Shown here: positions 1 through 64,000 of the stretch, piece by piece | Numbering within the stretch: the stretch's first letter is position 1 | How the letters are laid out: each line of letters starts with the position of its first letter | Origin: Methylomagnum ishizawai | GTDB lineage: Bacteria > Pseudomonadota > Gammaproteobacteria > Methylococcales > Methylomonadaceae | Length of the DNA stretch: 64,000 nucleotides | Reading direction: 5' to 3' | Assembly: GCA_945861705.1 (NCBI GenBank) | Contig: CAMAVM010000002.1 | Coordinates: 1 to 64,000 of the forward strand | Translations under genes and position numbers: made by a program | Notes under the pieces: model-generated | Database searches by the model: none | Seen by the model: the letters and a program-made list of their open reading frames with translations, nothing else | What the model was told of the DNA's origin: nothing

Positions 1-1719
<1,719 letters not shown>

Positions 1720-1743
1720 CATGCCAAGGTGTAGAATGCGGAT

Positions 1744-2544
1744 ATGAAACCTTTTTTAAAATGGGCTGGCGGTAAGTATCGATTAGTTGAGCTAATCAAA
1801 TCAACACTGCCTAAAGGTAATCGTTTAATTGAGCCATTTGTTGGGTCAGGTGCAGTATTTTTAAATACAGATTACTCTGCTAATCTGCTTGCAGATTCAA
1901 ATCCTGATTTAATCAACTTATTTCAGATCCTTCAAAAAGAAGGTAATGGCTTCATAAATTATTGCCAAAGATTGTTTGTTGCAGAGAATAATACTGAATC
2001 AGTTTTTTACGAGCTAAGGGGAGAATTTAACGCTACAAATGACTTGCGAAGAAAAGCATCTTTGTTTGTATATTTGAATCGACACTGCTTCAATGGTTTG
2101 TGTAGATATAACTCAAAAGGCGAATTTAATGTGCCGTTTGGTAGGTATACAAAACCAACACTACCAGAAAAAGAAATGTTTTATTTCCATGAAATATCAA
2201 AACATGCTGTTTTCGAGGTGGCGGATTATCTAACAACAATGGAAAAAGCTAAGTATGGCGACGTTGTATATTGCGATCCGCCGTATGTCCCCTTATCTGC
2301 CACTTCTAGTTTTACAAATTATACAAAAGGTGGTTTTAGTTTAGATGATCAAAATGCCTTGGCTGATACCGCAAAGAAACTACAAAAAGGTGGTATTACT
2401 GTTGTTATATCAAATCATGACACAGCTTTCACCAATGAAGTCTATCATCCAGCAAAAATCATAACCTTCAATGTACAGCGGTTCATTTCTAGTGATACCA
2501 AGAATAGGAATGCTGTCAGTGAGCTTTTAGCAGTTTTTGCATAA
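1744..2544 (+). CDS. DpnM/Dam-type adenine-N6 DNA methyltransferase, probable GATC specificity
   Basis: A 266-residue D12-class (alpha) N6-adenine methyltransferase. The SAM-binding region is at the N-terminus (FLKWAGGK near residue 3, EPFVGSGAVF near residue 31) and the catalytic DPPY motif follows at about residue 179 (VVYCDPPYVP). This motif order and length match Dam and M1.DpnII. The GATC target is inferred mainly from the downstream nuclease, which resembles R.DpnII. It is the first gene of an operon whose order (methylase, second methylase, nuclease) equals dpnM-dpnA-dpnB. It would protect host GATC sites from the nuclease encoded 0.9 kb downstream. The gene is AT-rich relative to gyrB, which suggests horizontal acquisition. 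Confidence 0.92.
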   Translation: MKPFLKWAGGKYRLVELIKSTLPKGNRLIEPFVGSGAVFLNTDYSANLLADSNPDLINLFQILQKEGNGFINYCQRLFVAENNTESVFYELRGEFNATNDLRRKASLFVYLNRHCFNGLCRYNSKGEFNVPFGRYTKPTLPEKEMFYFHEISKHAVFEVADYLTTMEKAKYGDVVYCDPPYVPLSATSSFTNYTKGGFSLDDQNALADTAKKLQKGGITVVISNHDTAFTNEVYHPAKIITFNVQRFISSDTKNRNAVSELLAVFA

Positions 2545-2549
2545 ATCCG

Positions 2550-3428
2550 ATGCTTGAGTATTCATTAGTAGAGGAGAAAATCCACACTCATGAGTTTGAT
2601 TTATTTCAATCAATTATTGCCAGCCCCTCCCAAACTTCATTCAATAGACTTATCTATACCGATACTCAAAATTGTGTCTACCTTTACCACGCTAACTGTT
2701 TAGAGTTGATGGATGCCATTATCAAAAAATACCCTAAAGGTTGCTTTGATATGATATTTGCTGACCCACCTTATTTTTTATCAAACGGTGGCATCACCTG
2801 TAAGAACGGAAAAATGGTTTCTGTGAATAAAGGTGATTGGGATAAATCTCAGGGGATCGAGTTAAATCATCAGTTTAACTTGGAGTGGTTAAGAAGATGC
2901 CAGGTATTGCTTAAAAAAGATGGGACAATTTGGGTAAGTGGCACTTATCATGTGATTCATTCTATTGGGTTTGCGATGCAACAACTAGGCATGAAAATGT
3001 TGAATGAAATTACATGGCTGAAACCTAATCCCCCGCCTAATTTATCCTGCCGTTATTTTACTCATTCAACAGAGACTATTTTGTGGGCTGCAAAAAATGA
3101 AAAGTCCAAACATATTTTTAATTACGATCTAATGTGTAATGAAAATGAAGGCAAGCAAATGAAATCAGTATGGGTTATTAAACCACCTACAAGAAATGAA
3201 AAATTACATGGCAAGCATCCTACTCAAAAACCAGTTGAGTTGTTGGATAGAATTATTCGCGCTTCAACAAAAAAAGATGACTTAATACTAGATCCTTTTT
3301 GTGGTTCAGCAACTACAGGAATAGCTGCATTAAAAAATGGACTAAGGTTTATAGGTATTGATTCAAACATAGAATATCTTGATAAATTAGCAATACCAAG
3401 AATAAAAGAACTAAATAACAAATTTTAA
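2550..3428 (+). CDS. DpnA-like second DNA adenine methyltransferase of the DpnII system
   Basis: A 292-residue beta-class methyltransferase. The catalytic motif comes first (MIFADPPYFLSNGG, about residue 70) and the SAM-binding motif last (DPFCGSATTGIAAL, about residue 250). This is the reverse of the preceding enzyme. In pneumococcal DpnII the corresponding DpnA methylates GATC also on single-stranded DNA and protects incoming transforming DNA; the same role here is inference. It starts 5 bases after the stop of the upstream methylase, so the two are cotranscribed. The N-terminal 50 residues before the first motif are slightly longer than in DpnA. Confidence 0.9.
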   Translation: MLEYSLVEEKIHTHEFDLFQSIIASPSQTSFNRLIYTDTQNCVYLYHANCLELMDAIIKKYPKGCFDMIFADPPYFLSNGGITCKNGKMVSVNKGDWDKSQGIELNHQFNLEWLRRCQVLLKKDGTIWVSGTYHVIHSIGFAMQQLGMKMLNEITWLKPNPPPNLSCRYFTHSTETILWAAKNEKSKHIFNYDLMCNENEGKQMKSVWVIKPPTRNEKLHGKHPTQKPVELLDRIIRASTKKDDLILDPFCGSATTGIAALKNGLRFIGIDSNIEYLDKLAIPRIKELNNKF

Positions 3429-3441
3429 AAGTTAAACTTTC

Positions 3442-4356
3442 ATGAGATATCTGGATTTTTATAATCAAACACTGAATTGTCATAATGCTGATGAGGTTTT
3501 TGAGTACTTCATTAAAAATCTAAAACCAAGTATTTTATTGTGGAATTACTTTGTTAATTGGGACAAAGTATTTCAAAATACAAAAAAAATTGAAGTTGCT
3601 CTTAACAATTTAAACTACCTTATTGGCAAAGAGGATTTTGATAATGAGTTTAAATATCTACTTAAAGAAAATCCAAAATTAGCAAAAGTTATTCCTTCGC
3701 TTGTTGTTAGAGATGGCAGCAGCAGCACTAAATTCAAGATACTGATTGATTACACCAATAAAAAATTTGTGTATGAAGATTATGACTTTTCAATTTCAAT
3801 CCCTACAGAAGCTGATATCGAAACATACCTAACCTTTGTCAAAGAGTCGGGTTTAAAGGCGTTGATTACTTCGCAAAAGATTAAAAATCTTGTTGATTAC
3901 ATGATTGGGGTAGAAGCTGGTCTTGATAGCAATGGAAGAAAAAACCGTGGTGGTCAATCAATGGAAGCAATTATTGATTGGTTTATTAAAGATCATTGCA
4001 ATAAAAATGGTTACGAATACTTAAAAGAAGCTAACGCTACTAAGATTTATGAAAAATGGCAAATCAATGTCCCCGTTGATAAGTCATCTAGAAGATATGA
4101 TTTCATAATGAATAATGGCAAAGAGTTGGTTATTTTTGAAACTAATTTTTATGGTGGTGGTGGATCAAAACTTAAAGCTACTGCTGGAGAATATAGAAGC
4201 TTATTTGACAAACTAGATAATCAATTCAAATTTGTATGGATTACAGATGGCGCAGGTTGGTTTACAACTGCTAAACCATTGCGAGAAACATTTAATCACA
4301 ATGATTATATTTTTAATTTAGCTATGCTTGAGCAAGGCATTCTTGACGTAATTTAA
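3442..4356 (+). CDS. Type II restriction endonuclease, DpnII family (GATC)
   Basis: A 304-residue protein that I recognise as DpnII-like. The block NLVDYMIGVEAGLDSNGRKN followed by a G-x-x-ME segment (about residues 149-176) parallels the most conserved part of R.DpnII. So do the C-terminal blocks RRYDFIMNNGKELVIFETNF(Y) and FVWITDGAGWF. The D...E-x-N arrangement in the second block is the probable metal-binding nuclease centre. It would cut unmethylated double-stranded GATC. It is the third gene of the methylase-methylase-nuclease operon, 13 bases after the DpnA-like gene. No frameshift or stop is seen, so the system looks intact. Confidence 0.9.
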   Translation: MRYLDFYNQTLNCHNADEVFEYFIKNLKPSILLWNYFVNWDKVFQNTKKIEVALNNLNYLIGKEDFDNEFKYLLKENPKLAKVIPSLVVRDGSSSTKFKILIDYTNKKFVYEDYDFSISIPTEADIETYLTFVKESGLKALITSQKIKNLVDYMIGVEAGLDSNGRKNRGGQSMEAIIDWFIKDHCNKNGYEYLKEANATKIYEKWQINVPVDKSSRRYDFIMNNGKELVIFETNFYGGGGSKLKATAGEYRSLFDKLDNQFKFVWITDGAGWFTTAKPLRETFNHNDYIFNLAMLEQGILDVI

Positions 4357-4372
4357 AGAAGGGTGGTTAACT

Positions 4373-4918
4373 ATGGCTGTAGAAAGAATAACTATTGATT
4401 GGCGAATGGACGAGTCTTCAAGAGAAACTCAGCGTACAGCAGTGCTAATGAAGTGGAGTGATGAATCATCAGGTAGTGCCAATTCTTATCAGAGGTATCG
4501 TTATAACGTAGAAACATTTTCGGAAAGTGGTGTTATCTATTTGCATAGACCTGCTTTTAAGAATAAAGGTTGTGATTTTGTGGTTAACTGTGAACCACAG
4601 TTACCTAGAGATGATGGTAAAAGATATAAAAACCCAAGGCATAGAGATTTAACTCAAGAGCTTTTATTTATATCAAATAGTATTCCTCAATTTAAAGGCG
4701 AGATATGGGGTTCAATTCTTAATGTTTTTAATTGTGAAAATGTAGCTAACGTTTCACCTGAATTATGTAATCAAGTGGGCGATACAGAATTAGAGTGGCG
4801 TATAGAAAGAGCTTTGAAAGTAGCTAAGTGGTTATTTATTGAGCAGGATATTACTGATTGGAATACGAGTGGAAGGCAAATGTTACTAGATGGAATTCGA
4901 GAAAAGCTTGGTCTGTAA
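4373..4918 (+). CDS. Uncharacterised protein, fourth gene of the DpnII operon
   Basis: A soluble 181-residue protein that I do not recognise. It has no signal peptide or membrane segment. It starts 16 bases after the nuclease stop and shares the AT-rich composition of the three restriction-modification genes, so it is probably cotranscribed and was acquired with them. It is rich in charged and aromatic residues (IDWRMDESSRETQR near the N-terminus, IERALKVAKWLFIEQDITDW near the C-terminus). The canonical pneumococcal dpn operon has no such gene. A regulatory or accessory role in restriction is possible, but only position supports it. Confidence 0.75.
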   Translation: MAVERITIDWRMDESSRETQRTAVLMKWSDESSGSANSYQRYRYNVETFSESGVIYLHRPAFKNKGCDFVVNCEPQLPRDDGKRYKNPRHRDLTQELLFISNSIPQFKGEIWGSILNVFNCENVANVSPELCNQVGDTELEWRIERALKVAKWLFIEQDITDWNTSGRQMLLDGIREKLGL

Positions 4919-5159
4919 GGCCGCAGGCACGATTAGCAAAGCGTAATCGCACTGTTTGATGTTTTTATCCCAACGATTACGCTTGCCAATCAGAGCTAGG
5001 CGGGCTGTGCTGGTACCACAAGCACAGCCGTTGACCGTCGAATAGCTTATCCAAGGCTTCCTTTACATCCCGTATGTTGGGCAATTGTAGGTTGGCGGTG
5101 AGGTACGAACCCCAACGAGACGTAAAGCCATTCCATGAGAATGCGATGAGGAGTCAACC
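4919..5159. other. Intergenic stretch with hairpin and dispersed-repeat remnant
   Basis: No gene is seen here. It contains a 9-bp-stem hairpin at 5003-5029 (GGCTGTGCT paired with AGCACAGCC) without a T tract. Before it are two related, inverted segments containing GATTACGCTT / AAGCGTAATC. Near 5089-5120 a segment beginning GTAGGTTGG and containing GGTACGAAC resembles dispersed repeats seen elsewhere in the window, for example near 47860. It marks the right edge of the restriction-modification island. Confidence 0.5.
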
Positions 5160-5630
5160 TTGAAACAAAACCCTGTCCCTGCGCTATCCATTCCATTACC
5201 GGCGCAAAAAACCATTTACCCTCAGTCGTTTGCTGCATTGGTGCAAGGTCGGGCAAAGCGAAAACTTGGCGAGCATTTTGGCTTGACCAATTTTGGTGTC
5301 AATCTAACCCAACTCGCACCGGGTGCTATTTCGGCGTTATTGCACCATCATTCCAAGCAGGATGAATTTATCTATATTCTTGAAGGGTCGCCAACGCTTT
5401 TGTTAGGCAATGATGAGCATGTGCTAAAACCAGGCGATTGTATGGGTTTTAAGGCAGGATCGGATGTTGCCCATCAACTCATCAATCGTACTAATCAGCT
5501 AATTACTTACCTTGAAGCGGGTGATCGCACGGTAGGTGATGCGGTGGAATATCCTCAGGACGATTTGAAAGCGACACAATTGGCAAACGGAGCGTGGTCT
5601 TTAACGCACAAAGACGATAGTCCTTATTAA
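5160..5630 (+). CDS. Cupin-domain protein
   Basis: A 156-residue single-domain cupin. The first cupin motif is seen as LLHHHSKQDEFIYILEGSPTL (about residues 60-80) with its histidines and glutamate, and the second around LKPGDCMGFKAGSDVAHQLIN. This predicts a small metal-binding beta-barrel that binds or isomerises a small molecule, perhaps a sugar or nucleotide derivative. The only usable start is TTG at 5160, preceded by GATGAGGAG. It is not in an operon with any recognisable pathway gene, so the substrate cannot be named. Confidence 0.85.
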   Translation: MKQNPVPALSIPLPAQKTIYPQSFAALVQGRAKRKLGEHFGLTNFGVNLTQLAPGAISALLHHHSKQDEFIYILEGSPTLLLGNDEHVLKPGDCMGFKAGSDVAHQLINRTNQLITYLEAGDRTVGDAVEYPQDDLKATQLANGAWSLTHKDDSPY

Positions 5631-5659
5631 TTTAAGCCAAGCCCTGCAAGTCTTTTGGG

Positions 5660-5941
5660 TTACTGGACACAAATGGGCAGTTTATCTGCTGCCGAACCGG
5701 GTCCAGGAAATATCTTGCCTACCCGCTGCCAGCTATCCCGATGCTGCTTATAAACCCCGCGCTTGCCACAACCTGATGCCTCCCAGCGGGTGGCATCTAA
5801 CTGGTTCAAGGTAACTGAGCAACATAAATCCTCACGCGAATACTTTGATAACGAGAGCGTCTCAGATGTGGAAGTAGAGGTTGAGCCTTGGTTGCAGGCA
5901 AATAAGCTACAGCAGGCAATCATCAGGATGGTGTTTTTCAT
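5660..5941 (-). CDS. Small putative lipoprotein
   Basis: The start ATG at 5939-5941 is preceded by GAGAATATC and gives MKNTILMIACCSLFAC, a short signal sequence with a lipobox (LFAC, cysteine at residue 16). An upstream in-frame start exists but would put eight extra residues before the signal. The mature part is about 78 residues and has further cysteines (DLCCSV, SGCGKRG, PICVQ) that could form disulphides in the periplasm. The family is unknown to me. It has no operon partner: flanking genes are a convergent cupin and a co-directional cupin about 130 bases upstream. Confidence 0.65.
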   Translation of the reverse strand: MKNTILMIACCSLFACNQGSTSTSTSETLSLSKYSREDLCCSVTLNQLDATRWEASGCGKRGVYKQHRDSWQRVGKIFPGPGSAADKLPICVQ

Positions 5942-6073
5942 GATATTCTCGGGGTTAAAGACCAACGTACAGGGGTGAGAGCAACACCCAACAATATGGC
6001 GCGTAATATACTTTGTTGGGAGTACTCATGTCACTGATTTTGCGTGGATTTCACTGATTTGTCACTAAGCCAC

Positions 6074-6349
6074 TTAGTCGTAGCTATAATGCTTACGCAA
6101 TGCCTTGACGACTTTCCAATGGCTGTTTAGACCTTCGGGAAAAACAACTAAATCCCCAGGTAAGATTCTTACAGGTTCACCACCTTCGGGTGTCACAAGA
6201 ATTTCGCCTTCCAAGATATAAGCAGTTTCAGTTTCGTCAAAGTCGATAGGGAACTCGGAGACTTCCTTCTCCCATATAGACCAATTGGCTACGCCCAATA
6301 CTTTCAATCGTTCTTCGCTAGGGTTATGTTCTATGGTGATTTGTGGCAT
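6074..6349 (-). CDS. Small cupin (DUF861/cupin_3-like) protein
   Basis: A 91-residue single-barrel cupin of the short DUF861 type. It has FDETETAYILEGEILVTPEGG followed by ILPGDLVVFPEGLNSHWKVVK, the paired cupin motifs. The conserved tryptophan and histidine after the second motif fit the subfamily. The biochemical role is unknown; members are often annotated as cupins related to ethanolamine or ureidoglycolate metabolism. It is isolated between the small lipoprotein gene and a decayed gene on the other strand. Confidence 0.85.
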   Translation of the reverse strand: MPQITIEHNPSEERLKVLGVANWSIWEKEVSEFPIDFDETETAYILEGEILVTPEGGEPVRILPGDLVVFPEGLNSHWKVVKALRKHYSYD

Positions 6350-6360
6350 GGGTTTCCTTT

Positions 6361-6643
6361 ATGGTAGATTTAGGATGGTACGTTGAAAAGCAATTAATTG
6401 AAGAACTCGTTCATAAGCTTGCTACAGAGACCTAAAAAAGCAGATGTGTGGGAACTGCAAGACATTTTAGGTTATTCCAAGTGGGATAACTATAAAAAAT
6501 GCGGATGAAAAGCCAAAAAATCTCGTGAAAACGCGAGTTTCAAGGGTTCAGATCATTTTGCCGATGTAGTGAAAATGGTCGGGTTTGGAAGTTGTTCTCA
6601 ACGAAAAATAGATGACATTGCCTTGCCCCGCTTGCCATTCTAA
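6361..6643 (+). pseudogene. Decayed DinD/BRO-type gene remnant
   Basis: Translating 6440-6643 gives ADVWELQDILGYSKWDNY(KK), a TGA at 6506-6508, then KAKKSRENASFKGSDHF and ADVVKMVGFGSCSQRKIDD, ending in TAA at 6641-6643. This order (LLGY-x-KW, KAK..CE..G, DHF..V.KMV.GS.A.R...D) is that of E. coli DinD and related DNA-damage-inducible or phage antirepressor-like proteins. A short piece with an ATG at 6361 (VEKQLIEELVHKLATE) lies in another frame and may be its N-terminus. The gene is thus broken by a frameshift and a stop, and is truncated where DinD would continue with a conserved RYACYL segment. Confidence 0.7.
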
Positions 6644-6690
6644 ATCATAATTTAAAATCTCTCCCACGCAGATAATAGGAGCTAAGCAAG

Positions 6691-6729
6691 GCTGTTCCGG
6701 TTGTTAATAACTGGAACAGCATTGTTTTT
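6691..6729 (+). terminator. Probable intrinsic terminator
   Basis: A 12-bp stem, GCTGTTCCGGTT paired with AACTGGAACAGC (one G-T pair, loop GTTAAT), is followed by ATTGTTTTT. It sits just downstream of the DinD-like remnant on the same strand, so it probably once served that gene. Confidence 0.55.
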
Positions 6730-6794
6730 GCGCTGTTATTCCTTCGATAAACTTAGGACGAACGATAATTTGATTAGATTTCTGTATTCAAAAA

Positions 6795-8120
6795 TCAGGA
6801 TTTAAAATAGCGATCAGTTTCCGCTTTAACGACTTTAGATAGCAATAACAGACCAATGAGATTTGGCAAGGCCATCATCCCGTTCATCAGGTCGGAAATA
6901 TTCCACACCAATTCCAGATTCATCATTGCCCCGACAACCACAGCCGCAATAAAAGCAATACGGTAAATAAAGATACAGCGCGATCCTAACAAGTATTCAA
7001 TGGCTTTTTCGCCGTAATAATTCCAGCCGATTAAGGTTGAATAAGCAAATAGTGAGGTGGATACCGCCACAATAATTTCGCCTGTGACACCTAATGTTTC
7101 TGCGAAACTGGCACTGGTCAGTTGTCCTGGGCTAATGCCTTGCGTCCACGGTGTTGCGGTCAAAATGACGAGTGCGGTCATGGTGCAGACTACCAACGTG
7201 TCTATGAAAGTTTGGGTCATGCTAACCAGTGCTTGCCTGACCGGATCATAAGTACGTGCCGCTGCCGCTGCAATGGGTGCAGAACCCAACCCGGATTCGT
7301 TGGAAAACACGCCACGGGCAATCCCAAAACGCATGGCGGTAGCAATCGTGGCACCAGCAAAACCACCTGTTGCCGCCATCGGTGCAAAGGCATGTTGAAA
7401 AATAAGTGCGAACGCCTCAGGGATTTCCGATACATTCAACGCAAGCACGACTAAGGCTGCACCTACGTAACCCACAATCATGAGCGGCACCAGGAACGAG
7501 GTGAACTTGCCGATGGAACGAATGCCACCCAGGATAACCAATGCCGTCAACACCATCAACACCACGCCCGTGCCCCAGGGCTGGATATGGAAAGTGGACT
7601 CGAAAATTTTAGCGGTGGCATTGGCTTGTGTCATATTGCCAATACCAAAGGTTGCCAGGGCAGTGAACACGGCGAACAACCAACCCAACCACGGCAATCC
7701 GGCACCTTTGCTGATGTAATACATAGGACCACCACGCATCCCATGTTCGCCTTTTTCGCGGTATTTGACCGCAAGGACGGCTTCGGAATATTTCGTCACC
7801 ATTCCCACCAGGCCGGTCATCCACATCCAGAACACCGCCCCAGGGCCGCCGAGCGAGATCGCCGTCGCCACTCCGACAATATTGCCAATGCCTACCGTGG
7901 CCGCCAATGCGGTCATCAAAGCCGCAAAATGGCTGATGTCGCCGTCTTCACCGTGGTCTTTATGGAAAATTATTCGGAACGCCAAGGGCAAAACACGAAA
8001 TTGCAAGCCTTTCAACAAGATAGTCAAATACAAGCCCGTACCGACTAGCAAAGTCAGCATCGGTGGTCCCCAGACCCAGCCTGATAAGGTTGAGATGAGC
8101 GTTTCAAAGGAATTTATCAT
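6795..8120 (-). CDS. AGCS-family sodium:alanine/glycine symporter
   Basis: A 441-residue inner-membrane transporter with about ten to eleven hydrophobic segments. AGCS hallmarks are present: [24 protein letters not shown] near residue 75-100, [10 protein letters not shown] near residue 130, and [16 protein letters not shown] near residue 275. The family imports alanine or glycine with Na+. It is the last gene of a five-gene minus-strand run (DUF6763, P-loop ATPase, metA, guanine deaminase, symporter) and starts 44 bases after the deaminase stop. Substrate preference within the family cannot be read from the sequence. Confidence 0.93.
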
Positions 8121-8164
8121 GATCTTATTTTCTATAGGGAATTACGGTTTGAATGTTTTGCATC

Positions 8165-8632
8165 TCAGTACGGTATTTTGTCCATCTTCTGATTCCAAAC
8201 ATCAAAAGGTTTCCGTGCGTCTTGCAGATTAATGTGGTGCATAGCAATGCGTCGATGTTGCGGCAGTAGATTAATTTCATCGTAGATAAAGCTGTCATCA
8301 AATTTGGCAGCGGCGGCATCAAAACGATTACACGCATAGTACACAGCATCCAATCTTGCCCAGTAGATTGCACCTAAGCACATGGGGCAAGGTTCGCAAC
8401 TGCTGTACAACACACAACCCGTCAGCCGGAAATCATTAAGGTGCTTGCAAGCGGCTCTAATCGCCATGACCTCTGCATGTGCAGTAGGGTCAATGGTGCT
8501 GGTGACTTTATTGGCACTAGCGGCAATGATGCGGTTGTCTTTGACGATGACTGCGCCATAAGGTCCCCCTTCGCCGCTATCGACATTATCCGCTGCCAAT
8601 TGCAGAGCTTGACGCAAAAAGGTTTCGTGCAT
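8165..8632 (-). CDS. Nucleoside/guanine deaminase (CDA superfamily)
   Basis: A 155-residue zinc-dependent deaminase. It has the HAE motif (THAEVMAIRAAC, about residues 52-63) with catalytic glutamate, and the PCPMC zinc-binding motif (SSCEPCPMCLGAIYWARLD, about residues 79-98). Length and C-terminal region (AAAKFDDSFIYDEI, HHINLQDARKPFDVW) match the guanine deaminase (GuaD) branch more than tRNA adenosine deaminase TadA. It would convert guanine to xanthine for purine salvage. It follows metA by 11 bases and precedes the AGCS transporter, so it is probably cotranscribed with both. Confidence 0.88.
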   Translation of the reverse strand: MHETFLRQALQLAADNVDSGEGGPYGAVIVKDNRIIAASANKVTSTIDPTAHAEVMAIRAACKHLNDFRLTGCVLYSSCEPCPMCLGAIYWARLDAVYYACNRFDAAAAKFDDSFIYDEINLLPQHRRIAMHHINLQDARKPFDVWNQKMDKIPY

Positions 8633-8643
8633 TTATATTTGCT

Positions 8644-9708
8644 CTATAAACCCAATGGGTTATTGGGATCAACACCGTCCATAAACGGTAAACGTCGGTC
8701 TTGATTGGTGAGTTGGTAGATTTTTCCTAGCCAGTTATTGAACACGGCTTTGGCGGTATCGCGCCAAGTGTTGTCGAGATGCTCCAAAATCAGATGTTCA
8801 GGGAACGGTTCAAGTTCGCTGCCGTTTTGTTTAGCTTGTTTGACGTGTTGTTCATAAGCCAAGAGTGCTGGCTGGACAGTGGCGTTAAAATAGTTTTCTG
8901 GAAAAGGCGGGTAATCCTCCAATTCACCGTGATAAAACCGCAGCACTTCGCGTTTGTATTCTTTTAGCAGGCTAATGTCATCGTATTCTGGATGACCTTG
9001 GAAGAACACGGTACGGAAACCATCGGGGCTGACAGCAAGGTGTACCCCTGCCTCTTTGCTGGCGACCAACACTTTAAGGCCGTGCGCCTCCATATCGTTT
9101 TGAAAGATTTCGTTAAAACGAGAATGCGGCACATCAAAGCGCGTGTTGATTTCGGCCACCAAAGGATGCGTACGGTTGAAGGTTTTATGTGCGAATACGC
9201 CCCAACGCTTCTTGCCGATAGGAGTGCGTTTTATGCCATAGCTATACTGGATCAAGGCATGGGTAGCAAGGCAGGAGCAAATTACCGAGGTAACATTTTG
9301 CGTAGCCCAAGAAAACACTTCGGTTAGCGGTTGCCAAAAATCTTCCTCAGCTAGTTTTGTTCCGACGACGTTAGCACCGCTGATAATCAAACCATCCAGC
9401 CCATCCTGCTTGATTTGCTCGAACGATTCGTAATATTTGTCGATATGGGCTTGCGCTTCTGTGCTTCTGGTCAAGCCTTCTATCGTGAAAAGGTGAACGT
9501 GGAATTGCACAATCTGGTTACACGCACCCAACAATCTAAGAAACTGCCTTTCCGTCGCTTCCAAAGCCGCATCCGGCATCATGTTGAGCAAACCAATGTG
9601 CATTTCCCGAATGTCCTGGTTAGCGGCACGGATTGGATCCAATATCTCCTCACCCTCTTCCTGTAAACGACGGAAGGTTGGTAAGTCTGTGTGGGCGACT
9701 AAAGGCAT
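8644..9708 (-). CDS. metA: Homoserine O-acyltransferase (MetA/MetAS family)
   Basis: A 354-residue enzyme of methionine biosynthesis that acylates homoserine. Family landmarks are HIGLLNMMPDAALEATERQF (about residues 37-56), the nucleophile cysteine in CLATHALIQYSYGI (about residue 145), PHSRFNEI and FQGHPEYD with catalytic His and Glu. The C-terminus is about 45 residues longer than E. coli MetA, with extra segments after the catalytic core. Whether the acyl donor is succinyl- or acetyl-CoA cannot be decided by eye. No SAM or Met riboswitch is visible, because the gene begins only 12 bases after the upstream ATPase gene. Confidence 0.93.
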   Translation of the reverse strand: MPLVAHTDLPTFRRLQEEGEEILDPIRAANQDIREMHIGLLNMMPDAALEATERQFLRLLGACNQIVQFHVHLFTIEGLTRSTEAQAHIDKYYESFEQIKQDGLDGLIISGANVVGTKLAEEDFWQPLTEVFSWATQNVTSVICSCLATHALIQYSYGIKRTPIGKKRWGVFAHKTFNRTHPLVAEINTRFDVPHSRFNEIFQNDMEAHGLKVLVASKEAGVHLAVSPDGFRTVFFQGHPEYDDISLLKEYKREVLRFYHGELEDYPPFPENYFNATVQPALLAYEQHVKQAKQNGSELEPFPEHLILEHLDNTWRDTAKAVFNNWLGKIYQLTNQDRRLPFMDGVDPNNPLGL

Positions 9709-9720
9709 GATCGACAGGAC

Positions 9721-10560
9721 TTAGTTGCTTAATGCCTGAGCAACAAGATGAATAAAATCAGCTTCATTTTTCACATGCGCCGCATCATTAGCATCTACGG
9801 TGTAACCGTATTGATCGGCGATAGCCTGGTATCGAGGTATTCTTGATTTGAATAGTTCAGGAAACACCCAGGTCACAAATTCATCGGGTGGAATACTGGC
9901 TGAGGAAGAATATTTTTTCAACGCCATAAACGCTGCTAATTTTTCTTCAAGAAAATCTTCGCGGTAATACAGCGGTTTAGGATCGGTTTTGGCACGTTCG
10001 ATGATGGTTTGTTCTAACGTAAGCGGTATTTTGATGTAGATGATAAGCGTGTGCTGGGCAAGGGTCTCTAATGCTTCCTGGTCGTCCAGTTCGCACACAC
10101 TGCCGCCAGCGTCGTTGATAAAGTGTTTGTAACCGTAGATGTCTTCGGCTTTTTCGATAAATTCGGGTACATCTTTCATCGCTGCGACTTCGGCTTGGTG
10201 ATGCAGTTTTTGACGACGTTTGAATTCTTGCAAGGACAAACCATTCTGGTCGGGATTGCCCAGTTTGCCGAGGAAGCTGGACACTGGAGCAAGGTTGTCC
10301 ACCGTAAGCTTATTGCTGATATGAATAGAATCGCTCAATAGCAAGTTACGCAGAAATGGCACTTGCATCGCCTCACGCTTGATGTTGTCGAGGATAGGCT
10401 CATCCATGTATTTGGTGCCAATGCGGTAATCACCGGAATAATGAAACCATTTCGACTTGGGCAGCTTGTTTGCCAGCGTGGTCTTGCCCGCGCCAGACAT
10501 CGCCAGCAAGGTTATCCGCTTGGACGGCCAATCCAGAAAGTCCCTGGCACTCATACGCAT
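9721..10560 (-). CDS. P-loop ATPase/kinase-like protein of unknown function
   Basis: A 279-residue soluble protein with a Walker A motif near the N-terminus (ITLLAMSGAGKTTLANKLP, about residues 16-34). A conserved-looking D-A-G-G segment (YKHFINDAGGSVCELDD) lies near residue 145. The size and the single P-loop at the front suggest a small-molecule or nucleotide kinase-like fold rather than a AAA+ motor. It lies between the DUF6763-like gene (13-base gap) and metA (12-base gap) in one transcription unit. I cannot name a substrate. Confidence 0.8.
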   Translation of the reverse strand: MRMSARDFLDWPSKRITLLAMSGAGKTTLANKLPKSKWFHYSGDYRIGTKYMDEPILDNIKREAMQVPFLRNLLLSDSIHISNKLTVDNLAPVSSFLGKLGNPDQNGLSLQEFKRRQKLHHQAEVAAMKDVPEFIEKAEDIYGYKHFINDAGGSVCELDDQEALETLAQHTLIIYIKIPLTLEQTIIERAKTDPKPLYYREDFLEEKLAAFMALKKYSSSASIPPDEFVTWVFPELFKSRIPRYQAIADQYGYTVDANDAAHVKNEADFIHLVAQALSN

Positions 10561-10573
10561 GATATGTCCTTAA

Positions 10574-10873
10574 TTAATCGAGATAGTCTTCAATATCAAC
10601 ATCATCAAGATTGGGTCGGTGTACATCGGTATCGGTATAGCCAAGGTCGTCACTTTCAATTTCATCGAAAGGTGCGCTCCAGTCTTCCGGGTCTTCGATG
10701 TAATCGAAAGTTGAGCCGTACCAACTTTCCATATCGTATTCGCCGATGTCACCATTCAGGTACTGCACTTCAATTGAGTCATTTTCCTCCTCAATGTTAA
10801 GGACCTTAAACTTCAGATTGTTTTCTACATCCTTGTACCAAGTGCCAATGATGGGGTCTGCTATGGTTGTCAT
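10574..10873 (-). CDS. DUF6763-like small acidic protein
   Basis: A 99-residue, strongly acidic protein (C-terminal half rich in D and E, ending VDIEDYLD). It begins MTTIADPIIGTWYKD with a following IEVQYLNGDIGEYDMESW block, a pattern I associate with the gammaproteobacterial DUF6763 family. Function is unknown; the acidic tail suggests an interaction or regulatory protein. It is the first gene of the metA-containing minus-strand unit, so the unit's promoter should lie in 10874-11122, where I could not pick a convincing one. Confidence 0.75.
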   Translation of the reverse strand: MTTIADPIIGTWYKDVENNLKFKVLNIEEENDSIEVQYLNGDIGEYDMESWYGSTFDYIEDPEDWSAPFDEIESDDLGYTDTDVHRPNLDDVDIEDYLD

Positions 10874-11122
10874 GATAATTACCTCATTGTTTTTAAACAG
10901 GCTTTAGGGGGTGGCATAAATAGAAAGCCCTATTTAGTTTAACTATGTTATCTGGAAGTTAATGGTGGTTTGCCATTACCTCGCCCCAACTAGCCATGCC
11001 CGTCTTTCAAAGCGCATTTATGATTTCGTCGCTAATAGTTATAGAGGATGTGCTGCTTTCTTGCAAGAGTTTGCTGTGCTACGATGCTGACCTGTTTAAA
11101 ATTGAAGCGAGCGTACACAACC

Positions 11123-12586
11123 ATGCAGGAAATATTGATTGGTGGACAGAATGGTATCAAGGTTTTTATGGATGCCGCAATGGGTAACCGGCACGGTATG
11201 ATTTCTGGTGCTACCGGTACGGGCAAAACCATTACTTTGCAAATTCTGGCAGAAGGTTTTTCAAAAATTGGTGTTCCCGTTTTCCTTGCTGATATTAAGG
11301 GTGATTTATCTGGGATTACAGCCGCAGGAAAATCGCACGAAAAAATCACCGAACGCATCAAGCAGATTGGCATTAGCGATTACGAGCAACACGGCAAACC
11401 TACGGTGTTTTGGGATATTTTTGCTAAAACCGGACATCCGGTACGTGCCACAATTTCTGATATGGGGCCGCTACTGCTGAGTAATTTGCTGGAATTAAAC
11501 GATACTCAGACTGGAGTACTGTACAGTTGTTTTAAGTTAGCGGACGACAACGGTCTGTTGTTATTGGATTTAAAAGACCTACGCGCCTTATTGACCTGGG
11601 TAGGTAGTCAGGACAAAGCGTTACAAACCGAATATGGCAATATAGCTGCCGCCAGCCTGGGCGCAATCCAGCGCCAATTGCTGGTACTGGAGGAACAAGG
11701 CGCAGAACATTTTTTTGGTGAACCCGCGTTACAGCTTGATGATCTTTTCAAAACTGATTTTTCTGGTAATGGCGTTATCAGTGTATTAGATGCAACTGAT
11801 CTGGTCAGCAAATCGCCGCGCTTGTATGCCACGTTTTTGTTATGGCTACTGGCAGAATTGTTTGAAAACCTGCCTGAAGTTGGCGATGCTGATCGCCCCA
11901 AATTAGTCCTGTTTTTTGATGAAGCCCATTTGCTATTCGACCAAGCACCTAAATCGCTGCTCAATAAAATCGAGCAAATCGTTAGGCTAATTCGTTCCAA
12001 AGGCGTAGGCGTTTACTTTATCAGCCAAAGTCCTTTGGATGTTCCCGAAGATGTATTGGGGCAATTGGGGCTAAAAATACAACATGCCTTACGCGCTTAT
12101 ACCCCGAAAGATCAGCAAGTTGTTAAAAGTGTTGCTGGAACATTCCGCGCTAATCCCACTATTGATACCGAATCTGCGATCCAGGAATTAAAAACTGGGG
12201 AAGCTCTGGTTTCCGTGCTAAATAAAGATGGCAGCCCTGCTCAAGTCGAACGAATCTTGATTCGTCCACCCGAATCCCAAATCGGTCCGATAAGCGAAGA
12301 ATTACGGGCAGAAATAATGAAAAGATCGCCTTTTCATGGTCGTTATGAGGAGGAAATTGATCGAGAATCGGCTTATGAAATGCTCAAACAGAAGACCGAG
12401 CAGCAAAATCAAGAAAAACTGGAAGAACAAGAAGCCAAAAAAGAGAAAAAAGCCGCATCAGGCGGTGACCGCCAACGTCAAACCGTAACAGAAGCATTAA
12501 TCAAGAACGCTGCTCGCAGTATCGGTACAACGGTAGGGCGGCAGATAATACGCGGCATTATGGGTTCTTTGATGGGGCGGAGATGA
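11123..12586 (+). CDS. HerA-like ATPase, DUF853 family (YjgR-like)
   Basis: A 487-residue P-loop ATPase similar to E. coli YjgR. It has GNRHGMISGATGTGKTITLQ (Walker A at residues 29-36), ADIKGDLSGI, a Walker B in VLFFDEAHLLFD, and the C-terminal SQSPLDVPEDVLGQLGLKIQ. The start at 11123 (MQEILIGGQNG) is preferred over an in-frame ATG 75 bases upstream, because the family begins a few residues before NRHG. The C-terminus carries a charged QEKLEEQEAKKEKK stretch. The family belongs to the HerA/FtsK superfamily; its substrate is not established. Its neighbours on both sides are unrelated. Confidence 0.9.
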   Translation: MQEILIGGQNGIKVFMDAAMGNRHGMISGATGTGKTITLQILAEGFSKIGVPVFLADIKGDLSGITAAGKSHEKITERIKQIGISDYEQHGKPTVFWDIFAKTGHPVRATISDMGPLLLSNLLELNDTQTGVLYSCFKLADDNGLLLLDLKDLRALLTWVGSQDKALQTEYGNIAAASLGAIQRQLLVLEEQGAEHFFGEPALQLDDLFKTDFSGNGVISVLDATDLVSKSPRLYATFLLWLLAELFENLPEVGDADRPKLVLFFDEAHLLFDQAPKSLLNKIEQIVRLIRSKGVGVYFISQSPLDVPEDVLGQLGLKIQHALRAYTPKDQQVVKSVAGTFRANPTIDTESAIQELKTGEALVSVLNKDGSPAQVERILIRPPESQIGPISEELRAEIMKRSPFHGRYEEEIDRESAYEMLKQKTEQQNQEKLEEQEAKKEKKAASGGDRQRQTVTEALIKNAARSIGTTVGRQIIRGIMGSLMGRR

Positions 12587-12872
12587 GCCGTAGGCGGGTT
12601 CTTGTAACCTAAGTAGTAAAAAAATTAGTCCCGTTTGAAAAATAAGTTAAATTGAAGTAGGTTCGGTTAGGAACAAAATAGCGTTTCGCAAGTCGAATCC
12701 GGTAGCAATACCAAATGAGATTAGTTGTGCGTATTGCTGTTTTAATGTTCATGAAAACCTTTACCACCGTATTGATGCCAATGCAGCTTTTGGGGTTCTC
12801 GATATGTCAACGAGAGCCGCTGCAAAAAAACAGGTATTAACGCGGATATTCATCAACTAAAAGGGGATAATT

Positions 12873-13214
12873 ATGAAAAAGTTAACAATTGTATCCGCAA
12901 GTGTTTTGTTGTTATTGAGTTTAAGTGCTTTTGCAGAACCGCATTTGGATCAAGCTATTGAACATACCAACGCAGCAATTGAGCATGGTAAGGCTGGTCA
13001 TGCTTCGGTGGTATTGGAACATGCCAGACCCGCTCTGGAACATGCTATGGCGGGTGCAGTAGTCGCTAAGGGTGCAGCAAAATCGCACATGGACTATGCC
13101 ATGACTGATTTGGAAGAAGCAATTAAACACGCCAAAGAAGGGGATGATCATGCAGGTGTTGCAACTAAATACGCTGAAACCGCCCTGGAACATCTAAAAG
13201 CCGCTAATAAATAG
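12873..13214 (+). CDS. SmbP-like small periplasmic metal-binding protein
   Basis: A 113-residue exported protein: signal peptide of about 21 residues (cleavage expected at AFA/EP), then a mature part with regularly spaced histidines. The repeated pattern A-x-E-H-(x)3-A (IEHTNAAIEHGKAGHA, LEHARPALEHAMAG, IKHAKEGDDHAG) predicts an amphipathic helical bundle that binds divalent metals. This resembles Nitrosomonas europaea SmbP, a copper-binding protein. The ATG is preceded by AAAAGGGGATAATT. It is monocistronic, with a terminator directly downstream. A copper-buffering role would suit an organism with copper enzymes, but that is inference. Confidence 0.85.
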   Translation: MKKLTIVSASVLLLLSLSAFAEPHLDQAIEHTNAAIEHGKAGHASVVLEHARPALEHAMAGAVVAKGAAKSHMDYAMTDLEEAIKHAKEGDDHAGVATKYAETALEHLKAANK

Positions 13215-13230
13215 CCGTATATTTTTAGAA

Positions 13231-13258
13231 AAACGGGCGATAATCGCCCGTTTTTTTT
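13231..13258 (+). terminator. Intrinsic terminator of smbP-like gene
   Basis: The stem CGGGCGA / TCGCCCG with a short TAA-type loop, preceded by A residues, is followed by eight T residues. It lies 16 bases after the SmbP-like stop codon. Confidence 0.9.
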
Positions 13259-13386
13259 ATCTACTGCCACCTAAATTTCTTGTTAAGCTGCTGATATATA
13301 GCAGAACTAATGTTATTGCACACCAGCCTTGATGTGATACCATCCCGCAAGTGGATAGCACCACAAAACAATGGAGAACATCAAGA

Positions 13387-13734
13387 ATGCCTGAAACCCC
13401 AGTTCAAACAACACCAGAGACAGACCTCTTGTCCTCAGATTTTCTGTTAGGAAATGTCGGTGCGCCTTTTATTATTGGCGCGGCAGTCGGCTACTTTGCC
13501 AAAAAGATGCTAAAAGTCGCCTTGTTTATCGGCGGTGCAGCCATTGTGCTGATGTTCGTCGGTGAATACTACCATGTCATCAATATCAGCGATGTCCAGC
13601 TACAAAGTGCCGCTGAAACCGTAGCCCAAGGTGCTAAAGATTCGGGCGGTTTTTTGGTTGACCGCCTTACCCGTATTACCAGCAAAGGTGTGAGTGCTGT
13701 CGGTGGGTTTTTTGTTGGGTTTAAGTTTGGTTAG
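13387..13734 (+). CDS. FUN14-family membrane protein
   Basis: A 115-residue protein from the ATG at 13387, which has GGAG 11 bases upstream. An in-frame earlier start would add 12 unrelated residues. It has glycine-rich membrane segments, VGAPFIIGAAVGYFAKKMLK (about residues 23-42), VALFIGGAAIVLMFVGEYY, and a C-terminal SAVGGFFVGFKFG. This arrangement matches the FUN14 domain. Bacterial FUN14 proteins are small inner-membrane proteins of unknown function. It is monocistronic. Confidence 0.82.
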   Translation: MPETPVQTTPETDLLSSDFLLGNVGAPFIIGAAVGYFAKKMLKVALFIGGAAIVLMFVGEYYHVINISDVQLQSAAETVAQGAKDSGGFLVDRLTRITSKGVSAVGGFFVGFKFG

Positions 13735-13755
13735 GTAAAAGCCAAATCTAATAAT

Positions 13756-13836
13756 AATCCCAATAAGTTCTGATTGTTACCTTCTCCAAAGGAAAAGGTC
13801 AGGATGAGGGAGTTTCTATAACAACTTTTTGGGATT
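13756..13836. repeat. Dispersed-type repeat core enclosed in palindromic arms
   Basis: The left arm AATCCCAATAAGTT (13756-13769) pairs with the right arm AACTTTTTGGGATT (13823-13836), with one mismatch. The core between them contains CCTTCTCCAAAGGAAAAGG and then TCAGGATGAGGGAG, a sequence type common as a dispersed bacterial repeat. The whole unit can fold into a long hairpin between two convergent genes. Confidence 0.6.
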
Positions 13837-13916
13837 GGTATAACGCAGAAAGGCGTAATTCGTAAGTGCCATTTTGCTTGGGTTGCGCTCGGCGAAATAC
13901 ACTGATGCATTTCGCT

Positions 13917-14771
13917 TTACCGTGCTGATTGGTCTGCCATCGAAGTATGTGCAAGATTGGGCAGTGCATTCTCCGCCATTTGATTATTGAACTCATCTGG
14001 TTCGATTATGGCGCTTTCCCGTAATTGCCGTAATCCTTCCTCAGCAAGTTTTCTATTGACAGGGCTTTCATCGTTACGGGCATCCCGCAAAAGCGGTGCC
14101 AGTGCTTCGCTCTTCATAAATATGGCTGCCTGAATAGCTTTGAAACGTACCTTGGCAGAATGATCTAGCAATGCCCTATCTTGCAAGGTTTGTAGGGATG
14201 CTTCCAGATCATCGCCCAGTTGCCCCGATTCACCCGTAATTTGCTGTCTTTCTGACAGAGTCGTCACTTCCGTATGCTCTTCGAGTTCAACACCACCGCC
14301 GCTTTGTTCAACTGCTACCCAGTCTGGTTCAAGTCGATTGTTTGTGTCATCTTGTTGTTTAACAAGTTCAATCCGGTGTTGCAAAGCTTGGCAGGCCAGA
14401 TCAGAAAGCAGTTGCTTAGGATCTTGACAGATACTTTCAACTGCTTTTGCCTGCGATTCTGAAAATTCATTCAGGTCATTTGAGGTGAGCAGATGGTTTA
14501 AGGTCTCAACGATAGCGTTGGTATTAATGGTGTCATTCGATGCCATTGAAAGCTGATTGTCATTGGTCGAATTATTAGAGGGTGAGTGCGTGAAAGGTTC
14601 TTGTTTTAACGTATTAGGTGGATTTTGTTGATCTAGCTGTGAGTCTTTAGCATCAGTTAGATACTGAGCTTTGTGTTGGGCGGTTGGATCAGGCTGGTCA
14701 TTATCAAGCATGAAATATGCACTAGATAATCCTAGTGCCACAAAGCAGATAAAAAAGCTTTTTTTTGTCAT
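13917..14771 (-). CDS. Membrane-anchored or exported protein with HEAT-like C-terminal region
   Basis: A 284-residue protein. A short hydrophobic N-terminus (FFICFVALGLSSAYFML) acts as signal anchor or signal peptide. A Gln/Asn/Ser/Thr-rich linker runs to about residue 85. A helical region at about residues 170-255 (SLQTLQDRALLDHSAKVRFK, then SEALAPLLRDARNDESPVNR) reads like two HEAT-type repeats. Such proteins often act as periplasmic scaffolds. I do not recognise the specific family. It is followed on the same strand, about 480 bases further upstream in transcription terms, by an unrelated secreted protein gene ending in its own terminator. Confidence 0.65.
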   Translation of the reverse strand: MTKKSFFICFVALGLSSAYFMLDNDQPDPTAQHKAQYLTDAKDSQLDQQNPPNTLKQEPFTHSPSNNSTNDNQLSMASNDTINTNAIVETLNHLLTSNDLNEFSESQAKAVESICQDPKQLLSDLACQALQHRIELVKQQDDTNNRLEPDWVAVEQSGGGVELEEHTEVTTLSERQQITGESGQLGDDLEASLQTLQDRALLDHSAKVRFKAIQAAIFMKSEALAPLLRDARNDESPVNRKLAEEGLRQLRESAIIEPDEFNNQMAENALPNLAHTSMADQSAR

Positions 14772-14794
14772 TATAGATACCCGTTTATCCTAAT

Positions 14795-14826
14795 AAGCGA
14801 AAGCACCACCCGCAAGCGGGTGATGC
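14795..14826 (-). terminator. Possible intrinsic terminator downstream of the small exported protein gene
   Basis: Read on the minus strand, the stem GCATCACCCGC / GCGGGTGGTGC is followed by TTTCGCTT. The T tract is interrupted, so termination may be weak. It lies 16 bases after the stop of the gene at 14842-15288. Confidence 0.5.
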
Positions 14827-14841
14827 GATAGACTTAACTCA

Positions 14842-15288
14842 TTATTTTCTGAATAACTCTGTTCGTGTATAGTCGTTGCGTGTATCGCCAGCGGCAAACT
14901 TGGTGCGGGTTTCAACTTCAAGGAAAGTTCCGCCATCTAGGTCGTAAACGCGTTGGGCAGTGACTAACATGGTAGAGAAACCGAAATCGTATTGACCACT
15001 CAGTCCTTGAGCTACCGTGGAAGATACACTCTTGCTAAACCGTGAAGCAAGAATATTACCATGATTACAAGGTGTTGGGCTGCAAGCACCAAAGGTGTTG
15101 ATCCTGAAGCCAGTGAGGACATTATTGGTGACAACAACTTTAACGATGCCACCGGTAGCTGAGTTAACATTAGTCCAAGTTCCTACTAAATTAGTGGTGT
15201 TGCTGGGTTGAAGCGCGAAAGCAGACTGGCTTAACGCGGCAAAGAGGAATAATCCAAAAAACGCGGATAGTGATTTTTTCATGTTCAT
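14842..15288 (-). CDS. Small exported protein of unknown function
   Basis: The start MNMKKSLSAFFG is chosen at 15288 because GGAG lies six bases upstream; the longer in-frame start would place 26 residues before a normal signal peptide. The signal peptide ends about QSAFA/LQPSN. The mature protein is about 120 residues and contains LVGTWTNVNSATGGIVKVVV, a CSPTPC disulphide candidate, and a beta-rich C-terminus (YDLDGGTFLEVETRTKFAAG). The pattern resembles small lipocalin-like or avidin-like secreted barrels. I cannot name a family. Confidence 0.7.
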   Translation of the reverse strand: MNMKKSLSAFFGLFLFAALSQSAFALQPSNTTNLVGTWTNVNSATGGIVKVVVTNNVLTGFRINTFGACSPTPCNHGNILASRFSKSVSSTVAQGLSGQYDFGFSTMLVTAQRVYDLDGGTFLEVETRTKFAAGDTRNDYTRTELFRK

Positions 15289-15480
15289 TTTTTTCTCCAA
15301 GTTTGTAATATTAATTAAGTTTGACCGAATTATCGTGTCGTGACATAGATTAATAAAAATGAACAACTTAAGAAGTTAACTATTACCTCTTTGCTGTGTA
15401 TAAAAATACCTTTCACTTGGTTTTCCTGCTGGGTAATCCGTATTTCAGAATCGCTAATAACTGACATCAGACGCTATCTG

Positions 15481-15508
15481 CTTGAAAACCAGCCAATCCC
15501 CCCCATGT
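15481..15508 (+). promoter_or_regulatory. Sigma-32 (RpoH) heat-shock promoter of clpB
   Basis: CTTGAAA at 15481-15487, a 13-base spacer and CCCCATGT at 15501-15508 match the sigma-32 consensus (CTTGAAA, 13-15 bases, CCCCATNT) at nearly every position. It lies 38 bases before the clpB start codon, giving a leader of roughly 30 bases with the ribosome site GAGAGGTAA. Confidence 0.9.
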
Positions 15509-15545
15509 CAGTAGTAGTACAAAACTACTCTTTGAGAGGTAAGCC

Positions 15546-18173
15546 ATGCGAATGGACAAATTGACCAGTAAATTTCAGGCGGCGTTAGCCGATGCCCAAA
15601 GTCTGGCATTGGGTAAAGACCACCAATTTATCGAACCTGTGCATCTGATGTTGGCATTGCTAGATCAAGAAGGTGGCAGTATCAAGCCACTGCTGTCGCA
15701 AATTGGCATTAATGTCCCAGTATTTCGTAGCGAGTTGACTAAGGAACTGGCGCGGATTGCTACGGTAGCAGGTTCGGGCGGTGATGTGCAGATTTCCAAT
15801 GGGCTGGGGAGATTGCTTAACCTGACCGATAAGCTGGCACAAAAGCGCAATGACCAGTTCATTTCCAGCGAATTGTTCCTGTTGGCTGCACTGGAAGAGA
15901 AAGGTTCGCTGCAAGATTTATTCAAAAAACATGGCATCACTAAACAAACCGTGGAGCAAGTCATTGATGCAATGCGTGGCGGTCAAGCAGTGGATGACCC
16001 TAATGCCGAAGACCAACGTCAAGCGTTAAAAAAATACACCGTTGATCTTACCGAGCGTGCAGAACAAGGTAAGCTTGATCCCGTTATCGGCAGAGATGAC
16101 GAAATTCGCCGTACTATTCAAGTCTTACAACGCCGTACCAAAAATAATCCGGTGTTAATCGGCGAACCGGGCGTGGGTAAAACCGCGATTGTTGAAGGCC
16201 TCGCGCAACGCATTGTTAACGGCGAAGTGCCAGAAGGCATGAAGCATAAACAAGTGTTGGCGTTGGATATGGCGGCATTGATTGCGGGCGCGAAATTTCG
16301 TGGCGAATTTGAAGAACGCCTGAAAGCGGTGCTAAATGATTTAGCCAAACAAGAAGGCCAAGTCATCTTATTTATTGATGAGCTGCATACCATGGTCGGC
16401 GCGGGTAAAGCCGAAGGCGCGATGGATGCAGGCAATATGTTGAAACCGGCTCTAGCGCGGGGAGAACTGCACTGCGTAGGCGCGACAACGCTGGATGAAT
16501 ACCGCAAATACGTCGAAAAAGATGCCGCTTTGGAACGCCGTTTCCAGAAGGTCTTGGTCGATCAACCCTCGGTAGAAGACACCATCGCCATCTTACGTGG
16601 CTTGAAAGAAAAATACGAAGTGCATCATGGCGTGGATATTACCGACCCTGCGATTGTGGCGGCAGCAACTTTATCCTACCGTTATATAGCCGACCGACAA
16701 TTGCCTGACAAAGCGATTGATTTGATCGACGAAGCAGCCAGCCGTATTCGTATGGAAATGGATTCCAAACCGGAGGAAATGGATAAGTTCTATCGGCGTT
16801 TGATTCAGTTGAAGATCGAACAGGTCGCGCTGAAAAAAGAATCCGATGCCGCCTCCAAAAAACGCTTGGTTATGCTGGAAGAAGACATTAGCGACCTGGA
16901 AAAGGAATATTCTGACCTGGAAGAAATCTGGAAAGCAGAAAAAGCGTCCTTGCAGGGTTCGGCATCCATCAAGGAAAAACTTGAACACGCCAGGACTGAA
17001 CTGGAAGCCGCCAGTCGTGCGAATGACTTGGCGCGTATGTCAGAATTGCAGTACGGTATTATTCCCGCCCTGGAAAAGCAGTTACAAACGGCTGTGCCTG
17101 CCGAACACCAAAAGATGACCTTATTGCGGAATAAGGTTACGGAAGAAGAAATTGCCGAGGTCGTTTCAAAATGGACAGGCATCCCCGTAAGCAAAATGCT
17201 GGAAGGTGAGCGGGAAAAACTGTTGCACATGGAAGCAGCGCTCAGTAAACGGGTCGTCGGCCAGGAAGAAGCATTGAAAGCGGTCAGTAACGCCATCCGC
17301 CGCTCAAGGGCAGGCTTATCAGACCCTAATCGCCCCAATGGTTCGTTCCTGTTCCTGGGGCCAACTGGTGTCGGTAAAACCGAATTATGTAAAACGCTGG
17401 CGGAGTTCCTATTCGATACGCCCGACGCTATGGTGCGTATCGACATGTCAGAATTTATGGAAAAGCATTCGGTCGCCCGTTTGATTGGCGCACCTCCCGG
17501 CTACGTCGGTTACGAAGAAGGCGGCTACTTGACCGAACTGGTTCGGCGCAAGCCTTATTCCGTCATCCTGATGGACGAGATCGAAAAAGCGCATCCTGAT
17601 GTATTCAACATATTGTTGCAGGTGCTGGATGATGGGCGATTGACCGATGGTCAAGGCCGGACTGTTGATTTCAGGAATACCGTCATTGTCATGACTTCAA
17701 ACCTGGGTTCTGACGTGATTCAGGAGTTGGCAGGCGAAGCACAAGAACGTGCGAGTGTGAAGGGAGGCATGACACCAGAAGCGGCTGAAGCCAATTATCA
17801 GGCTATGAAAACAGCGGTAATGGAAATCGTTGGCACGCGTTTTCGCCCTGAGTTTATTAACCGGATAGATGAGGCGGTCGTGTTTCATCCCCTGGGTAGG
17901 GCGCAGATTCGGACGATTTCCAAGATTCAGATCGAACATTTACACAAACGTTTGCAAGACCGCGAAATAGGTTTCGATATTTCCGATGAAGCCTTGGATT
18001 TACTCGGTGAGGCAGGTTTTGATCCAGTCTACGGGGCAAGGCCGATGAAACGCGCAATACAGCAACAACTGGAAAACCCGTTGGCACAAGAAATCCTGGC
18101 GGGTAATTTTTTGGCAGGGGATGTCATCAAGGTGACTGTTGAAAATGATGCATTGAAGTTTGTTAAAAACTAA
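15546..18173 (+). CDS. clpB: Chaperone ClpB (AAA+ disaggregase)
   Basis: An 875-residue, full-length ClpB. It has the N-terminal Clp-N domain ([20 protein letters not shown]), first AAA module with Walker A GEPGVGKT at residues 206-213 and Walker B LFIDELHT, and a long coiled-coil middle domain (about residues 410-530, rich in K/E/L). The second AAA module has GPTGVGKT at residues 605-612, then [16 protein letters not shown] and [10 protein letters not shown] near the end. With DnaK it resolubilises aggregated proteins. Expression is probably heat-inducible through the sigma-32 promoter just upstream. It is monocistronic with its own terminator. Confidence 0.98.
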
Positions 18174-18182
18174 ATTATGAAA

Positions 18183-18217
18183 AACTGGATAGGGGCTTTG
18201 TCCCTGTCCAGTTTTTT
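18183..18217 (+). terminator. Intrinsic terminator of clpB
   Basis: The stem AACTGGA..GGGGC / GTCCC..TCCAGTT is followed by seven T residues. It starts about 10 bases after the clpB stop. Confidence 0.9.
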
Positions 18218-18238
18218 TGTGTAAGTCAATTTAGCAAA

Positions 18239-18802
18239 TTAATTGGGTTCAATTCGTTCTAACAAATGATAGCCCACTTCCCCTGCCATCTTACTTTTTA
18301 ACAACTGCCAATTTTCCGGCAATTCATCAAGAAATTTCAGCTTACTCTCTACTTCCACATAAATCTTCGCCTGTTGGCTTAACCAGCCTTTATCTTCTAG
18401 CCAGTGGCAGGTTTGTATTGCCAAATCCATTCCAAAAGGCGGATCGAGGAAAACAATATCGAAGGGTTCGGCATCGGTTGCAAGATAGCGGAAGACATCG
18501 CTTTGGATGATTTTTATTTGTGTTGCAGCCAGCTTGACGGCATTTTCTTTTAAGGCGCGACAGGCTTCGGGGTTGGTTTCGACTTGGACAACAGATTTTG
18601 CACCGCGTGAGGCGGCTTCAAACCCTAACGCGCCGCTTCCAGCGTATAAGTCCAGGCAACGGCTACTGGGGATGTCGTATTGCAACCAGTTGAACAGGGT
18701 TTCCCGAACCCTGGCTGGGGTGGGCCTGAGTCCGTGGGCATCGTAAAAGTCGATCTGGCGACTGCGCCATTCGCCGCCAATTATCCTGAGCTTATTTTGC
18801 AA
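18239..18802 (-). CDS. rsmD: 16S rRNA (guanine966-N2)-methyltransferase RsmD
   Basis: A 187-residue Rossmann-fold methyltransferase. The N-terminal LRIIGGEWRSRQIDFYDAHG and RPTPARVRETLFNWLQ blocks, the SAM-binding DLYAGSGALGFEAASRGAKS (about residues 51-70) and the catalytic DIVFLDPPFG (about residues 115-124) are all RsmD hallmarks. It modifies G966 of 16S rRNA during 30S assembly. Its start overlaps the end of the upstream M16 peptidase gene by 11 bases, so translation is coupled. This peptidase-rsmD order is frequent in gammaproteobacteria. Confidence 0.96.
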   Translation of the reverse strand: MQNKLRIIGGEWRSRQIDFYDAHGLRPTPARVRETLFNWLQYDIPSSRCLDLYAGSGALGFEAASRGAKSVVQVETNPEACRALKENAVKLAATQIKIIQSDVFRYLATDAEPFDIVFLDPPFGMDLAIQTCHWLEDKGWLSQQAKIYVEVESKLKFLDELPENWQLLKSKMAGEVGYHLLERIEPN

Positions 18803-20105
18803 CGGCAGTGGCTGAGTTGCCTACGGTAACGGTTTGCAATAGCTCGGTATTTACGCGGCGTTTGAAGGCATCTGTGATGGAAGCCACAGTGATTCCTTCC
18901 ACTTTTTGCCTGAAGGTGTCCAGATAATCCAGGGGCAAATCATAAAAACCGATCATAGCGACATAAGTGGCGAGTTTCTTGTTGGTATCAAACCGCATGG
19001 GGAAGCCGCCGATGATATTCTTTTTAGCGGCATCCAGTTCTGTTTGGGTGGGACCTTTGCTGATAAAGTCCTTCAAGGTTGCGTTAAGTACTTCGACCGC
19101 TTGTTTGGTTTGGTCGTTGCGGGTTTGCAGGCTGACCGTAAAAGGCCCCGGTTTTAACATGGGCGCAAAGGAGCTGGAGGCACTGTAAGCCAAGCCTCGT
19201 TTTTCGCGCACTTCACTAAACAGCTTGGATACCAAGCCGCTACCACCCAGGATGTGATTGCCTACGTATAGGTTGTAGTAGTCGGGGTCTTTACGGTAGC
19301 TGCCAGGAAGACCAACAAGGACATGGGTTTGCGTTGAAGGAAATTCAATGTGCTGCTGGCTGGCTTGTGTGGGCATTGCCACATCGGGTAGCGGTTCTGG
19401 TTTTTGTCCAGTGGGTAAGCCAGTTAGGAGCCTTTCAGCCGTTTGTTCTGCTTGTTGTTTGGATAAATTGCCGACAATAACGACGATGGCATTGCTAGTC
19501 ACATAATATTTTTTGTAGAACTGGGCGAGGTCAGATACTTTAAGATTGTTGACTGTTGCCATCACGCCAGAATCGGGGTGTGCATAGGGATGAGTGCCAT
19601 ATAGTTTGTCAGAAAAAGCCAAGCTGGCAACTTCGGCGGGAGATTCTTCCCGTTGTTTGATTGCGGCTAGGGTGCGGTTTTTTTCCCGTAAAAAATCGGC
19701 TTTTTTAAACAAAGGCTTAGTCAGGATGACATGCATGGTCTCTAGTGCTTTGTCGAATAAAGCAGGTTCTGTCAGTGTACGCAAGGACAGGGAGGCCGTA
19801 TCGCTGGAAACACCTGTGCCAAAATTGGCACCAACACTTTCAAAACGCAGGGCAATTTGGTCAGCGTTCCACTGTCCCGCGCCAGTATCCAGTAAGCCGG
19901 AAGTCAGTGCGGACAAGCCAAATTGCTGACCATCCCGTGCGCTTCCGGCATCGAAAACAACTTGTATATCGGCCATCGGTAACGCATCAGCTTGGACGAA
20001 GTAAACGCGGCTGCCTTGTGATGTTTGCCAATGCTCAATTTTTGCGGTGGCAAAGCTAGCTTGACTAACAATAAGTAATATAAAACCGATTAATTTAAAA
20101 TTCAT
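18792..20105 (-). CDS. M16 peptidase family protein, non-catalytic-type subunit
   Basis: A 437-residue exported protein: signal peptide (MNFKLIGFILLIVSQASFA) then two M16 half-domains. The HxxEH zinc motif is missing at the expected place; GSARDGQQFGLSALTSGLLD is found where the active partner has the motif. The second half has the conserved R-x-x-x-Y region (EVREKRGLAYSASS). Such inactive subunits pair with an HxxEH-bearing M16 protein to form a periplasmic protease, as in alpha/beta processing peptidases. The active partner is the gene immediately upstream, sharing one base with this one. Confidence 0.9.
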   Translation of the reverse strand: MNFKLIGFILLIVSQASFATAKIEHWQTSQGSRVYFVQADALPMADIQVVFDAGSARDGQQFGLSALTSGLLDTGAGQWNADQIALRFESVGANFGTGVSSDTASLSLRTLTEPALFDKALETMHVILTKPLFKKADFLREKNRTLAAIKQREESPAEVASLAFSDKLYGTHPYAHPDSGVMATVNNLKVSDLAQFYKKYYVTSNAIVVIVGNLSKQQAEQTAERLLTGLPTGQKPEPLPDVAMPTQASQQHIEFPSTQTHVLVGLPGSYRKDPDYYNLYVGNHILGGSGLVSKLFSEVREKRGLAYSASSSFAPMLKPGPFTVSLQTRNDQTKQAVEVLNATLKDFISKGPTQTELDAAKKNIIGGFPMRFDTNKKLATYVAMIGFYDLPLDYLDTFRQKVEGITVASITDAFKRRVNTELLQTVTVGNSATAVAK

Positions 20106-21460
20106 TATGCCCCTCCTTTTTTGGCGGTAGTCGTCTTATTGATGGCTTGCGGCTCCAGATAAGCGATATTCAGATGATCTTCTATCAGATATTTAATAGC
20201 GACTTCTTGCACTTGTGCAGCAGTCACCTGATTGACTTTAGCGACATATTCATCTGCTTTTTGCCAGCCTAATCCAACGGTTTCTAGCATACCTAGCTGC
20301 ATGGCTTGATAGAAGTTAGAATCCCGCTCGTAAACCGCACTGGCTAAAACTTGCGCTTTAATGCGTTGCAGTTCTTCATCGCTCACTAGGGTTTTTTGTA
20401 GTTTGGTGATTTCCGCCTTTAATGCGGTTTCCATTTGCATCAAGGTTTTACCTTCTGCGGGTGTTGCTTCCAGTTCAAACAAATCCGGCAAGCGTGAAGT
20501 CAGTCCATAACCTGCTCCAGCGGCTACGGCAATCTGCTTGCCGCGCACCAAATCTGAACTTAGGCGAGCGCTGCTACCTCCGTCGAGTACACCAGCCAAC
20601 ACTTCCAGCGCGTAGGCTTCCCATTCATGTTCAGCCGATTTCAATACAGGGACTTTATAACCCATGACAATGGAGGGCAGTTTAGCCGGGACTTTCACCG
20701 TCATCCTACGTAAGCCGAGTTGCTCGATTTCGTTTTGTGGTTTAAGTGGCTTGATATCGCTGGTCTTGAGTGGAGCAAAATATTTTTCCGACAGCGCAAA
20801 AACATCCTCAGCCTTGACATCACCGACAACTACTAAGGTGGCATTGTTTGGTGCGTACCAGCGTTGATACCATTCCTGCAAGTCGGGAACGGTATAGTTG
20901 GCAATATCGGCAGGCCAGCCGATGACGGGGTGCTTGTAAGGGCTGTTGCTGTACGCCATCGCATTGAAATGTTCCTGCATTTTGCCCTGGGGATTATCCT
21001 CAGTCCGCATACGGCGTTCTTCGGTGACGACCTGGAGTTCTTTTTTCAATTCCTCAGGCAATAAATGCAGGTTACGCATCCGGTCCGCTTCCAATTCCAT
21101 ACTGACTTCCAACTTGTCGGCTGCCATCGTTTGGAAATAAGCGGTGTAATCCTGGCCTGTGAACGCATTTTCATCACCGCCGTTCTCGGCAATAATTCGC
21201 GAGAATTCACCGACCGCATGTTTATCCGTACCTTTGAACATCATGTGTTCCAGCATGTGCGAAATGCCAGTGATTCCGCCTGGCTCATAGCTTGAGCCGA
21301 CTTTATACCAGACTTGAGATACCACAACAGGTGAGCGGTGGTCTTCTTTGACCAGCACCTTCAAACCATTAGCTAATACGTGTTCAGAGACTTTAGGTTC
21401 AGCATTAGCAGACAATATTGGCAAACATAACATTGCCGCACAAAGTAATCTTGCGTTCAT
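20105..21460 (-). CDS. M16 family zinc metallopeptidase, catalytic subunit
   Basis: A 451-residue peptidase from the ATG at 21458-21460, preceded by GAGGGAGTT; the longer reading frame upstream lacks a ribosome site and would bury the signal peptide. The signal sequence is MNARLLCAAMLCLPILSANA. The zinc site HxxEH is clear (GISHMLEHMMFKGTD, about residues 67-71), followed by the distal glutamate region ENGGDENAFTGQDYTAYF. It acts in the periplasm, probably as a heterodimer with the next gene product, which lacks the zinc motif. Order is active subunit, inactive subunit, rsmD. Confidence 0.93.
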   Translation of the reverse strand: MNARLLCAAMLCLPILSANAEPKVSEHVLANGLKVLVKEDHRSPVVVSQVWYKVGSSYEPGGITGISHMLEHMMFKGTDKHAVGEFSRIIAENGGDENAFTGQDYTAYFQTMAADKLEVSMELEADRMRNLHLLPEELKKELQVVTEERRMRTEDNPQGKMQEHFNAMAYSNSPYKHPVIGWPADIANYTVPDLQEWYQRWYAPNNATLVVVGDVKAEDVFALSEKYFAPLKTSDIKPLKPQNEIEQLGLRRMTVKVPAKLPSIVMGYKVPVLKSAEHEWEAYALEVLAGVLDGGSSARLSSDLVRGKQIAVAAGAGYGLTSRLPDLFELEATPAEGKTLMQMETALKAEITKLQKTLVSDEELQRIKAQVLASAVYERDSNFYQAMQLGMLETVGLGWQKADEYVAKVNQVTAAQVQEVAIKYLIEDHLNIAYLEPQAINKTTTAKKGGA

Positions 21461-21655
21461 AACTCCCTCGTTGTTATTGATGTTAGCGCTTCGGACTGTT
21501 TGAATAATCATTGGTTCACTGTATGCTATAGCATAACCGAATTGTTGAAACTGTATACCCTGCTTAATCAAGCAATTACATGTTTAGTTCTATAATTAAG
21601 TCAACTATTTATGTAAAATGTTGTCTACTGTGTTTTTCTTAACTAGAAATAGCTT

Positions 21656-22480
21656 GTGCCTGATACCTTAAATAGACCAGATTATTTACCAGACTTCAAT
21701 AATCCTCCGTTAAATGAGGTTGTTTTAGGCGTTCAGTTTAGTCAACCCAACGGTTATCAACAAATTTTGGCTGGTAAGGTGTGGGATCTGTTTCGTGAGG
21801 ACTATCCGCTTGTTCAAGAACAGATGCCGCTTCAACCAACTTTCGAAGTCTTTGGATTGCCTTCGCAAGGTACAATTATTAATCACCTAAATTTTGGCGT
21901 TGGAAGTTTATTGCATAGCCGATATTGGTTTTTGAACAAGAATGGTGATGAATTAATCCAATTCCAGCAAAATAGGCTTTTGCACAATTGGCGTAAGATC
22001 GGCGACCAAGCTAATCAATATCCTCGGTTTGAGTCAATGATTCAACGATTCGAAGGGGAACTAAATAAATTTCAAAACTATGTTAATAGTTTAGAAACTC
22101 AAGAACTCCAGATTAACCAATGTGAAATAAGCTATATAAACCATATCGTAGGTATTAATGGAATTACAAACTTTTCAGATTGGCTGAATTTCATTAGCGA
22201 TGAGAAAATGATGTTAGATGATTTCAATTTACGCTTTAGTGAAGTTATAAACAATAATGATAATAAGCCAATTGGTCGATTAGTTTGTGAGACATCGTTA
22301 GGAATTACAAAAGAATCTAACTGTATGATATTGTGTACATTTACAGTTCGAGGTGCGCCCGAAAGCAACACTATTAATTCAGCAATTGAATTCATAAAAA
22401 AAGGACGTGATTTAATTGTTTGTCGATTTTCTGAGCTAACTACAGAAAAAGCGCATGAAAAATGGGGTAGGTTAAAATGA
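21656..22480 (+). CDS. TIGR04255-like protein, first gene of an uncharacterised three-gene cassette
   Basis: A 274-residue soluble protein beginning at GTG. The N-terminal block NNPPLNEVVLGVQFSQPNGY (about residues 15-34) is the pattern I associate with the sporadically distributed TIGR04255 family, whose function is unknown. The rest has IEVxISYINHI-like strands (LQINQCEISYINHIVGI) and a C-terminal KAHEKWGRLK. There is no catalytic motif or membrane segment. Its stop overlaps the next start (ATGA at 22477-22480). AT content is higher than in the flanking peptidase and cyoE genes, which suggests a recent arrival. Confidence 0.75.
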   Translation: MPDTLNRPDYLPDFNNPPLNEVVLGVQFSQPNGYQQILAGKVWDLFREDYPLVQEQMPLQPTFEVFGLPSQGTIINHLNFGVGSLLHSRYWFLNKNGDELIQFQQNRLLHNWRKIGDQANQYPRFESMIQRFEGELNKFQNYVNSLETQELQINQCEISYINHIVGINGITNFSDWLNFISDEKMMLDDFNLRFSEVINNNDNKPIGRLVCETSLGITKESNCMILCTFTVRGAPESNTINSAIEFIKKGRDLIVCRFSELTTEKAHEKWGRLK

Positions 22481-22947
22481 TTGCTTCCAACACGATCCAA
22501 TTTCCAAGTAAGGCTTCAAAGAAAATTGAGCCAAGCCCAAGAATTACACTGTCAGAAAAAAATAACGTATGGCAAGAAAAAACCATTAAGCGTCTTGAGG
22601 AACTTATTCGGCTAGAAATCGGATGGGATGGCTATCAAGGTATAGCAGTAAGCTTAGAAAATGTTCTATTTACTCTAAATATGCTTGAAAAAATATGTAA
22701 ATGGAACACTGAAGCCCCGCAAATCGTTCCAGGTTATTCGGGTGACCTTCAGGTCGAGTGGCATACATTAAATGGTGATTTAGAGTTGCATGTTGAAAAG
22801 CCAAATAAGGTTAATGCTTGGTTTTGGCACGTTAAGGACGACTCGGAAGGTGAAGAATTACAATTAAAAAATGATTTTTCCAAAGTTGCCGAATGGGTAA
22901 AAGCGATTACGGAGTCGCCAGTTGCCGCTGAATCCGCCGCCGCGTGA
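22477..22947 (+). CDS. Uncharacterised protein with GWDGY...VEWH pattern, second gene of the cassette
   Basis: A 156-residue soluble protein. Its core reads RLEIGWDGYQGIAVSLENVL (about residues 47-66), then PQIVPGYSGDLQVEWH and LELHVEKPNKVNAWFWH. I recall similar short proteins with a WDGY motif followed by a G-x-x-x-EWH strand as an unnamed family, but I cannot assign a function. It starts within the stop codon of the first gene and overlaps the third gene by 26 bases. The three are therefore translated together in fixed stoichiometric order. Confidence 0.7.
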   Translation: MIASNTIQFPSKASKKIEPSPRITLSEKNNVWQEKTIKRLEELIRLEIGWDGYQGIAVSLENVLFTLNMLEKICKWNTEAPQIVPGYSGDLQVEWHTLNGDLELHVEKPNKVNAWFWHVKDDSEGEELQLKNDFSKVAEWVKAITESPVAAESAAA

Positions 22948-23383
22948 TGCGAATGGGGTTGTCATTCCCCATGACCATGAAGGAATTCTGCCAAACGACG
23001 GAATAATTCGAAGGGCATCAAAGCAGCACGTTATTTTTGATCCGAAAATTGAGGGCAATCGTCTTTCTTCTTCACTGTTTGAGCCTTCGTCGGGACACAA
23101 TGGTGGATTATCTGTAGATTTACAGAGCCAAATAGAAGAAGCTGGTCTTATTGCTACAGATTTTGTAACGAACCCACCTTTTATAGGCTCAATTCGATTT
23201 ATTGCCTGCCAACTTCGAGAAGAAGGCTTCAAAGTCGGATACGATCCCATTTTAAATCAACCCAACCTTCAAGATAATCCTTACCACGGTGAAGTTTGGG
23301 GTAACTTTTCTAAGGCCAAAAAGAAAAGGTTGTTTCAACTTTGTAGCTGGTTTGTTCCTATTGAAAAGGTATCTATCCAGTAA
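22922..23383 (+). CDS. Uncharacterised protein, third gene of the cassette
   Basis: A 153-residue soluble protein, best start TTG at 22922 inside the end of the previous gene. It has a run GLSVDLQSQIEEAGL, a segment IRFIACQLREEGFKVGYDP, and DNPYHGEVWGNFSKAKKKRL near the C-terminus. This looks like a compact alpha/beta domain ending in a basic helix. I do not recognise a named family. The TTG start, 26-base overlap and tight packing argue for translational coupling. It ends 26 bases before cyoE, so read-through into cyoE-ybiB is possible. Confidence 0.65.
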   Translation: MPLNPPPRDANGVVIPHDHEGILPNDGIIRRASKQHVIFDPKIEGNRLSSSLFEPSSGHNGGLSVDLQSQIEEAGLIATDFVTNPPFIGSIRFIACQLREEGFKVGYDPILNQPNLQDNPYHGEVWGNFSKAKKKRLFQLCSWFVPIEKVSIQ

Positions 23384-23409
23384 AACTCTCGATACAATAC
23401 GCCAGTTTA

Positions 23410-24297
23410 ATGACAACCCAAACCACAACCATCCCCTCATCCTGGAAAAGCTACCTAGAACTCTGCAAACCCAACGTAGTGGCGGAAATGCTGTTTACGG
23501 CGGTGGTGGGCATGTTGTTGGCGGTTCCTGGGATGCCGCCGTTGGATAAGGTTGTTTACGGCATCGTCGGGATTGCCTTGGCGGCGGCTTCGGCGGCGGC
23601 AATTAATCACCTAATCGACCAAAAAATAGACGGCATCCTCAATCCTCATCGGCCTTTGCCCCAGCATTATCTGAAATCATCAGATGTCATTGCTTTTGCT
23701 GCGGTATTGGGTGTGACTTCGATGCTGGTGTTGATGTTGAAGGTCAATATGCTAACCGCCGTCCTCACTTTTGTGTCCTTATTCGGTTATGCGATTATTT
23801 ACACGCTTTGGCTTAAACGGGCTACCCCCCAAAACATCGTCATTGGTGGCGCTTTTGGCGCAACGCCGCCCCTGCTGGGTTGGTGTGCAATTTCCGGCGA
23901 AGTCCATCCCTATGCTTTGCTGCTGGTATTGATTATCTTCGTGTGGACACCACCGCATTTTTGGCCGTTGGCTATTGCACGGCAAGAAAAATATGCGTTG
24001 GTTAATATTCCCATGCTACCTGTTACCCATGGAGCGGAATTTACCCGTTTGCAGATATTGCTTTACGCCGTGTTGTTGCTCGTTGTCACCTTATTGCCGT
24101 ATTTGACGGGGATGAGCGGACTGATTTATTTGGTTTCTGCATTGCTGTTAGGGTTCGGATTTATCTACTTTGCCGTGTTGATGATGCGGAATAAAGATGC
24201 TAAAACTGCTATGAAAACATTTTGGTTTTCGATCATTTATATAACGCTTCTGTTCGCTGCGCTGTTAATCGACCATTATGTCCGACTGACCTTATGA
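23410..24297 (+). CDS. cyoE: Protohaem IX farnesyltransferase (haem O synthase)
   Basis: A 295-residue UbiA-family membrane prenyltransferase with eight to nine hydrophobic segments. The first Asp-rich motif is NHLIDQKIDGILNPHRPLP (about residues 66-84, N-x-x-x-D-x-x-x-D) and the second is near DxxVY-like loop 6-7, with FVWTPPHFWPLAIARQEKY (about residues 178-196) strongly diagnostic. It converts haem B to haem O for terminal oxidases. No cytochrome oxidase genes are adjacent. Its last bases form ATGA with the next start. Confidence 0.96.
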   Translation: MTTQTTTIPSSWKSYLELCKPNVVAEMLFTAVVGMLLAVPGMPPLDKVVYGIVGIALAAASAAAINHLIDQKIDGILNPHRPLPQHYLKSSDVIAFAAVLGVTSMLVLMLKVNMLTAVLTFVSLFGYAIIYTLWLKRATPQNIVIGGAFGATPPLLGWCAISGEVHPYALLLVLIIFVWTPPHFWPLAIARQEKYALVNIPMLPVTHGAEFTRLQILLYAVLLLVVTLLPYLTGMSGLIYLVSALLLGFGFIYFAVLMMRNKDAKTAMKTFWFSIIYITLLFAALLIDHYVRLTL

Positions 24298-25313
24298 CCT
24301 TCTCACACCATCTGCAAACGCCCCATCCTGAGCATCCTTTTGCAGAAACGATAAGGATACTGGGCAAAGGCAAAAAGGGTTCAAGAGCGCTGACACAGGA
24401 TGAAGCCTATAACGCCATGAAGATGATTCTGGCTGACGAGGTGTTACCTGTGCAATTGGGTGCCTTCTTGATGTTAATGCGCGTTAAGGAAGAAACGCCA
24501 GAAGAACTGGCGGGTTTTGTGTTGGCGGCAAGAGAATCTTGTCATTTGGCTGGCGATAGCGCGTTGGTCGATCTGGATTGGGCTACGTATGCAGGTAAAA
24601 GACGGCATTTGCCGTGGTTTTTGCTTTCTGCGTTGTTATTGGCCGCAAATGGCATCAAAGTGTTTATGCACGGTTCGCAAGGGCCATCAAGCAGTCGCTT
24701 ATATACACAAAATGTGTTGGCTTATCTCGGATTGGGAGTTGCAACAACTGTTGAACAAGCCAAAACACAGCTTGCAGAGCAATATTTCAGTTATTTATCT
24801 CTGGAGCAAATCTGTCCTAAGCTACATGAGATAATCGAATTACGACCCATTTTAGGTTTGCGTTCGCCCGTGCATACCTTGGTAAAATTGTTAAATCCGT
24901 TCAATGCCCAATATAGCATTCAGGGAATTTTTCACCCTTCGTACCGATCAGTACATCAACAAGCTGCCGCCTTGTTACAACAACCTCACGCTGCTGCACT
25001 AAAAGGCGAGGGCGGCGAGACTGAACGTAATCCCGATATGGAGTGCTTGGTGCAAAGCGTCCACAACGGTGAATTAATTGATGAAACTTGGCCGGCACTT
25101 TTTTCGCATCGGCATGTCAGAGCAGAGAGTTTAGAGCCGCAACTATTGGCTTTGGTTTGGCAAGGCAAAAGCCAGGATGAATTTGCTGAGGCATCGATAA
25201 TTGGTACGGCGGCGGTCGCCCTGAAATTGCTGGGTAAAGCGGATAGCCAGGAGCAAGCACAAAAATTAGCAACAGACTATTGGCTAGAAAGGGATAAAAA
25301 ACGGTTTGGATAA
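24294..25313 (+). CDS. YbiB-like protein, TrpD2/glycosyltransferase family 3
   Basis: A 339-residue protein of the nucleoside phosphorylase/anthranilate phosphoribosyltransferase fold. The ATG at 24294 overlaps the cyoE stop (ATGA), and is preferred over the in-frame start 72 bases upstream inside cyoE. It has TQDEAYNAMKMILADEVLPVQLGAFLM-like helices at the front, then THE GIKVFMHGSQGPSSSRLY phosphate region and LRSPVHTLVKLLNPF. It lacks the GTGGD signature of true TrpD; the real trpD lies at 61512. E. coli YbiB binds nucleic acid and is SOS-regulated; the same here is inference. Confidence 0.88.
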   Translation: MTFSHHLQTPHPEHPFAETIRILGKGKKGSRALTQDEAYNAMKMILADEVLPVQLGAFLMLMRVKEETPEELAGFVLAARESCHLAGDSALVDLDWATYAGKRRHLPWFLLSALLLAANGIKVFMHGSQGPSSSRLYTQNVLAYLGLGVATTVEQAKTQLAEQYFSYLSLEQICPKLHEIIELRPILGLRSPVHTLVKLLNPFNAQYSIQGIFHPSYRSVHQQAAALLQQPHAAALKGEGGETERNPDMECLVQSVHNGELIDETWPALFSHRHVRAESLEPQLLALVWQGKSQDEFAEASIIGTAAVALKLLGKADSQEQAQKLATDYWLERDKKRFG

Positions 25314-25447
25314 GCCGATTTGATTTTGCTGGGTTGTAGTTGTCGATTTTATTTGGGGTTTTTACGCAAATCGCTTATTTTTCGATGAATCTAATATGTT
25401 GTGGTTAAAATCAGCCTTTTCCTTAAGGCTGAATAAAAAAGGAAATC

Positions 25448-25678
25448 ATGCGCTTATTACAGATAACCCTCATTGTACTTATTGGTCTTACCGTTTCATT
25501 TAATTGCCACGATTCGATTGCGGCTTCATCGGGAACAAAATCCAGCAAAAGCGGTTCACGTCAAGGGCATAAGTCTCATGGTCGAAGCAAAGGAAAAAAA
25601 GCCAAGTCCAAAGCGGCTTCCGGCGATGTTTGGGATAGAATCCGCTACGGTTTAAAAATTCCCATTCCTGAACCTTAG
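25448..25678 (+). CDS. N-terminal fragment of an MltD-type lytic transglycosylase, cut off by an amber codon
   Basis: A 76-residue product: signal peptide (LLQITLIVLIGLTVSFN), a basic Ser/Lys/Gly linker, and DVWDRIRYGLKIPIPEP. That last block is the typical N-terminal segment of MltD-type transglycosylases. The TAG at 25676-25678 is in frame with the long downstream reading frame, and the 114 bases between them are open. The two pieces are therefore one gene with a single nonsense codon, or a sequencing error. ATG at 25448 has AAAAGGAAATC upstream. Alone this piece has no catalytic domain. Confidence 0.75.
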   Translation: MRLLQITLIVLIGLTVSFNCHDSIAASSGTKSSKSGSRQGHKSHGRSKGKKAKSKAASGDVWDRIRYGLKIPIPEP

Positions 25679-25792
25679 CCTTATGGTTCAGAGCAATTAG
25701 CACAATTACCACAAAGTGCTGCGCTTAACCGGATCAATCAAACTACCACAGAACAATCAGGTAATAGCGCAAGCAATGAGAAAACGGGGCGT

Positions 25793-27553
25793 TTGACTTC
25801 GGTTATTATTCCTAAAAAACCGAGTAATAATGGTGAACCCATTTCATCTGAAAAATCCAGGATGAGGCAAGTGTTGATGCCTCGTAAAAATAGTAAGGGT
25901 GAGCTAGCAGGTAGCACTGATCCCGATAGCCATTACACCCCATTAGGTCGCTTGAAACTGACATCTAAAGAACCCCAAAATTCGCTGTTAAGACGAAAAC
26001 TTAAGAATACTGATAACAATATTGCCCAAACAGATTCCGCTAAAAAAAGTGGACTTTTTAAGTCGGCATCGGTGCAGCGCATCCGTACTCGCTTGGGATT
26101 ACATCCTGAGTTGTATAAAAATCCTGATAATAAAGAATTGGTTATAACCGATCAAATGTCAGGAACATCAATAGGTAAAAACAATGTCAACACAGAAAAC
26201 TCCCAATTAGTCATCAAAGGTTGTGCTGATTTTAACAAAAGTACGGTGATAATTTTGGTTAGAAAACGGTTTTTGTCAGCCCGTTATATGCAGTTGGCTG
26301 AGGAATGTCGCATCCGGCAAAATGCAGCTTATGCCAGAATTGACAGGCAGGTTAATGGCTATGGTCGGGATTATTTACAGCGTGTTGCTGAACGTGCCAG
26401 ACCATTTTTGTTTCACGTAGTCGATTCCTTGAGCAAGTACAATCTGCCAATGGATTTGGCGTTGTTACCTATCGTTGAAAGCGCATATCAACCTACCGCA
26501 CTGTCATCCGCTCAGGCGGCGGGTATTTGGCAGTTTATTCCAAGTACCGGCAGAGAATTCGGTCTACAGCAGACGGAAGAATACGATGCCAGATTGGATG
26601 TGGTGGCAGAAACTCACGCCGCCGTTAGGTTTTTGTCTGGCTTGCGGGATCATTATCGGGGTGATTGGCTATTGGCGTTAGCCGCATACAATGCTGGACC
26701 AGGGACAGTGGATGCGGCAATCAGTCGCAATGTCGCGGCAGGCTTGGGGGGTGACTATTGGTCGCTAGACTTACCTGCGGAAACGCAAGATTACGTACCA
26801 AGATTATTAGCACTGGCACGAATATTTTCAAATCCGAGTACTTACGGTTTGAAGTTAAGACCTGTCGTCAATGAAACGTATTTTATTAAAGTGCATATCG
26901 ACCATGAAACCGATATTAAGCATTTAGAAAACAAGGGTTTACGGACAGTTGCCAAGCTCGCTGATTTTAATCCAGATCAGTTTAGTACATTGAACTCGGC
27001 CTACCTTAAAGCGACTCTGCCGGAGTTCAAATCATTTAGTTTGTTGATGCCGATCAGCAATGCTAATGTGCTACACCAGAGTTTGGCTTTTATGGCGCAA
27101 TCGCATAAAGATGAGGAAAAATCCGCATTACACTTTTTCGAGGAGTTGGCACTATTTTCTGAGCCTACTTGGTCAAAAACCCAGATGCCATTTTTGGCGA
27201 TTAATCCGAATGCAGATCAACAATGGTTTTCCCCAGCGAGGCAATTAGCAGAGATTAGCATTAAGCCAAAATCAACAGCTAATGAGGCAAAAATAGCCAA
27301 AACGACAGGGGAAGATTACCTGCCCGTGCATTATCTTGATAAAGGCGAGTCGCTAAAAGCGGTTGCAGAAAATCACGGAGTGAGTGAAGAAGCCTTACGC
27401 GAAATTAATAAGCTTAAACGTCGGCAAACAATCTCTTTGGGACAACGTTTGTTGATTCCGCACAAACAATTGGCAGCAGTCACGACCGTAAAAAAGACTA
27501 AAGTATCAGTGCTTTTTAAGGGAATAACGGGTGATTTTGATCCACTTCTTTAG
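25793..27553 (+). CDS. mltD: Lytic murein transglycosylase with LysM domain (MltD type), body of an interrupted gene
   Basis: A peptidoglycan lytic transglycosylase (family 1 SLT). The catalytic glutamate is in LALLPIVESAYQPTA (codon at 26477), followed by AAGIWQFIPSTGREFGL and LALAAYNAGPGTVDAAI. A LysM domain (HYLDKGESLKAVAENHGVSE to LGQRLLIPHK) is near the C-terminus. It would cleave glycan strands in the periplasm. The frame begins with a weak TTG without a ribosome site or signal peptide; the natural N-terminus is the fragment at 25448-25678 in the same frame. An unusually long low-complexity region of about 150 residues separates the WDRIRYGLKIP block from the SLT domain, and RIRTRLGLHPELYKNP inside it resembles a second copy of that block. 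Confidence 0.85.
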   Translation: MTSVIIPKKPSNNGEPISSEKSRMRQVLMPRKNSKGELAGSTDPDSHYTPLGRLKLTSKEPQNSLLRRKLKNTDNNIAQTDSAKKSGLFKSASVQRIRTRLGLHPELYKNPDNKELVITDQMSGTSIGKNNVNTENSQLVIKGCADFNKSTVIILVRKRFLSARYMQLAEECRIRQNAAYARIDRQVNGYGRDYLQRVAERARPFLFHVVDSLSKYNLPMDLALLPIVESAYQPTALSSAQAAGIWQFIPSTGREFGLQQTEEYDARLDVVAETHAAVRFLSGLRDHYRGDWLLALAAYNAGPGTVDAAISRNVAAGLGGDYWSLDLPAETQDYVPRLLALARIFSNPSTYGLKLRPVVNETYFIKVHIDHETDIKHLENKGLRTVAKLADFNPDQFSTLNSAYLKATLPEFKSFSLLMPISNANVLHQSLAFMAQSHKDEEKSALHFFEELALFSEPTWSKTQMPFLAINPNADQQWFSPARQLAEISIKPKSTANEAKIAKTTGEDYLPVHYLDKGESLKAVAENHGVSEEALREINKLKRRQTISLGQRLLIPHKQLAAVTTVKKTKVSVLFKGITGDFDPLL

Positions 27554-27619
27554 ATTCGATAAGTCAGTGTTGAGCGTGAATATGTCTGCGTAAGCGAAGG
27601 CTACTGCGTTATATTGCAA

Positions 27620-28681
27620 TCACCCCTTTCCATAAAATGCACTATCTCGATAAATATCATGCACATGTCGCAAGAATACCATAATGATAGAGGCAATAGG
27701 CAGGGCGAGCAAAATCCCCAAAAATCCAAATAATTGACCACCCGCCATCACGGAAAAAATCACCGCAACAGGATGTAAACCGATTTTGTCACCGACCAGT
27801 TTTGGTGTTAGTACTGTGCCTTCCAACGATTGACCAATCAAAAATACCACGGCGACAGGCATCAACTGGGTTAATTCGTGAAACTGCACCAGCGCAGCAG
27901 TACAAGCAACTACTATGCCAACGATAGCTCCCAGGTAAGGTACGAAGCTGACCAGTCCTGCCAGCATTCCGATTAATAAGGCTAAATCTAGTCCGACTAT
28001 CCAAAGCCCCAGGCTGTAAATGCAGCCTAACGCTAACATAACGTAGAACTGCCCACGCAGGAATGCCGATAACACGGTATCAACTTCGCCAGCAAGTTTA
28101 ACCGTGGTGGGCGTAATCCTTCTTGGCAACAGACCGTAAATCTTGGCAACCAGAATGTCCCAATCCCTTAGCAAATAGAAGGTAACGACGGGAATTAACA
28201 CCAAGTTCATCAAAAAACCAACGATGATGCCACCGGAATGCGAAAGCGAACTCATCGTGGTAGCGGCGATACCACCGGCTTTTTGCCAATGATTTTTAAC
28301 GAGAGTGATGAGTTCGTTTATATCGACAGGCTTGAGTGTGATGCCAAAACGCTGTTCCAGCCAAGGTAAGACAACACCATTTATTTTTTCGGCATAAGCA
28401 GGCAAATTGCCCAGGAAGTTGGTAATCTGGACTTCAAGTTGTGGTATCAACAGGAATAACACCAGCGCAAATACCAGTGACATGACCGAAAATACCACCA
28501 GTACCGATTGAGTCCTGGATAAGCGGCGCTGTTCTAGCCTGTCGGTAAGCGGATCGCCTAAATAGGCAAGAATGGCGGAAAACACAAACGGCATTAACAC
28601 GGGCGACAATAAATAGACCAGCCAACCGCCGAATGCGATCAATGCCAGCACCAGCCATTTTTGTGAATCGGTCATCGACAA
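27620..28681 (-). CDS. AI-2E transporter family (PerM/YdiK-like) membrane protein
   Basis: A 353-residue inner-membrane protein with about seven to eight hydrophobic segments. It begins SQKWLVLALIAFGGWLVYLLSPVLMPF, has the amphipathic middle region typical of the family (EVQITNFLGNLPAYAEKING), and the signature end SFVPYLGAIVGIVVACTAAL with GDKIGLHPVAVIFSVMAGGQLFGFLGILLALP. Members export AI-2 or act as Na+/H+ antiporters; the substrate here is unknown. It lies 38 bases after the cold-shock-domain protein gene on the same strand and may share its promoter. Confidence 0.92.
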   Translation of the reverse strand: MSMTDSQKWLVLALIAFGGWLVYLLSPVLMPFVFSAILAYLGDPLTDRLEQRRLSRTQSVLVVFSVMSLVFALVLFLLIPQLEVQITNFLGNLPAYAEKINGVVLPWLEQRFGITLKPVDINELITLVKNHWQKAGGIAATTMSSLSHSGGIIVGFLMNLVLIPVVTFYLLRDWDILVAKIYGLLPRRITPTTVKLAGEVDTVLSAFLRGQFYVMLALGCIYSLGLWIVGLDLALLIGMLAGLVSFVPYLGAIVGIVVACTAALVQFHELTQLMPVAVVFLIGQSLEGTVLTPKLVGDKIGLHPVAVIFSVMAGGQLFGFLGILLALPIASIIMVFLRHVHDIYRDSAFYGKG

Positions 28682-28719
28682 TAATCCTAAGCCATTTTGC
28701 CCGTGTGCGGGTTTAGTTT

Positions 28720-29076
28720 TTAAACTAATCCACTAGCACGAAGATACATAAACCCTGCTACCGAAGCTATAACCAACAAACCCAGTGCTGCTGCTATAAC
28801 CCATTTCAAACTGGTTTTTTCTTTATTAGCGCTGTTTGTATTGGAATGTTGCGTGTTAACGCCCTCAATACTGGCATTGACAGCCCTGAATTTGCCCTGC
28901 TTATCTCTTGCTACTTGATAATAAATAATGTCGCCAGGTACGGGACGACGCGCTGTGTCTCCGAGAGAGGAGATATGTATGAACACATCCCTGCCTGCGT
29001 TATCGGGGGTAATAAAGCCAAACCCTCGGTCTTCTTTCCACGTTTTTAAAACCCCTTTTAATACTGGTTTTGTCAT
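28720..29076 (-). CDS. Cold-shock-domain protein with C-terminal membrane anchor
   Basis: A 118-residue protein. Residues 5-70 form a cold-shock domain with the RNA-binding motifs KEDRGFGFITPD (RNP1) and DVFIHISSL (RNP2). A short polar linker (about residues 75-88) follows. One transmembrane helix ends the protein (WVIAAALGLLVIASVAGFMYL). The usual membrane version carries a larger DUF1294 domain with several helices; here only one helix remains. It should place a nucleic-acid-binding domain on the cytoplasmic face of the inner membrane. Confidence 0.88.
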   Translation of the reverse strand: MTKPVLKGVLKTWKEDRGFGFITPDNAGRDVFIHISSLGDTARRPVPGDIIYYQVARDKQGKFRAVNASIEGVNTQHSNTNSANKEKTSLKWVIAAALGLLVIASVAGFMYLRASGLV

Positions 29077-29398
29077 AAAAATAATTTAATTATAGGTCTG
29101 TGATACTGGCTGTTACTGCGCTGACCAACATTGGCTGATCCAGGAAGGTAAGCTTGAATTGTCTTTTGTTAGCTATCTTGGCGTTTTTGCGAGATGCCCA
29201 TATAACACGGCTTCAAAAACGCGGATTTATTTTATGAGTCCATTCATGTTGTACCCGTGTTTGATTGCAAGTCAATATTTGAGCAGTTGCCCCTTGAATA
29301 GCATGATAAAATGCATTCAAAGTTCTACCACCCAAACGAATGAAGATTTCCTAATTAGAATGCTGATTATCCGATGCTTTGGATAATTCAGCACTGAG
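29077..29398. other. Intergenic stretch, no supported gene
   Basis: No convincing gene. It contains a hairpin, GCTGATTATCC (29362-29372) against GGATAATTCAGC (29381-29392), without a T tract. On the minus strand a stop-bounded run of 45 codons ending near 29231 (core LGGRTLNAFYHAIQGATAQI) looks protein-like but has no start or ribosome site and is most likely chance or a remnant. Confidence 0.5.
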
Positions 29399-29791
29399 TC
29401 ATTTAGATTTTCTCTGAATGATGGCCTTATCATCAATAATTAACTCGGAAATACCGCCCATTACCGACTTTATGGTGCAGGAGGCTTTTTTAAACCCAGC
29501 TTTATTCTCACCCACCCATTTCAAGGTGATATAGCTATCTTTATCGCTTTCCGTTGCTGACGGGAAATACACCTGCTCCCCTGTTGCGTCCTTGATGGCT
29601 TTGGGACAGGCTTCGGTTGCCATAGTTTGCAAGTTAAAATAATTCCTGACCATAGCCGATGATTCTTTCTGTTCGGTTGATTGTTGATTATTAAGCCCAA
29701 CCAGTGCGAATCCCACCAGAATTGCACCTACGATGGCTATCGCTAACTTAGTGGTTTCCGACATTTTTTCTTTTGTTTCTTCTTCTGACAT
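29399..29791 (-). CDS. Small membrane-anchored protein of unknown function
   Basis: A 130-residue protein: a short charged N-terminus, one transmembrane helix (LAIAIVGAILVGFALVGL, about residues 16-33), then a periplasmic domain of about 90 residues. That domain has two cysteines (EACPKAI and KASCTIK) and a beta-rich pattern (SYITLKWVGE, ISELIIDDK). An alternative start at residue 10 would shorten the cytoplasmic tail. I do not recognise the family. It is monocistronic, between cobO and the cold-shock-domain gene on the same strand, with wide gaps on both sides. Confidence 0.65.
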   Translation of the reverse strand: MSEEETKEKMSETTKLAIAIVGAILVGFALVGLNNQQSTEQKESSAMVRNYFNLQTMATEACPKAIKDATGEQVYFPSATESDKDSYITLKWVGENKAGFKKASCTIKSVMGGISELIIDDKAIIQRKSK

Positions 29792-30018
29792 TTTGCTACC
29801 TCATTATGATTATTACGATTTGTCTGATTGCACACTTGGATTCTATGCCTATTACTCAACTACAGCAATCAAGCTTGATAATGAAACTGCTGAATTAGTT
29901 GATTTAGATCAAGGATTGATGAAGTTACCGCCGTCCGTACCAAATTCTTCGGTAAATTTAGAACCATGATGCTCCGTTTTGCACCTTACATCACAGCTAT
30001 TGCGACCATTCAAACCGT

Positions 30019-30555
30019 TCAGAATTCAATGCCTTGTTCCGCCATAATGCCTTGCTCGTAGGCATGTTTGATTTTGGTCATCTCAGTCACGGTATCGGCA
30101 ACTGCAATGACTTCGGGAGCAGCATTACGCCCCGTCATAATTAAATGCAGCCAACGCGGCTTATGGTTAAGAATAAAATCGGCGATTTCATCGCCGCTAA
30201 TCCAGTTATAGCCGCAGCAATAATTGATTTCATCTAACAAGACAACATCAAATTCTTCGGACAGGATTTTTTGCTTGCTGAATTCCCAGATTTCGCGGCT
30301 GGTCTTGATGTCTTGCTCTGGATTTTTGGTGTCCCAGGTAAAACCATCGCCCAGTGCATGCCACTCGATATTGTCGAAGTGCGTCGCGGCTTTTTGTTCC
30401 CCAGTTTGCCATTGGCCCTTAATGTACTGAATAACGCAAACTTTCATATCCCAGCCTGCGGCTCGAAACACCATGCCCAAGGCACTGGACGACTTGCCTT
30501 TGCCTTCGCCAGTGTTAACTACGACCAATCCGTGCCGTCTATCTCTTGCTTTCAT
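30019..30555 (-). CDS. cobO: Cob(I)yrinic acid a,c-diamide adenosyltransferase
   Basis: A 178-residue P-loop adenosyltransferase of the CobO/BtuR/CobA type. Walker A is VVNTGEGKGKSSSALGMVFR (residues 12-31), followed by VIQYIKGQWQTGE, the Walker B-like VVLLDEINYC and a C-terminal YEQGIMAEQGIEF, all diagnostic. It transfers adenosyl from ATP to the cobalt of corrinoids to make coenzyme B12. No other cobalamin genes are in the window. No cobalamin riboswitch could be made out in the 140 bases upstream. Confidence 0.96.
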   Translation of the reverse strand: MKARDRRHGLVVVNTGEGKGKSSSALGMVFRAAGWDMKVCVIQYIKGQWQTGEQKAATHFDNIEWHALGDGFTWDTKNPEQDIKTSREIWEFSKQKILSEEFDVVLLDEINYCCGYNWISGDEIADFILNHKPRWLHLIMTGRNAAPEVIAVADTVTEMTKIKHAYEQGIMAEQGIEF

Positions 30556-30708
30556 ATCGTCCTATGGTATTGTGCAGATACAACAGTGTTCCTTGTCAAC
30601 GCGCCAAGTTAAACCACGCCGACAAGTTAAAGAAAGCTTACACGAAAAGCCTTTTTATCTCATTACATATTGCTACAATGCCCACCTGCCGACTGATTGA
30701 TTAATGAA

Positions 30709-32994
30709 ATGGATGTAATACAACGACTCGCCGAAGAATTATCGATCAACGCCAGACAGGTAAAAGCTGCTGTATTGTTACTCGACGAAGGAGCTACCGT
30801 ACCGTTTATTGCCCGTTACCGAAAAGAGGTAACGGGTGGTCTTGACGACACGCAATTACGGAATCTGGAAGAAAGGTTAGGCTATCTGCGCGAACTCAAT
30901 GATCGACGAGATTCCATTCTTGCCAGCATTCTCTCTCAAGACAAACTCACGCCAGAATTGGAAGCTGCCATTCTAGCTGCTGATACCAAAACATTGTTGG
31001 AAGACCTGTATTTACCTTACAAACCCAAACGACGCACCAAAGCCCAAATTGCACGGGAAGCTGGGCTAGAGCCATTAGCTGATGCTATTTTGGATGACCG
31101 GACTGTTATTCCAGAGCAGCAAGCCATCGCTTATATCAATGCCGAACTTGGCGTTGCAGATGCCGCAGCCGCTTTGGAAGGCGCACGGCAAATCATTATG
31201 GAACGACTATCTGAGGATGCAGAGCTGTTGGCTAATCTTAGGGAACACGTCTGGCAAAAAGGCTTAATCCATGCCACTGTTGTTAAAGGAAAAGAACAGG
31301 AAGGCATCAAATTTACTGATTATTTCGATTACAAAGAAGCGATCAATAAAATCCCTTCGCATCGCGCTTTGGCCTTATTCCGTGGTCGCAATGAGAGCAT
31401 CTTGTCGCTCAACCTGCTGCCAGAACAGGACGAACAAATTGGACACGATTATTGCACCCAGCTTGTTGCAAGCCGTTTGATGGTTACCGATAACCGTATA
31501 CCCGCCGATGCCTGGCTGGCTGAAACAGCGCGTTACGCCTGGAAAATCAAGTTGTTCACGCGGATAGACCTGGACTTAAAGCTGCGTTTGCGGGAAGCCG
31601 CCGAACTGGAAGCCATCAAGGTATTTTCCAGCAATCTAAAAGATTTGCTGTTGGCTGCACCCGCTGGTGCAAAAGCCACGATGGGGCTAGATCCAGGCAT
31701 TCGTACCGGAGTTAAAGCCGCCATTGTCGATGCGACCGGAAAAGTATTGGCTACCGAAACTATTTATCCTCACCAACCTAAAAACCAATGGGATCAGTCA
31801 ATTGCCACCTTAGCCAAACTGATTCAGCAGCACAAAGTTGATCTGGTCAGCATCGGTAACGGCACAGCTTCCAGGGAAACCGATCAACTGGTTGCCGATG
31901 TCATGAAGCTGCATAAAGACCTTAACTTTAGGAAAATTACCGTTTCAGAAGCCGGCGCTTCGGTTTATTCGGCATCGGAACTGGCGGCAAAAGAATTTCC
32001 CGACATGGATGTCTCAATACGTGGCGCGGTATCCATTGCCAGACGTTTACAAGACCCGTTAGCAGAATTGGTTAAAATCGACCCAAAAGCCATTGGGGTT
32101 GGACAGTATCAGCACGATGTCAACCAAGCCCAGTTAGCCCGCGGGCTGGATAATGTCGTAGAAGATTGCGTGAATGCCGTGGGCGTGGACGTTAACACGG
32201 CATCGGTCGCCTTGCTCAAACAAGTATCGGGGTTATCGTCTACTTTGAGCGAGAATATCGTTGCTTTCCGCAATGAAAATGGCGCTTTTTCTGACCGCAA
32301 ACAGCTCAAAAAAGTGCCGCGCCTGGGCGATAAGGCTTACGAACAGGCGGCAGGATTCCTGCGTATCATGAATGGAGCTAACCCATTAGATGCTTCCTCA
32401 GTGCATCCAGAGGCGTATCCAGTTGTCGAAGCCATCATTAAAGATACCGGAAAATCCATCCGTGATTTAATAGGGCAAAGCCAAATACTGCGGAATCTTG
32501 ATCCAGCGAAATATACCAATGAAAACTTTGGCTTACCGACAGTCACCGATATTTTAAAGGAGTTGGAAAAACCAGGACGTGACCCAAGGCCAGAATTCAA
32601 AAGTGTTGAATTCAAATCCGGTGTAGAAAAAATATCTGACCTAGAACCCGACATGAGGTTGAATGGCGTGGTAACAAATGTCGCTAATTTCGGCGCATTT
32701 GTCGATATTGGCGTACATCAGGACGGCTTAGTGCATATTTCGCATCTTTCGGATACCTACATCAAAGATCCCAGGGATGCCGTTAAAACCGGTGATTTTG
32801 TCAACGTGCGGGTACTGGAGATTGATGTTGTACGGAAACGTATCTCCTTATCAATGAAATCAGAAGTTTCACCTGAGGAACATAAACCAAAACCTGAACA
32901 ACCCGCGCAAAAAGCTGTCCATAAGCCTAAGCAGCAAGCAGCGCAGCCCCAAAGTCCGATGGCGAATGCGTTTGCCAAAGCTTTGAAAAGGTAA
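30709..32994 (+). CDS. tex: Tex-like RNA-binding transcription accessory protein
   Basis: A Tex protein of about 761 residues from the ATG at 30709 (an in-frame TTG four codons upstream is also possible; neither has a strong ribosome site). The domains in order are N-terminal helix-turn-helix region ([18 protein letters not shown]), YqgF-like domain ([19 protein letters not shown]), helix-hairpin-helix region ([18 protein letters not shown]) and C-terminal S1 domain ([20 protein letters not shown]). The C-terminal tail is Lys/Pro/Gln-rich. Tex binds RNA and affects transcription. Close similarity to E. coli YhgF is visible throughout. Confidence 0.96.
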
Positions 32995-33050
32995 ATAATA
33001 AAAGCTCTGCTATACTGATCCTTATCAAAAACTGATTTACAGGATTCAAC

Positions 33051-33701
33051 ATGACCCCATTCAGACAAATCGCGATAGTCACGCTGTTCTTGACCTTGTT
33101 ACTGGCGCAAATACCCACATTTGCGGCGGCTGATTATTACCAGCAACAGTTGCAAAACGAACAGTTGCTCAAACGCCAGCTTGCGCTCCAAAAAAACATG
33201 GAGGAGGATCGTTACATCAGACAAGTCGGCGATAAAGCCTTGAATGGTTTCACTAATGTCGTTACTGGCCCACTAGAGTTACCTAAAAGTATCATCAATC
33301 AGGTTAACTATAATTACAGTAACAATTACGGCAGTAATAACAACAGTAACGACACTAACAGCGATCCCGACGACAACATCGTTTACGGCATATTTGGTGG
33401 TGTTATTAGTGGCGCACTCAATGCTACAGGTAGAATCATGACGGGTGTTACGGATTTAGTCACAGCACCACTGCCCACCAAGCCTATCGTACAACCAAGA
33501 TATGTTTGGGATGATTTCGACAAAACTAACTCCTACGGTCAGGTATTCCGGCTAGTTGACAATCCGCCGATAGAACCTTACGTAGCTCCACCGCCACGAC
33601 CAGTTGCCGTTATTGCACCGATTGATGACCAAACACAGCACTATTCCGATCAAACTAACCAGAATCTGGATGCTTATTTTAAGCAAGAAATGCAAAAGTA
33701 A
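33051..33701 (+). CDS. Small exported protein, possibly related to the TIGR04073 exosortase-associated family
   Basis: A 216-residue exported protein: signal peptide ending about PTFA/AADYY, a Gln-rich helical stretch (YYQQQLQNEQLLKRQLALQK), then ALNGFTNVVTGPLELPKSII. After an Asn/Ser-rich spacer comes a glycine-rich segment (YGIFGGVISGALNATGRI) followed by GVTDLVTAPLP. The NVxTGxxELPK and DxxTAPxP pairs resemble TIGR04073 proteins; this is tentative. The C-terminus is Pro-rich. An extended -10 element (TGCTATACT, 33008-33016) precedes it and a terminator follows, so it is probably monocistronic. Confidence 0.6.
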   Translation: MTPFRQIAIVTLFLTLLLAQIPTFAAADYYQQQLQNEQLLKRQLALQKNMEEDRYIRQVGDKALNGFTNVVTGPLELPKSIINQVNYNYSNNYGSNNNSNDTNSDPDDNIVYGIFGGVISGALNATGRIMTGVTDLVTAPLPTKPIVQPRYVWDDFDKTNSYGQVFRLVDNPPIEPYVAPPPRPVAVIAPIDDQTQHYSDQTNQNLDAYFKQEMQK

Positions 33702-33728
33702 ATTATCCGGTTTTAATAATTGTCATTT

Positions 33729-33764
33729 AAGGCAGAACGTTCTCATAGGACTTCTGCCTTTTTT
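33729..33764 (+). terminator. Intrinsic terminator
   Basis: AAGGCAGAA (33729-33737) pairs with TTCTGCCTT (33752-33760) around a 14-base loop and runs into a tract of six T residues. It terminates the exported-protein gene and faces the convergent helicase gene. Confidence 0.85.
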
Positions 33765-33842
33765 ATGTGATACCAAAAAGTACTGTAAAACGCTGAATTT
33801 CTTAAAACTCCAGGGACTGGGAATATGCCCGTCTAGCCAAGC

Positions 33843-36800
33843 TCACAAAGGCTCAAACAAAGCCGTAAGGTCGTCAGCCGTCAATTGCAAAGACTCCTCT
33901 TTAGCACCTTCGGTATAAATGCTGTCCGCCAGGGCGCGTTTGCGGTCTTGCATAGCGATCATTTTTTCTTCTACGGTATTTTCGGTGATGAGTTTGTAGA
34001 CAAACACGGGTTTGTCTTGCCCGATGCGGTGGGCGCGGTCTGCGGCCTGGGTTTCTACGGCGGGATTCCACCAGGGATCATAGATGATCACGGTATCGGC
34101 TTCGGTAAGGTTCAGCCCGATACCGCCCGCTTTCAGGCTGATCAGGAACACATCAACCTCGCCGCTTTTGAACATCTGGATGGCGGCATCGCGGTCTTTG
34201 GTTTGCCCGGTCAGCTTGCTGTAGGCGATAGACCGCTTGTTGAGTTCGTCTTCGATGAGGGCAATCATGCGGGTAAATTGGGAAAATACCAGTATTTTCC
34301 GACCTTCTTCCAGCATTTCAGGCAACATTTCCATCAGTAGGTCCAGCTTGGCGGACTCATTGATTTTCTGTGCTTGCTCTAACGGTAACGTGCGTGGGTC
34401 GCAGCAGGTTTGCCGCAGTTTCAGCAGCGCATCGAGGATGGTGATGTGGCTGCGCGAAAGACCGCGTTCGGCAATGGCATCGCGAACCTTCTTTTCCATC
34501 GTCAGGCGGATGCTCTCATACAACGCGGCCTGTTTTTCAAGCAGCGGCACGGAGCGAATTATTTCGGTTTTTGCTGGTAATTCTGACGCGACTTCCTGCT
34601 TGGTACGGCGCAGCATAAACGGCGCAACGCGCTGCGATAGCCGCACTTTTTGCTCACTATTGCCGAAGGTTTCGATGGGCGTGCGGTACAGTTTTTTGAA
34701 CGCCGCGCTATTGCCTAAAAAGCCCGGCATCAAGAAATCAAATTGCGCCCAGAGTTCGCCCAAATGGTTTTCCATTGGCGTACCCGTTAAGCACAGCCGA
34801 TGGCTGGCCTTGATTTGGCGCACGATTTGCGCGCCTTTGGACTGTGGATTTTTGACGATTTGGGCTTCGTCCAGGATCAGATAATGATATTGGTGTTCCA
34901 GCAGCGTTTCTTCATCTCTGGGTAGCAGGGGATAAGTGGTCATAATCAGATCGTAATCCCTGATTTTATAGAATAATTGCTTACGCTCCGTACCTTGCAG
35001 AATCAGCATATTAAGGTCTGGCGTAAAGCGTTCTGCCTCACGTCGCCAATTACTGAGCAAGCTGGTCGGGGCGATAATCAAGCTGGGATTTTTCATCCGT
35101 CCACTTTGCTTTTCTACCAATAGATGCGCCAGGGTTTGTACAGTTTTGCCCAGCCCCATATCGTCGGCGAGTATCCCTGCGAATGAATATTCCCGCAAAA
35201 ATTGCAGCCAGTTTAGCCCTAGTTTTTGGTAATCCCGTAAGATTGCGCGGAGATTTTCAGGTACAGGCACTTCGGCTATGCCTTTAAAATCCCTCAATTT
35301 TTGCGCCAGTTTTCTAAGTTCCTCACCGCCTTTTATCGAAAATAGGCCGTAGCTGTGCGCTTCCATCTCGGCAAGGCTGGCAGCATTAAAGCGGGATATT
35401 TTTAGCGAGCCGTTTTTGTCCAAGCTGCTACCGCTGAATAACTCCAATAAAATCGCCAAAAACGGTTTTATTTTTTCACTTGGGATAGTCAGATAGCGGT
35501 AATCACTGACTGGGATATTCAGTAATTCTGGCAGATTGTGCAGATCATAATTTTCCAGTACGGGCATAATCAATGGCAATAACGGTATTGATTGCCCAGC
35601 AACCTCGATATTAAAGCGCATTTCAAACCAGTCATTCTGGCTATCACTGATTTCAGCATCCCAATTGTCTACGGCTTGAAAATCCAGCAAAAAGCTGTCT
35701 CGGAATTCAACAGACCAACCTCCCTCTTGCAATTCTGGCAGTACGGTTTCCAGAAAATTTCCCCAGCGGGTCGCACTTTCCACTGAGGATTTTGCGTAAC
35801 TGCCCAGCACGAGTTCTTTAGATACTGTTGCTATAGCAGGTGCTGACGTAAAGCCCAGCCGAACCAGTCGAGCAATAGCCGCGTTTTCCTCTTCAAGCGA
35901 CCGCTTGATTCGTGCCAAGCCCTGGGCTGTTTTTATTACGTTATAGTCCCTAAGCTCATTAGCGGGTAGCAACCAATCGCCATACTTGAAATTTACCTGC
36001 ATGAAATGCACATATTGCTTAGGGTTGACCTGTTCCCCAAACAAAATCAGGTTAGGAATGGGTTCTAAATCCAAAATTTCCGTCAAGGCAACTTTTTTGG
36101 GTGGCGGCAAGGGCAGTTCGGGGTGTTCTACCGTCAGTCGATAACTGAATTCATCGGCAACCTTTTCCGGTACAGGCGGTGCGGTAAGCAGATTTCTGAG
36201 TTGTTCTTGGCTAATGCTAGCTGACGTAAATGCACCGATTGTGCCTTCTTCGGCATCCAGGTAATGCGGTGGATCAATCAATATTGGCAATGCCGCAGGT
36301 TCGATAGCGATATATAATTGGTAATCGCCTTTATCGGTCTGTTGCCAATCAAACTGCAAAGTACGGGCAGCACCGAGTTTAAGTGCTGGCGCGTCCAAAT
36401 CTTGCCAGAACAATCGGCCTGTTTGTAATAATTTTGACAGGGCGATAGCACCCATAGAGCCGGTAACCAAAGGTTCTCCACCGAAAGAATTATCCAATGC
36501 GAGAATGATTTTGATGAGTTCGCTATCTTCTTGTTTAACATAAGAATAATACGAAAAGCTGTAGCGCAGATTTTGCAAACTGGTTTTACGACCTTTGCTA
36601 AGACCGCCGAATTTTTTTTCTTTAGTAACAATAAGGTCAATCGTCAACTCGTTTTTGACTTTTGCAGGCTTCAAGACATAGGCAACAAATTCTTCCGCGC
36701 TGTCATTTTTTGGAGCAACGGACGGTTGCTGCATTTTGTCTAACCATAGAAAACAACTTGCACCCGAATTTTTCTGCACTTCCTCAAGGCCACCACCTTG

Positions 36801-37097
36801 GTAGGTCAAACAAACGGCGACTACATGCTTGCAGTTATAACCGACAGGACAAGAACAACTGCCTTCGATCTCGGCAGAGCGAAAGTCAGGTCGCCAGACG
36901 ATGCGTATATTCTGCTTGTACGGGCTGCTGGCACTGCCTTCGACGGTTGCGTTTAATTGGGTGAAAAGTGCGCCTTCACTGGTGACTTTACACTGCTCCA
37001 CCAGCCCTGTTTCGTAGTATTGTTTACCGCGATCATAAAAACTTGCGCCACATTCCTTAATGATGTCGGAGCGGAGCAATTTTTTTTCGTTGGTCAT
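33843..37097 (-). CDS. SNF2-family helicase with N-terminal SWIM zinc finger
   Basis: A 1084-residue DNA-dependent ATPase. The start at 37097 (MTNEKKLLRSDIIKE) is preferred because the longer frame adds 59 unrelated residues overlapping the divergent gene's leader. The SWIM zinc finger has C81-x-C83 and C89-x-H91. A large middle region of unknown fold precedes the helicase core: FAGILADDMGLGKTVQTLAHLL (Walker A), a DEAQ box in LILDEAQIVKN, and SLKAGGIGLNLTEADTVIIYDPWWNP to AADRAHRIGQ (motifs V-VI). This architecture is widespread in bacteria and thought to remodel protein-DNA or transcription complexes; the exact role is not known. Confidence 0.94.
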   Translation of the reverse strand: MTNEKKLLRSDIIKECGASFYDRGKQYYETGLVEQCKVTSEGALFTQLNATVEGSASSPYKQNIRIVWRPDFRSAEIEGSCSCPVGYNCKHVVAVCLTYQGGGLEEVQKNSGASCFLWLDKMQQPSVAPKNDSAEEFVAYVLKPAKVKNELTIDLIVTKEKKFGGLSKGRKTSLQNLRYSFSYYSYVKQEDSELIKIILALDNSFGGEPLVTGSMGAIALSKLLQTGRLFWQDLDAPALKLGAARTLQFDWQQTDKGDYQLYIAIEPAALPILIDPPHYLDAEEGTIGAFTSASISQEQLRNLLTAPPVPEKVADEFSYRLTVEHPELPLPPPKKVALTEILDLEPIPNLILFGEQVNPKQYVHFMQVNFKYGDWLLPANELRDYNVIKTAQGLARIKRSLEEENAAIARLVRLGFTSAPAIATVSKELVLGSYAKSSVESATRWGNFLETVLPELQEGGWSVEFRDSFLLDFQAVDNWDAEISDSQNDWFEMRFNIEVAGQSIPLLPLIMPVLENYDLHNLPELLNIPVSDYRYLTIPSEKIKPFLAILLELFSGSSLDKNGSLKISRFNAASLAEMEAHSYGLFSIKGGEELRKLAQKLRDFKGIAEVPVPENLRAILRDYQKLGLNWLQFLREYSFAGILADDMGLGKTVQTLAHLLVEKQSGRMKNPSLIIAPTSLLSNWRREAERFTPDLNMLILQGTERKQLFYKIRDYDLIMTTYPLLPRDEETLLEHQYHYLILDEAQIVKNPQSKGAQIVRQIKASHRLCLTGTPMENHLGELWAQFDFLMPGFLGNSAAFKKLYRTPIETFGNSEQKVRLSQRVAPFMLRRTKQEVASELPAKTEIIRSVPLLEKQAALYESIRLTMEKKVRDAIAERGLSRSHITILDALLKLRQTCCDPRTLPLEQAQKINESAKLDLLMEMLPEMLEEGRKILVFSQFTRMIALIEDELNKRSIAYSKLTGQTKDRDAAIQMFKSGEVDVFLISLKAGGIGLNLTEADTVIIYDPWWNPAVETQAADRAHRIGQDKPVFVYKLITENTVEEKMIAMQDRKRALADSIYTEGAKEESLQLTADDLTALFEPL

Positions 37098-37216
37098 AAC
37101 GGGTGCAATAAGTTTGGAATAACCGATTATTGTACAATAGATGGCACTACAATGTGGGCATGAAAAGCGTGGTCGTTGGACTTGCCAGTTGGACTGATGT
37201 GGAGACAGATAAACTT

Positions 37217-39127
37217 TTGAAAGCGTACGAGACATTTTTTCTGGTATTCGCAGTTTTTGCTTTGCCACAGGCAAATGCAGACATTAAGCAATCCGCACAA
37301 CCGCTTGCACCAGGATACAGTGATCTAAAATTTACCGTACCCATACCTGGCACTTATAAGCTACCTGCTTTAGGCCTAGCCAGTGACGGGAATGTGTTGG
37401 ATAGCGAAGGCCGTGCGACCAGCTTACACAATTTGATGGGCAATCCTGATAAAGTCGTCTTGCTGAGTTTTATCTATTCGACTTGCAGCGACATCAACGG
37501 TTGCCCGTTGGCAACGGCAGTCTTCCATAAAATCAAAAATAGGCTGGAAAAAGAACCTGACTTGGCAAGTCGGTTACGGTTAATCACCTTAAGTTTTAAT
37601 CCAGAACATGATACGTCGGAGCGGATGAAGGCGTACGGTGCAACTTTGGAGGGCAAAGGGGTTGAATGGCACTTCCTGACGACCCAATCAGAAAAGGAAC
37701 TCCAACCGATATTGAAGGCTTATAAGCAGACCACAGAAAAAATCTATGATGCTAAGGGAAAGTTCACCAATACCTATAATCATAACTTACGGGTTTACTT
37801 GATCGATCAGCACAAACAACTACGCAATATCTACAACACGGAATTGCTGCATTCTGATACGCTTATCAGTGACATCAAGACGTTACTACAACCGGAAGCG
37901 AAAATTTCACAATCCACCCCAAACAACCTTGATAAATCGACTTTGTATGGCGCGGGTGATAATAAATTAGATTACCAAAACAAAGATTACCAAACCAACT
38001 CGATAGCACTGGCTCGACGCAAAGGGCAACCCGCTGATTTACAGAAAACCATAACTCAAGCGCCGCTGGGATTGCCTTCCGTTCCTGTGCTAGAAGACAG
38101 CCCCATCACAGTAGAAAAAATCAGCTTAGGGCGAAAGCTGTTTTATGACCGCCGCCTGTCCATTAACAATACGTTTTCCTGCGGCGTGTGCCACATCCCC
38201 GAACAAGGCTTTACCAGTAATGAGATGGCAACTGCCGTTGGCGTTGAGGGTCGTACCGTCAGGCGCAACAGCCCAACCTTGTATAACGTCGCTTATATGA
38301 AATCGCTATTTCACGACAGCCGGGAAAACACCTTGGAGCAACAGGTCTGGGGGCCATTATTGGCACACAATGAAATGGCGAACCCTTCTATCGGTTACGT
38401 CATTGATAAAGTAAAAGACAGCACCGATTACGATGGCTTATTTGAAAAGACATTCGGCAAACCACCTGGCATGGAAACCATTGGCATGGCGATAGCCAGT
38501 TACGAACGTGCATTGAATTCGGCCAACTCACCGTTTGATCGTTGGTATTATGGTAACGACAGCAAAGCCCTAGCTGCCAATGCCCAGCGCGGCTTGCAAT
38601 TATTTACCGGCAAAGCGGGGTGCAGCCAATGCCATACAATTAACAAGGAATACGCTTTATTTACCAACAACAAGCTGCATAACACAGGTCTAGGCTATGC
38701 GGATGCGATGACCGACAAAACAACTAAACCCGCGCAGCGAGTTCAGGTCTCACCAGGCGTTTATGTCGATGTTGCACCTGAAATAATAGCTTCTGTTGCC
38801 GAACCCAAAGCCAACGATTTAGGCCGCTACGAAGTCACCCAAAACCCGCAAGACCGCTGGCGTTACAAAACACCATCCTTGCGTAACGTGCAACTGACCG
38901 CACCTTATATGCACAATGGCAGTATCACCAGCTTGCGGGAAGTCGTTGAATTCTATAATCGCGGTGGAATTGCTAATGAAAACCTTGATCCTTTAATCAA
39001 GCCATTACATCTTACCAGCACGGAAATAGACGATCTCACCGTATTTTTGGAATCGTTAACGGGAGACAATACCGAAGAATTGATTTCTGATGCTTTTGCC
39101 GCTCCGATTGGGGATAGAGATAAATAA
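37217..39127 (+). CDS. SCO1-like domain fused to di-haem cytochrome c peroxidase/MauG domain
   Basis: An exported fusion protein of about 637 residues. The TTG at 37217, with GGAG 12 bases upstream, gives a clean signal peptide (FFLVFAVFALPQANA); longer starts at 37160 or 37130 put a polar extension before it. First comes a SCO/thioredoxin-like domain with two cysteines spaced by five (FIYSTCSDINGCPLAT) and a downstream histidine in YNHNLRVYLID. The second half is a MauG/CcpA-type di-haem peroxidase: LGRKLFYDRRLSINNTFSCG, two haem-binding CxxCH sites (CGVCH and CSQCH) and KTPSLRNVQLTAPYMHNGS. Fusion suggests copper or redox handling coupled to peroxide or protein oxidation in the periplasm. 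Confidence 0.88.
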   Translation: MKAYETFFLVFAVFALPQANADIKQSAQPLAPGYSDLKFTVPIPGTYKLPALGLASDGNVLDSEGRATSLHNLMGNPDKVVLLSFIYSTCSDINGCPLATAVFHKIKNRLEKEPDLASRLRLITLSFNPEHDTSERMKAYGATLEGKGVEWHFLTTQSEKELQPILKAYKQTTEKIYDAKGKFTNTYNHNLRVYLIDQHKQLRNIYNTELLHSDTLISDIKTLLQPEAKISQSTPNNLDKSTLYGAGDNKLDYQNKDYQTNSIALARRKGQPADLQKTITQAPLGLPSVPVLEDSPITVEKISLGRKLFYDRRLSINNTFSCGVCHIPEQGFTSNEMATAVGVEGRTVRRNSPTLYNVAYMKSLFHDSRENTLEQQVWGPLLAHNEMANPSIGYVIDKVKDSTDYDGLFEKTFGKPPGMETIGMAIASYERALNSANSPFDRWYYGNDSKALAANAQRGLQLFTGKAGCSQCHTINKEYALFTNNKLHNTGLGYADAMTDKTTKPAQRVQVSPGVYVDVAPEIIASVAEPKANDLGRYEVTQNPQDRWRYKTPSLRNVQLTAPYMHNGSITSLREVVEFYNRGGIANENLDPLIKPLHLTSTEIDDLTVFLESLTGDNTEELISDAFAAPIGDRDK

Positions 39128-39434
39128 CTTGGCTAGTACATATAGAGACCTTTGCACGCACAGCAGAAACTTTGGTTGAATGGTCAAATGCCGATTTTTT
39201 TGAATAGGCATTCGCCTTAAAAGGCAATATTCGGCTGGAATACGTATTTATCGCTCCATTTTTATAATACCTTGGCTGTTTTTTGCCGTTTTCCGTTGCA
39301 TTGGACGGAGTTATCCCGCAAGCGCCAGTTAACCATTTGTAATTAATTGCCAGAGTAAAAATACTCAAAATAGCTTAAAAAGCGCGTTTTTATTCTAACT
39401 AAGAAGTCATTTGTACTAGTCTATCGAAAAACGC
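39128..39434. other. Intergenic stretch, no supported gene
   Basis: About 300 bases between two convergent genes. GAGACCTTTGCACG near 39146 resembles an insertion-sequence end, but I found no partner repeat or transposase fragment. An AT-rich segment (39330-39410) precedes the end of batD. No terminator with a clear stem and T tract could be identified. Confidence 0.4.
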
Positions 39435-41207
39435 TCATAAGCGATGTAAAGGTTTCAGGACTGACTCATCGTTACTCGCACTCTTTTCCCTGGCCTTATT
39501 TTCGGTAAACGCTTGCATCAATTTTTTGCCCGTCCACCCGCTGTTATTTTTGCCATACAATGTCTGGTTTAGCTCAAGAATTTCATCCCTAAGCCGTGCA
39601 CCACAACAGCCTGCAATCGCGCCAAGGTTGTTGGCATTAAACTTTTGCTTACCCCATGAAAGCAGGGCGATTTTGGCGCTTAGTGCATCATTATTGGCGC
39701 AGGCTTCCTTAAGTTTTTTGATGCTTTCTTTGATGTTGGTTTCGGTTATAAGTCGTTGCTCATCTACATCTGAAGCGATTTTTTTGGGTCGCTTACGCAA
39801 AAAATAAACCAAGGTAAGTAACCAACCTAAGGCTAAAAATAACGATGTCCACAGCCAGATATTTTGCTCTCCGGTTTGAGTGTTGATCAGGATTTGAGTA
39901 TTTGCATCAGGTTTAGAAATAGGCGTTGAAGGCACAACTGAAGGTTTCGGCGGAGGTGTTGTTTCAGGTTGGTTTTCACTCACCCCGGCAACATTGATCG
40001 TAGTTTCTGGAATACGGGCAATTTCCGTTGTTTGGGTCTTGGTGTTAAACCAGGAAATTTCAATCGACGGCAGGATGTGCTTGCCTGCCGTCGATGGGAT
40101 CAGGGCTATTTTTTCTTGCCTGGATGCGGTGATGCCATCGGCCAGCTTCTGTTCGTTCAATACGGGTTGGTCGGGATATGCCTTAAGGTTGACATCGGTT
40201 TTTACCGCGCTTAGTTCAGGCAGTTGGCCTACAGTTGTGCCTACACCGTGCAACGTCAGAGTTCGGGTTAAGGGTTCGCCGACTTTCATTTGTTGGATGT
40301 CGCCCGACCATTCTTGTGACAGTTCGATTTTTTCGGCGGCAAGCCAATCCTTGCCGGTAAAGCTGGGCGGTGCAGGCTTGACGTTCAGGACGACTTCCTT
40401 GGATACAACTCGCTTGGTCTTGGTCATCCTGGAACCAAAAAAATCCCTGAAATCAGGCTGGCGATCCATAATAACCGCCGCCGTCAAGGATAATGGCTTG
40501 ATGGTCATCGTGCCGCTTTTTTGCGGGAAGATGGCATATTTGCGTTCCGTGACGAGGTAAGACACACCGTTCACCACCGTATTGAAGTTGCTGTCTTCGC
40601 CCAGTTTTTCGATAACGGCATCGGCCAATTCCGGTTCGCTCAATTCGGCTTGCGCGACATCCACGCGCCTGTACAAGCGTATTGTGTATACGATTTGTGA
40701 TTGCACGTAAAGCTGTTCGGGTGTCGCTTTGACTTCCAGAAAGATGTCTTCGTTGGTGTTAGCGGCATCACTGTCCGATGCGCCTTGGTTGACCATGATA
40801 GGAAGCGGCTTGCTGGCATCACTGCCAAACTGTATGGCTGGTATAACCAGCTTACCAGCCTTATTCGTCGTGGCTTCAACCGTCCATCGGATCGACTTGC
40901 TGTAGGTGCCGTTGACCCAGGATGAGCTGCTGCTTTGCCCTTGGTTAAGGATGGAGAAATCTTGTTCGAGCGGCGCAAAATCAGGATCGCCATCGGGCGT
41001 ATCACTCGCCGTAAAAAAAATCTTGAATGATTCATCGATGCTGACAGGATTTCGATCAACAGAAGTGGTAATTTCAGCAGCAAAAGTCGGATGTGATGCA
41101 ATGCCGAAAGCCATCAAAATTATTAACAAGAAACGTCCAAATACCCCTTCACCTACTGGGAGAAAACGAACGTCAAAAGTTTCAATGATTGATTTAATAC
41201 GCTTCAT
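39435..41207 (-). CDS. batD: BatD-family protein
   Basis: A 590-residue exported, membrane-anchored protein. A signal segment (FLLIILMAFGIASHPTFA) follows about 28 polar residues. The large periplasmic beta-rich region carries the BatD landmarks VDRNPVSIDESFKIFFTASD near the front, LVIPAIQFGSD, and GVSYLVTERKYAIFPQKSGT. One transmembrane helix is near residue 460 (IWLWTSLFLALGWLLTLVYF) with a cytoplasmic helical tail. BatD works with BatA/B/C and MoxR in the so-called aerotolerance cluster, whose molecular role is unclear. It is the last gene of the cluster, 29 bases after batB. Confidence 0.92.
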   Translation of the reverse strand: MKRIKSIIETFDVRFLPVGEGVFGRFLLIILMAFGIASHPTFAAEITTSVDRNPVSIDESFKIFFTASDTPDGDPDFAPLEQDFSILNQGQSSSSSWVNGTYSKSIRWTVEATTNKAGKLVIPAIQFGSDASKPLPIMVNQGASDSDAANTNEDIFLEVKATPEQLYVQSQIVYTIRLYRRVDVAQAELSEPELADAVIEKLGEDSNFNTVVNGVSYLVTERKYAIFPQKSGTMTIKPLSLTAAVIMDRQPDFRDFFGSRMTKTKRVVSKEVVLNVKPAPPSFTGKDWLAAEKIELSQEWSGDIQQMKVGEPLTRTLTLHGVGTTVGQLPELSAVKTDVNLKAYPDQPVLNEQKLADGITASRQEKIALIPSTAGKHILPSIEISWFNTKTQTTEIARIPETTINVAGVSENQPETTPPPKPSVVPSTPISKPDANTQILINTQTGEQNIWLWTSLFLALGWLLTLVYFLRKRPKKIASDVDEQRLITETNIKESIKKLKEACANNDALSAKIALLSWGKQKFNANNLGAIAGCCGARLRDEILELNQTLYGKNNSGWTGKKLMQAFTENKAREKSASNDESVLKPLHRL

Positions 41208-41236
41208 AAGACTATCTTTCGGGTTCTGCTAAGTAA

Positions 41237-43066
41237 TTATTGTTGTCCACGCTGATCATACTGATACTTGAATTTGCGTCTCAATAACCCTGCGGGATCA
41301 TCTGGAATTCGTTTGAGCCATTGCTCATTAGCTTGTTTTTCTTCATTAGTCATTGCATCTAAAGGTTTTGTTGATGCTGCATCCGGTTTTTTATCCTCTT
41401 TTTTGGGATCGGTTTGTTCCGGTTTTGCTGCTTCTGGCTGATTTTCTTGCTCCTGCTTTTCAGCTTCTTTTTTTTCAGCCTGTTGTTCCGCACTTTCTTG
41501 TGACTGCTCGGGTTTTTGCTCAGGTTTTTTATCGGCTTCCTTTTGCTCGTCCTGTTTTTCTTGGTTTTTATCTTGCTCAGGCTGGCCTGACTTGTCGCCG
41601 CCTTTATTTTGTTCCTGGTTTTTTTTATCTTGGGAATCTTGTTTATTGTCTTTGTTTTGTTGGTTTTGTTTTTTTTCCTGTTGCTGTTTTTGAAGTGCTT
41701 CTTCGACTAATTTCTTGTTGTATTCAATGTCTTCTTTAAGTAGTTTATCTGGAAATTTGTTTAGAGCTTTAGCGTAAGTTCCTATAGCTTTCTCATATTC
41801 CTGACGAACGGCATAGACGTTACCTTGGTTGTAATCGCCAACGGCAGTTTTGGCATCTTTCATTTCAACTTTTATTGTTTGGTCTGACTTGTATTGAGCG
41901 GCTGCTTGCCAATCAGGATTTTCAAACAACTCCGCCGCCTTATCGTATTGCTTATTGTTATAAGCCTCCTGAGCCTGTTGGTCTTTGGTTTTCCATAAGT
42001 CTTCCCATTCCCTGTTCATATCAAGGGCGTAGCTGTTTTTTGGGAATGGCAATAGCAATAAAAAGACAATACCAAGCAAGCCTTTCCTGAAACTCAATGC
42101 CGCTAACGGCAAAACCAACAGCAACAGCCACGGGCCTACATCACGCCATTGATCCAGCAACAGGTTTTCATTTTTCTCACCTTTCTCACGAGCATGTGTC
42201 GCCACAGTAGAAAGCAAAGCCTGAATATCGACATCGTCCGCCGTTAGCGATTGATAAGCACCCTGCCCTGCCTGAGCTAGTTTTTCCAATTCATTAACAT
42301 TCAGTTTATCAACGACAATACTACCTTGCTCGTCCTTTAAAAAGCCGCCCGTGTCTAAGGCAATCGGCGCACCATCGGATGTGCCTACTCCCAGTACCAG
42401 TAATTGGTAAGCGTCTAACGATTTGGCTTTGGATAAGGCATCATCAATATTGCCACCATCAGTCACGAGGAGAATTTGTCCTTTTTGCAAACCGGCTTGC
42501 TTGAACAAGCCTTGCACTTTTTCTAAAGCCCGCGCCATATTATTGCCATCGGTGGGCATAATACCCGTTGTTAAGGCGGATAACTGACTGTCTATGGTTT
42601 CGGTATCGTTGGTGAGCGGGGTGACGGTGAATGCGTCGCCAGCATAGACCAATAATGCGGTTTGCCCATCTTTGCGTTGTTTTAAAATATCGGCAATTTT
42701 GTAACGTGCCATCACCAAACGGCTAGGTTTGATGTCGGCGGCATCCATCGAGCGCGATAAATCCAGCACGATAACCAAAGCAGAATCGTTCCTGAACACG
42801 GGCGTTGGTAAACGTTCCCACGTCGGCCCTGCCAGGGCGATGATTGCAAACAAAGCGGCAACAGCGCCCGTTACTAAAGGCCAGCGGCTTTGCGCGACGG
42901 CCTTATCCTGCAATAGATAAGGCAGTAGTGCCTCATCGCACACGGCTGCCCAGTTGCCGTGGCTCAGTTTACTTCTGACCAGCATGACCAATAAAACTGC
43001 GTAAGGTAGCAGTGCCAGCAGCAAATAAGGCCTAATGAAATGGAATTCGGATAAGTTCATGACCAT
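41237..43066 (-). CDS. BatB-BatC fusion: VWA domain plus TPR and low-complexity tail
   Basis: A 609-residue membrane protein. Two N-terminal helices (LLLALLPYAVLLVMLV and VTGAVAALFAIIALAG) precede a von Willebrand A domain with a MIDAS motif (VLDLSRSMDAAD, about residues 97-108). A third helix follows near residue 320-350. After it lies a TPR region (YKSDQTIKVEMKDAKTAVGDYNQGNVYAV and onward) as in BatC. A very long Gln/Lys/Glu-rich stretch runs from about residue 460 to 570. The gene overlaps batA by 10 bases. BatB and BatC are separate in many organisms; fusion is common in proteobacteria. Confidence 0.92.
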   Translation of the reverse strand: MVMNLSEFHFIRPYLLLALLPYAVLLVMLVRSKLSHGNWAAVCDEALLPYLLQDKAVAQSRWPLVTGAVAALFAIIALAGPTWERLPTPVFRNDSALVIVLDLSRSMDAADIKPSRLVMARYKIADILKQRKDGQTALLVYAGDAFTVTPLTNDTETIDSQLSALTTGIMPTDGNNMARALEKVQGLFKQAGLQKGQILLVTDGGNIDDALSKAKSLDAYQLLVLGVGTSDGAPIALDTGGFLKDEQGSIVVDKLNVNELEKLAQAGQGAYQSLTADDVDIQALLSTVATHAREKGEKNENLLLDQWRDVGPWLLLLVLPLAALSFRKGLLGIVFLLLLPFPKNSYALDMNREWEDLWKTKDQQAQEAYNNKQYDKAAELFENPDWQAAAQYKSDQTIKVEMKDAKTAVGDYNQGNVYAVRQEYEKAIGTYAKALNKFPDKLLKEDIEYNKKLVEEALQKQQQEKKQNQQNKDNKQDSQDKKNQEQNKGGDKSGQPEQDKNQEKQDEQKEADKKPEQKPEQSQESAEQQAEKKEAEKQEQENQPEAAKPEQTDPKKEDKKPDAASTKPLDAMTNEEKQANEQWLKRIPDDPAGLLRRKFKYQYDQRGQQ

Positions 43067-44037
43067 TTTGTTTTATAAAAACCTATCAAACCTGACAGAG
43101 CCAATGCCAGCCCTAAAGGCCAGTAAAAAAGATCGGTATGTGGACGGAAAAATTGTTTGTCTTTTTCAATGGGTTCAAGCTGATCCAGTAGCATGTAAAT
43201 GTTGTTCAATTCCTCAGCATTTCGGGCGCGAAAATATCGACCACCAGTGCTTTCGGCAATTTTAACCAGGGTGTTTTCATCCAAATCGGTAGAAGGATTG
43301 ACCTTACGGGAACCGAAAAAGCTGCGGACGATCATTTCATCCGCGCCCACCCCTATCGTATAGATTTTGAGTTTATTTGCCGCCGCCAATTCCGCCGCTT
43401 TTAAGGGTGACACTTCACCAGCGGTATTTGCGCCATCGGTAAGCAAGATCAAAACCCGGCTGTCGGCGGGTTGGTTTTTAAGGCGTTTGATCGCCAAACC
43501 AATCGCATCGCCGATGGCGGTGTTATCGCCAGCAAGTCCAATGGCTGATTCATCCAATAAGGTCATGACCGTTTTCCGGTCAAAGGTCAGCGGCGTTTGT
43601 AGGTAGGCTTGAGTGCCAAACAGGATCAGGCCCAGCCGGTCACCCACTCGACGGTTAATAAAATCGTTGGCGACATATTTGATCGCGGTGAGCCTATCCA
43701 CGGGGCGTTTGTTGATGATGAAGTCCTGCACTTCCATACTGCCAGACAAATCCACAGCCAGCATCAGGTCACGTCCACTAACGGCCTGTTCAATGGGATC
43801 GCCTAACCATTGTGGGCGGGTGCAGGCTATCACCAACAAAACCCAGGCAATTGAGGCTAACCATAACGGCCACTTTAGATTTTGGGTAACAAATTTGGTT
43901 TCGGCATCAGAAAAATCATCAAGGAATGGGACTTTTAAAGCGGCTTGCTCGACTGTCATTCGAGCAGGAAATAGCCAACGCACTAACAGCGGTAGCGGCA
44001 ATAAAAGTAGGAGCCAAGGCCATTCAAAGTGAATCAT
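43057..44037 (-). CDS. batA: BatA: VWA domain membrane protein
   Basis: A 326-residue protein. Two N-terminal helices (WPWLLLLLPLPLLVRWLF and WPLWLASIAWVLLVIACT) lead into a VWA domain with an intact MIDAS (AVDLSGSMEVQDF, about residues 93-105; LTDGANTAGE later). A C-terminal helix follows (FYWPLGLALALSGLIGFYK). It is expected to face the periplasm and bind partner proteins through the metal site. It overlaps DUF4381 by four bases upstream and batB by ten downstream, so translation is coupled across the cluster. Confidence 0.94.
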   Translation of the reverse strand: MIHFEWPWLLLLLPLPLLVRWLFPARMTVEQAALKVPFLDDFSDAETKFVTQNLKWPLWLASIAWVLLVIACTRPQWLGDPIEQAVSGRDLMLAVDLSGSMEVQDFIINKRPVDRLTAIKYVANDFINRRVGDRLGLILFGTQAYLQTPLTFDRKTVMTLLDESAIGLAGDNTAIGDAIGLAIKRLKNQPADSRVLILLTDGANTAGEVSPLKAAELAAANKLKIYTIGVGADEMIVRSFFGSRKVNPSTDLDENTLVKIAESTGGRYFRARNAEELNNIYMLLDQLEPIEKDKQFFRPHTDLFYWPLGLALALSGLIGFYKTKWS

Positions 44038-44510
44038 CGTTGTCGTTTGGTTTGGGCATTAAGCCAATCTTCACACAGGTTGGTGAGTTGGGATATTTCC
44101 TGTTCTGTCGGTTGGTTGTTTCGATAAGGTGCGTCTGCCAACAATCTCCCAGCGCCTTCTGTAAATGGTGATCCTTTTACCGAGCGGTCAAGAAACTCCA
44201 GCCACTGTTGTCCCGTCAACCCAGCGCATTCATTTCTTACGTTTGTGCTAATTGCCATACGTCGAATGAGCGCAGATAAATCTTTCAGTTTTTGGCTGTT
44301 TTCGCGCTGGGTATCTTGTTTAATTTCCAGCAGAAGTTTTTTTGCGGCTTTAATGGCTGTCTTTCGGGTGAAGTACCGATATAGCCAAAACATTAACGCA
44401 ATCAATAAGGGAATCAGGATCGCCAATATCCACCAACCAATTGCAGGCGGCCACCAACCAATTGCTTCTGGCAGGTGAATGTCGCGGAGTGGAAGTTTAC
44501 CGGATTCCAT
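44034..44510 (-). CDS. DUF4381-domain membrane protein of the MoxR-Bat cluster
   Basis: A 158-residue protein with the family start LPLRDIHLPEAIGWWPPAIGWW followed by one transmembrane helix (ILAILIPLLIALMFWLYRYF). A cytoplasmic helical domain contains LSALIRRMAISTNVRNECAGLTGQQWLEFLD, the DUF4381 hallmark. Function is unknown beyond its constant position between DUF58 and BatA genes. It starts one base after the DUF58 stop and overlaps batA by four bases. Confidence 0.92.
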   Translation of the reverse strand: MESGKLPLRDIHLPEAIGWWPPAIGWWILAILIPLLIALMFWLYRYFTRKTAIKAAKKLLLEIKQDTQRENSQKLKDLSALIRRMAISTNVRNECAGLTGQQWLEFLDRSVKGSPFTEGAGRLLADAPYRNNQPTEQEISQLTNLCEDWLNAQTKRQR

Positions 44511-44511
44511 T

Positions 44512-45450
44512 TTATCGAGATCCCAATGGATGTCTTAGGCATTGCACGGGATCATCCTGGGTGCCGCACTGCATCAACGCCACGCCACGCCTTGAGGAGA
44601 TGCGTTTTATTTTTCGTAGCCGTTCCTCAAAGCGGAGCTGGTAGTTAGTCAACCTTTGCTTATCGCTGGTGTCAATCAGTACATCCTTATCATCATGGGT
44701 AAATCGGTAACGGCCTTGCGTGGGCAGTCCTTTTTCTAGCGGATCGTAAACAAAGATCAATACCACGTCGCAATGTTCCGATAACTTCAGCAAATAGTTT
44801 TCCGTTTGCTCGTTTATGCCGCGAAAGTCACTAATAATATATACCAAGCTCCCTGGCCTGGCATGTTGTGATAACCTGAATAGTGCTTGAGCAAAAGTAA
44901 AATCATTATTATCTTCCGCTATATCAGGAACAACTAGGGCATTCAAGAAATGCAGTACCGAATGCTTGCCGTTTTGGGGCTTAAGTTCTTTGCAGGACGA
45001 TTGGGAAAAAACCTGTCCGCCGATACGGTCGCCCTGCTGGTTGGCAACCCAGGCTAGCAAAGCCGCGAGTTTTTTGGCTTGCACGGACTTGAACACGCCA
45101 CGGGTAGCAAACTGCATAGCCGGGCGGTTATCTACGGAAATAAATACGGGCTTTTCGCGTTCTTCCCTGAACAGTTTGGTATGGGTTTTACCCGTCCGTG
45201 CAGTTACCCGCCAGTCGATACTGCGTATATCGTCGCCCGGTTGATAAAGCCGAGTCTCGTCAAATTCCATGCCTCTGCCTTTAAAGGCAGACAAATAACC
45301 GCCGCTTTGCTGGGCGCGGATCGTCAGGCGGTGCAGGTTTAAGCCCGATGCGGGTTTCGCCAGGCCAATTAGTGTTTTTAGAGTTACTGAAACCAGCCCA
45401 TTAGAATCAACAGGTTTAGCGGTGGGTTCAATTTTTTTTGCGAGTAACAT
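44512..45450 (-). CDS. DUF58-domain protein of the MoxR-Bat cluster
   Basis: A 312-residue soluble protein. The family signature is clear: KGRGMEFDETRLYQPGDDIR then SIDWRVTARTGKTHTKLFRE, and ERERPVFISVD-like FISVDNRPAM after it. DUF58 proteins carry a degenerate VWA fold and are encoded next to MoxR ATPases, with which they are thought to form a chaperone system for metal-cofactor or envelope proteins. It begins 72 bases after the small frameshifted gene and is followed directly by DUF4381. Confidence 0.93.
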   Translation of the reverse strand: MLLAKKIEPTAKPVDSNGLVSVTLKTLIGLAKPASGLNLHRLTIRAQQSGGYLSAFKGRGMEFDETRLYQPGDDIRSIDWRVTARTGKTHTKLFREEREKPVFISVDNRPAMQFATRGVFKSVQAKKLAALLAWVANQQGDRIGGQVFSQSSCKELKPQNGKHSVLHFLNALVVPDIAEDNNDFTFAQALFRLSQHARPGSLVYIISDFRGINEQTENYLLKLSEHCDVVLIFVYDPLEKGLPTQGRYRFTHDDKDVLIDTSDKQRLTNYQLRFEERLRKIKRISSRRGVALMQCGTQDDPVQCLRHPLGSR

Positions 45451-45521
45451 CAGGAAATTTCAAAATATAAGCAGTGGCAAAAACAAATACCTTCGTGTAC
45501 TGAGTATTGAAAATAAGCAAG

Positions 45522-45810
45522 TTACCCACAATACCATTCATTCATTGAAAGAGATGATAGGAATGCTGCAACTTGAGGAAACACATTATGGTCAGCCGCA
45601 TATTGCAAGTGTATAAGAAAGCGGTCTCTTTTTTCTTCGTCGGAAGTGTGATGCCAAGCTGTTAAAATCAAGGGTAAAGGTGGTTGCCAGCCATTATCAA
45701 CCCTTTTCCGATTTGGAAGCATTTCCCACATTTCATTCCATTTTTGAGGTTGGGGGGCATATACGACCATCTGCTTTTGTAAAGTCGATTAGTTCATCTA
45801 AGTTTTTCAT
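45522..45810 (-). CDS. Small uncharacterised protein, probably frameshifted near its N-terminus
   Basis: The 82-codon frame starting at 45770 reads QPQKWNEMWEMLPNRKRVDN, then PPLPLILTAWHHTSDEEKRD and HLQYAADHNVFPQVAAFL. I recall similar short proteins of about 95 residues. The expected N-terminus, MKNLDELIDFTKADGRICP, is found in another frame from an ATG at 45808-45810. The two frames meet at a run of six G residues on the plus strand (45752-45757); five would join them. It sits between moxR and the DUF58 gene on the same strand. Function is unknown. Confidence 0.65.
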
Positions 45811-45850
45811 CACACATTAAATTTATTTAATTAAAAATCAAATATACCCA

Positions 45851-46840
45851 TCAAGGCACTGCAATTCTGGCAATGAGTTCCTTGATAACCTGATCGGTCG
45901 TGATGCCTTCGGCTTCCGCTTCGTAAGACAGGATCAAGCGGTGGCGTAACACATCAAAAGCCAGTTCCTGAATGTCTTCAGGGCTGACAAAATCCCGTTG
46001 TGATAACCAGGCCTTGGCTTTGGCGCAACGATCCAGGGCAATACTGGCCCTGGGGCTGGCACCGTATTGCAGCCAGCTTGCGAGATCTTTTCCGTACACG
46101 GATGGGTTTCGGGTTGCCAGGACGATTTGCAACAAATAATCCTCTAAGCTATCGGTCATGTACATATCTAGCACTTCCTCGCGTGCGGCGAATAAGGTGC
46201 TTTGGGTGATGGCTTCAAAGGGCTGCTTTAGTTTTGCGGCCTCGGTGCGTGCTTCTGACCGTGCTAAATGCAATATGCTTTTTTCATGTTCCGCTTTGGG
46301 GTAATCGACTTTTACATGCAACAAAAAGCGGTCTAGTTGGGCTTCCGGCAAGGGATAGGTCCCTTCCTGCTCAATCTGGTTCTGGGTTGCCATTACCATG
46401 AATAACTGCGGCAGTGGGTAAGTTGCCTGCCCCACCGTAATTTGCCGCTCTGCCATAGCCTCCAACAAAGCCGCCTGGACTTTCGCCGGGGAACGGTTGA
46501 TTTCATCAGCCAGGATCAGGTTATGGAACAACGGCCCTTTCTGGAATTCAAACGTACCTTGCTGGGGACGATAGATTTCAGTCCCGGTCAAATCGGCGGG
46601 AAGTAAATCCGGGGTAAACTGCACTCGGTGAAAATCGCCTTGTATGCCTTTGCTGAGGACATTGATGGCGCGGGTTTTAGCCAAGCCTGGAGCACCTTCA
46701 ACAAGAAGGTGACCATCAGCCAACAGGCCAATCAACATTCGCTCAACTAAAATCTCCTGACCGATGATTTCTTGGTTGATGTGGTTTTTTAATCGTATTA
46801 ATGCGGATTGTGTGGGGCTGGTTTGATGTTGTTCTGACAT
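45851..46840 (-). CDS. MoxR-type AAA+ ATPase
   Basis: A 329-residue AAA+ ATPase of the MoxR class. It has Walker A in LVEGAPGLAKTRAINVLSKG (about residues 36-55), Walker B and sensor region in LILADEINRSPAKVQAALLE, the hallmark QNQIEQEGTYPLPEAQLDRFL, and a C-terminal lid with ASPRASIALDRCAKAKAWL. It is expected to work with the DUF58 and VWA (Bat) proteins encoded just downstream, as a chaperone for maturation of envelope or metal-containing complexes. It is the first gene of the cluster. Confidence 0.96.
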   Translation of the reverse strand: MSEQHQTSPTQSALIRLKNHINQEIIGQEILVERMLIGLLADGHLLVEGAPGLAKTRAINVLSKGIQGDFHRVQFTPDLLPADLTGTEIYRPQQGTFEFQKGPLFHNLILADEINRSPAKVQAALLEAMAERQITVGQATYPLPQLFMVMATQNQIEQEGTYPLPEAQLDRFLLHVKVDYPKAEHEKSILHLARSEARTEAAKLKQPFEAITQSTLFAAREEVLDMYMTDSLEDYLLQIVLATRNPSVYGKDLASWLQYGASPRASIALDRCAKAKAWLSQRDFVSPEDIQELAFDVLRHRLILSYEAEAEGITTDQVIKELIARIAVP

Positions 46841-46924
46841 AGTATTGGTTGTTAAGCTTTAAAAATTCTTTGTAATATCGTAGCCCGTATGAAGCAAAGC
46901 GAAATACGGGAAGTAAGTCCTTTT

Positions 46925-47137
46925 CTAGGCCACTAGTTCGCAATACTCAACAACTGTTGAAGGAACAGGGATTGGCAAGCCGTCTTCGCGTAAGCCTTCC
47001 AGATGCAGTTCGATTGCTTCACGGATATTTTGCTCTATTTCTTCAATAGTTGTGCCAGTTGTAATACAACCTGGCAAATCAGGTACATAAGCAGAATAGT
47101 TGCCTTCGGCTTGTTCGATAATCACTGCATAACGCAT
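46925..47137 (-). CDS. hicB: HicB-family antitoxin
   Basis: A 70-residue protein with the HicB partial RNase H-like fold: MRYAVIIEQAEGNYSAYVPD then LPGCITTGTTIEEIEQNIRE and AIELHLEGL. No C-terminal DNA-binding helix-turn-helix is present, so autoregulation would need another element. It follows hicA by four bases on the same strand and would neutralise it. The order toxin then antitoxin is the usual one for hicAB. Confidence 0.93.
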   Translation of the reverse strand: MRYAVIIEQAEGNYSAYVPDLPGCITTGTTIEEIEQNIREAIELHLEGLREDGLPIPVPSTVVEYCELVA

Positions 47138-47141
47138 AATT

Positions 47142-47330
47142 TCACCTCTTTAACTGTGCTTGTTTGAGAATACTGCTCAAAGTGCCGGGAGCCAAGTCAT
47201 CGCTAGTTTTACCAGGAACAGTAACACGTCCCGATTTAACCGGATGCTTGAATTGCCGATGGCTACCTCGTGTAGTGACAAGATACCAGCCATCATTATC
47301 AAGCAAAGTTAGGATTTCTGACACTTTCAT
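47142..47330 (-). CDS. hicA: HicA-family toxin (mRNA interferase)
   Basis: A 62-residue protein with the double-stranded-RNA-binding-like fold of HicA. The catalytic histidine sits in TTRGSHRQFKHP (about residues 19-30), followed by VTVPGKTSDDLAPGTLSSIL. It would cleave mRNA when free of HicB. Both residues and length look intact. The pair lies next to a hairpin-rich repeat and between unrelated genes, consistent with a mobile addiction module. Confidence 0.94.
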   Translation of the reverse strand: MKVSEILTLLDNDGWYLVTTRGSHRQFKHPVKSGRVTVPGKTSDDLAPGTLSSILKQAQLKR

Positions 47331-47382
47331 GGCTTGATGGTTCGCTGCGCTTTTTATTTGTTTTATTTTAACTGGTTTTAAT

Positions 47383-47842
47383 CGTCATTCCGGCATGGAC
47401 GACCGCCAAGGATGGCGGGGCTGCAACCGTTCCATACGGTTGCCAGCATTCCCCACATCCCTGTGGGTCAAGTGCGGGCAAGCAAGTAGGAACTTGCTTC
47501 GCTTGCCGGAATCCAGGACACAGGGATGTGAAAATCTAAGGTGTCGCTTACGCGACGGTTATTTTAATGTGGGTTCTCGTACCCACGGACGAGATACTTT
47601 CTTTTGCTTCGCCAAGCCACATGGATGTGGTGAATGCGGAAAATGCAGGAGCAGTTTTCCGCAAAAGAAAGTATCCAAAGAAAAGGCGACCCAGATGCCG
47701 CTTGCTTCCTGCGTTCCTCAGTTTTGACGAGGGTTGCCGGAAGGGACTTCCTGTCCCTCCAGCAACGTGCGGCATCCCTGCCGCACCCTTTCGGGCGATT
47801 CCCGCCAAAACCTCCGCTACTCGGCGCGGCATACGGGAATGG
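47383..47842 (+). repeat. Hairpin-rich dispersed repeat, copy 1
   Basis: A non-coding repeat beginning CGTCATTCCGGCATGG and ending near GGCATACGGGAATGG. It is a string of small inverted repeats: GTCGC/GCGAC, GTGGGT/ACCCAC, ATACTTTCTTTTGC (47594) with GCAAAAGAAAGTAT (47661-47674), GTTGCCGGA/TCC-GCAAC-like and GTGCGGCA/TGCCGCAC. An inverted, partly different copy lies at 49961-50271. About 50 bases inside the ATACTTTC stem-loop and about 100 bases near the front are missing in copy 2. Long reading frames here are by-products of the repeat. Confidence 0.85.
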
Positions 47843-48115
47843 TGCATTTGTCGTAGCGTAGGTTGGATTACGACTGCATGGATGCAGGAGGTAGGGCAAT
47901 GCAGGAGCAATTGCCGAGACGCGCAAAACCTCTTAGTTTTCAGGTAAGTAATAACTTTCCGCGCGTCGTAATCCACCATGTCGAAGCCCATCACATTCGG
48001 CGGGTTACGCCGCGCATGAACACCAGTAGTTGTTTAGGCACAGTGGGTTTGCGCGGCTAACCGCGCCCTACAACTAACCCACCGTACGAGGTACGATTAA
48101 TCCGCCGTACGCAAT
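47843..48115. other. Intergenic stretch with further repeat fragments
   Basis: No gene is supported. It holds a fragment starting GTAGGTTGGATTACG (47860s) with the inverted CGTAATCCACC about 100 bases later, and short GC-rich inverted repeats (GCGCGGCTAACCGCGC at 48050-48065). These resemble dispersed repeats rather than regulatory elements. The gene to the right reads toward this stretch, but no T-tract terminator was found. Confidence 0.45.
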
Positions 48116-48895
48116 CTATACGAGTTGCACAACACGAACGTCTCCCGGAAGCAGCGGTTTCATACGATGAATTGTCGAAATCTGGCTCATGTGCAATCGA
48201 TCCGTAGTTTTAACCTCTACCCAAAGCATTTCAGCCCCATTCACCATCGTGAGATCCGGCCAGCCAGCTCGATACGAAGGATCCTCCATAATCACTGTAG
48301 TAATCTGAGCTAACCGTTCTGCTCCGATAGTGGCAAATAACGATGCCATCGTATCTATGTTAAGCCCTGGATACCACTCCTTTACCATCGGCGATGTATA
48401 GATTTCCTCAAAATGGCGAACAACATGATCTACATCAGAAGCTCGAATAGCATTTAGGATTAAATTAGAATTCTCCCTATTAATTATAAGCTGTGCCTCC
48501 GTGAACCTAGTACAAGCGTCTCCTCGACCAAAAATGTTGAGCTGCGCTAAGGTATCCAATGCCGCAGACCTAATAAGGAGAAGGATCGGGCCACCCTCAC
48601 AATAAGCGCCTATGTACCCTTGGGTTGCGTAGTAGCGCAAAGCCTCTAATTCTGGTTGCTTCCCGTATGACAAGCCCGCTAATTTCTCGTACGTGACACC
48701 TAAGAGTCGGCACTGTTCAGCAAGTGGAAGCATAGTAACGGCTTCTTGCCAGCCTTTAAGTGTAAGCGATCCTTCCTGGTCACAGAATCCTCTTATGGTA
48801 AGCCCACGTAGGGTCGCTCCGCTGATGGAAACACTTTCGCCCCTAACCATACTTCGCAGAAGACATTTCATATCATTACTTAGAGGTCGATTCAT
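48116..48895 (-). CDS. VRR-NUC-domain nuclease-like protein
   Basis: A 259-residue protein from the ATG at 48893-48895 (MNRPLSNDMKC). The longer frame runs back over an inverted repeat (GGGTGGGCAG ... TGCCCACC), so it is less likely coding. The C-terminal 60 residues carry the VRR-NUC pattern: YRAGWPDLTMVNGAEMLWVE, then VKTTDRLHMSQISTIHRMKP, giving the G-x-PD...EVK..D-x-L...Q metal-binding nuclease centre. This fold occurs in FAN1-type repair nucleases and phage or plasmid nucleases. The N-terminal helical region is unfamiliar. It sits in a segment bounded by inverted repeats. Confidence 0.75.
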   Translation of the reverse strand: MNRPLSNDMKCLLRSMVRGESVSISGATLRGLTIRGFCDQEGSLTLKGWQEAVTMLPLAEQCRLLGVTYEKLAGLSYGKQPELEALRYYATQGYIGAYCEGGPILLLIRSAALDTLAQLNIFGRGDACTRFTEAQLIINRENSNLILNAIRASDVDHVVRHFEEIYTSPMVKEWYPGLNIDTMASLFATIGAERLAQITTVIMEDPSYRAGWPDLTMVNGAEMLWVEVKTTDRLHMSQISTIHRMKPLLPGDVRVVQLV

Positions 48896-49024
48896 GTTTT
48901 TGTCTACTCGCTGGAAAGAATAAGTCTGTAGTAAGGTTGGGTGGGCAGTTTTTTTGCCCACCGTTTGCATCATCAATTTATTCCGCCTGGGTACGAACAG
49001 CATGTGTCCACCAGGCTACAGTAT

Positions 49025-49810
49025 TTATAACGGCACTAACGCATATTGGATTTCTGCTTTTCCTCCACAATGAACACATGGAAATGAGTTGCCATAAGCA
49101 ATCAAATGAGAACCGACAAAGTTAGATTTATCACATGAAGGACATATGATTTCCATCTCTCTTAGTTTGAAAACAACATCATCATTCTGTTCGGAAACAA
49201 TATCATAAACTGCCTTGCATCTTGAGCTTGTACAAACAATACCGAGTTCTTTGCTAATGCTTTTATTACGGCATTTAATTTTCGTGTTACAAAATGTGCA
49301 AACGAACTCATAAAATACCCCAAAATTAACATTAAATATTGGCGAACTCAGAATTTTATCTATTTCAGCTACTACTTCATTTGCCTTTTTTAGAATTTTT
49401 TCTTTAGTTGGTGATTCATAATTTTCTATTTGGGATAGAGTTGGAGCATGAAGAAAATTTCCAAGAGCATTATGTCGTGTATTTGCCCATTCCAATGAAA
49501 AACGCTGTTCTTCCCCTAAATATTTCATTGTTTTAGCCGTAATACCTTTTGCATCTTGTTTTCCAATGGAAATCTTATGATTTTTATCAGCGTTAGGATC
49601 TGCCTCGCGCAATACACTTATAATTTGTTTCGGCGTCCATTTTTTTACTGTTTCATCAGGAACTTCTTGAATGTAAGTCTGCAACTGCGAATAGGTAATA
49701 TATTCAATACAGAAGCGTAATTCGAGACACGCGTATTTAGCAGATATTTCATCATCTTTAACGATTAAATCTTTTGCACGCTGTAAGCATTGAAGGGCGA
49801 TATTTCGCAT
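49025..49810 (-). CDS. Protein with helical N-terminus and two C-terminal zinc ribbons
   Basis: A 261-residue protein that I do not recognise. Residues 1-55 and 75-155 are mainly helical (IALQCLQRAKDLIVKDDEIS at the front). The C-terminal third holds two probable zinc ribbons: CTFC...CTSSRC and CPSC...CVHC. Such pairs often bind nucleic acid or fold transcription factors. It is AT-rich and lies in tandem, same strand, upstream of the VRR-NUC gene, with a 129-base gap. Together they occupy the space between the two inverted repeat copies. Confidence 0.65.
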   Translation of the reverse strand: MRNIALQCLQRAKDLIVKDDEISAKYACLELRFCIEYITYSQLQTYIQEVPDETVKKWTPKQIISVLREADPNADKNHKISIGKQDAKGITAKTMKYLGEEQRFSLEWANTRHNALGNFLHAPTLSQIENYESPTKEKILKKANEVVAEIDKILSSPIFNVNFGVFYEFVCTFCNTKIKCRNKSISKELGIVCTSSRCKAVYDIVSEQNDDVVFKLREMEIICPSCDKSNFVGSHLIAYGNSFPCVHCGGKAEIQYALVPL

Positions 49811-49960
49811 AATTGATTCCTAAGGATAACGATTAACCAGCCTAGTAGGTCAGGTTGCGCCTGAGCGCTACCTGACACAAGGATGCCTAAAATGTCACAT
49901 AACCGCTATCGCGGCAATGTGACCTACGTATTAAGCTACACTGCTATGCCATGACAATCA

Positions 49961-50271
49961 CCCATTCCCGTATGCCGCGCCGAGCATCGGAGCATTTATC
50001 GGGAATTGCCCGAAGGGGTGCGGCAGGGATGCCGCACGTTGCCGGAGGGACAGGGAAGTCCCTTCCGGCAACCCCCGGTAAATGCGAGAAGCGCAGGAAG
50101 CAAGCGGCATCGGGCGGATTTCTTTTGGATACTTTTCTTTGTCCGAACAAAGAAAAGTATCTCGTCCGTGGGTACGAGAACCCACATTCAAATTATCGTC
50201 GCGTTAGCGACACACTAATCAAGATCACATCCCTGTGTCCTGGATTCCGGCAATCCCTGCCGGAATGACGG
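49961..50271 (-). repeat. Hairpin-rich dispersed repeat, copy 2 (inverted)
   Basis: Read on the minus strand it parallels copy 1 at 47383-47842 over most of its length. It contains a near-perfect 32-base palindrome at 50129-50160 (ATACTTTTCTTTGT paired with ACAAAGAAAAGTAT), a stem around GTGCGGCATCCCTGCCGCAC and one around GTTGCCGGA...TCCGGCAAC. The outer end carries CCGGCAATCCCTGCCGG and GGAATGACGG. Sequence differences to copy 1 within stems tend to be matched on both arms. Confidence 0.85.
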
Positions 50272-50329
50272 TGTATTGTTTAGCTAACACTAAATAAAAA
50301 ACCAGTAATAGGGACAAAAAACCCATTTT

Positions 50330-51463
50330 TCAAACAATAAACTTCCCCAAAACCGTATCCAAAAAATTCCAACCCTTATCCGTGCAGGCATAATAACCGT
50401 TTTCCAAGGTGATTAAGCCTTGTTGCTGGCAATCGGACAATCCGGGTTGCAAGGTGCTTGCCGCCAATCCGGTCATGTTTTGGTAATGATTTAAGGTGAA
50501 TCCGTCACGCAGCCGTAATTGGTTCATGATAAATTCTAGGGGCAGTTCATATATTGCAATAGCTTGGCTGCCGCCGTTTTGAGACGGGTTTTGTAGGTAA
50601 AGTTCTGGACTTTTGGCTTTAGAACTGCGGGTAATTCGGTTTGGTAAAGTTTCTGTGATTTTGCCGTGTGCGCCCGCGCCGATACCCAGATAATCGCCAA
50701 ACTGCCAGTAATTGACATTATGGCGACATTCTTTACCAGGCTGGCTGTACGCCGAAATTTCGTATTGTTGATAGCCATTATCGGCCAATAAGCCTTGGCA
50801 ATGCTTTTGGGTGGTGAAAATAAACTCGTCGTCAGGCAGTTTGGGCGGGTATTTATGGAATAAGGTGTTGGGTTCTAGGGTTAACTGGTAAAAGGAAATG
50901 TGCGTGGGTTGAAGGGCGATGGCTGTTGCTATGTCTTTTTCGCTATCGCCGGAAACCGCACTGGGCAAGCCAAACATCAAATCCAGGTTGAAATTGGTGA
51001 ATCCTGCATCGTGTGCTATTTCGGCAGCTTTAACCGCTTCCTGAGCAGAATGTACACGCCCCAGCCTTTGTAATAGATCCTCATTAAAACTTTGTACGCC
51101 GATGGATAAGCGGTTAATGCCCAAGGTATTGAACTCTTTGAATTTTTCGCTTTCAAACGTGCCAGGATTGGCTTCCAGGGTGATTTCTAGGTTTTCTTCA
51201 AACGTAACGCGCTGCCTAATTCCAGTAATTAAGCGATCTACCGACTCAGGCGAAAACAGGCTGGGTGTGCCTCCGCCGATAAAAATGCTATGGATGGGGC
51301 GGGTGATGGCATACTTTTCGATGTCTAATGACAAATCCGACAATAAAGCATCAATATAAGCCGATTCCGGCAAATCCGCCTTTTTTGCGTGGGAGTTAAA
51401 ATCACAATAAGGGCATTTTTTGATGCACCAGGGGATGTGGACGTATAGACTAAGTGGCGGCAA
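50330..51463 (-). CDS. hemW: HemW-type radical SAM protein (haem chaperone)
   Basis: A 377-residue radical SAM protein. The cluster-binding motif is in IPWCIKKCPYCDFNSH (C13, C17, C20). It carries FIGGGTPSLFS, RLSIGVQSFNEDLLQRLGR, NLDLMFGLPS and the HNxxYW-type motif (RHNVNYWQFGDYLGIGAGAH) that marks HemW rather than true coproporphyrinogen dehydrogenase HemN. It binds and delivers haem. It is monocistronic; the flanks are a repeat and a divergent two-component operon. Confidence 0.94.
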   Translation of the reverse strand: MPPLSLYVHIPWCIKKCPYCDFNSHAKKADLPESAYIDALLSDLSLDIEKYAITRPIHSIFIGGGTPSLFSPESVDRLITGIRQRVTFEENLEITLEANPGTFESEKFKEFNTLGINRLSIGVQSFNEDLLQRLGRVHSAQEAVKAAEIAHDAGFTNFNLDLMFGLPSAVSGDSEKDIATAIALQPTHISFYQLTLEPNTLFHKYPPKLPDDEFIFTTQKHCQGLLADNGYQQYEISAYSQPGKECRHNVNYWQFGDYLGIGAGAHGKITETLPNRITRSSKAKSPELYLQNPSQNGGSQAIAIYELPLEFIMNQLRLRDGFTLNHYQNMTGLAASTLQPGLSDCQQQGLITLENGYYACTDKGWNFLDTVLGKFIV

Positions 51464-51637
51464 AAGGGTCTTCAGGTGGTTTATTAATCTGGCGGTCAGT
51501 TTAACATTAACGGCTTTATCCGAATAACAAACAACACTATTTATCTTGCGGCAACAGGCTTAGAATAAATCTTAAGGCAGAGTTAACTTTTTTTGTTTAC
51601 GTTGTGTTGGTCAATAGCAACTAATTATGGAGTCACA

Positions 51638-52330
51638 ATGCGGCTTTTACTGGTAGAAGATGATGAAATATTGGGCGATGGCTTGGCTGCTGGCCTGAAA
51701 ATGGAGGGTTATGCCGTGGATTGGCTGACCAATGGCAAGCTGGCTGACGAAGCGCTCAAAATGAATTGCTATGAGCTGGTCGTCCTGGATTTGAATTTGC
51801 CGGACATGGATGGCTTGTCCATTTTGCGTGCATTAAGGGCGCGCAAAGATGAAACGCCCGTGTTGGTGCTGACCGCCAAAGATACCGTACCTGACCGGGT
51901 AGAAGGCTTGGACAGCGGCGCGGATGATTTCGTCATCAAGCCCTTTGAGTTGGATGAAGTGTGCGCTAGATTAAGGGCATTGGCACGACGAAACGAGGGC
52001 AGAAGCACACCAACCATCGAGTACAAAGGCATCGTACTTGACCCTGCCTCGCATCAGGTGACTTTCAACGACGAAAAAGTGGAGCTATCCCAAAAAGAAT
52101 TTGAGATTCTCAGCTTTCTGATGGGCAATATTGGCCGCGTGGTATCCCGTGCCAGGCTGGAGGAAAGCCTGTACTCATGGAGTTCCGACATTGAAAGCAA
52201 CACCGTGGAAGTGCATATCCATTATCTTAGGAAAAAACTCGAATCGGGTATCATCCGTACCGTCAGGGGAGTAGGCTATATCATTGATTCAGAAAATGAA
52301 ACAGGTTCTGATTCAGAAGATGAAGAATGA
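51638..52330 (+). CDS. OmpR-family response regulator (QseB/PmrA-like)
   Basis: A 230-residue regulator from the ATG at 51638 (GGAG five bases upstream); an in-frame earlier start lacks support. The receiver domain has acidic pocket residues E7/D8/D9, phospho-acceptor D51 (VVLDLNLPDMDG) and the conserved lysine in LTAKD. The winged-helix output domain carries LSQKEFEILSFLMGNIGRVV and NTVEVHIHYLRKKL. The acidic C-terminus overlaps the kinase start by four bases, so the pair is translationally coupled. Confidence 0.94.
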   Translation: MRLLLVEDDEILGDGLAAGLKMEGYAVDWLTNGKLADEALKMNCYELVVLDLNLPDMDGLSILRALRARKDETPVLVLTAKDTVPDRVEGLDSGADDFVIKPFELDEVCARLRALARRNEGRSTPTIEYKGIVLDPASHQVTFNDEKVELSQKEFEILSFLMGNIGRVVSRARLEESLYSWSSDIESNTVEVHIHYLRKKLESGIIRTVRGVGYIIDSENETGSDSEDEE

Positions 52331-53913
52331 ACTATTATTCGCTACGACAACTGTTGTTAGTGACTTTATTGTCAGCCTCCATGCTGATATGGGGAATTAC
52401 TGCCTATATTAATTACCGCGTCACCCGCGATGAAGTTGCCTCTCTTTTTGATGCTGAATTGGCCCAGTCGGGAAAGGTATTGCTGGCGTTTTTGGATGGT
52501 CTTCCCCAAGACAGCGCCTTGGAAGAACGCTTAAAACTCGTCCAAACCGACGCATCAGGTCAAGATTATGACCGGAAAATCGCCTACCAACTCAAATCTG
52601 AAAATGACGGCTTGTTGCTGCATTCAAAAGCTGCCCAAAACTTTCCGGTTTTAGGCGCTAACGATGCTAAAAATGATGATCCTTTATGGGATGTTTTTGA
52701 TGAAATGCTGCAAAGCGATGCTTTTGGTCATAAATACGAACGGAAAATAGCCTTTCAGCTATGGTCTAAGGGTAATGGCTTGCTGCTGCGATCAGAAAGC
52801 GCGCCTAAATTTGCGTTTTCCTCATCTATTCGCGGTTTCAGCGCAACAACCATCGACGATCATTTGTGGCATGTTTTTAGTATTACCAATGCTACCGGCG
52901 ATTACGTCATTCATGTCGGCCAAAAAGAGGAAATACGCGCCCAACTGACCGACGATATTTCCCGGCAGTTAGTCACTCAGTTTCTGGTCGGGTTGCCGTT
53001 ATTGGGCGTGGTTATCTGGTTTATTGTCGGCTATACCTTAAAGCCGCTTAATCGCTTGGAAAGAGCATTATCCAAACGTGAAGCTGGCTTCCTCAAGCCC
53101 TTATATACCAAAAAATTACCTAAAGAAGTTGTTCCTGTTGTTAATGAAATCAATAATCTGTTTGCACAGCTTGAGCAAGCTTTTGAACACGAACGCCGCT
53201 TTACGGCAGACGCTTCCCATGAGCTAAGAACACCTTTGGCTGGCCTGCTAACCCAAGCACAAGTCGCATTGCGGACGACTGACGATGCGGTACGCAAACA
53301 GGCGTTGCTGCGAATTTCGCAAGCTGTTCACAGAATGACAAATATGGTGCAGCAATTACTGACCTTTTCGCGTATCGAATCCGGTAAAGAATATCTTGCC
53401 AAAGAAGTTACCTTATTGAACCGGGAAATTATTCAAGTGATTACCGAACTTGAACCTGCTGCACACAAAAAACGTATCCAAATGGAGTTTGTTGAAGAAA
53501 ATGCCACGCCTATCCTCGCCAATACGCAGCTAATTACGATTTTGGTCAGAAATGTTATTGATAACGCTGTCAAATACACTCCTGCTAACGGCAACATCAT
53601 GATTTATCTGGAAGGCAGCGAAAAGCAGTTGCAATTCAGAGTAGAAGATTCAGGCCCAGGAATTCCATCAGATCAATACGAAAATTCCCTCAAACGCTTT
53701 CACCGCTGCGTAGAAACCGCCCAAACTGTACAAGGCAGCGGTTTAGGCTTTTCAATTGTAGAGCGGATTACGACTATGTACGGTGCTGAATTGGCTCTGG
53801 GTGTATCGCAATTTGGGGGTTTGAAGGTGACTGTGATATTCCCTGTGCCTAGACGGAAAGCGGATAATCTAGTCTTGGAAGCTACCTCAGAAAAGCATAG
53901 CGCTAAAGCTTAG
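52327..53913 (+). CDS. Sensor histidine kinase (QseC-like) with duplicated sensor segment
   Basis: A 528-residue inner-membrane kinase. It has an N-terminal helix (about residues 8-29), a periplasmic sensor region, a second helix (about residues 218-238), a HAMP-like linker, the H-box FTADASHELRTPL with phospho-acceptor H298, and an ATPase domain with N, G1 and G2 boxes (VRNVIDNAVKYTPANG, EDSGPGIP, GSGLGFSIV). The sensor region contains two related segments, residues 81-124 (YDRKIAYQL..GLLLHS) and 137-184 (YERKIAFQL..GLLLRS). Most relatives have one. It pairs with the overlapping response regulator. Confidence 0.94.
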   Translation: MNYYSLRQLLLVTLLSASMLIWGITAYINYRVTRDEVASLFDAELAQSGKVLLAFLDGLPQDSALEERLKLVQTDASGQDYDRKIAYQLKSENDGLLLHSKAAQNFPVLGANDAKNDDPLWDVFDEMLQSDAFGHKYERKIAFQLWSKGNGLLLRSESAPKFAFSSSIRGFSATTIDDHLWHVFSITNATGDYVIHVGQKEEIRAQLTDDISRQLVTQFLVGLPLLGVVIWFIVGYTLKPLNRLERALSKREAGFLKPLYTKKLPKEVVPVVNEINNLFAQLEQAFEHERRFTADASHELRTPLAGLLTQAQVALRTTDDAVRKQALLRISQAVHRMTNMVQQLLTFSRIESGKEYLAKEVTLLNREIIQVITELEPAAHKKRIQMEFVEENATPILANTQLITILVRNVIDNAVKYTPANGNIMIYLEGSEKQLQFRVEDSGPGIPSDQYENSLKRFHRCVETAQTVQGSGLGFSIVERITTMYGAELALGVSQFGGLKVTVIFPVPRRKADNLVLEATSEKHSAKA

Positions 53914-53962
53914 GCGTTTCTGATCTTATCGAAGAACATAATCAAGATTCTTGGGATATTAC

Positions 53963-54817
53963 TTAAGGTTCATCAATCACCGGATTACTTAACGTCCCAA
54001 TTCCTTCAATCTCAACGCTAACCGTCTGCCCCGATTTCAGATAGCCCCGTGGCTCCATCTTTACGCCAACGCCACTGGGCGTACCTGTGCTAATCACATC
54101 CCCTGGCTCCAAAGTCATGGCTTGCGACAAGTAAGCGATCATTTCATAGCAGTTAAATAGCATGTGACGGGTGTTGGAATTCTGCCTCAATTCTTCATCT
54201 ACCCAGGTTTTGATGTTGAGATTATGGGGGTCGCTGATTTCGTCGCTAGTCACAATCCAAGGCCCTAGTGGACCGCAAGTATCGAATGATTTGCCTACCG
54301 TAAACGTGGGCGAGCGGAATTGCCAATCCCGTACCGACACATCATTAGCAATCGTAAAACCGGCAATTACCTTATGCGCTTCATCCACAGGCACATGGCG
54401 GCAGCGTTTGCCGATCACAAATGCCAATTCGCCTTCATAATCCAGCTTGTCGGATACTTTTGGCAGGTGAATGGCATCGCCATTACCAATCACACACGTG
54501 CTTTGTTTGGTAAAAAAACTGGGAAATTCTGGCCTGTCGCGTCCGGTTTCGGCGATATGGTCGGCATAGTTAAGGCTGATAGCCAGATATTTTCCTGGCC
54601 TGGGTATAGGGGCTTGTAATTTGACTTCCGCTAAAGGAATCCGGTGGTTACCGCTGGCAATGCGTTTGTGCATGGCTTGCAATGCAGCTTCGCCAGCCGA
54701 GATAAAATTAATCATTGCCCCTGGCATATTCGTTTCACCCACGCCATCAACCACCTCGTCACCAACAACTGCGCCAAAACGGGAAAAATGATTGTGGCTA
54801 AACGTGACTAATTTCAT
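53963..54817 (-). CDS. Fumarylacetoacetate hydrolase family protein
   Basis: A 284-residue FAH-family enzyme. The metal-binding core is KLDYEGELAFVIGKRCRHVP (about residues 124-143), with PGKYLAISLNYADHIAETGR before it and TFDTCGP-like SFDTCGPLGPWIVTSDEI and GDVISTGTPSGVGVKMEPRG after. Such enzymes hydrolyse or decarboxylate acylpyruvates and related 2-oxoacids in aromatic breakdown, or act as oxaloacetate tautomerases. The exact substrate cannot be read. It is monocistronic, divergent from rpe. Confidence 0.9.
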   Translation of the reverse strand: MKLVTFSHNHFSRFGAVVGDEVVDGVGETNMPGAMINFISAGEAALQAMHKRIASGNHRIPLAEVKLQAPIPRPGKYLAISLNYADHIAETGRDRPEFPSFFTKQSTCVIGNGDAIHLPKVSDKLDYEGELAFVIGKRCRHVPVDEAHKVIAGFTIANDVSVRDWQFRSPTFTVGKSFDTCGPLGPWIVTSDEISDPHNLNIKTWVDEELRQNSNTRHMLFNCYEMIAYLSQAMTLEPGDVISTGTPSGVGVKMEPRGYLKSGQTVSVEIEGIGTLSNPVIDEP

Positions 54818-55005
54818 AATTTGCGAGTGTGTTAATAAGTGATTGAATAATAGCTGTAAATTTAGGTTAACCGATCAGCTTGAGTTTGTCTCTTCATCAC
54901 GAACGGCTTAACGATTGCTGAGTCTATCGTATACGAAGCCCAAAGCGCAAAAACAAGATATAATCGCACAATTTGATAAGCAATTAATCTGAACGAGGAA
55001 AGAAC

Positions 55006-55680
55006 ATGAAGAACGAAAACTGGATCGCCCCTTCCATTTTGTCCGCCAATTTTGCCAAATTGGGCGAGGAAGTCGATAACGTATTGTCCGCTGGCGCAGA
55101 CGTTGTCCATTTTGACGTAATGGACAACCATTTTGTGCCTAACCTGACCATCGGGCCACTGGTTTGCGAAGCCTTGCGTAAACATGGTGTTACCGCACCG
55201 ATTGACGTACATCTGATGGTTGAGCCGGTAGATCGTATCATCCCTGATTTTGCCAAAGCAGGCGCGTCTATCATCACCTTCCATCCAGAAGGGTCTGTGC
55301 ATATTGACCGCACCTTGCAGTTGATTAAAGATTGCGGTTGCAAAGCGGGTTTAGTGTTCAATCCCGGCACACCCTTAAACCACCTGGATTATGTCATGGA
55401 TAAACTGGACATGATTTTGTTGATGTCGGTTAACCCTGGTTTTGGCGGACAATCCTTCCTGCCTTCTGCTTTAGGCAAATTGCGTGAAGTGAGAAAACGC
55501 ATTGATGAAAGCGGTTTTAACATCCGCTTGGAAATCGATGGCGGTGTTAATGGTGCTAACATCGGCGCGATTAAAGCGGCAGGTGCGGATACTTTTGTGG
55601 CTGGTTCCGCCATTTTCGGCAAGCCGGATTATAAGGCGATTATTGATGAGATGCGGGCGGAGATGGCGAAGGTTGGTTAG
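55006..55680 (+). CDS. rpe: Ribulose-phosphate 3-epimerase
   Basis: A 224-residue TIM-barrel enzyme of the pentose phosphate pathway; in a methanotroph it would also serve the ribulose monophosphate cycle. Diagnostic blocks are [65 protein letters not shown] and [11 protein letters not shown]. The ATG is preceded by GAGGAAAG. A TATAAT -10 element lies at 54959-54964 without an obvious -35 box. In many gammaproteobacteria rpe is followed by gph and trpE; here a nuclease-like gene takes the place of gph. Confidence 0.97.
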
Positions 55681-55699
55681 TAGTTAATTCAAGAGCTAT

Positions 55700-56719
55700 A
55701 TGACTATTTATAGTTTCAAAGATAACTTTTTTGAAAAAATCGGGGCTACGACCTTTAGTGCCGAAGGGCTGTTAGAGAGACATCATTTACAAACAGCCCT
55801 TAAACGGCAAATCGATATAATTGCTCCTAATTGCTTAGTTATATCCGAAGAGTTTTCAGAATGGGCTGGATCATTTCGTCGAATCGATTTGCTTGCTATC
55901 GATAAACAAGCAAACCTCGTAGTAATTGAATTAAAAAGAAATGAAACGGGAGATTATATGGAATTGCAGGCATTACGTTATGCCGCAATGGTTTCTACGC
56001 TTACTTTTAGTCGTGCAATTGATATTTACCAAAAATACTTATTATCTATAGATAGTGAGCTAAATGCAAAAAATAGCCTAATGGATTTTCTAGGGTGGGA
56101 CGAGCCACAAGAAGAAAATTTTGCTTTGGATGTGCTTATTATCCTAGTCTCATCCAATTTTTCAAAAGAACTGACTACTTCAGTTATGTGGCTAAATGAA
56201 AGAAATGTAAATATTCGATGTGTTCGAATTATCCCTTACAAATATGAAAATCAAGTATTCATAGATGTTCAACAAATCATTCCATTGCCGGAAGTTGAAA
56301 GTTACCAAATTAAAATTAGGCAGCAGTCTGAAGAAAGGCGCGAAGCGCGTGAGTCGCAAAGAGACTTTACCCGTTATATATTTATGGGTACGCAGTATAA
56401 CAAAAGAAAATTGGTTCTGGCTGTGATACATCAATGGATAAAAGATAATAAACCAAATGCGCTATCTGAACTATCAGCGGCTTTTCCTCAAGGGAATATA
56501 ACTGTCAAGATATTTACCTCTTTAATTGAGGCAAAAGAAATCTTTCAGCGAACAAATATTCCACGTCATTTTTTAGCAGAAAATGAAATTGTTTCTTTAC
56601 CTGATGGATCACAACATGCGATATCGAACCAATGGGGTGTGGGAAATATGGAAGAATTCATTAAACAAGCTAGAAGTATTGGACTTGAAGTCACTGAAAT
56701 AATAAAAGTTAATAATTAG
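55700..56719 (+). CDS. DUF91/NucS-like PD-(D/E)XK nuclease-related protein
   Basis: A 339-residue protein. Its N-terminal third has the nuclease-type pattern RRIDLLAIDKQANLVVIELK (about residues 67-86, D...E-x-K) followed by a helix with LQALRYAAM, as in DUF91 and NucS-related endonucleases. An upstream acidic residue in SEEFSEWAG may complete the site. The middle has a charged helix (QQSEERREARESQRD). The C-terminal part (PDGSQHAISNQWG, EEFIKQARSIGLEV) is unfamiliar. It is AT-rich compared with rpe and trpE and lies 19 bases after rpe and 25 before trpE. A defence or repair role is possible but unproved. Confidence 0.75.
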   Translation: MTIYSFKDNFFEKIGATTFSAEGLLERHHLQTALKRQIDIIAPNCLVISEEFSEWAGSFRRIDLLAIDKQANLVVIELKRNETGDYMELQALRYAAMVSTLTFSRAIDIYQKYLLSIDSELNAKNSLMDFLGWDEPQEENFALDVLIILVSSNFSKELTTSVMWLNERNVNIRCVRIIPYKYENQVFIDVQQIIPLPEVESYQIKIRQQSEERREARESQRDFTRYIFMGTQYNKRKLVLAVIHQWIKDNKPNALSELSAAFPQGNITVKIFTSLIEAKEIFQRTNIPRHFLAENEIVSLPDGSQHAISNQWGVGNMEEFIKQARSIGLEVTEIIKVNN

Positions 56720-56744
56720 TTTTTTCCCTTTCGCATAAACATTC

Positions 56745-58241
56745 ATGACCCCCGAACAATTCAACACCTACGCCAGACAGGGCTACAACCGCATCCCAGT
56801 TTGCCGAGAAGTGCTGGCTGATTTAGATACGCCCCTAAGCGCGTACCTAAAACTGGCCGATGGCCCGTATTCTTATCTGTTTGAATCTGTCCACGGCGGC
56901 GAACAATGGGGTAGATATTCGATTATTGGTTTGCCTTGTAAGACTTTGGTTAAGGTTAATGGCAATGAAATCCGGCTGGAAAAAGACGGCGAGGTACTTG
57001 AAAGCGTAACCCATGATAATCCTTTAATCTGGATTGAAGACTTCAAAGAGCGCTATAAAGTGCCGGATATTGATGAATTGCCGCGTTTTAGCGGTGGCTT
57101 GGTCGGTTATTTTGGCTATGAAACCATTGCTTATATCGAGCCGCGTTTACGTGTCGATAAGCCTGATCCTTTAGGTTGCCCGGATATTTTGCTGATGGTG
57201 TCGGAAGAAATCTTGGTGTTCGACAACCTGTCCGGCAAAATGCTATTGCTTACCCATGCCGATCCAGCAGAAGACAACGCCTATAATCTCGCCGTAACGC
57301 GCTTGAACAATCTGGCAAAAAAGCTGCGTGAGATGAAAGCCGAGCCAGCCAAGCACACCAATCCTGCCAAAGTGCGGGAATCGGATTTTGTCTCCGGTTT
57401 TACGGAAGATGGCTATAAAAATGCGGTGCTAAAAGCCAAGGATTACATCACCGATGGCGATATTATGCAGGTGGTGTTATCCCAGCGCATGTCCATCCCA
57501 TATAGTGCGCCGCCGCTGGATTTATACCGCGCCTTACGTTGCCTAAACCCGTCGCCGTATATGTTTTTCCTTAATTTGGGCGATTTCCACATTGCAGGTT
57601 CTTCGCCAGAAATTCTGGTTAGGTTGGAAGATGACCAGATTACCGTCAGACCGATTGCCGGTACGCGCCGTCGAGGTGCAACACCGGAACTGGATCTGGA
57701 ACTGGAACAAGAGTTACTGGCTGATCCCAAAGAACTCGCCGAACATCTTATGCTGATCGACTTAGGCCGTAACGATACCGGACGCGTGGCTGAAATTGGC
57801 ACCGTGGAATTGACCGATAAGATGATCGTCGAACGTTATTCGCACGTTATGCACATTGTGTCCAATGTCACGGGACAATTGCAGTCAGGCAAGAATGCGT
57901 TCGATGTGCTGGCGGCGACGTTTCCGGCGGGCACCGTCAGCGGCGCACCTAAAATACGCGCGATGGAAATTATCAATGAGCTCGAACCCGTCAAGCGCGG
58001 GGTGTATTCCGGTGCTGTTGGCTATATTTCATGGTCAGGCAACCTTGATACCGCGATTGCGATCAGGACTGCGGTTATCAAGGACAATAGGCTACATATT
58101 CAAGCAGGGGCGGGCATCGTGTATGATTCTATTCCCCAAAGCGAATGGGATGAAACCATGAACAAAGGCCGCGCCGTGTTCCGTGCCGTCAGCATGGCGG
58201 AAGCAGGGCTTGATAGCGAACAACAGGGAGGGCAAGCATGA
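56745..58241 (+). CDS. trpE: Anthranilate synthase component I
   Basis: A 498-residue chorismate-utilising enzyme that makes anthranilate with TrpG. Landmarks are [20 protein letters not shown] and RYSIIG near the N-terminus (the feedback region), [57 protein letters not shown] and [20 protein letters not shown] with [11 protein letters not shown] near the end. The gene ends in ATGA with trpG. No leader peptide or attenuator was found in the 25 bases before it. Confidence 0.97.
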
Positions 58242-58828
58242 GCGCAGTCAACGTAGTGATGATCGACAATTACGATTCTTTCACCTACAACCTCGTGCAA
58301 TATTTCGGCGAGTTAGGTGCGGATGTTACCGTCTTACGTAACGACCAAGTCAGCGTTGATGAAATTGCCGCATTAAATCCCGATAAAATCGTGATTTCCC
58401 CCGGTCCTTGTACACCGAAAGAGGCAGGTATTTCCGTAGCAGCAATCGAAAAATTTGCCGGACACATTCCTATTTTGGGCGTGTGCTTGGGACACCAAAG
58501 CATCGGCTATGCCTTCGGCGGCAACATCATCCATGCCAAAAGCATCATGCACGGTAAAACTTCACAGGTTTATCACAAGAATGAAGGCGTATTCAAAGGC
58601 TTAACTAACCCATTCACCGCAACTCGCTACCATTCCCTGGTCATCGAACAGGCAGCACTGCCCGATTGCCTGGAAATTACCGCCTGGACGCAGGACGAGC
58701 AAGGCAATATCGACGAAATCATGGGCGTTCGCCATAAAACCTTGGATATTGAAGGCGTACAATTCCATCCCGAGTCGATCTTGACGGAGCATGGTCACGA
58801 TTTGTTGAGGAATTTTTTGGAAAGATGA
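58238..58828 (+). CDS. trpG: Anthranilate synthase component II (glutamine amidotransferase)
   Basis: A 196-residue class I amidotransferase. It has [20 protein letters not shown] near the N-terminus, the nucleophile cysteine in [17 protein letters not shown] (about residue 83), and the catalytic histidine and glutamate in [14 protein letters not shown] near the C-terminus. It supplies ammonia to TrpE and may also serve p-aminobenzoate synthesis. It overlaps trpE by four bases and the next accessory gene by four bases. Confidence 0.97.
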
Positions 58829-59022
58829 GTCCAACCGTCTTTAAGGAAGCTGGCTTTCGGTTCTTTTTCTTTTCGAGAGAAGAGCCTAGAATGCATGTCC
58901 ATATTGTTTCGGAAGACGGTGAAGCAAAGTTTTGGTTAGAGCCAGAAATTGAGCTGGCAAGAAATTACCGATACTCAAGAAAGCAGTTAAAAGTTATCGA
59001 GATTAGTGGAAGGTCATTATGA
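58825..59022 (+). CDS. DUF4160-family protein
   Basis: A 65-residue protein with the DUF4160 pattern: [20 protein letters not shown], then [20 protein letters not shown] and a C-terminal helix ending in KVIEIS. It starts inside the trpG stop codon (ATGA) and overlaps the following DUF2442 gene by four bases. DUF4160-DUF2442 pairs are frequent in bacteria and are suspected toxin-antitoxin modules, without firm proof known to me. Insertion here makes its translation coupled to trpG. Confidence 0.88.
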
Positions 59023-59300
59023 TGAACTCATTAGCGCATGGCAAAGACATTTCGGCAGTTGAAATAACCCATATTTCCAGTCACGGTATATGGTTATTGG
59101 CACATGAAGAAGAATTGTTTATGTCCTACGAGGATTTTCCTTGGTTTAAAAATCAGCCAGTAAGTGCCATTATCGCCGTTGAAGAAGTTTCGCAAGGGCA
59201 TTTTTATTGGCAAAAGATTGATGTTGATTTGACACTAGAAATGATTAAACACCCTGAACGGTTTCCTTTGATGGCTACCAATAAAAGACAATTACTATAA
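59019..59300 (+). CDS. DUF2442-family protein
   Basis: A 93-residue protein, partner of the preceding DUF4160 gene. It has ISAVEITHISSHGIWLLAHE, then EELFMSYEDFPWFKNQP and FYWQKIDVDLTLEMIKHPER, which is the DUF2442 outline. The first ATG (59019) overlaps the previous stop; a second ATG three bases later is also possible. It would be the second member of a two-gene module carried within the trp operon. Function is unproved. Confidence 0.88.
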   Translation: MMNSLAHGKDISAVEITHISSHGIWLLAHEEELFMSYEDFPWFKNQPVSAIIAVEEVSQGHFYWQKIDVDLTLEMIKHPERFPLMATNKRQLL

Positions 59301-59329
59301 ATAATATCAATAGGTTACTATATTTATTA

Positions 59330-59374
59330 AGTGGTATTATGTTAAACGTAGCTGGTAACATAATAGATGCCACT
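59330..59374. other. Long imperfect hairpin
   Basis: AGTGG plus TATTATGTTA (59330-59344) pairs with TAACATAATA plus CCACT (59356-59374), with a 4-base bulge (GATG). No T tract follows, so it may be a weak terminator, an mRNA-stabilising element or a repeat remnant after the DUF2442 gene. Confidence 0.5.
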
Positions 59375-59414
59375 AAACATAACGCAAATGTTTAAAACCA
59401 CAATAAATTCATAA

Positions 59415-60362
59415 ATGGAAGGCTCTAATAGACTAGAACTTCACTATTACTTTGATGACGATAGTCACCAAATAGATGCATTATTTCGCAACAAATGTGA
59501 GTCTGAGTTACTGGCATTGTTAATTGAAGCCGCTAAGATTCTGAACATTGATGCACAATTTATTACAGAAGCGCATCAAGAAGGGGGGTTTAGAGATTTT
59601 TGGAAGTTTGTTGGTGATAATTCAGCTCAGATAAATGTACTTCTGGTTTTGATCCCAATCATAATAACTACCGTCCAATTGTTTGACCGTAGTGATAAAG
59701 ACTTAGAAAAAGAACTAACTCGATTAAATATTGAAGAGAAAAAACTTAGCATTGAAAAGCTAAAGCAAGAGTTGCAGGATGGTGAACATAGCAAAGAGAC
59801 TCTTAAAGATGCTGCCAATTCAGTGAGCAGCAATCTAAAAATAATTAAAAGAAAGTCTAACTTTTATGCCCACTTAGAAAAACATCAAAAAGTTAAAAGA
59901 ATTGGGGTTATTCCGTTGGATTCAAACTGGCATCCAACTGCCGATGAAATTTCTGTCAATCGAATTGATTTTAGAAAATTTATTCTAGCCAGCAATAAAT
60001 TGAAATCTAACAAGGATGATAATGCTGTAATTGAAATAGTATCCCCTGTGTTAAAAGAAGGGTCATATAAATGGAAAGGTATATATAACGAGCTGCCGAT
60101 TAGTTTTGACATGCAGGATTCAGAATTCAAAGATGCCGTGTTGCTAGAAAAAATACCATTTCAAAATGGTTCGTTTATAAAGTGCGTTTTGATCACACAT
60201 CGTGAAATTGACGAAATTGGAGACATCAAAATAACAGGTTACTCTGTACCAGTAGTCATAGAAAAAACAGACGGTGATGTATCCTATCGAACCATACAAG
60301 GAAAGAAATATCGGCATACTCAAAAGCTCAAAGAATCTCAGACAGATCTTTATGAAGAGTAA
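59415..60362 (+). CDS. Uncharacterised protein with one membrane segment and a coiled coil
   Basis: A 315-residue protein of unknown family, AT-rich. The N-terminal domain of about 70 residues (LELHYYFDDDSHQIDALFRN at the front) is followed by a hydrophobic segment (INVLLVLIPIIITTVQLF, about residues 74-91). A predicted coiled coil rich in K, E and L lies at about residues 95-125, and a C-terminal beta-rich domain of about 150 residues follows. There is no known catalytic motif. It is separated from the DUF2442 gene by 114 bases with a hairpin. Similar layouts occur in phage-defence effectors, but nothing here proves that. Confidence 0.65.
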   Translation: MEGSNRLELHYYFDDDSHQIDALFRNKCESELLALLIEAAKILNIDAQFITEAHQEGGFRDFWKFVGDNSAQINVLLVLIPIIITTVQLFDRSDKDLEKELTRLNIEEKKLSIEKLKQELQDGEHSKETLKDAANSVSSNLKIIKRKSNFYAHLEKHQKVKRIGVIPLDSNWHPTADEISVNRIDFRKFILASNKLKSNKDDNAVIEIVSPVLKEGSYKWKGIYNELPISFDMQDSEFKDAVLLEKIPFQNGSFIKCVLITHREIDEIGDIKITGYSVPVVIEKTDGDVSYRTIQGKKYRHTQKLKESQTDLYEE

Positions 60363-60438
60363 CCTACACCTTTACTCGCTTAACGGAAAAACCTGCGTAC
60401 CGAGCATTATCCCCCTGTCCGGCAATTGAAGGATTTCA

Positions 60439-61056
60439 ATGAATAAGTTATTAGTCTTATTAAACACCCTGTTTTTAGCTGCCTGTAGCGTATTCGGCAT
60501 GCCCTCAGTCGAAGAAGCGGGTTATGACGTACTTAAGAAACACGATACCATCCAGATCAGGCAATATAAGCCGCTTTTGGCTGCACAAACGGAAGTTGAT
60601 GCGAGTTACGATGAAGCAAGTAAAAAAGCATTTCAACGCTTGTTTGATTACATTTCCGGCAACAATAAAGCCCAGCAAAAAATTGCGATGACCGCACCTG
60701 TTATTCAGGAAAAACAATCGGAAGAAATTGCTATGACTGCGCCGGTGTTTCAGGAGAAATCCGGCAAGACTTGGTTTATGTCGTTTGTCTTGCCAGCAGA
60801 TTACACCCTGGCAACCGCACCAGTACCGCTGGATTGTACGATTGTCCTCAAAGAAATACCGAGCAAGAAAGTCGCCGTCCTGAGTTATACCGGATTTCTT
60901 TCTGAGCAAGCGATTGATGAAAAAACCAGTGAATTGAAAAGTTGGCTCGATGCTAACGGTTACAAAGCCATTTCTTCGCCGCGTTCAGCAGGTTTTGATC
61001 CGCCTTGGACGTTGTCATTCCTGCGTCGCAATGAAGTACATATTGATGTAGAGTAA
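60439..61056 (+). CDS. SOUL haem-binding family lipoprotein
   Basis: A 205-residue SOUL/HEBP-family protein with a lipoprotein signal (LLVLLNTLFLAACSVFG, lipobox LAAC). SOUL blocks follow: VLKKHDTIQIRQYKPLLAAQ, YDEASKKAFQRLFDYISGNN, then KIAMTAPVIQE and a second EIAMTAPVFQE, and FVLPADYTLATAPVP. The domain ends SPRSAGFDPPWTLSFLRRNE. It probably sits in the outer or inner membrane facing the periplasm and may bind haem or another tetrapyrrole. The ATG is preceded by GAAGGATTTCA. Confidence 0.92.
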   Translation: MNKLLVLLNTLFLAACSVFGMPSVEEAGYDVLKKHDTIQIRQYKPLLAAQTEVDASYDEASKKAFQRLFDYISGNNKAQQKIAMTAPVIQEKQSEEIAMTAPVFQEKSGKTWFMSFVLPADYTLATAPVPLDCTIVLKEIPSKKVAVLSYTGFLSEQAIDEKTSELKSWLDANGYKAISSPRSAGFDPPWTLSFLRRNEVHIDVE

Positions 61057-61076
61057 TTTAAAATATTATAGAGACC

Positions 61077-61292
61077 ATGACAATAAAAGACAGTAACGGT
61101 ACTGAACTTAATGACGGCGATTCTGTACAAGTGATTAAGGATTTAAAAGTAAAAGGAACTTCCGTTACCCTTAAACGCGGAACGGTCATCAAGAATATCC
61201 GCCTGACTGACGATGAAGAATTGATTGAATGCAATGCGGATAAAGTCAAAGGGCTGATACTCAAAACCTGTTTTTTGAAGAAAGTTTCGTAA
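61077..61292 (+). CDS. PhnA-domain protein (YjdM C-terminal domain only)
   Basis: A 71-residue protein equal to the C-terminal PhnA domain of YjdM: IKDSNGTELNDGDSVQVIKD, then LKVKGTSVTLKRGTVIKNIR and a short end with LKTCFLKKV. The N-terminal zinc ribbon of full-length YjdM is absent, so this is a single small SH3-like domain. Its function is not established despite the old link to phosphonates. It starts 20 bases after the SOUL gene. Confidence 0.88.
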   Translation: MTIKDSNGTELNDGDSVQVIKDLKVKGTSVTLKRGTVIKNIRLTDDEELIECNADKVKGLILKTCFLKKVS

Positions 61293-61302
61293 AAAAAGCT
61301 GA

Positions 61303-61361
61303 ACCTTCTAAATTCCGTTCGCCCTGAGCCTGTCGAAGGGTAGGTGGGATTTAGAAGGTTA
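61303..61361 (+). repeat. GTTCG..CTGAGCCT..CGAAG repeat within palindromic arms, unit A
   Basis: The core GTTCGCCCTGAGCCTG(TCGAAGGG) at 61318-61341 lies between arms AACCTTCTAAAT (61303-61314) and ATTTAGAAGGTT (61350-61361), which are perfect inverted repeats of 12 bases. The core is a widespread dispersed bacterial repeat. Confidence 0.8.
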
Positions 61362-61377
61362 ACTCAATTGGTGAGAT

Positions 61378-61433
61378 GTGTTGTAGTCCGCCCATGCTTC
61401 GATAGGCTCAGCACGAACGGATTACAACACATT
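61378..61433 (-). repeat. GTTCG..CTGAGCCT..CGAAG repeat within palindromic arms, unit B
   Basis: The core, inverted relative to unit A, is CTTCGATAGGCTCAGCACG(AAC) at 61398-61419. The arms ATGTGTTGTAGTCCG and CGGATTACAACACAT pair over 15 bases with one G-T pair and differ completely from the arms of unit A. It lies between the PhnA-domain gene and trpD. Confidence 0.8.
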
Positions 61434-61511
61434 TCAGCTGACTTTATTAGGTCTAAACCTTATGATCGGCTTTAATAAAGCCATCATATTTTCAGTCAGA
61501 AGATAGGTTTG

Positions 61512-62558
61512 ATGAACAACGCCAAAATGGATATAAAACAAGCTCTAGCCTCCTTATTAAATAAGCGGAACCTCAGTGCCGAGCAAATGCGGGATGTGAT
61601 GCGGCAAATCATGGGCGGCGGTGCGACCGATGCTCAGATTGCTGGATTTTTGATTGCCTTACGTTGCAAAGGCGAAACTGTCGATGAAATTGCCGCCGCC
61701 GTTGAGGTGATGCGCGAACTGGCAAGCAAAGTGCCGATAACAGGCGATCATATAGTCGATACCTGCGGAACCGGTGGTGATGGCGCGAATACGTTTAACA
61801 TTTCGACGACCTGTGCTTTTGTGGTTGCCGCAGCGGATGGGCAGGTAGCCAAGCACGGCAACCGCTCGGTATCCAGCAGTTGCGGTAGCGCCGATGTGCT
61901 GGAAGCGGCGGGTGTTAACCTGGATTTATCGGCAGAACAGGTGACAGAATGCGTACGCGACATCGGAGTGGGCTTTTTATTCGCCCCCAAACATCATGGC
62001 GCAATGAAACACACCATCAATGTACGCAAGGAAATGGGCGTAAGAACGCTGTTTAACCTGCTCGGGCCCTTATCTAACCCTGCATCAGCACCTAACCAAC
62101 TGATCGGCGTTTTTTCCAAAGACTGGGTAGAGCCATTGGCGCAGGTGTTAAAAAAACTCGGCAGCCAGCATGTGTTGGTGGTCAGTGCCGACGATGACCT
62201 GGATGAGATCAGCATTGCTTCAGCCACGCATGTTGCCGAACTGAAAAATGGCATAGTTTCGACGTATACCGTAACGCCAGAGCAATTCGGTTTGCGACGG
62301 GCGAGTTTAGCTGAGTTATCAGTAACTAACGCCGCAACCAGCCTGGACATGATAAAATCTGTCTTGAATAATCAGCCCAGTGCGGCACTGGACATCGTGC
62401 TGTTAAATTCTGGTGCAGCGATTTATGCAGCGAATATCACCGACACCTTTGTTGATGGAATTAACAAAGCTCGTGAAGCCATTGCCAGCGGTGCGGCCTT
62501 ATCAAAGCTGGAAGCGCTGATTCAATATTCCACAAAAATAACACAACAAAAACAATGA
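61512..62558 (+). CDS. trpD: Anthranilate phosphoribosyltransferase
   Basis: A 348-residue enzyme that joins anthranilate to phosphoribosyl pyrophosphate in tryptophan synthesis. It has the [20 protein letters not shown] helix pair, the PRPP-binding [17 protein letters not shown] (about residues 80-96), [20 protein letters not shown], and [20 protein letters not shown] then [18 protein letters not shown] at 61512 is chosen; a TTG directly before it is less likely. It lacks a close upstream partner because accessory genes separate it from trpG. Its end overlaps trpC by four bases. Confidence 0.97.
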
Positions 62559-63355
62559 CCGACACCCCAGACATTTTAAAAAAAATCCTAGCTAAAAAAG
62601 TCGAAGAAGTTGCCAATCGCAAACAGCGCATGAGCATTGCCGATCTTGAAGAGATTGCCCAAGGCGTTGAAAGGCCGCGTGGATTTTATAAAGCTTTGCA
62701 GCATAAAGTTGGTACAAAAAAACCTGCGGTTATCGCTGAAATCAAAAAAGCATCACCCAGCCAAGGCGTGATTCGGGAAAATTTTGAACCTATCACTATC
62801 GGTTTAGATTATGCCATGAACGGTGCAACCTGCTTATCAGTACTGACTGATAAAGAATTTTTTCAAGGTGCCGAGGCTTATTTACAAATGGTGCGACAAC
62901 GTTGCCCCTTGCCGGTCATCCGCAAAGATTTCATGATTGATCCATACCAAATCTATGAAACCCGTGCCTTGGGAGCGGACTGTATTTTGTTGATTGTTGC
63001 TGCTTTGGGTGATGGGCAAATGCAAGAATTGTCCGATACTGCGACCAAGCTGGGCATGGATGTGTTGGTTGAATCGCATGACGTAGCAGAACTGGAACGT
63101 GCCTTGGCATTGGATACTAAACTGATGGGAATAAACAACCGCAATCTGCGTACGTTTGAAACGTCCTTGCAAACGACGTTAGACCTTAAGGTAATGATTC
63201 CGTCTGATCGAATCATCATTACCGAAAGCGGCATCCATACCCAAAAGGATGTCCAACTGATGCTGGATAACGAGATTTACGCCTTTTTGGTGGGTGAGAC
63301 TTTTATGCGGGCAGAAAGTCCAGGGCAAAAAATGCGCGAGTTGTTTTCTTTATAA
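62555..63355 (+). CDS. trpC: Indole-3-glycerol phosphate synthase
   Basis: A 266-residue TIM-barrel enzyme, monofunctional (no fused TrpF). Landmarks are [86 protein letters not shown] and [12 protein letters not shown]. It closes the indole ring before tryptophan synthase, which is not in the window. It is translationally coupled to trpD by ATGA. Confidence 0.97.
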
Positions 63356-63416
63356 GCTTATTTTCATCCAGAATGTTGGTAACCTACTCACATAACAATC
63401 ATAAACTTAACCGTAG

Positions 63417-64000
63417 ATGCACTCAGATCATCCCATAGGTGTTTTTGATTCGGGCGTAGGTGGATTGTCGGTTTTGCGCGAAATTCATCATCTGCTGCCG
63501 CGAGAAGATCTTATCTACGTCGCCGATTCCGCCCATGCGCCCTACGGCGATAAGTCCAAAGAATTTATCCTGGAACGGTCTACTGCCATCTTCGAGTTTT
63601 TTTTAAGCCATAAGGTCAAGACTGTCGTAGTAGCCTGCAATACCGCAACTGCTGCCGCCGTCAAGGAATTGCGTGGCATTTACAACTTACCAATGGTAGC
63701 GATGGAACCAGCGGTTAAGCCTGCCGCCGAACAAACCCAAACTGGCATCATCGGCGTACTGGCGACCAGCAGGACGATCAATAGCAACAATTTCCAGGTC
63801 TTGTTTGCCCGGTTTGCCGATCAGGTGCAGGTTATCCCCCAAGCCTGCCCCGGCTTGGTTGACCAAGTGGAGCAAGGCTACCTCGACAGTGCGGAAACCC
63901 GCGCACTGGTCGCCCAATATGTGCAACCGTTATTGGCGCAGAATGCCGATATTCTGGTGTTGGGCTGTACCCATTACCCGTTTTTGAAGCCGATTATCCA
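63417..64000 (+). CDS. murI: Glutamate racemase, N-terminal part (3' end outside window)
   Basis: The frame opens at ATG 63417 and stays open to the window end (194 codons). The translation starts with a short leader, then IGVFDSGVGGLSVLREIHHL, DLIYVADSAHAPYGDKSKEF, and the first catalytic cysteine in VVVACNTATAAAVKELR. It continues with VAMEPAVKPAA, and the second catalytic cysteine in LVLGCTHYPFLKP near the end of the window. It makes D-glutamate for peptidoglycan. It follows trpC by 61 bases on the same strand. Confidence 0.95.
   Translation, partial: MHSDHPIGVFDSGVGGLSVLREIHHLLPREDLIYVADSAHAPYGDKSKEFILERSTAIFEFFLSHKVKTVVVACNTATAAAVKELRGIYNLPMVAMEPAVKPAAEQTQTGIIGVLATSRTINSNNFQVLFARFADQVQVIPQACPGLVDQVEQGYLDSAETRALVAQYVQPLLAQNADILVLGCTHYPFLKPII

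Follow-up and report, generated by a model that had tools for sequence, protein, structure and literature searches.

The window analysed here, a stretch of 64,000 nt from Methylomagnum ishizawai, carries three small overlapping genes, named A, B and C, between genes that we take, by eye, to encode M16 peptidases and cyoE. The question raised by this locus is whether the three genes constitute a genuine functional unit and, if they do, what kind of system they encode. The original prediction had regarded them as a sporadic, tightly coupled defence, toxin–antitoxin (TA) or stress module. Our results indicate that the cassette is a real, conserved and sporadically distributed unit, and that it is probably a TA-type module with a shared TIGR04255 component.

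Organization of the cassette

The three open reading frames were all found where they had been predicted, with the GTG, ATG and TTG starts and the overlaps described (Table 1), A and B sharing 4 bases (ATGA at 22477). As also anticipated, they are richer in AT than the genes around them, with GC contents of 0.354 (A), 0.406 (B) and 0.426 (C) versus 0.471 and 0.481 in the M16-peptidase-like genes and 0.481 in cyoE; in the 84-base gap 5' of A, the GC content was 0.25. The N-terminus of A aligned with that of the L036 protein, and the beginning of C (PL.PP.RD) was found again at the same overlap in relatives, which supports the annotated starts. Among 22 loci with an overlap of −20, −23 or −26, C began with TTG or GTG in 17, a count for which starts were chosen mechanically and which includes one near-duplicate pair. 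A non-ATG start of C inside B fits a toxin yield below that of the antitoxin. Scanning for promoters and terminators gave nothing above shuffled sequences.

Table 1. Features of the cassette in the window
Feature	Position	Strand	Start and length	Description
Gene A	21656..22480	+	GTG, 274 aa	TIGR04255 protein; first gene shared by all cassettes of this kind, proposed as an accessory (chaperone or sensor)
Gene B	22477..22947	+	ATG, 156 aa	WDG/EW-domain protein; proposed antitoxin, its N-terminal ~33 residues forming an uncharged tail
Gene C	22922..23383	+	TTG, 153 aa	Proposed toxin of ADP-ribosyltransferase fold; near-invariant R30, S64, P109 and H122
B/C overlap	22922..22947	+	26 nt, non-ATG start	Recurs in the close subfamily
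Insertion interval, M16-like gene to cyoE	21546..23433	.		Empty in 4/7 congeners, other inserts in the rest

Gene A encodes a TIGR04255 protein

The product of A scored 93 bits against TIGR04255 (curated cut-off, 30) and covered positions 2–252 of the 252-position model, which confirmed the family named in the original prediction. TIGR04255 was present in 30 of 398 genomes of the phylum and in 0 of 14 control genomes. When the AlphaFold2 model of A (pLDDT 92.6) was compared using VIA-align, domains of guanido kinases took the top rows, with Z as high as 9.4 and an rmsd of 4.4 for 200 residues. Despite these fold matches we do not favour a kinase reading of A, since just three of its arginines (R89, R113 and R208) exceeded 70% conservation. 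START/PYL-like rows from Foldseek were set aside, with E-values of at least 0.012 and TM-scores of at most 0.31 among the best 50 rows listed. No internal duplication was detected in A at the profile level, and sequence searches for solved relatives of A or C gave none that was credible.

Our first mechanistic guess, taken from TAC modules, was that A is a SecB homologue. This was dropped as homology and kept as an analogy: hhalign comparisons of whole A and of both its halves with 17 SecB proteins, chosen by similarity to one SecB protein, gave probabilities below 1%. SecB was also absent from the best 50 VIA-align rows for A, an absence that excludes nothing. Among 5.39 million open-access papers, TIGR04255 was named in none and PDC-M32 in one. 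No relatives were detected in phages by tblastn with A from the window, A from L012 or the M32B protein from L004, and viral contigs queried with A gave 41 pattern matches, of which 0 were confirmed.

Distribution and insertion site of the cassette

Scanning genome contigs with five A proteins yielded 64 loci, assigned by record title to Alpha-, Beta- and Gammaproteobacteria, Planctomycetota, Acidobacteria, Cyanobacteria, Actinobacteria and others. With iterated profiles, 99 loci contained a match to A, B or C (A-B-C in 51, A only in 35, A-C in six, A-B in three, B-C in two and C only in two); since A was mostly the bait, these proportions are not fractions of a random sample, and three near-duplicate pairs are among them. 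The complete cassette occurred in the same order in Pseudomonadota, Planctomycetota (e.g. L068, L073 and L083) and Actinomycetota (L005 and L097; a Mycobacterium plasmid), and the recurrence of the same three families in unrelated genomes was therefore observed as proposed. The idea of a tight three-gene unit held in that the trio recurs, but not in the sense of an exclusive one, as A stood alone in 35 of the 99 loci and B-C also occurred without A.

Among 151 genomes of the family, C was found in the window's own genome only, and in 151 genomes of the order B appeared elsewhere only as two PDC-M32A-type fusions (L003 and L004). The insertion site was compared in seven congeners, in which it was located through cyoE. 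The M16-like gene and cyoE were adjacent, with no gene between them, in four (L104, L105, L106 and L109); a DUF4279 gene was present at the site in L108/L150; and genes for the toxin ParE and for an ankyrin protein lay between the two in L149 (genome of L110). In L148 (genome of L107), an AAA_21 protein and RloB were encoded directly 5' of cyoE, and no M16 gene was found in the 4 kb at the start of that contig. Because the site is empty or otherwise filled in congeners, the cassette lies in a variable spot, and both the sporadic occurrence and the variable presence between the peptidase and cyoE genes that had been expected were borne out. Within the genus, the site is a small hotspot that is either empty or holds A-B-C, AAA_21 with RloB, ParE with ankyrin, or DUF4279.

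A location in defence islands, which had also been suggested, was not supported, as no enrichment was seen around A cassettes in a scan that covered 135 of the 207 neighbour proteins selected. The raw count was 21 PADLOC models matched at E≤1e-10, each by a single member; several were methyltransferase models, which possibly hit one and the same protein, and the Pfam families of the neighbours were scattered and mostly housekeeping (best 25 of 157 families listed). The housekeeping genes that flank the cassette in the window, together with the resemblance of A to guanido kinases, might point to a metabolic or housekeeping operon and not to a conflict module. We consider this highly improbable, given the sporadic presence of the cassette, the empty sites in congeners, the few arginines conserved in A and the toxin families encoded in sister operons, which are described below.

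A is constant while the genes behind it are exchanged

We refer to the middle gene of A-headed cassettes as X and to the third gene as Y. In this survey, ORFs and starts were picked mechanically, the 'X' of L082, L084 and L089 is really of the third-gene type, the window copies (L002, L023 and L038) were excluded from the locus tallies, and the near-duplicates L036/L050, L005/L097 and L026/L093 stayed counted. An ORF followed A in 92 of 95 loci and, in 87 of the 95, started between −30 and +10 nt relative to the stop codon of A, an arrangement whose tightness goes beyond chance; the commonest start was at −4, the exact ATGA overlap being frequent, not universal. At the profile threshold used, the middle ORFs fell into 22 clusters and the third ORFs, found in 87 loci, into 14, numbers that include a few artefacts of ORF picking. 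The C family accounted for 60 of the 87 third ORFs. A PIN domain was detected above the Pfam cut-off in the third gene of all four candidates tested (L069, L075, L079 and L086, from three clusters) and a MazF/PemK domain in that of L013 (1.1e-18, Pfam), so that sister cassettes carry known toxin families in third place, in agreement with the TA-like nature originally proposed.

A tree built from 84 A proteins implied at least 13 changes of Y type, and the result was the same when the Q and PIN clusters were lumped; the tree was a quick build with many weakly supported branches, L093 was left out, and the Y labels of L082, L084, L089, L019 and L037 were assigned by hand from sequence. This is most simply read as a constant A behind which TA pairs are exchanged. 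The new point is that TIGR04255 heads tight operons while the two downstream genes swap, the shared part being possibly a general control component.

Several Y families had no Pfam match, and the reading of Y as a toxin therefore holds for PIN and MazF only. By eye, a stretch resembling 'Q.CDL' or 'NTCDM' was recognized in Y of L071, L072, L076, L081, L091 and L092, of L012, L015, L024 and L028, and of L011, L014 and L021. These genes form three clusters, whose tested members (L081, L011 and L012) had no Pfam match, and their toxin position makes them candidate new toxin families. HEPN-like (L030) and papain/NlpC-like (L009 and L010) third genes were seen by eye only and Pfam gave no confirmation, and an aspartic-protease-like third gene (L094) stayed below the Pfam cut-off. 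The X cluster of L011, L014, L019, L021 and L037 showed, by eye, a helix-turn-helix, as expected for a DNA-binding antitoxin.

The first 30 residues of X differed from the body of the protein in charge (0.168 vs 0.234) and in serine/threonine content (0.226 vs 0.119). Compared by cluster, with eight loci left out (X absent, out of range or probably frameshifted), the tail was less charged than the body in 17 of 20 clusters (Wilcoxon p 0.001), and depletion of acidic residues alone was not significant (13 of 20, p 0.10). The motif [ST]x(0-2)A[FY] was present within the first 20 residues of 25 of 87 X proteins, as compared with 6.6 in shuffled sequences. Since it was concentrated in the B cluster (23 of 55 proteins inside, 2 of 32 outside), we regard it as a family feature and not as a general signal.

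B and C form a pair related to PDC-M32

No Pfam or NCBIfam model matched B above cut-off. B did match three PDC-M32A models of PADLOC in their C-terminal third (approximately positions 257–368 of 375, best E 3.3e-11), and only this part was matched, the N-terminal domain of PDC-M32A being absent from B. C gave no match at E≤1 in four family libraries, PADLOC included, and no toxin-family hit. Our first B and C profiles had been seeded with the PDC-M32 proteins of L003 and L004 as well as with cassette proteins; because of this circularity the profiles were rebuilt without PDC-M32 rows, and the link between C and M32B held. The C profile without M32B rows found all 11 M32B-type proteins tested from genomes and all four from plasmids (E 1.7e-12 to 4.7e-6), with 1.8e-12 for L004 and 1.9e-8 for L003, and the B profile built from A cassettes only found the upstream partners of M32B-type proteins in 15 of 15 cases (E 8e-16 to 8.5e-4). 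As judged by these profiles, C is homologous to PDC-M32B and B to the C-terminal domain of PDC-M32A. The cassette had been put forward as an undescribed system; since B belongs to the listed candidate PDC-M32, it is not wholly undescribed.

In a census of 398 genomes of the phylum, the C profile identified 20 places in 19 genomes, and a B domain lay directly upstream of C at all 20, consistent with the earlier impression that the second and third types recur together. A was present at 11 of these places. At the nine places without A, the PDC-M32A N-terminal domain was found in four (L116, L118, L119 and L130), L117 was cut by the contig end, and L113, L123 and L129 were shorter or different. 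At L124 (1875-3191), the B domain lies behind TPR-like repeats, recognized by eye, that replace the PDC-M32A N-terminal domain, and at L129 (2542-2958) a 138-aa protein without a match to the A profile or the PDC-M32A N-terminal domain, possibly another accessory, is encoded ahead of B-C. Six A-C loci from the A-baited set had a middle gene without a B-profile match at 1e-3, which indicates that C is not tied to B alone. The swapping of the downstream genes, together with the position of C behind B at 20 of 20 places, suggests that B-C is probably an antitoxin–toxin pair and A a common accessory.

The occurrence of B-C without A at 9 of the 20 places, and also on plasmids, would equally be expected if B-C were a plain type II TA pair and A a captured independent passenger or transcriptional regulator with no action on B. 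The fold matches of A, which are to guanido kinases and not to a chaperone, are compatible with such a passenger. However, A heads many different pairs (22 X and 14 Y clusters) in one tight arrangement, which makes the coupling of A to the pair look selected, and at five of the nine places without A (a sixth, L117, is truncated by its contig) B carries some other N-terminal region fused in front of it, which might stand in for A. We therefore judge an independent A to be unlikely.

The B-C pairs were found in TA or restriction surroundings, in the company of conflict genes. HsdS genes adjoined all four PDC-M32-type pairs tested (L116, L118, L119 and L130); HsdM upstream of such pairs was proposed by eye, and Pfam searches on short pieces confirmed HsdS only. 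Nucleotidyltransferase (MNT) genes adjoined L113 and L124, and HepT adjoined L113. On a Limnohabitans plasmid, RelE/ParE and VapBC genes surrounded the B-C pair, and a type I restriction subunit was encoded near the pair on a Sinomonas plasmid. C-like fragments, partial and unannotated, were also noticed on Mesorhizobium plasmids. PDC-M32A/B are also listed for a prophage in a study of Sinorhizobium prophages (PMC12429752).

The adjoining HsdS genes, the RloB gene that a congener carries at this site and the PADLOC candidate status of the relatives of B are features that a three-component anti-phage system without addiction might show, in which A would sense the invader, B would transduce the signal, and C, PIN or MazF would be interchangeable effectors behind a constant first gene. 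Against this, the neighbours of A cassettes are mostly housekeeping genes and the X genes of the PIN and MazF cassettes occupy the antitoxin position. The two readings also overlap, as a TAC module can itself act as a phage sensor (PMC11618068). A system of sensor and effectors devoid of addiction has, in our estimation, perhaps one chance in a few, and we continue with the TA-type reading.

Predicted fold and conserved residues of C

Structure prediction, which had been proposed as a means of examining the cassette, gave for C, as for A, a model of high pLDDT (96.4 for C). With the C model as query, Foldseek returned nothing at E≤0.001 from either the PDB or a viral library. VIA-align aligned 595 chains, of which 20 had a Z≥2, the best being KptA (Z 6.3, rmsd 2.8, 87 residues), a value in the ambiguous range of the tool, where Z below 8 may mean merely a common arrangement. 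The 18 entries listed at Z≥2 comprised KptA/Tpt1, AvrPphF, Tne2, Arr-2, a fungal NADase and RhsP2, all of which we take to be of the ADP-ribosyltransferase (ART) fold.

In 56 sequences, R30, S64, P109 and H122 of C were 95–98% conserved (R30 and S64 96%, H122 98%). Columns conserved at 60% or more contained no glutamate, and the classical R-S-E or H-Y-E triad was absent. In the predicted model, R30 and S64 are placed on strands at the candidate positions of ART motifs I and II, and H122 would replace the usual glutamate at the candidate third position. Comparison of C with eight KptA proteins using hhalign gave a probability of 0.3%, and no profile-level homology to RES was detected. The window's own genome contains two RES-domain matches of its own (G000:C9:15556-16026 and G000:C13:55961-56344). 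On the strength of the model, we consider it likely that C adopts an ART fold.

Proposed mechanism

The gene order, spacing, conservation, sporadic presence, swapping of partners, toxin families among the third genes and non-ATG starts of C lead us to favour a TA-type reading, which we hold with good confidence. That C is the toxin and B the antitoxin is likely as well. In such a module, C would be an ART-fold enzyme that uses or destroys NAD+ or ADP-ribosylates a target, and B its dedicated antitoxin. A would be a common accessory that works via the antitoxin and is produced just ahead of it; it might bind the uncharged, probably disordered N-terminal tail of B and in this way stabilize B or license it to hold C. 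If something such as a phage product were to titrate or alter A, B would fail, C would be freed and growth would stop. The toxicity of C, its neutralization by B and the action of A through the tail of B are all inferred.

A mobile three-component TA-type module in which A acts through antitoxin B is, in our view, the best explanation of the locus and a reasonably probable one. A role of A as a chaperone or sensor acting on B is a more tentative proposal, for which we would give nearly even odds, and A may instead sense or regulate without acting as a chaperone. More doubtful, while still worth stating, is the wider proposal that TIGR04255 represents a new class of dedicated TA accessory, unrelated to SecB, which stands before many unrelated pairs and recognizes an uncharged antitoxin tail, and that C represents a new family of ART-fold toxins whose active site is R-S-H.

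If TIGR04255 were a general controller of TA pairs, a sporadic family would acquire a function and there would be a second solution to the role that SecB plays in TAC modules. It would also provide a genomic handle for new toxins, namely the pair of genes that follows TIGR04255, and the third-gene families without a Pfam match would be candidates. The TIGR04255 accessory is the part most worth testing, and the cassettes allow direct tests of TA activation by phage products.

Comparison with known systems

PDC-M32, a phage defence candidate in PADLOC, resembles the cassette in that the C-terminal domain of M32A corresponds to B and M32B to C, in the same order and with tight spacing. It differs in that the N-terminal domain of M32A is missing from the window, where a separate TIGR04255 gene precedes the pair, and C itself reaches no PADLOC model at E≤1.

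As described in PMC5105189, the SecB chaperone of TAC modules holds a disordered extension of the antitoxin, and different TA families (HigBA, MqsRA and HicAB) can be addicted to SecB. In CmdTAC, the chaperone is displaced by a capsid protein of the phage, which releases a toxin that is an ADP-ribosyltransferase (PMC11618068). On paper, the logic of the window's cassette is the same, its accessory being unrelated to SecB by profile. Like these systems (M. tuberculosis HigBA-SecB and CmdTAC), the cassettes studied here consist of three small genes and combine a constant partner with varied TA pairs, in this case PIN, MazF and ART-fold, and both the CmdTAC toxin and, by prediction, C of the window belong to the ADP-ribosyltransferases or their fold. 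In contrast to TAC, A has no relation to SecB by profile, the genes are arranged as accessory-antitoxin-toxin, and the candidate tail is N-terminal in X, whereas the known chaperone-addiction extensions are C-terminal. The H-Y-[EDQ] triad reported for CmdT is likewise missing from C, in which R30, S64, P109 and H122 are near-invariant.

With KptA/Tpt1, Tne2, Arr and AvrPphF/HopF, C shares the predicted fold and the conserved arginine and serine at the candidate motif I and II positions; unlike KptA/Tpt1 and other ART-fold proteins, it has H122 in place of glutamate, no N-lobe and no profile similarity to KptA. Finally, sister TIGR04255 cassettes resemble VapBC and MazEF in having a PIN or MazF third gene behind a small gene, and they differ from them by the extra TIGR04255 gene ahead of the pair, the proposed toxin of the window being of a different predicted fold.
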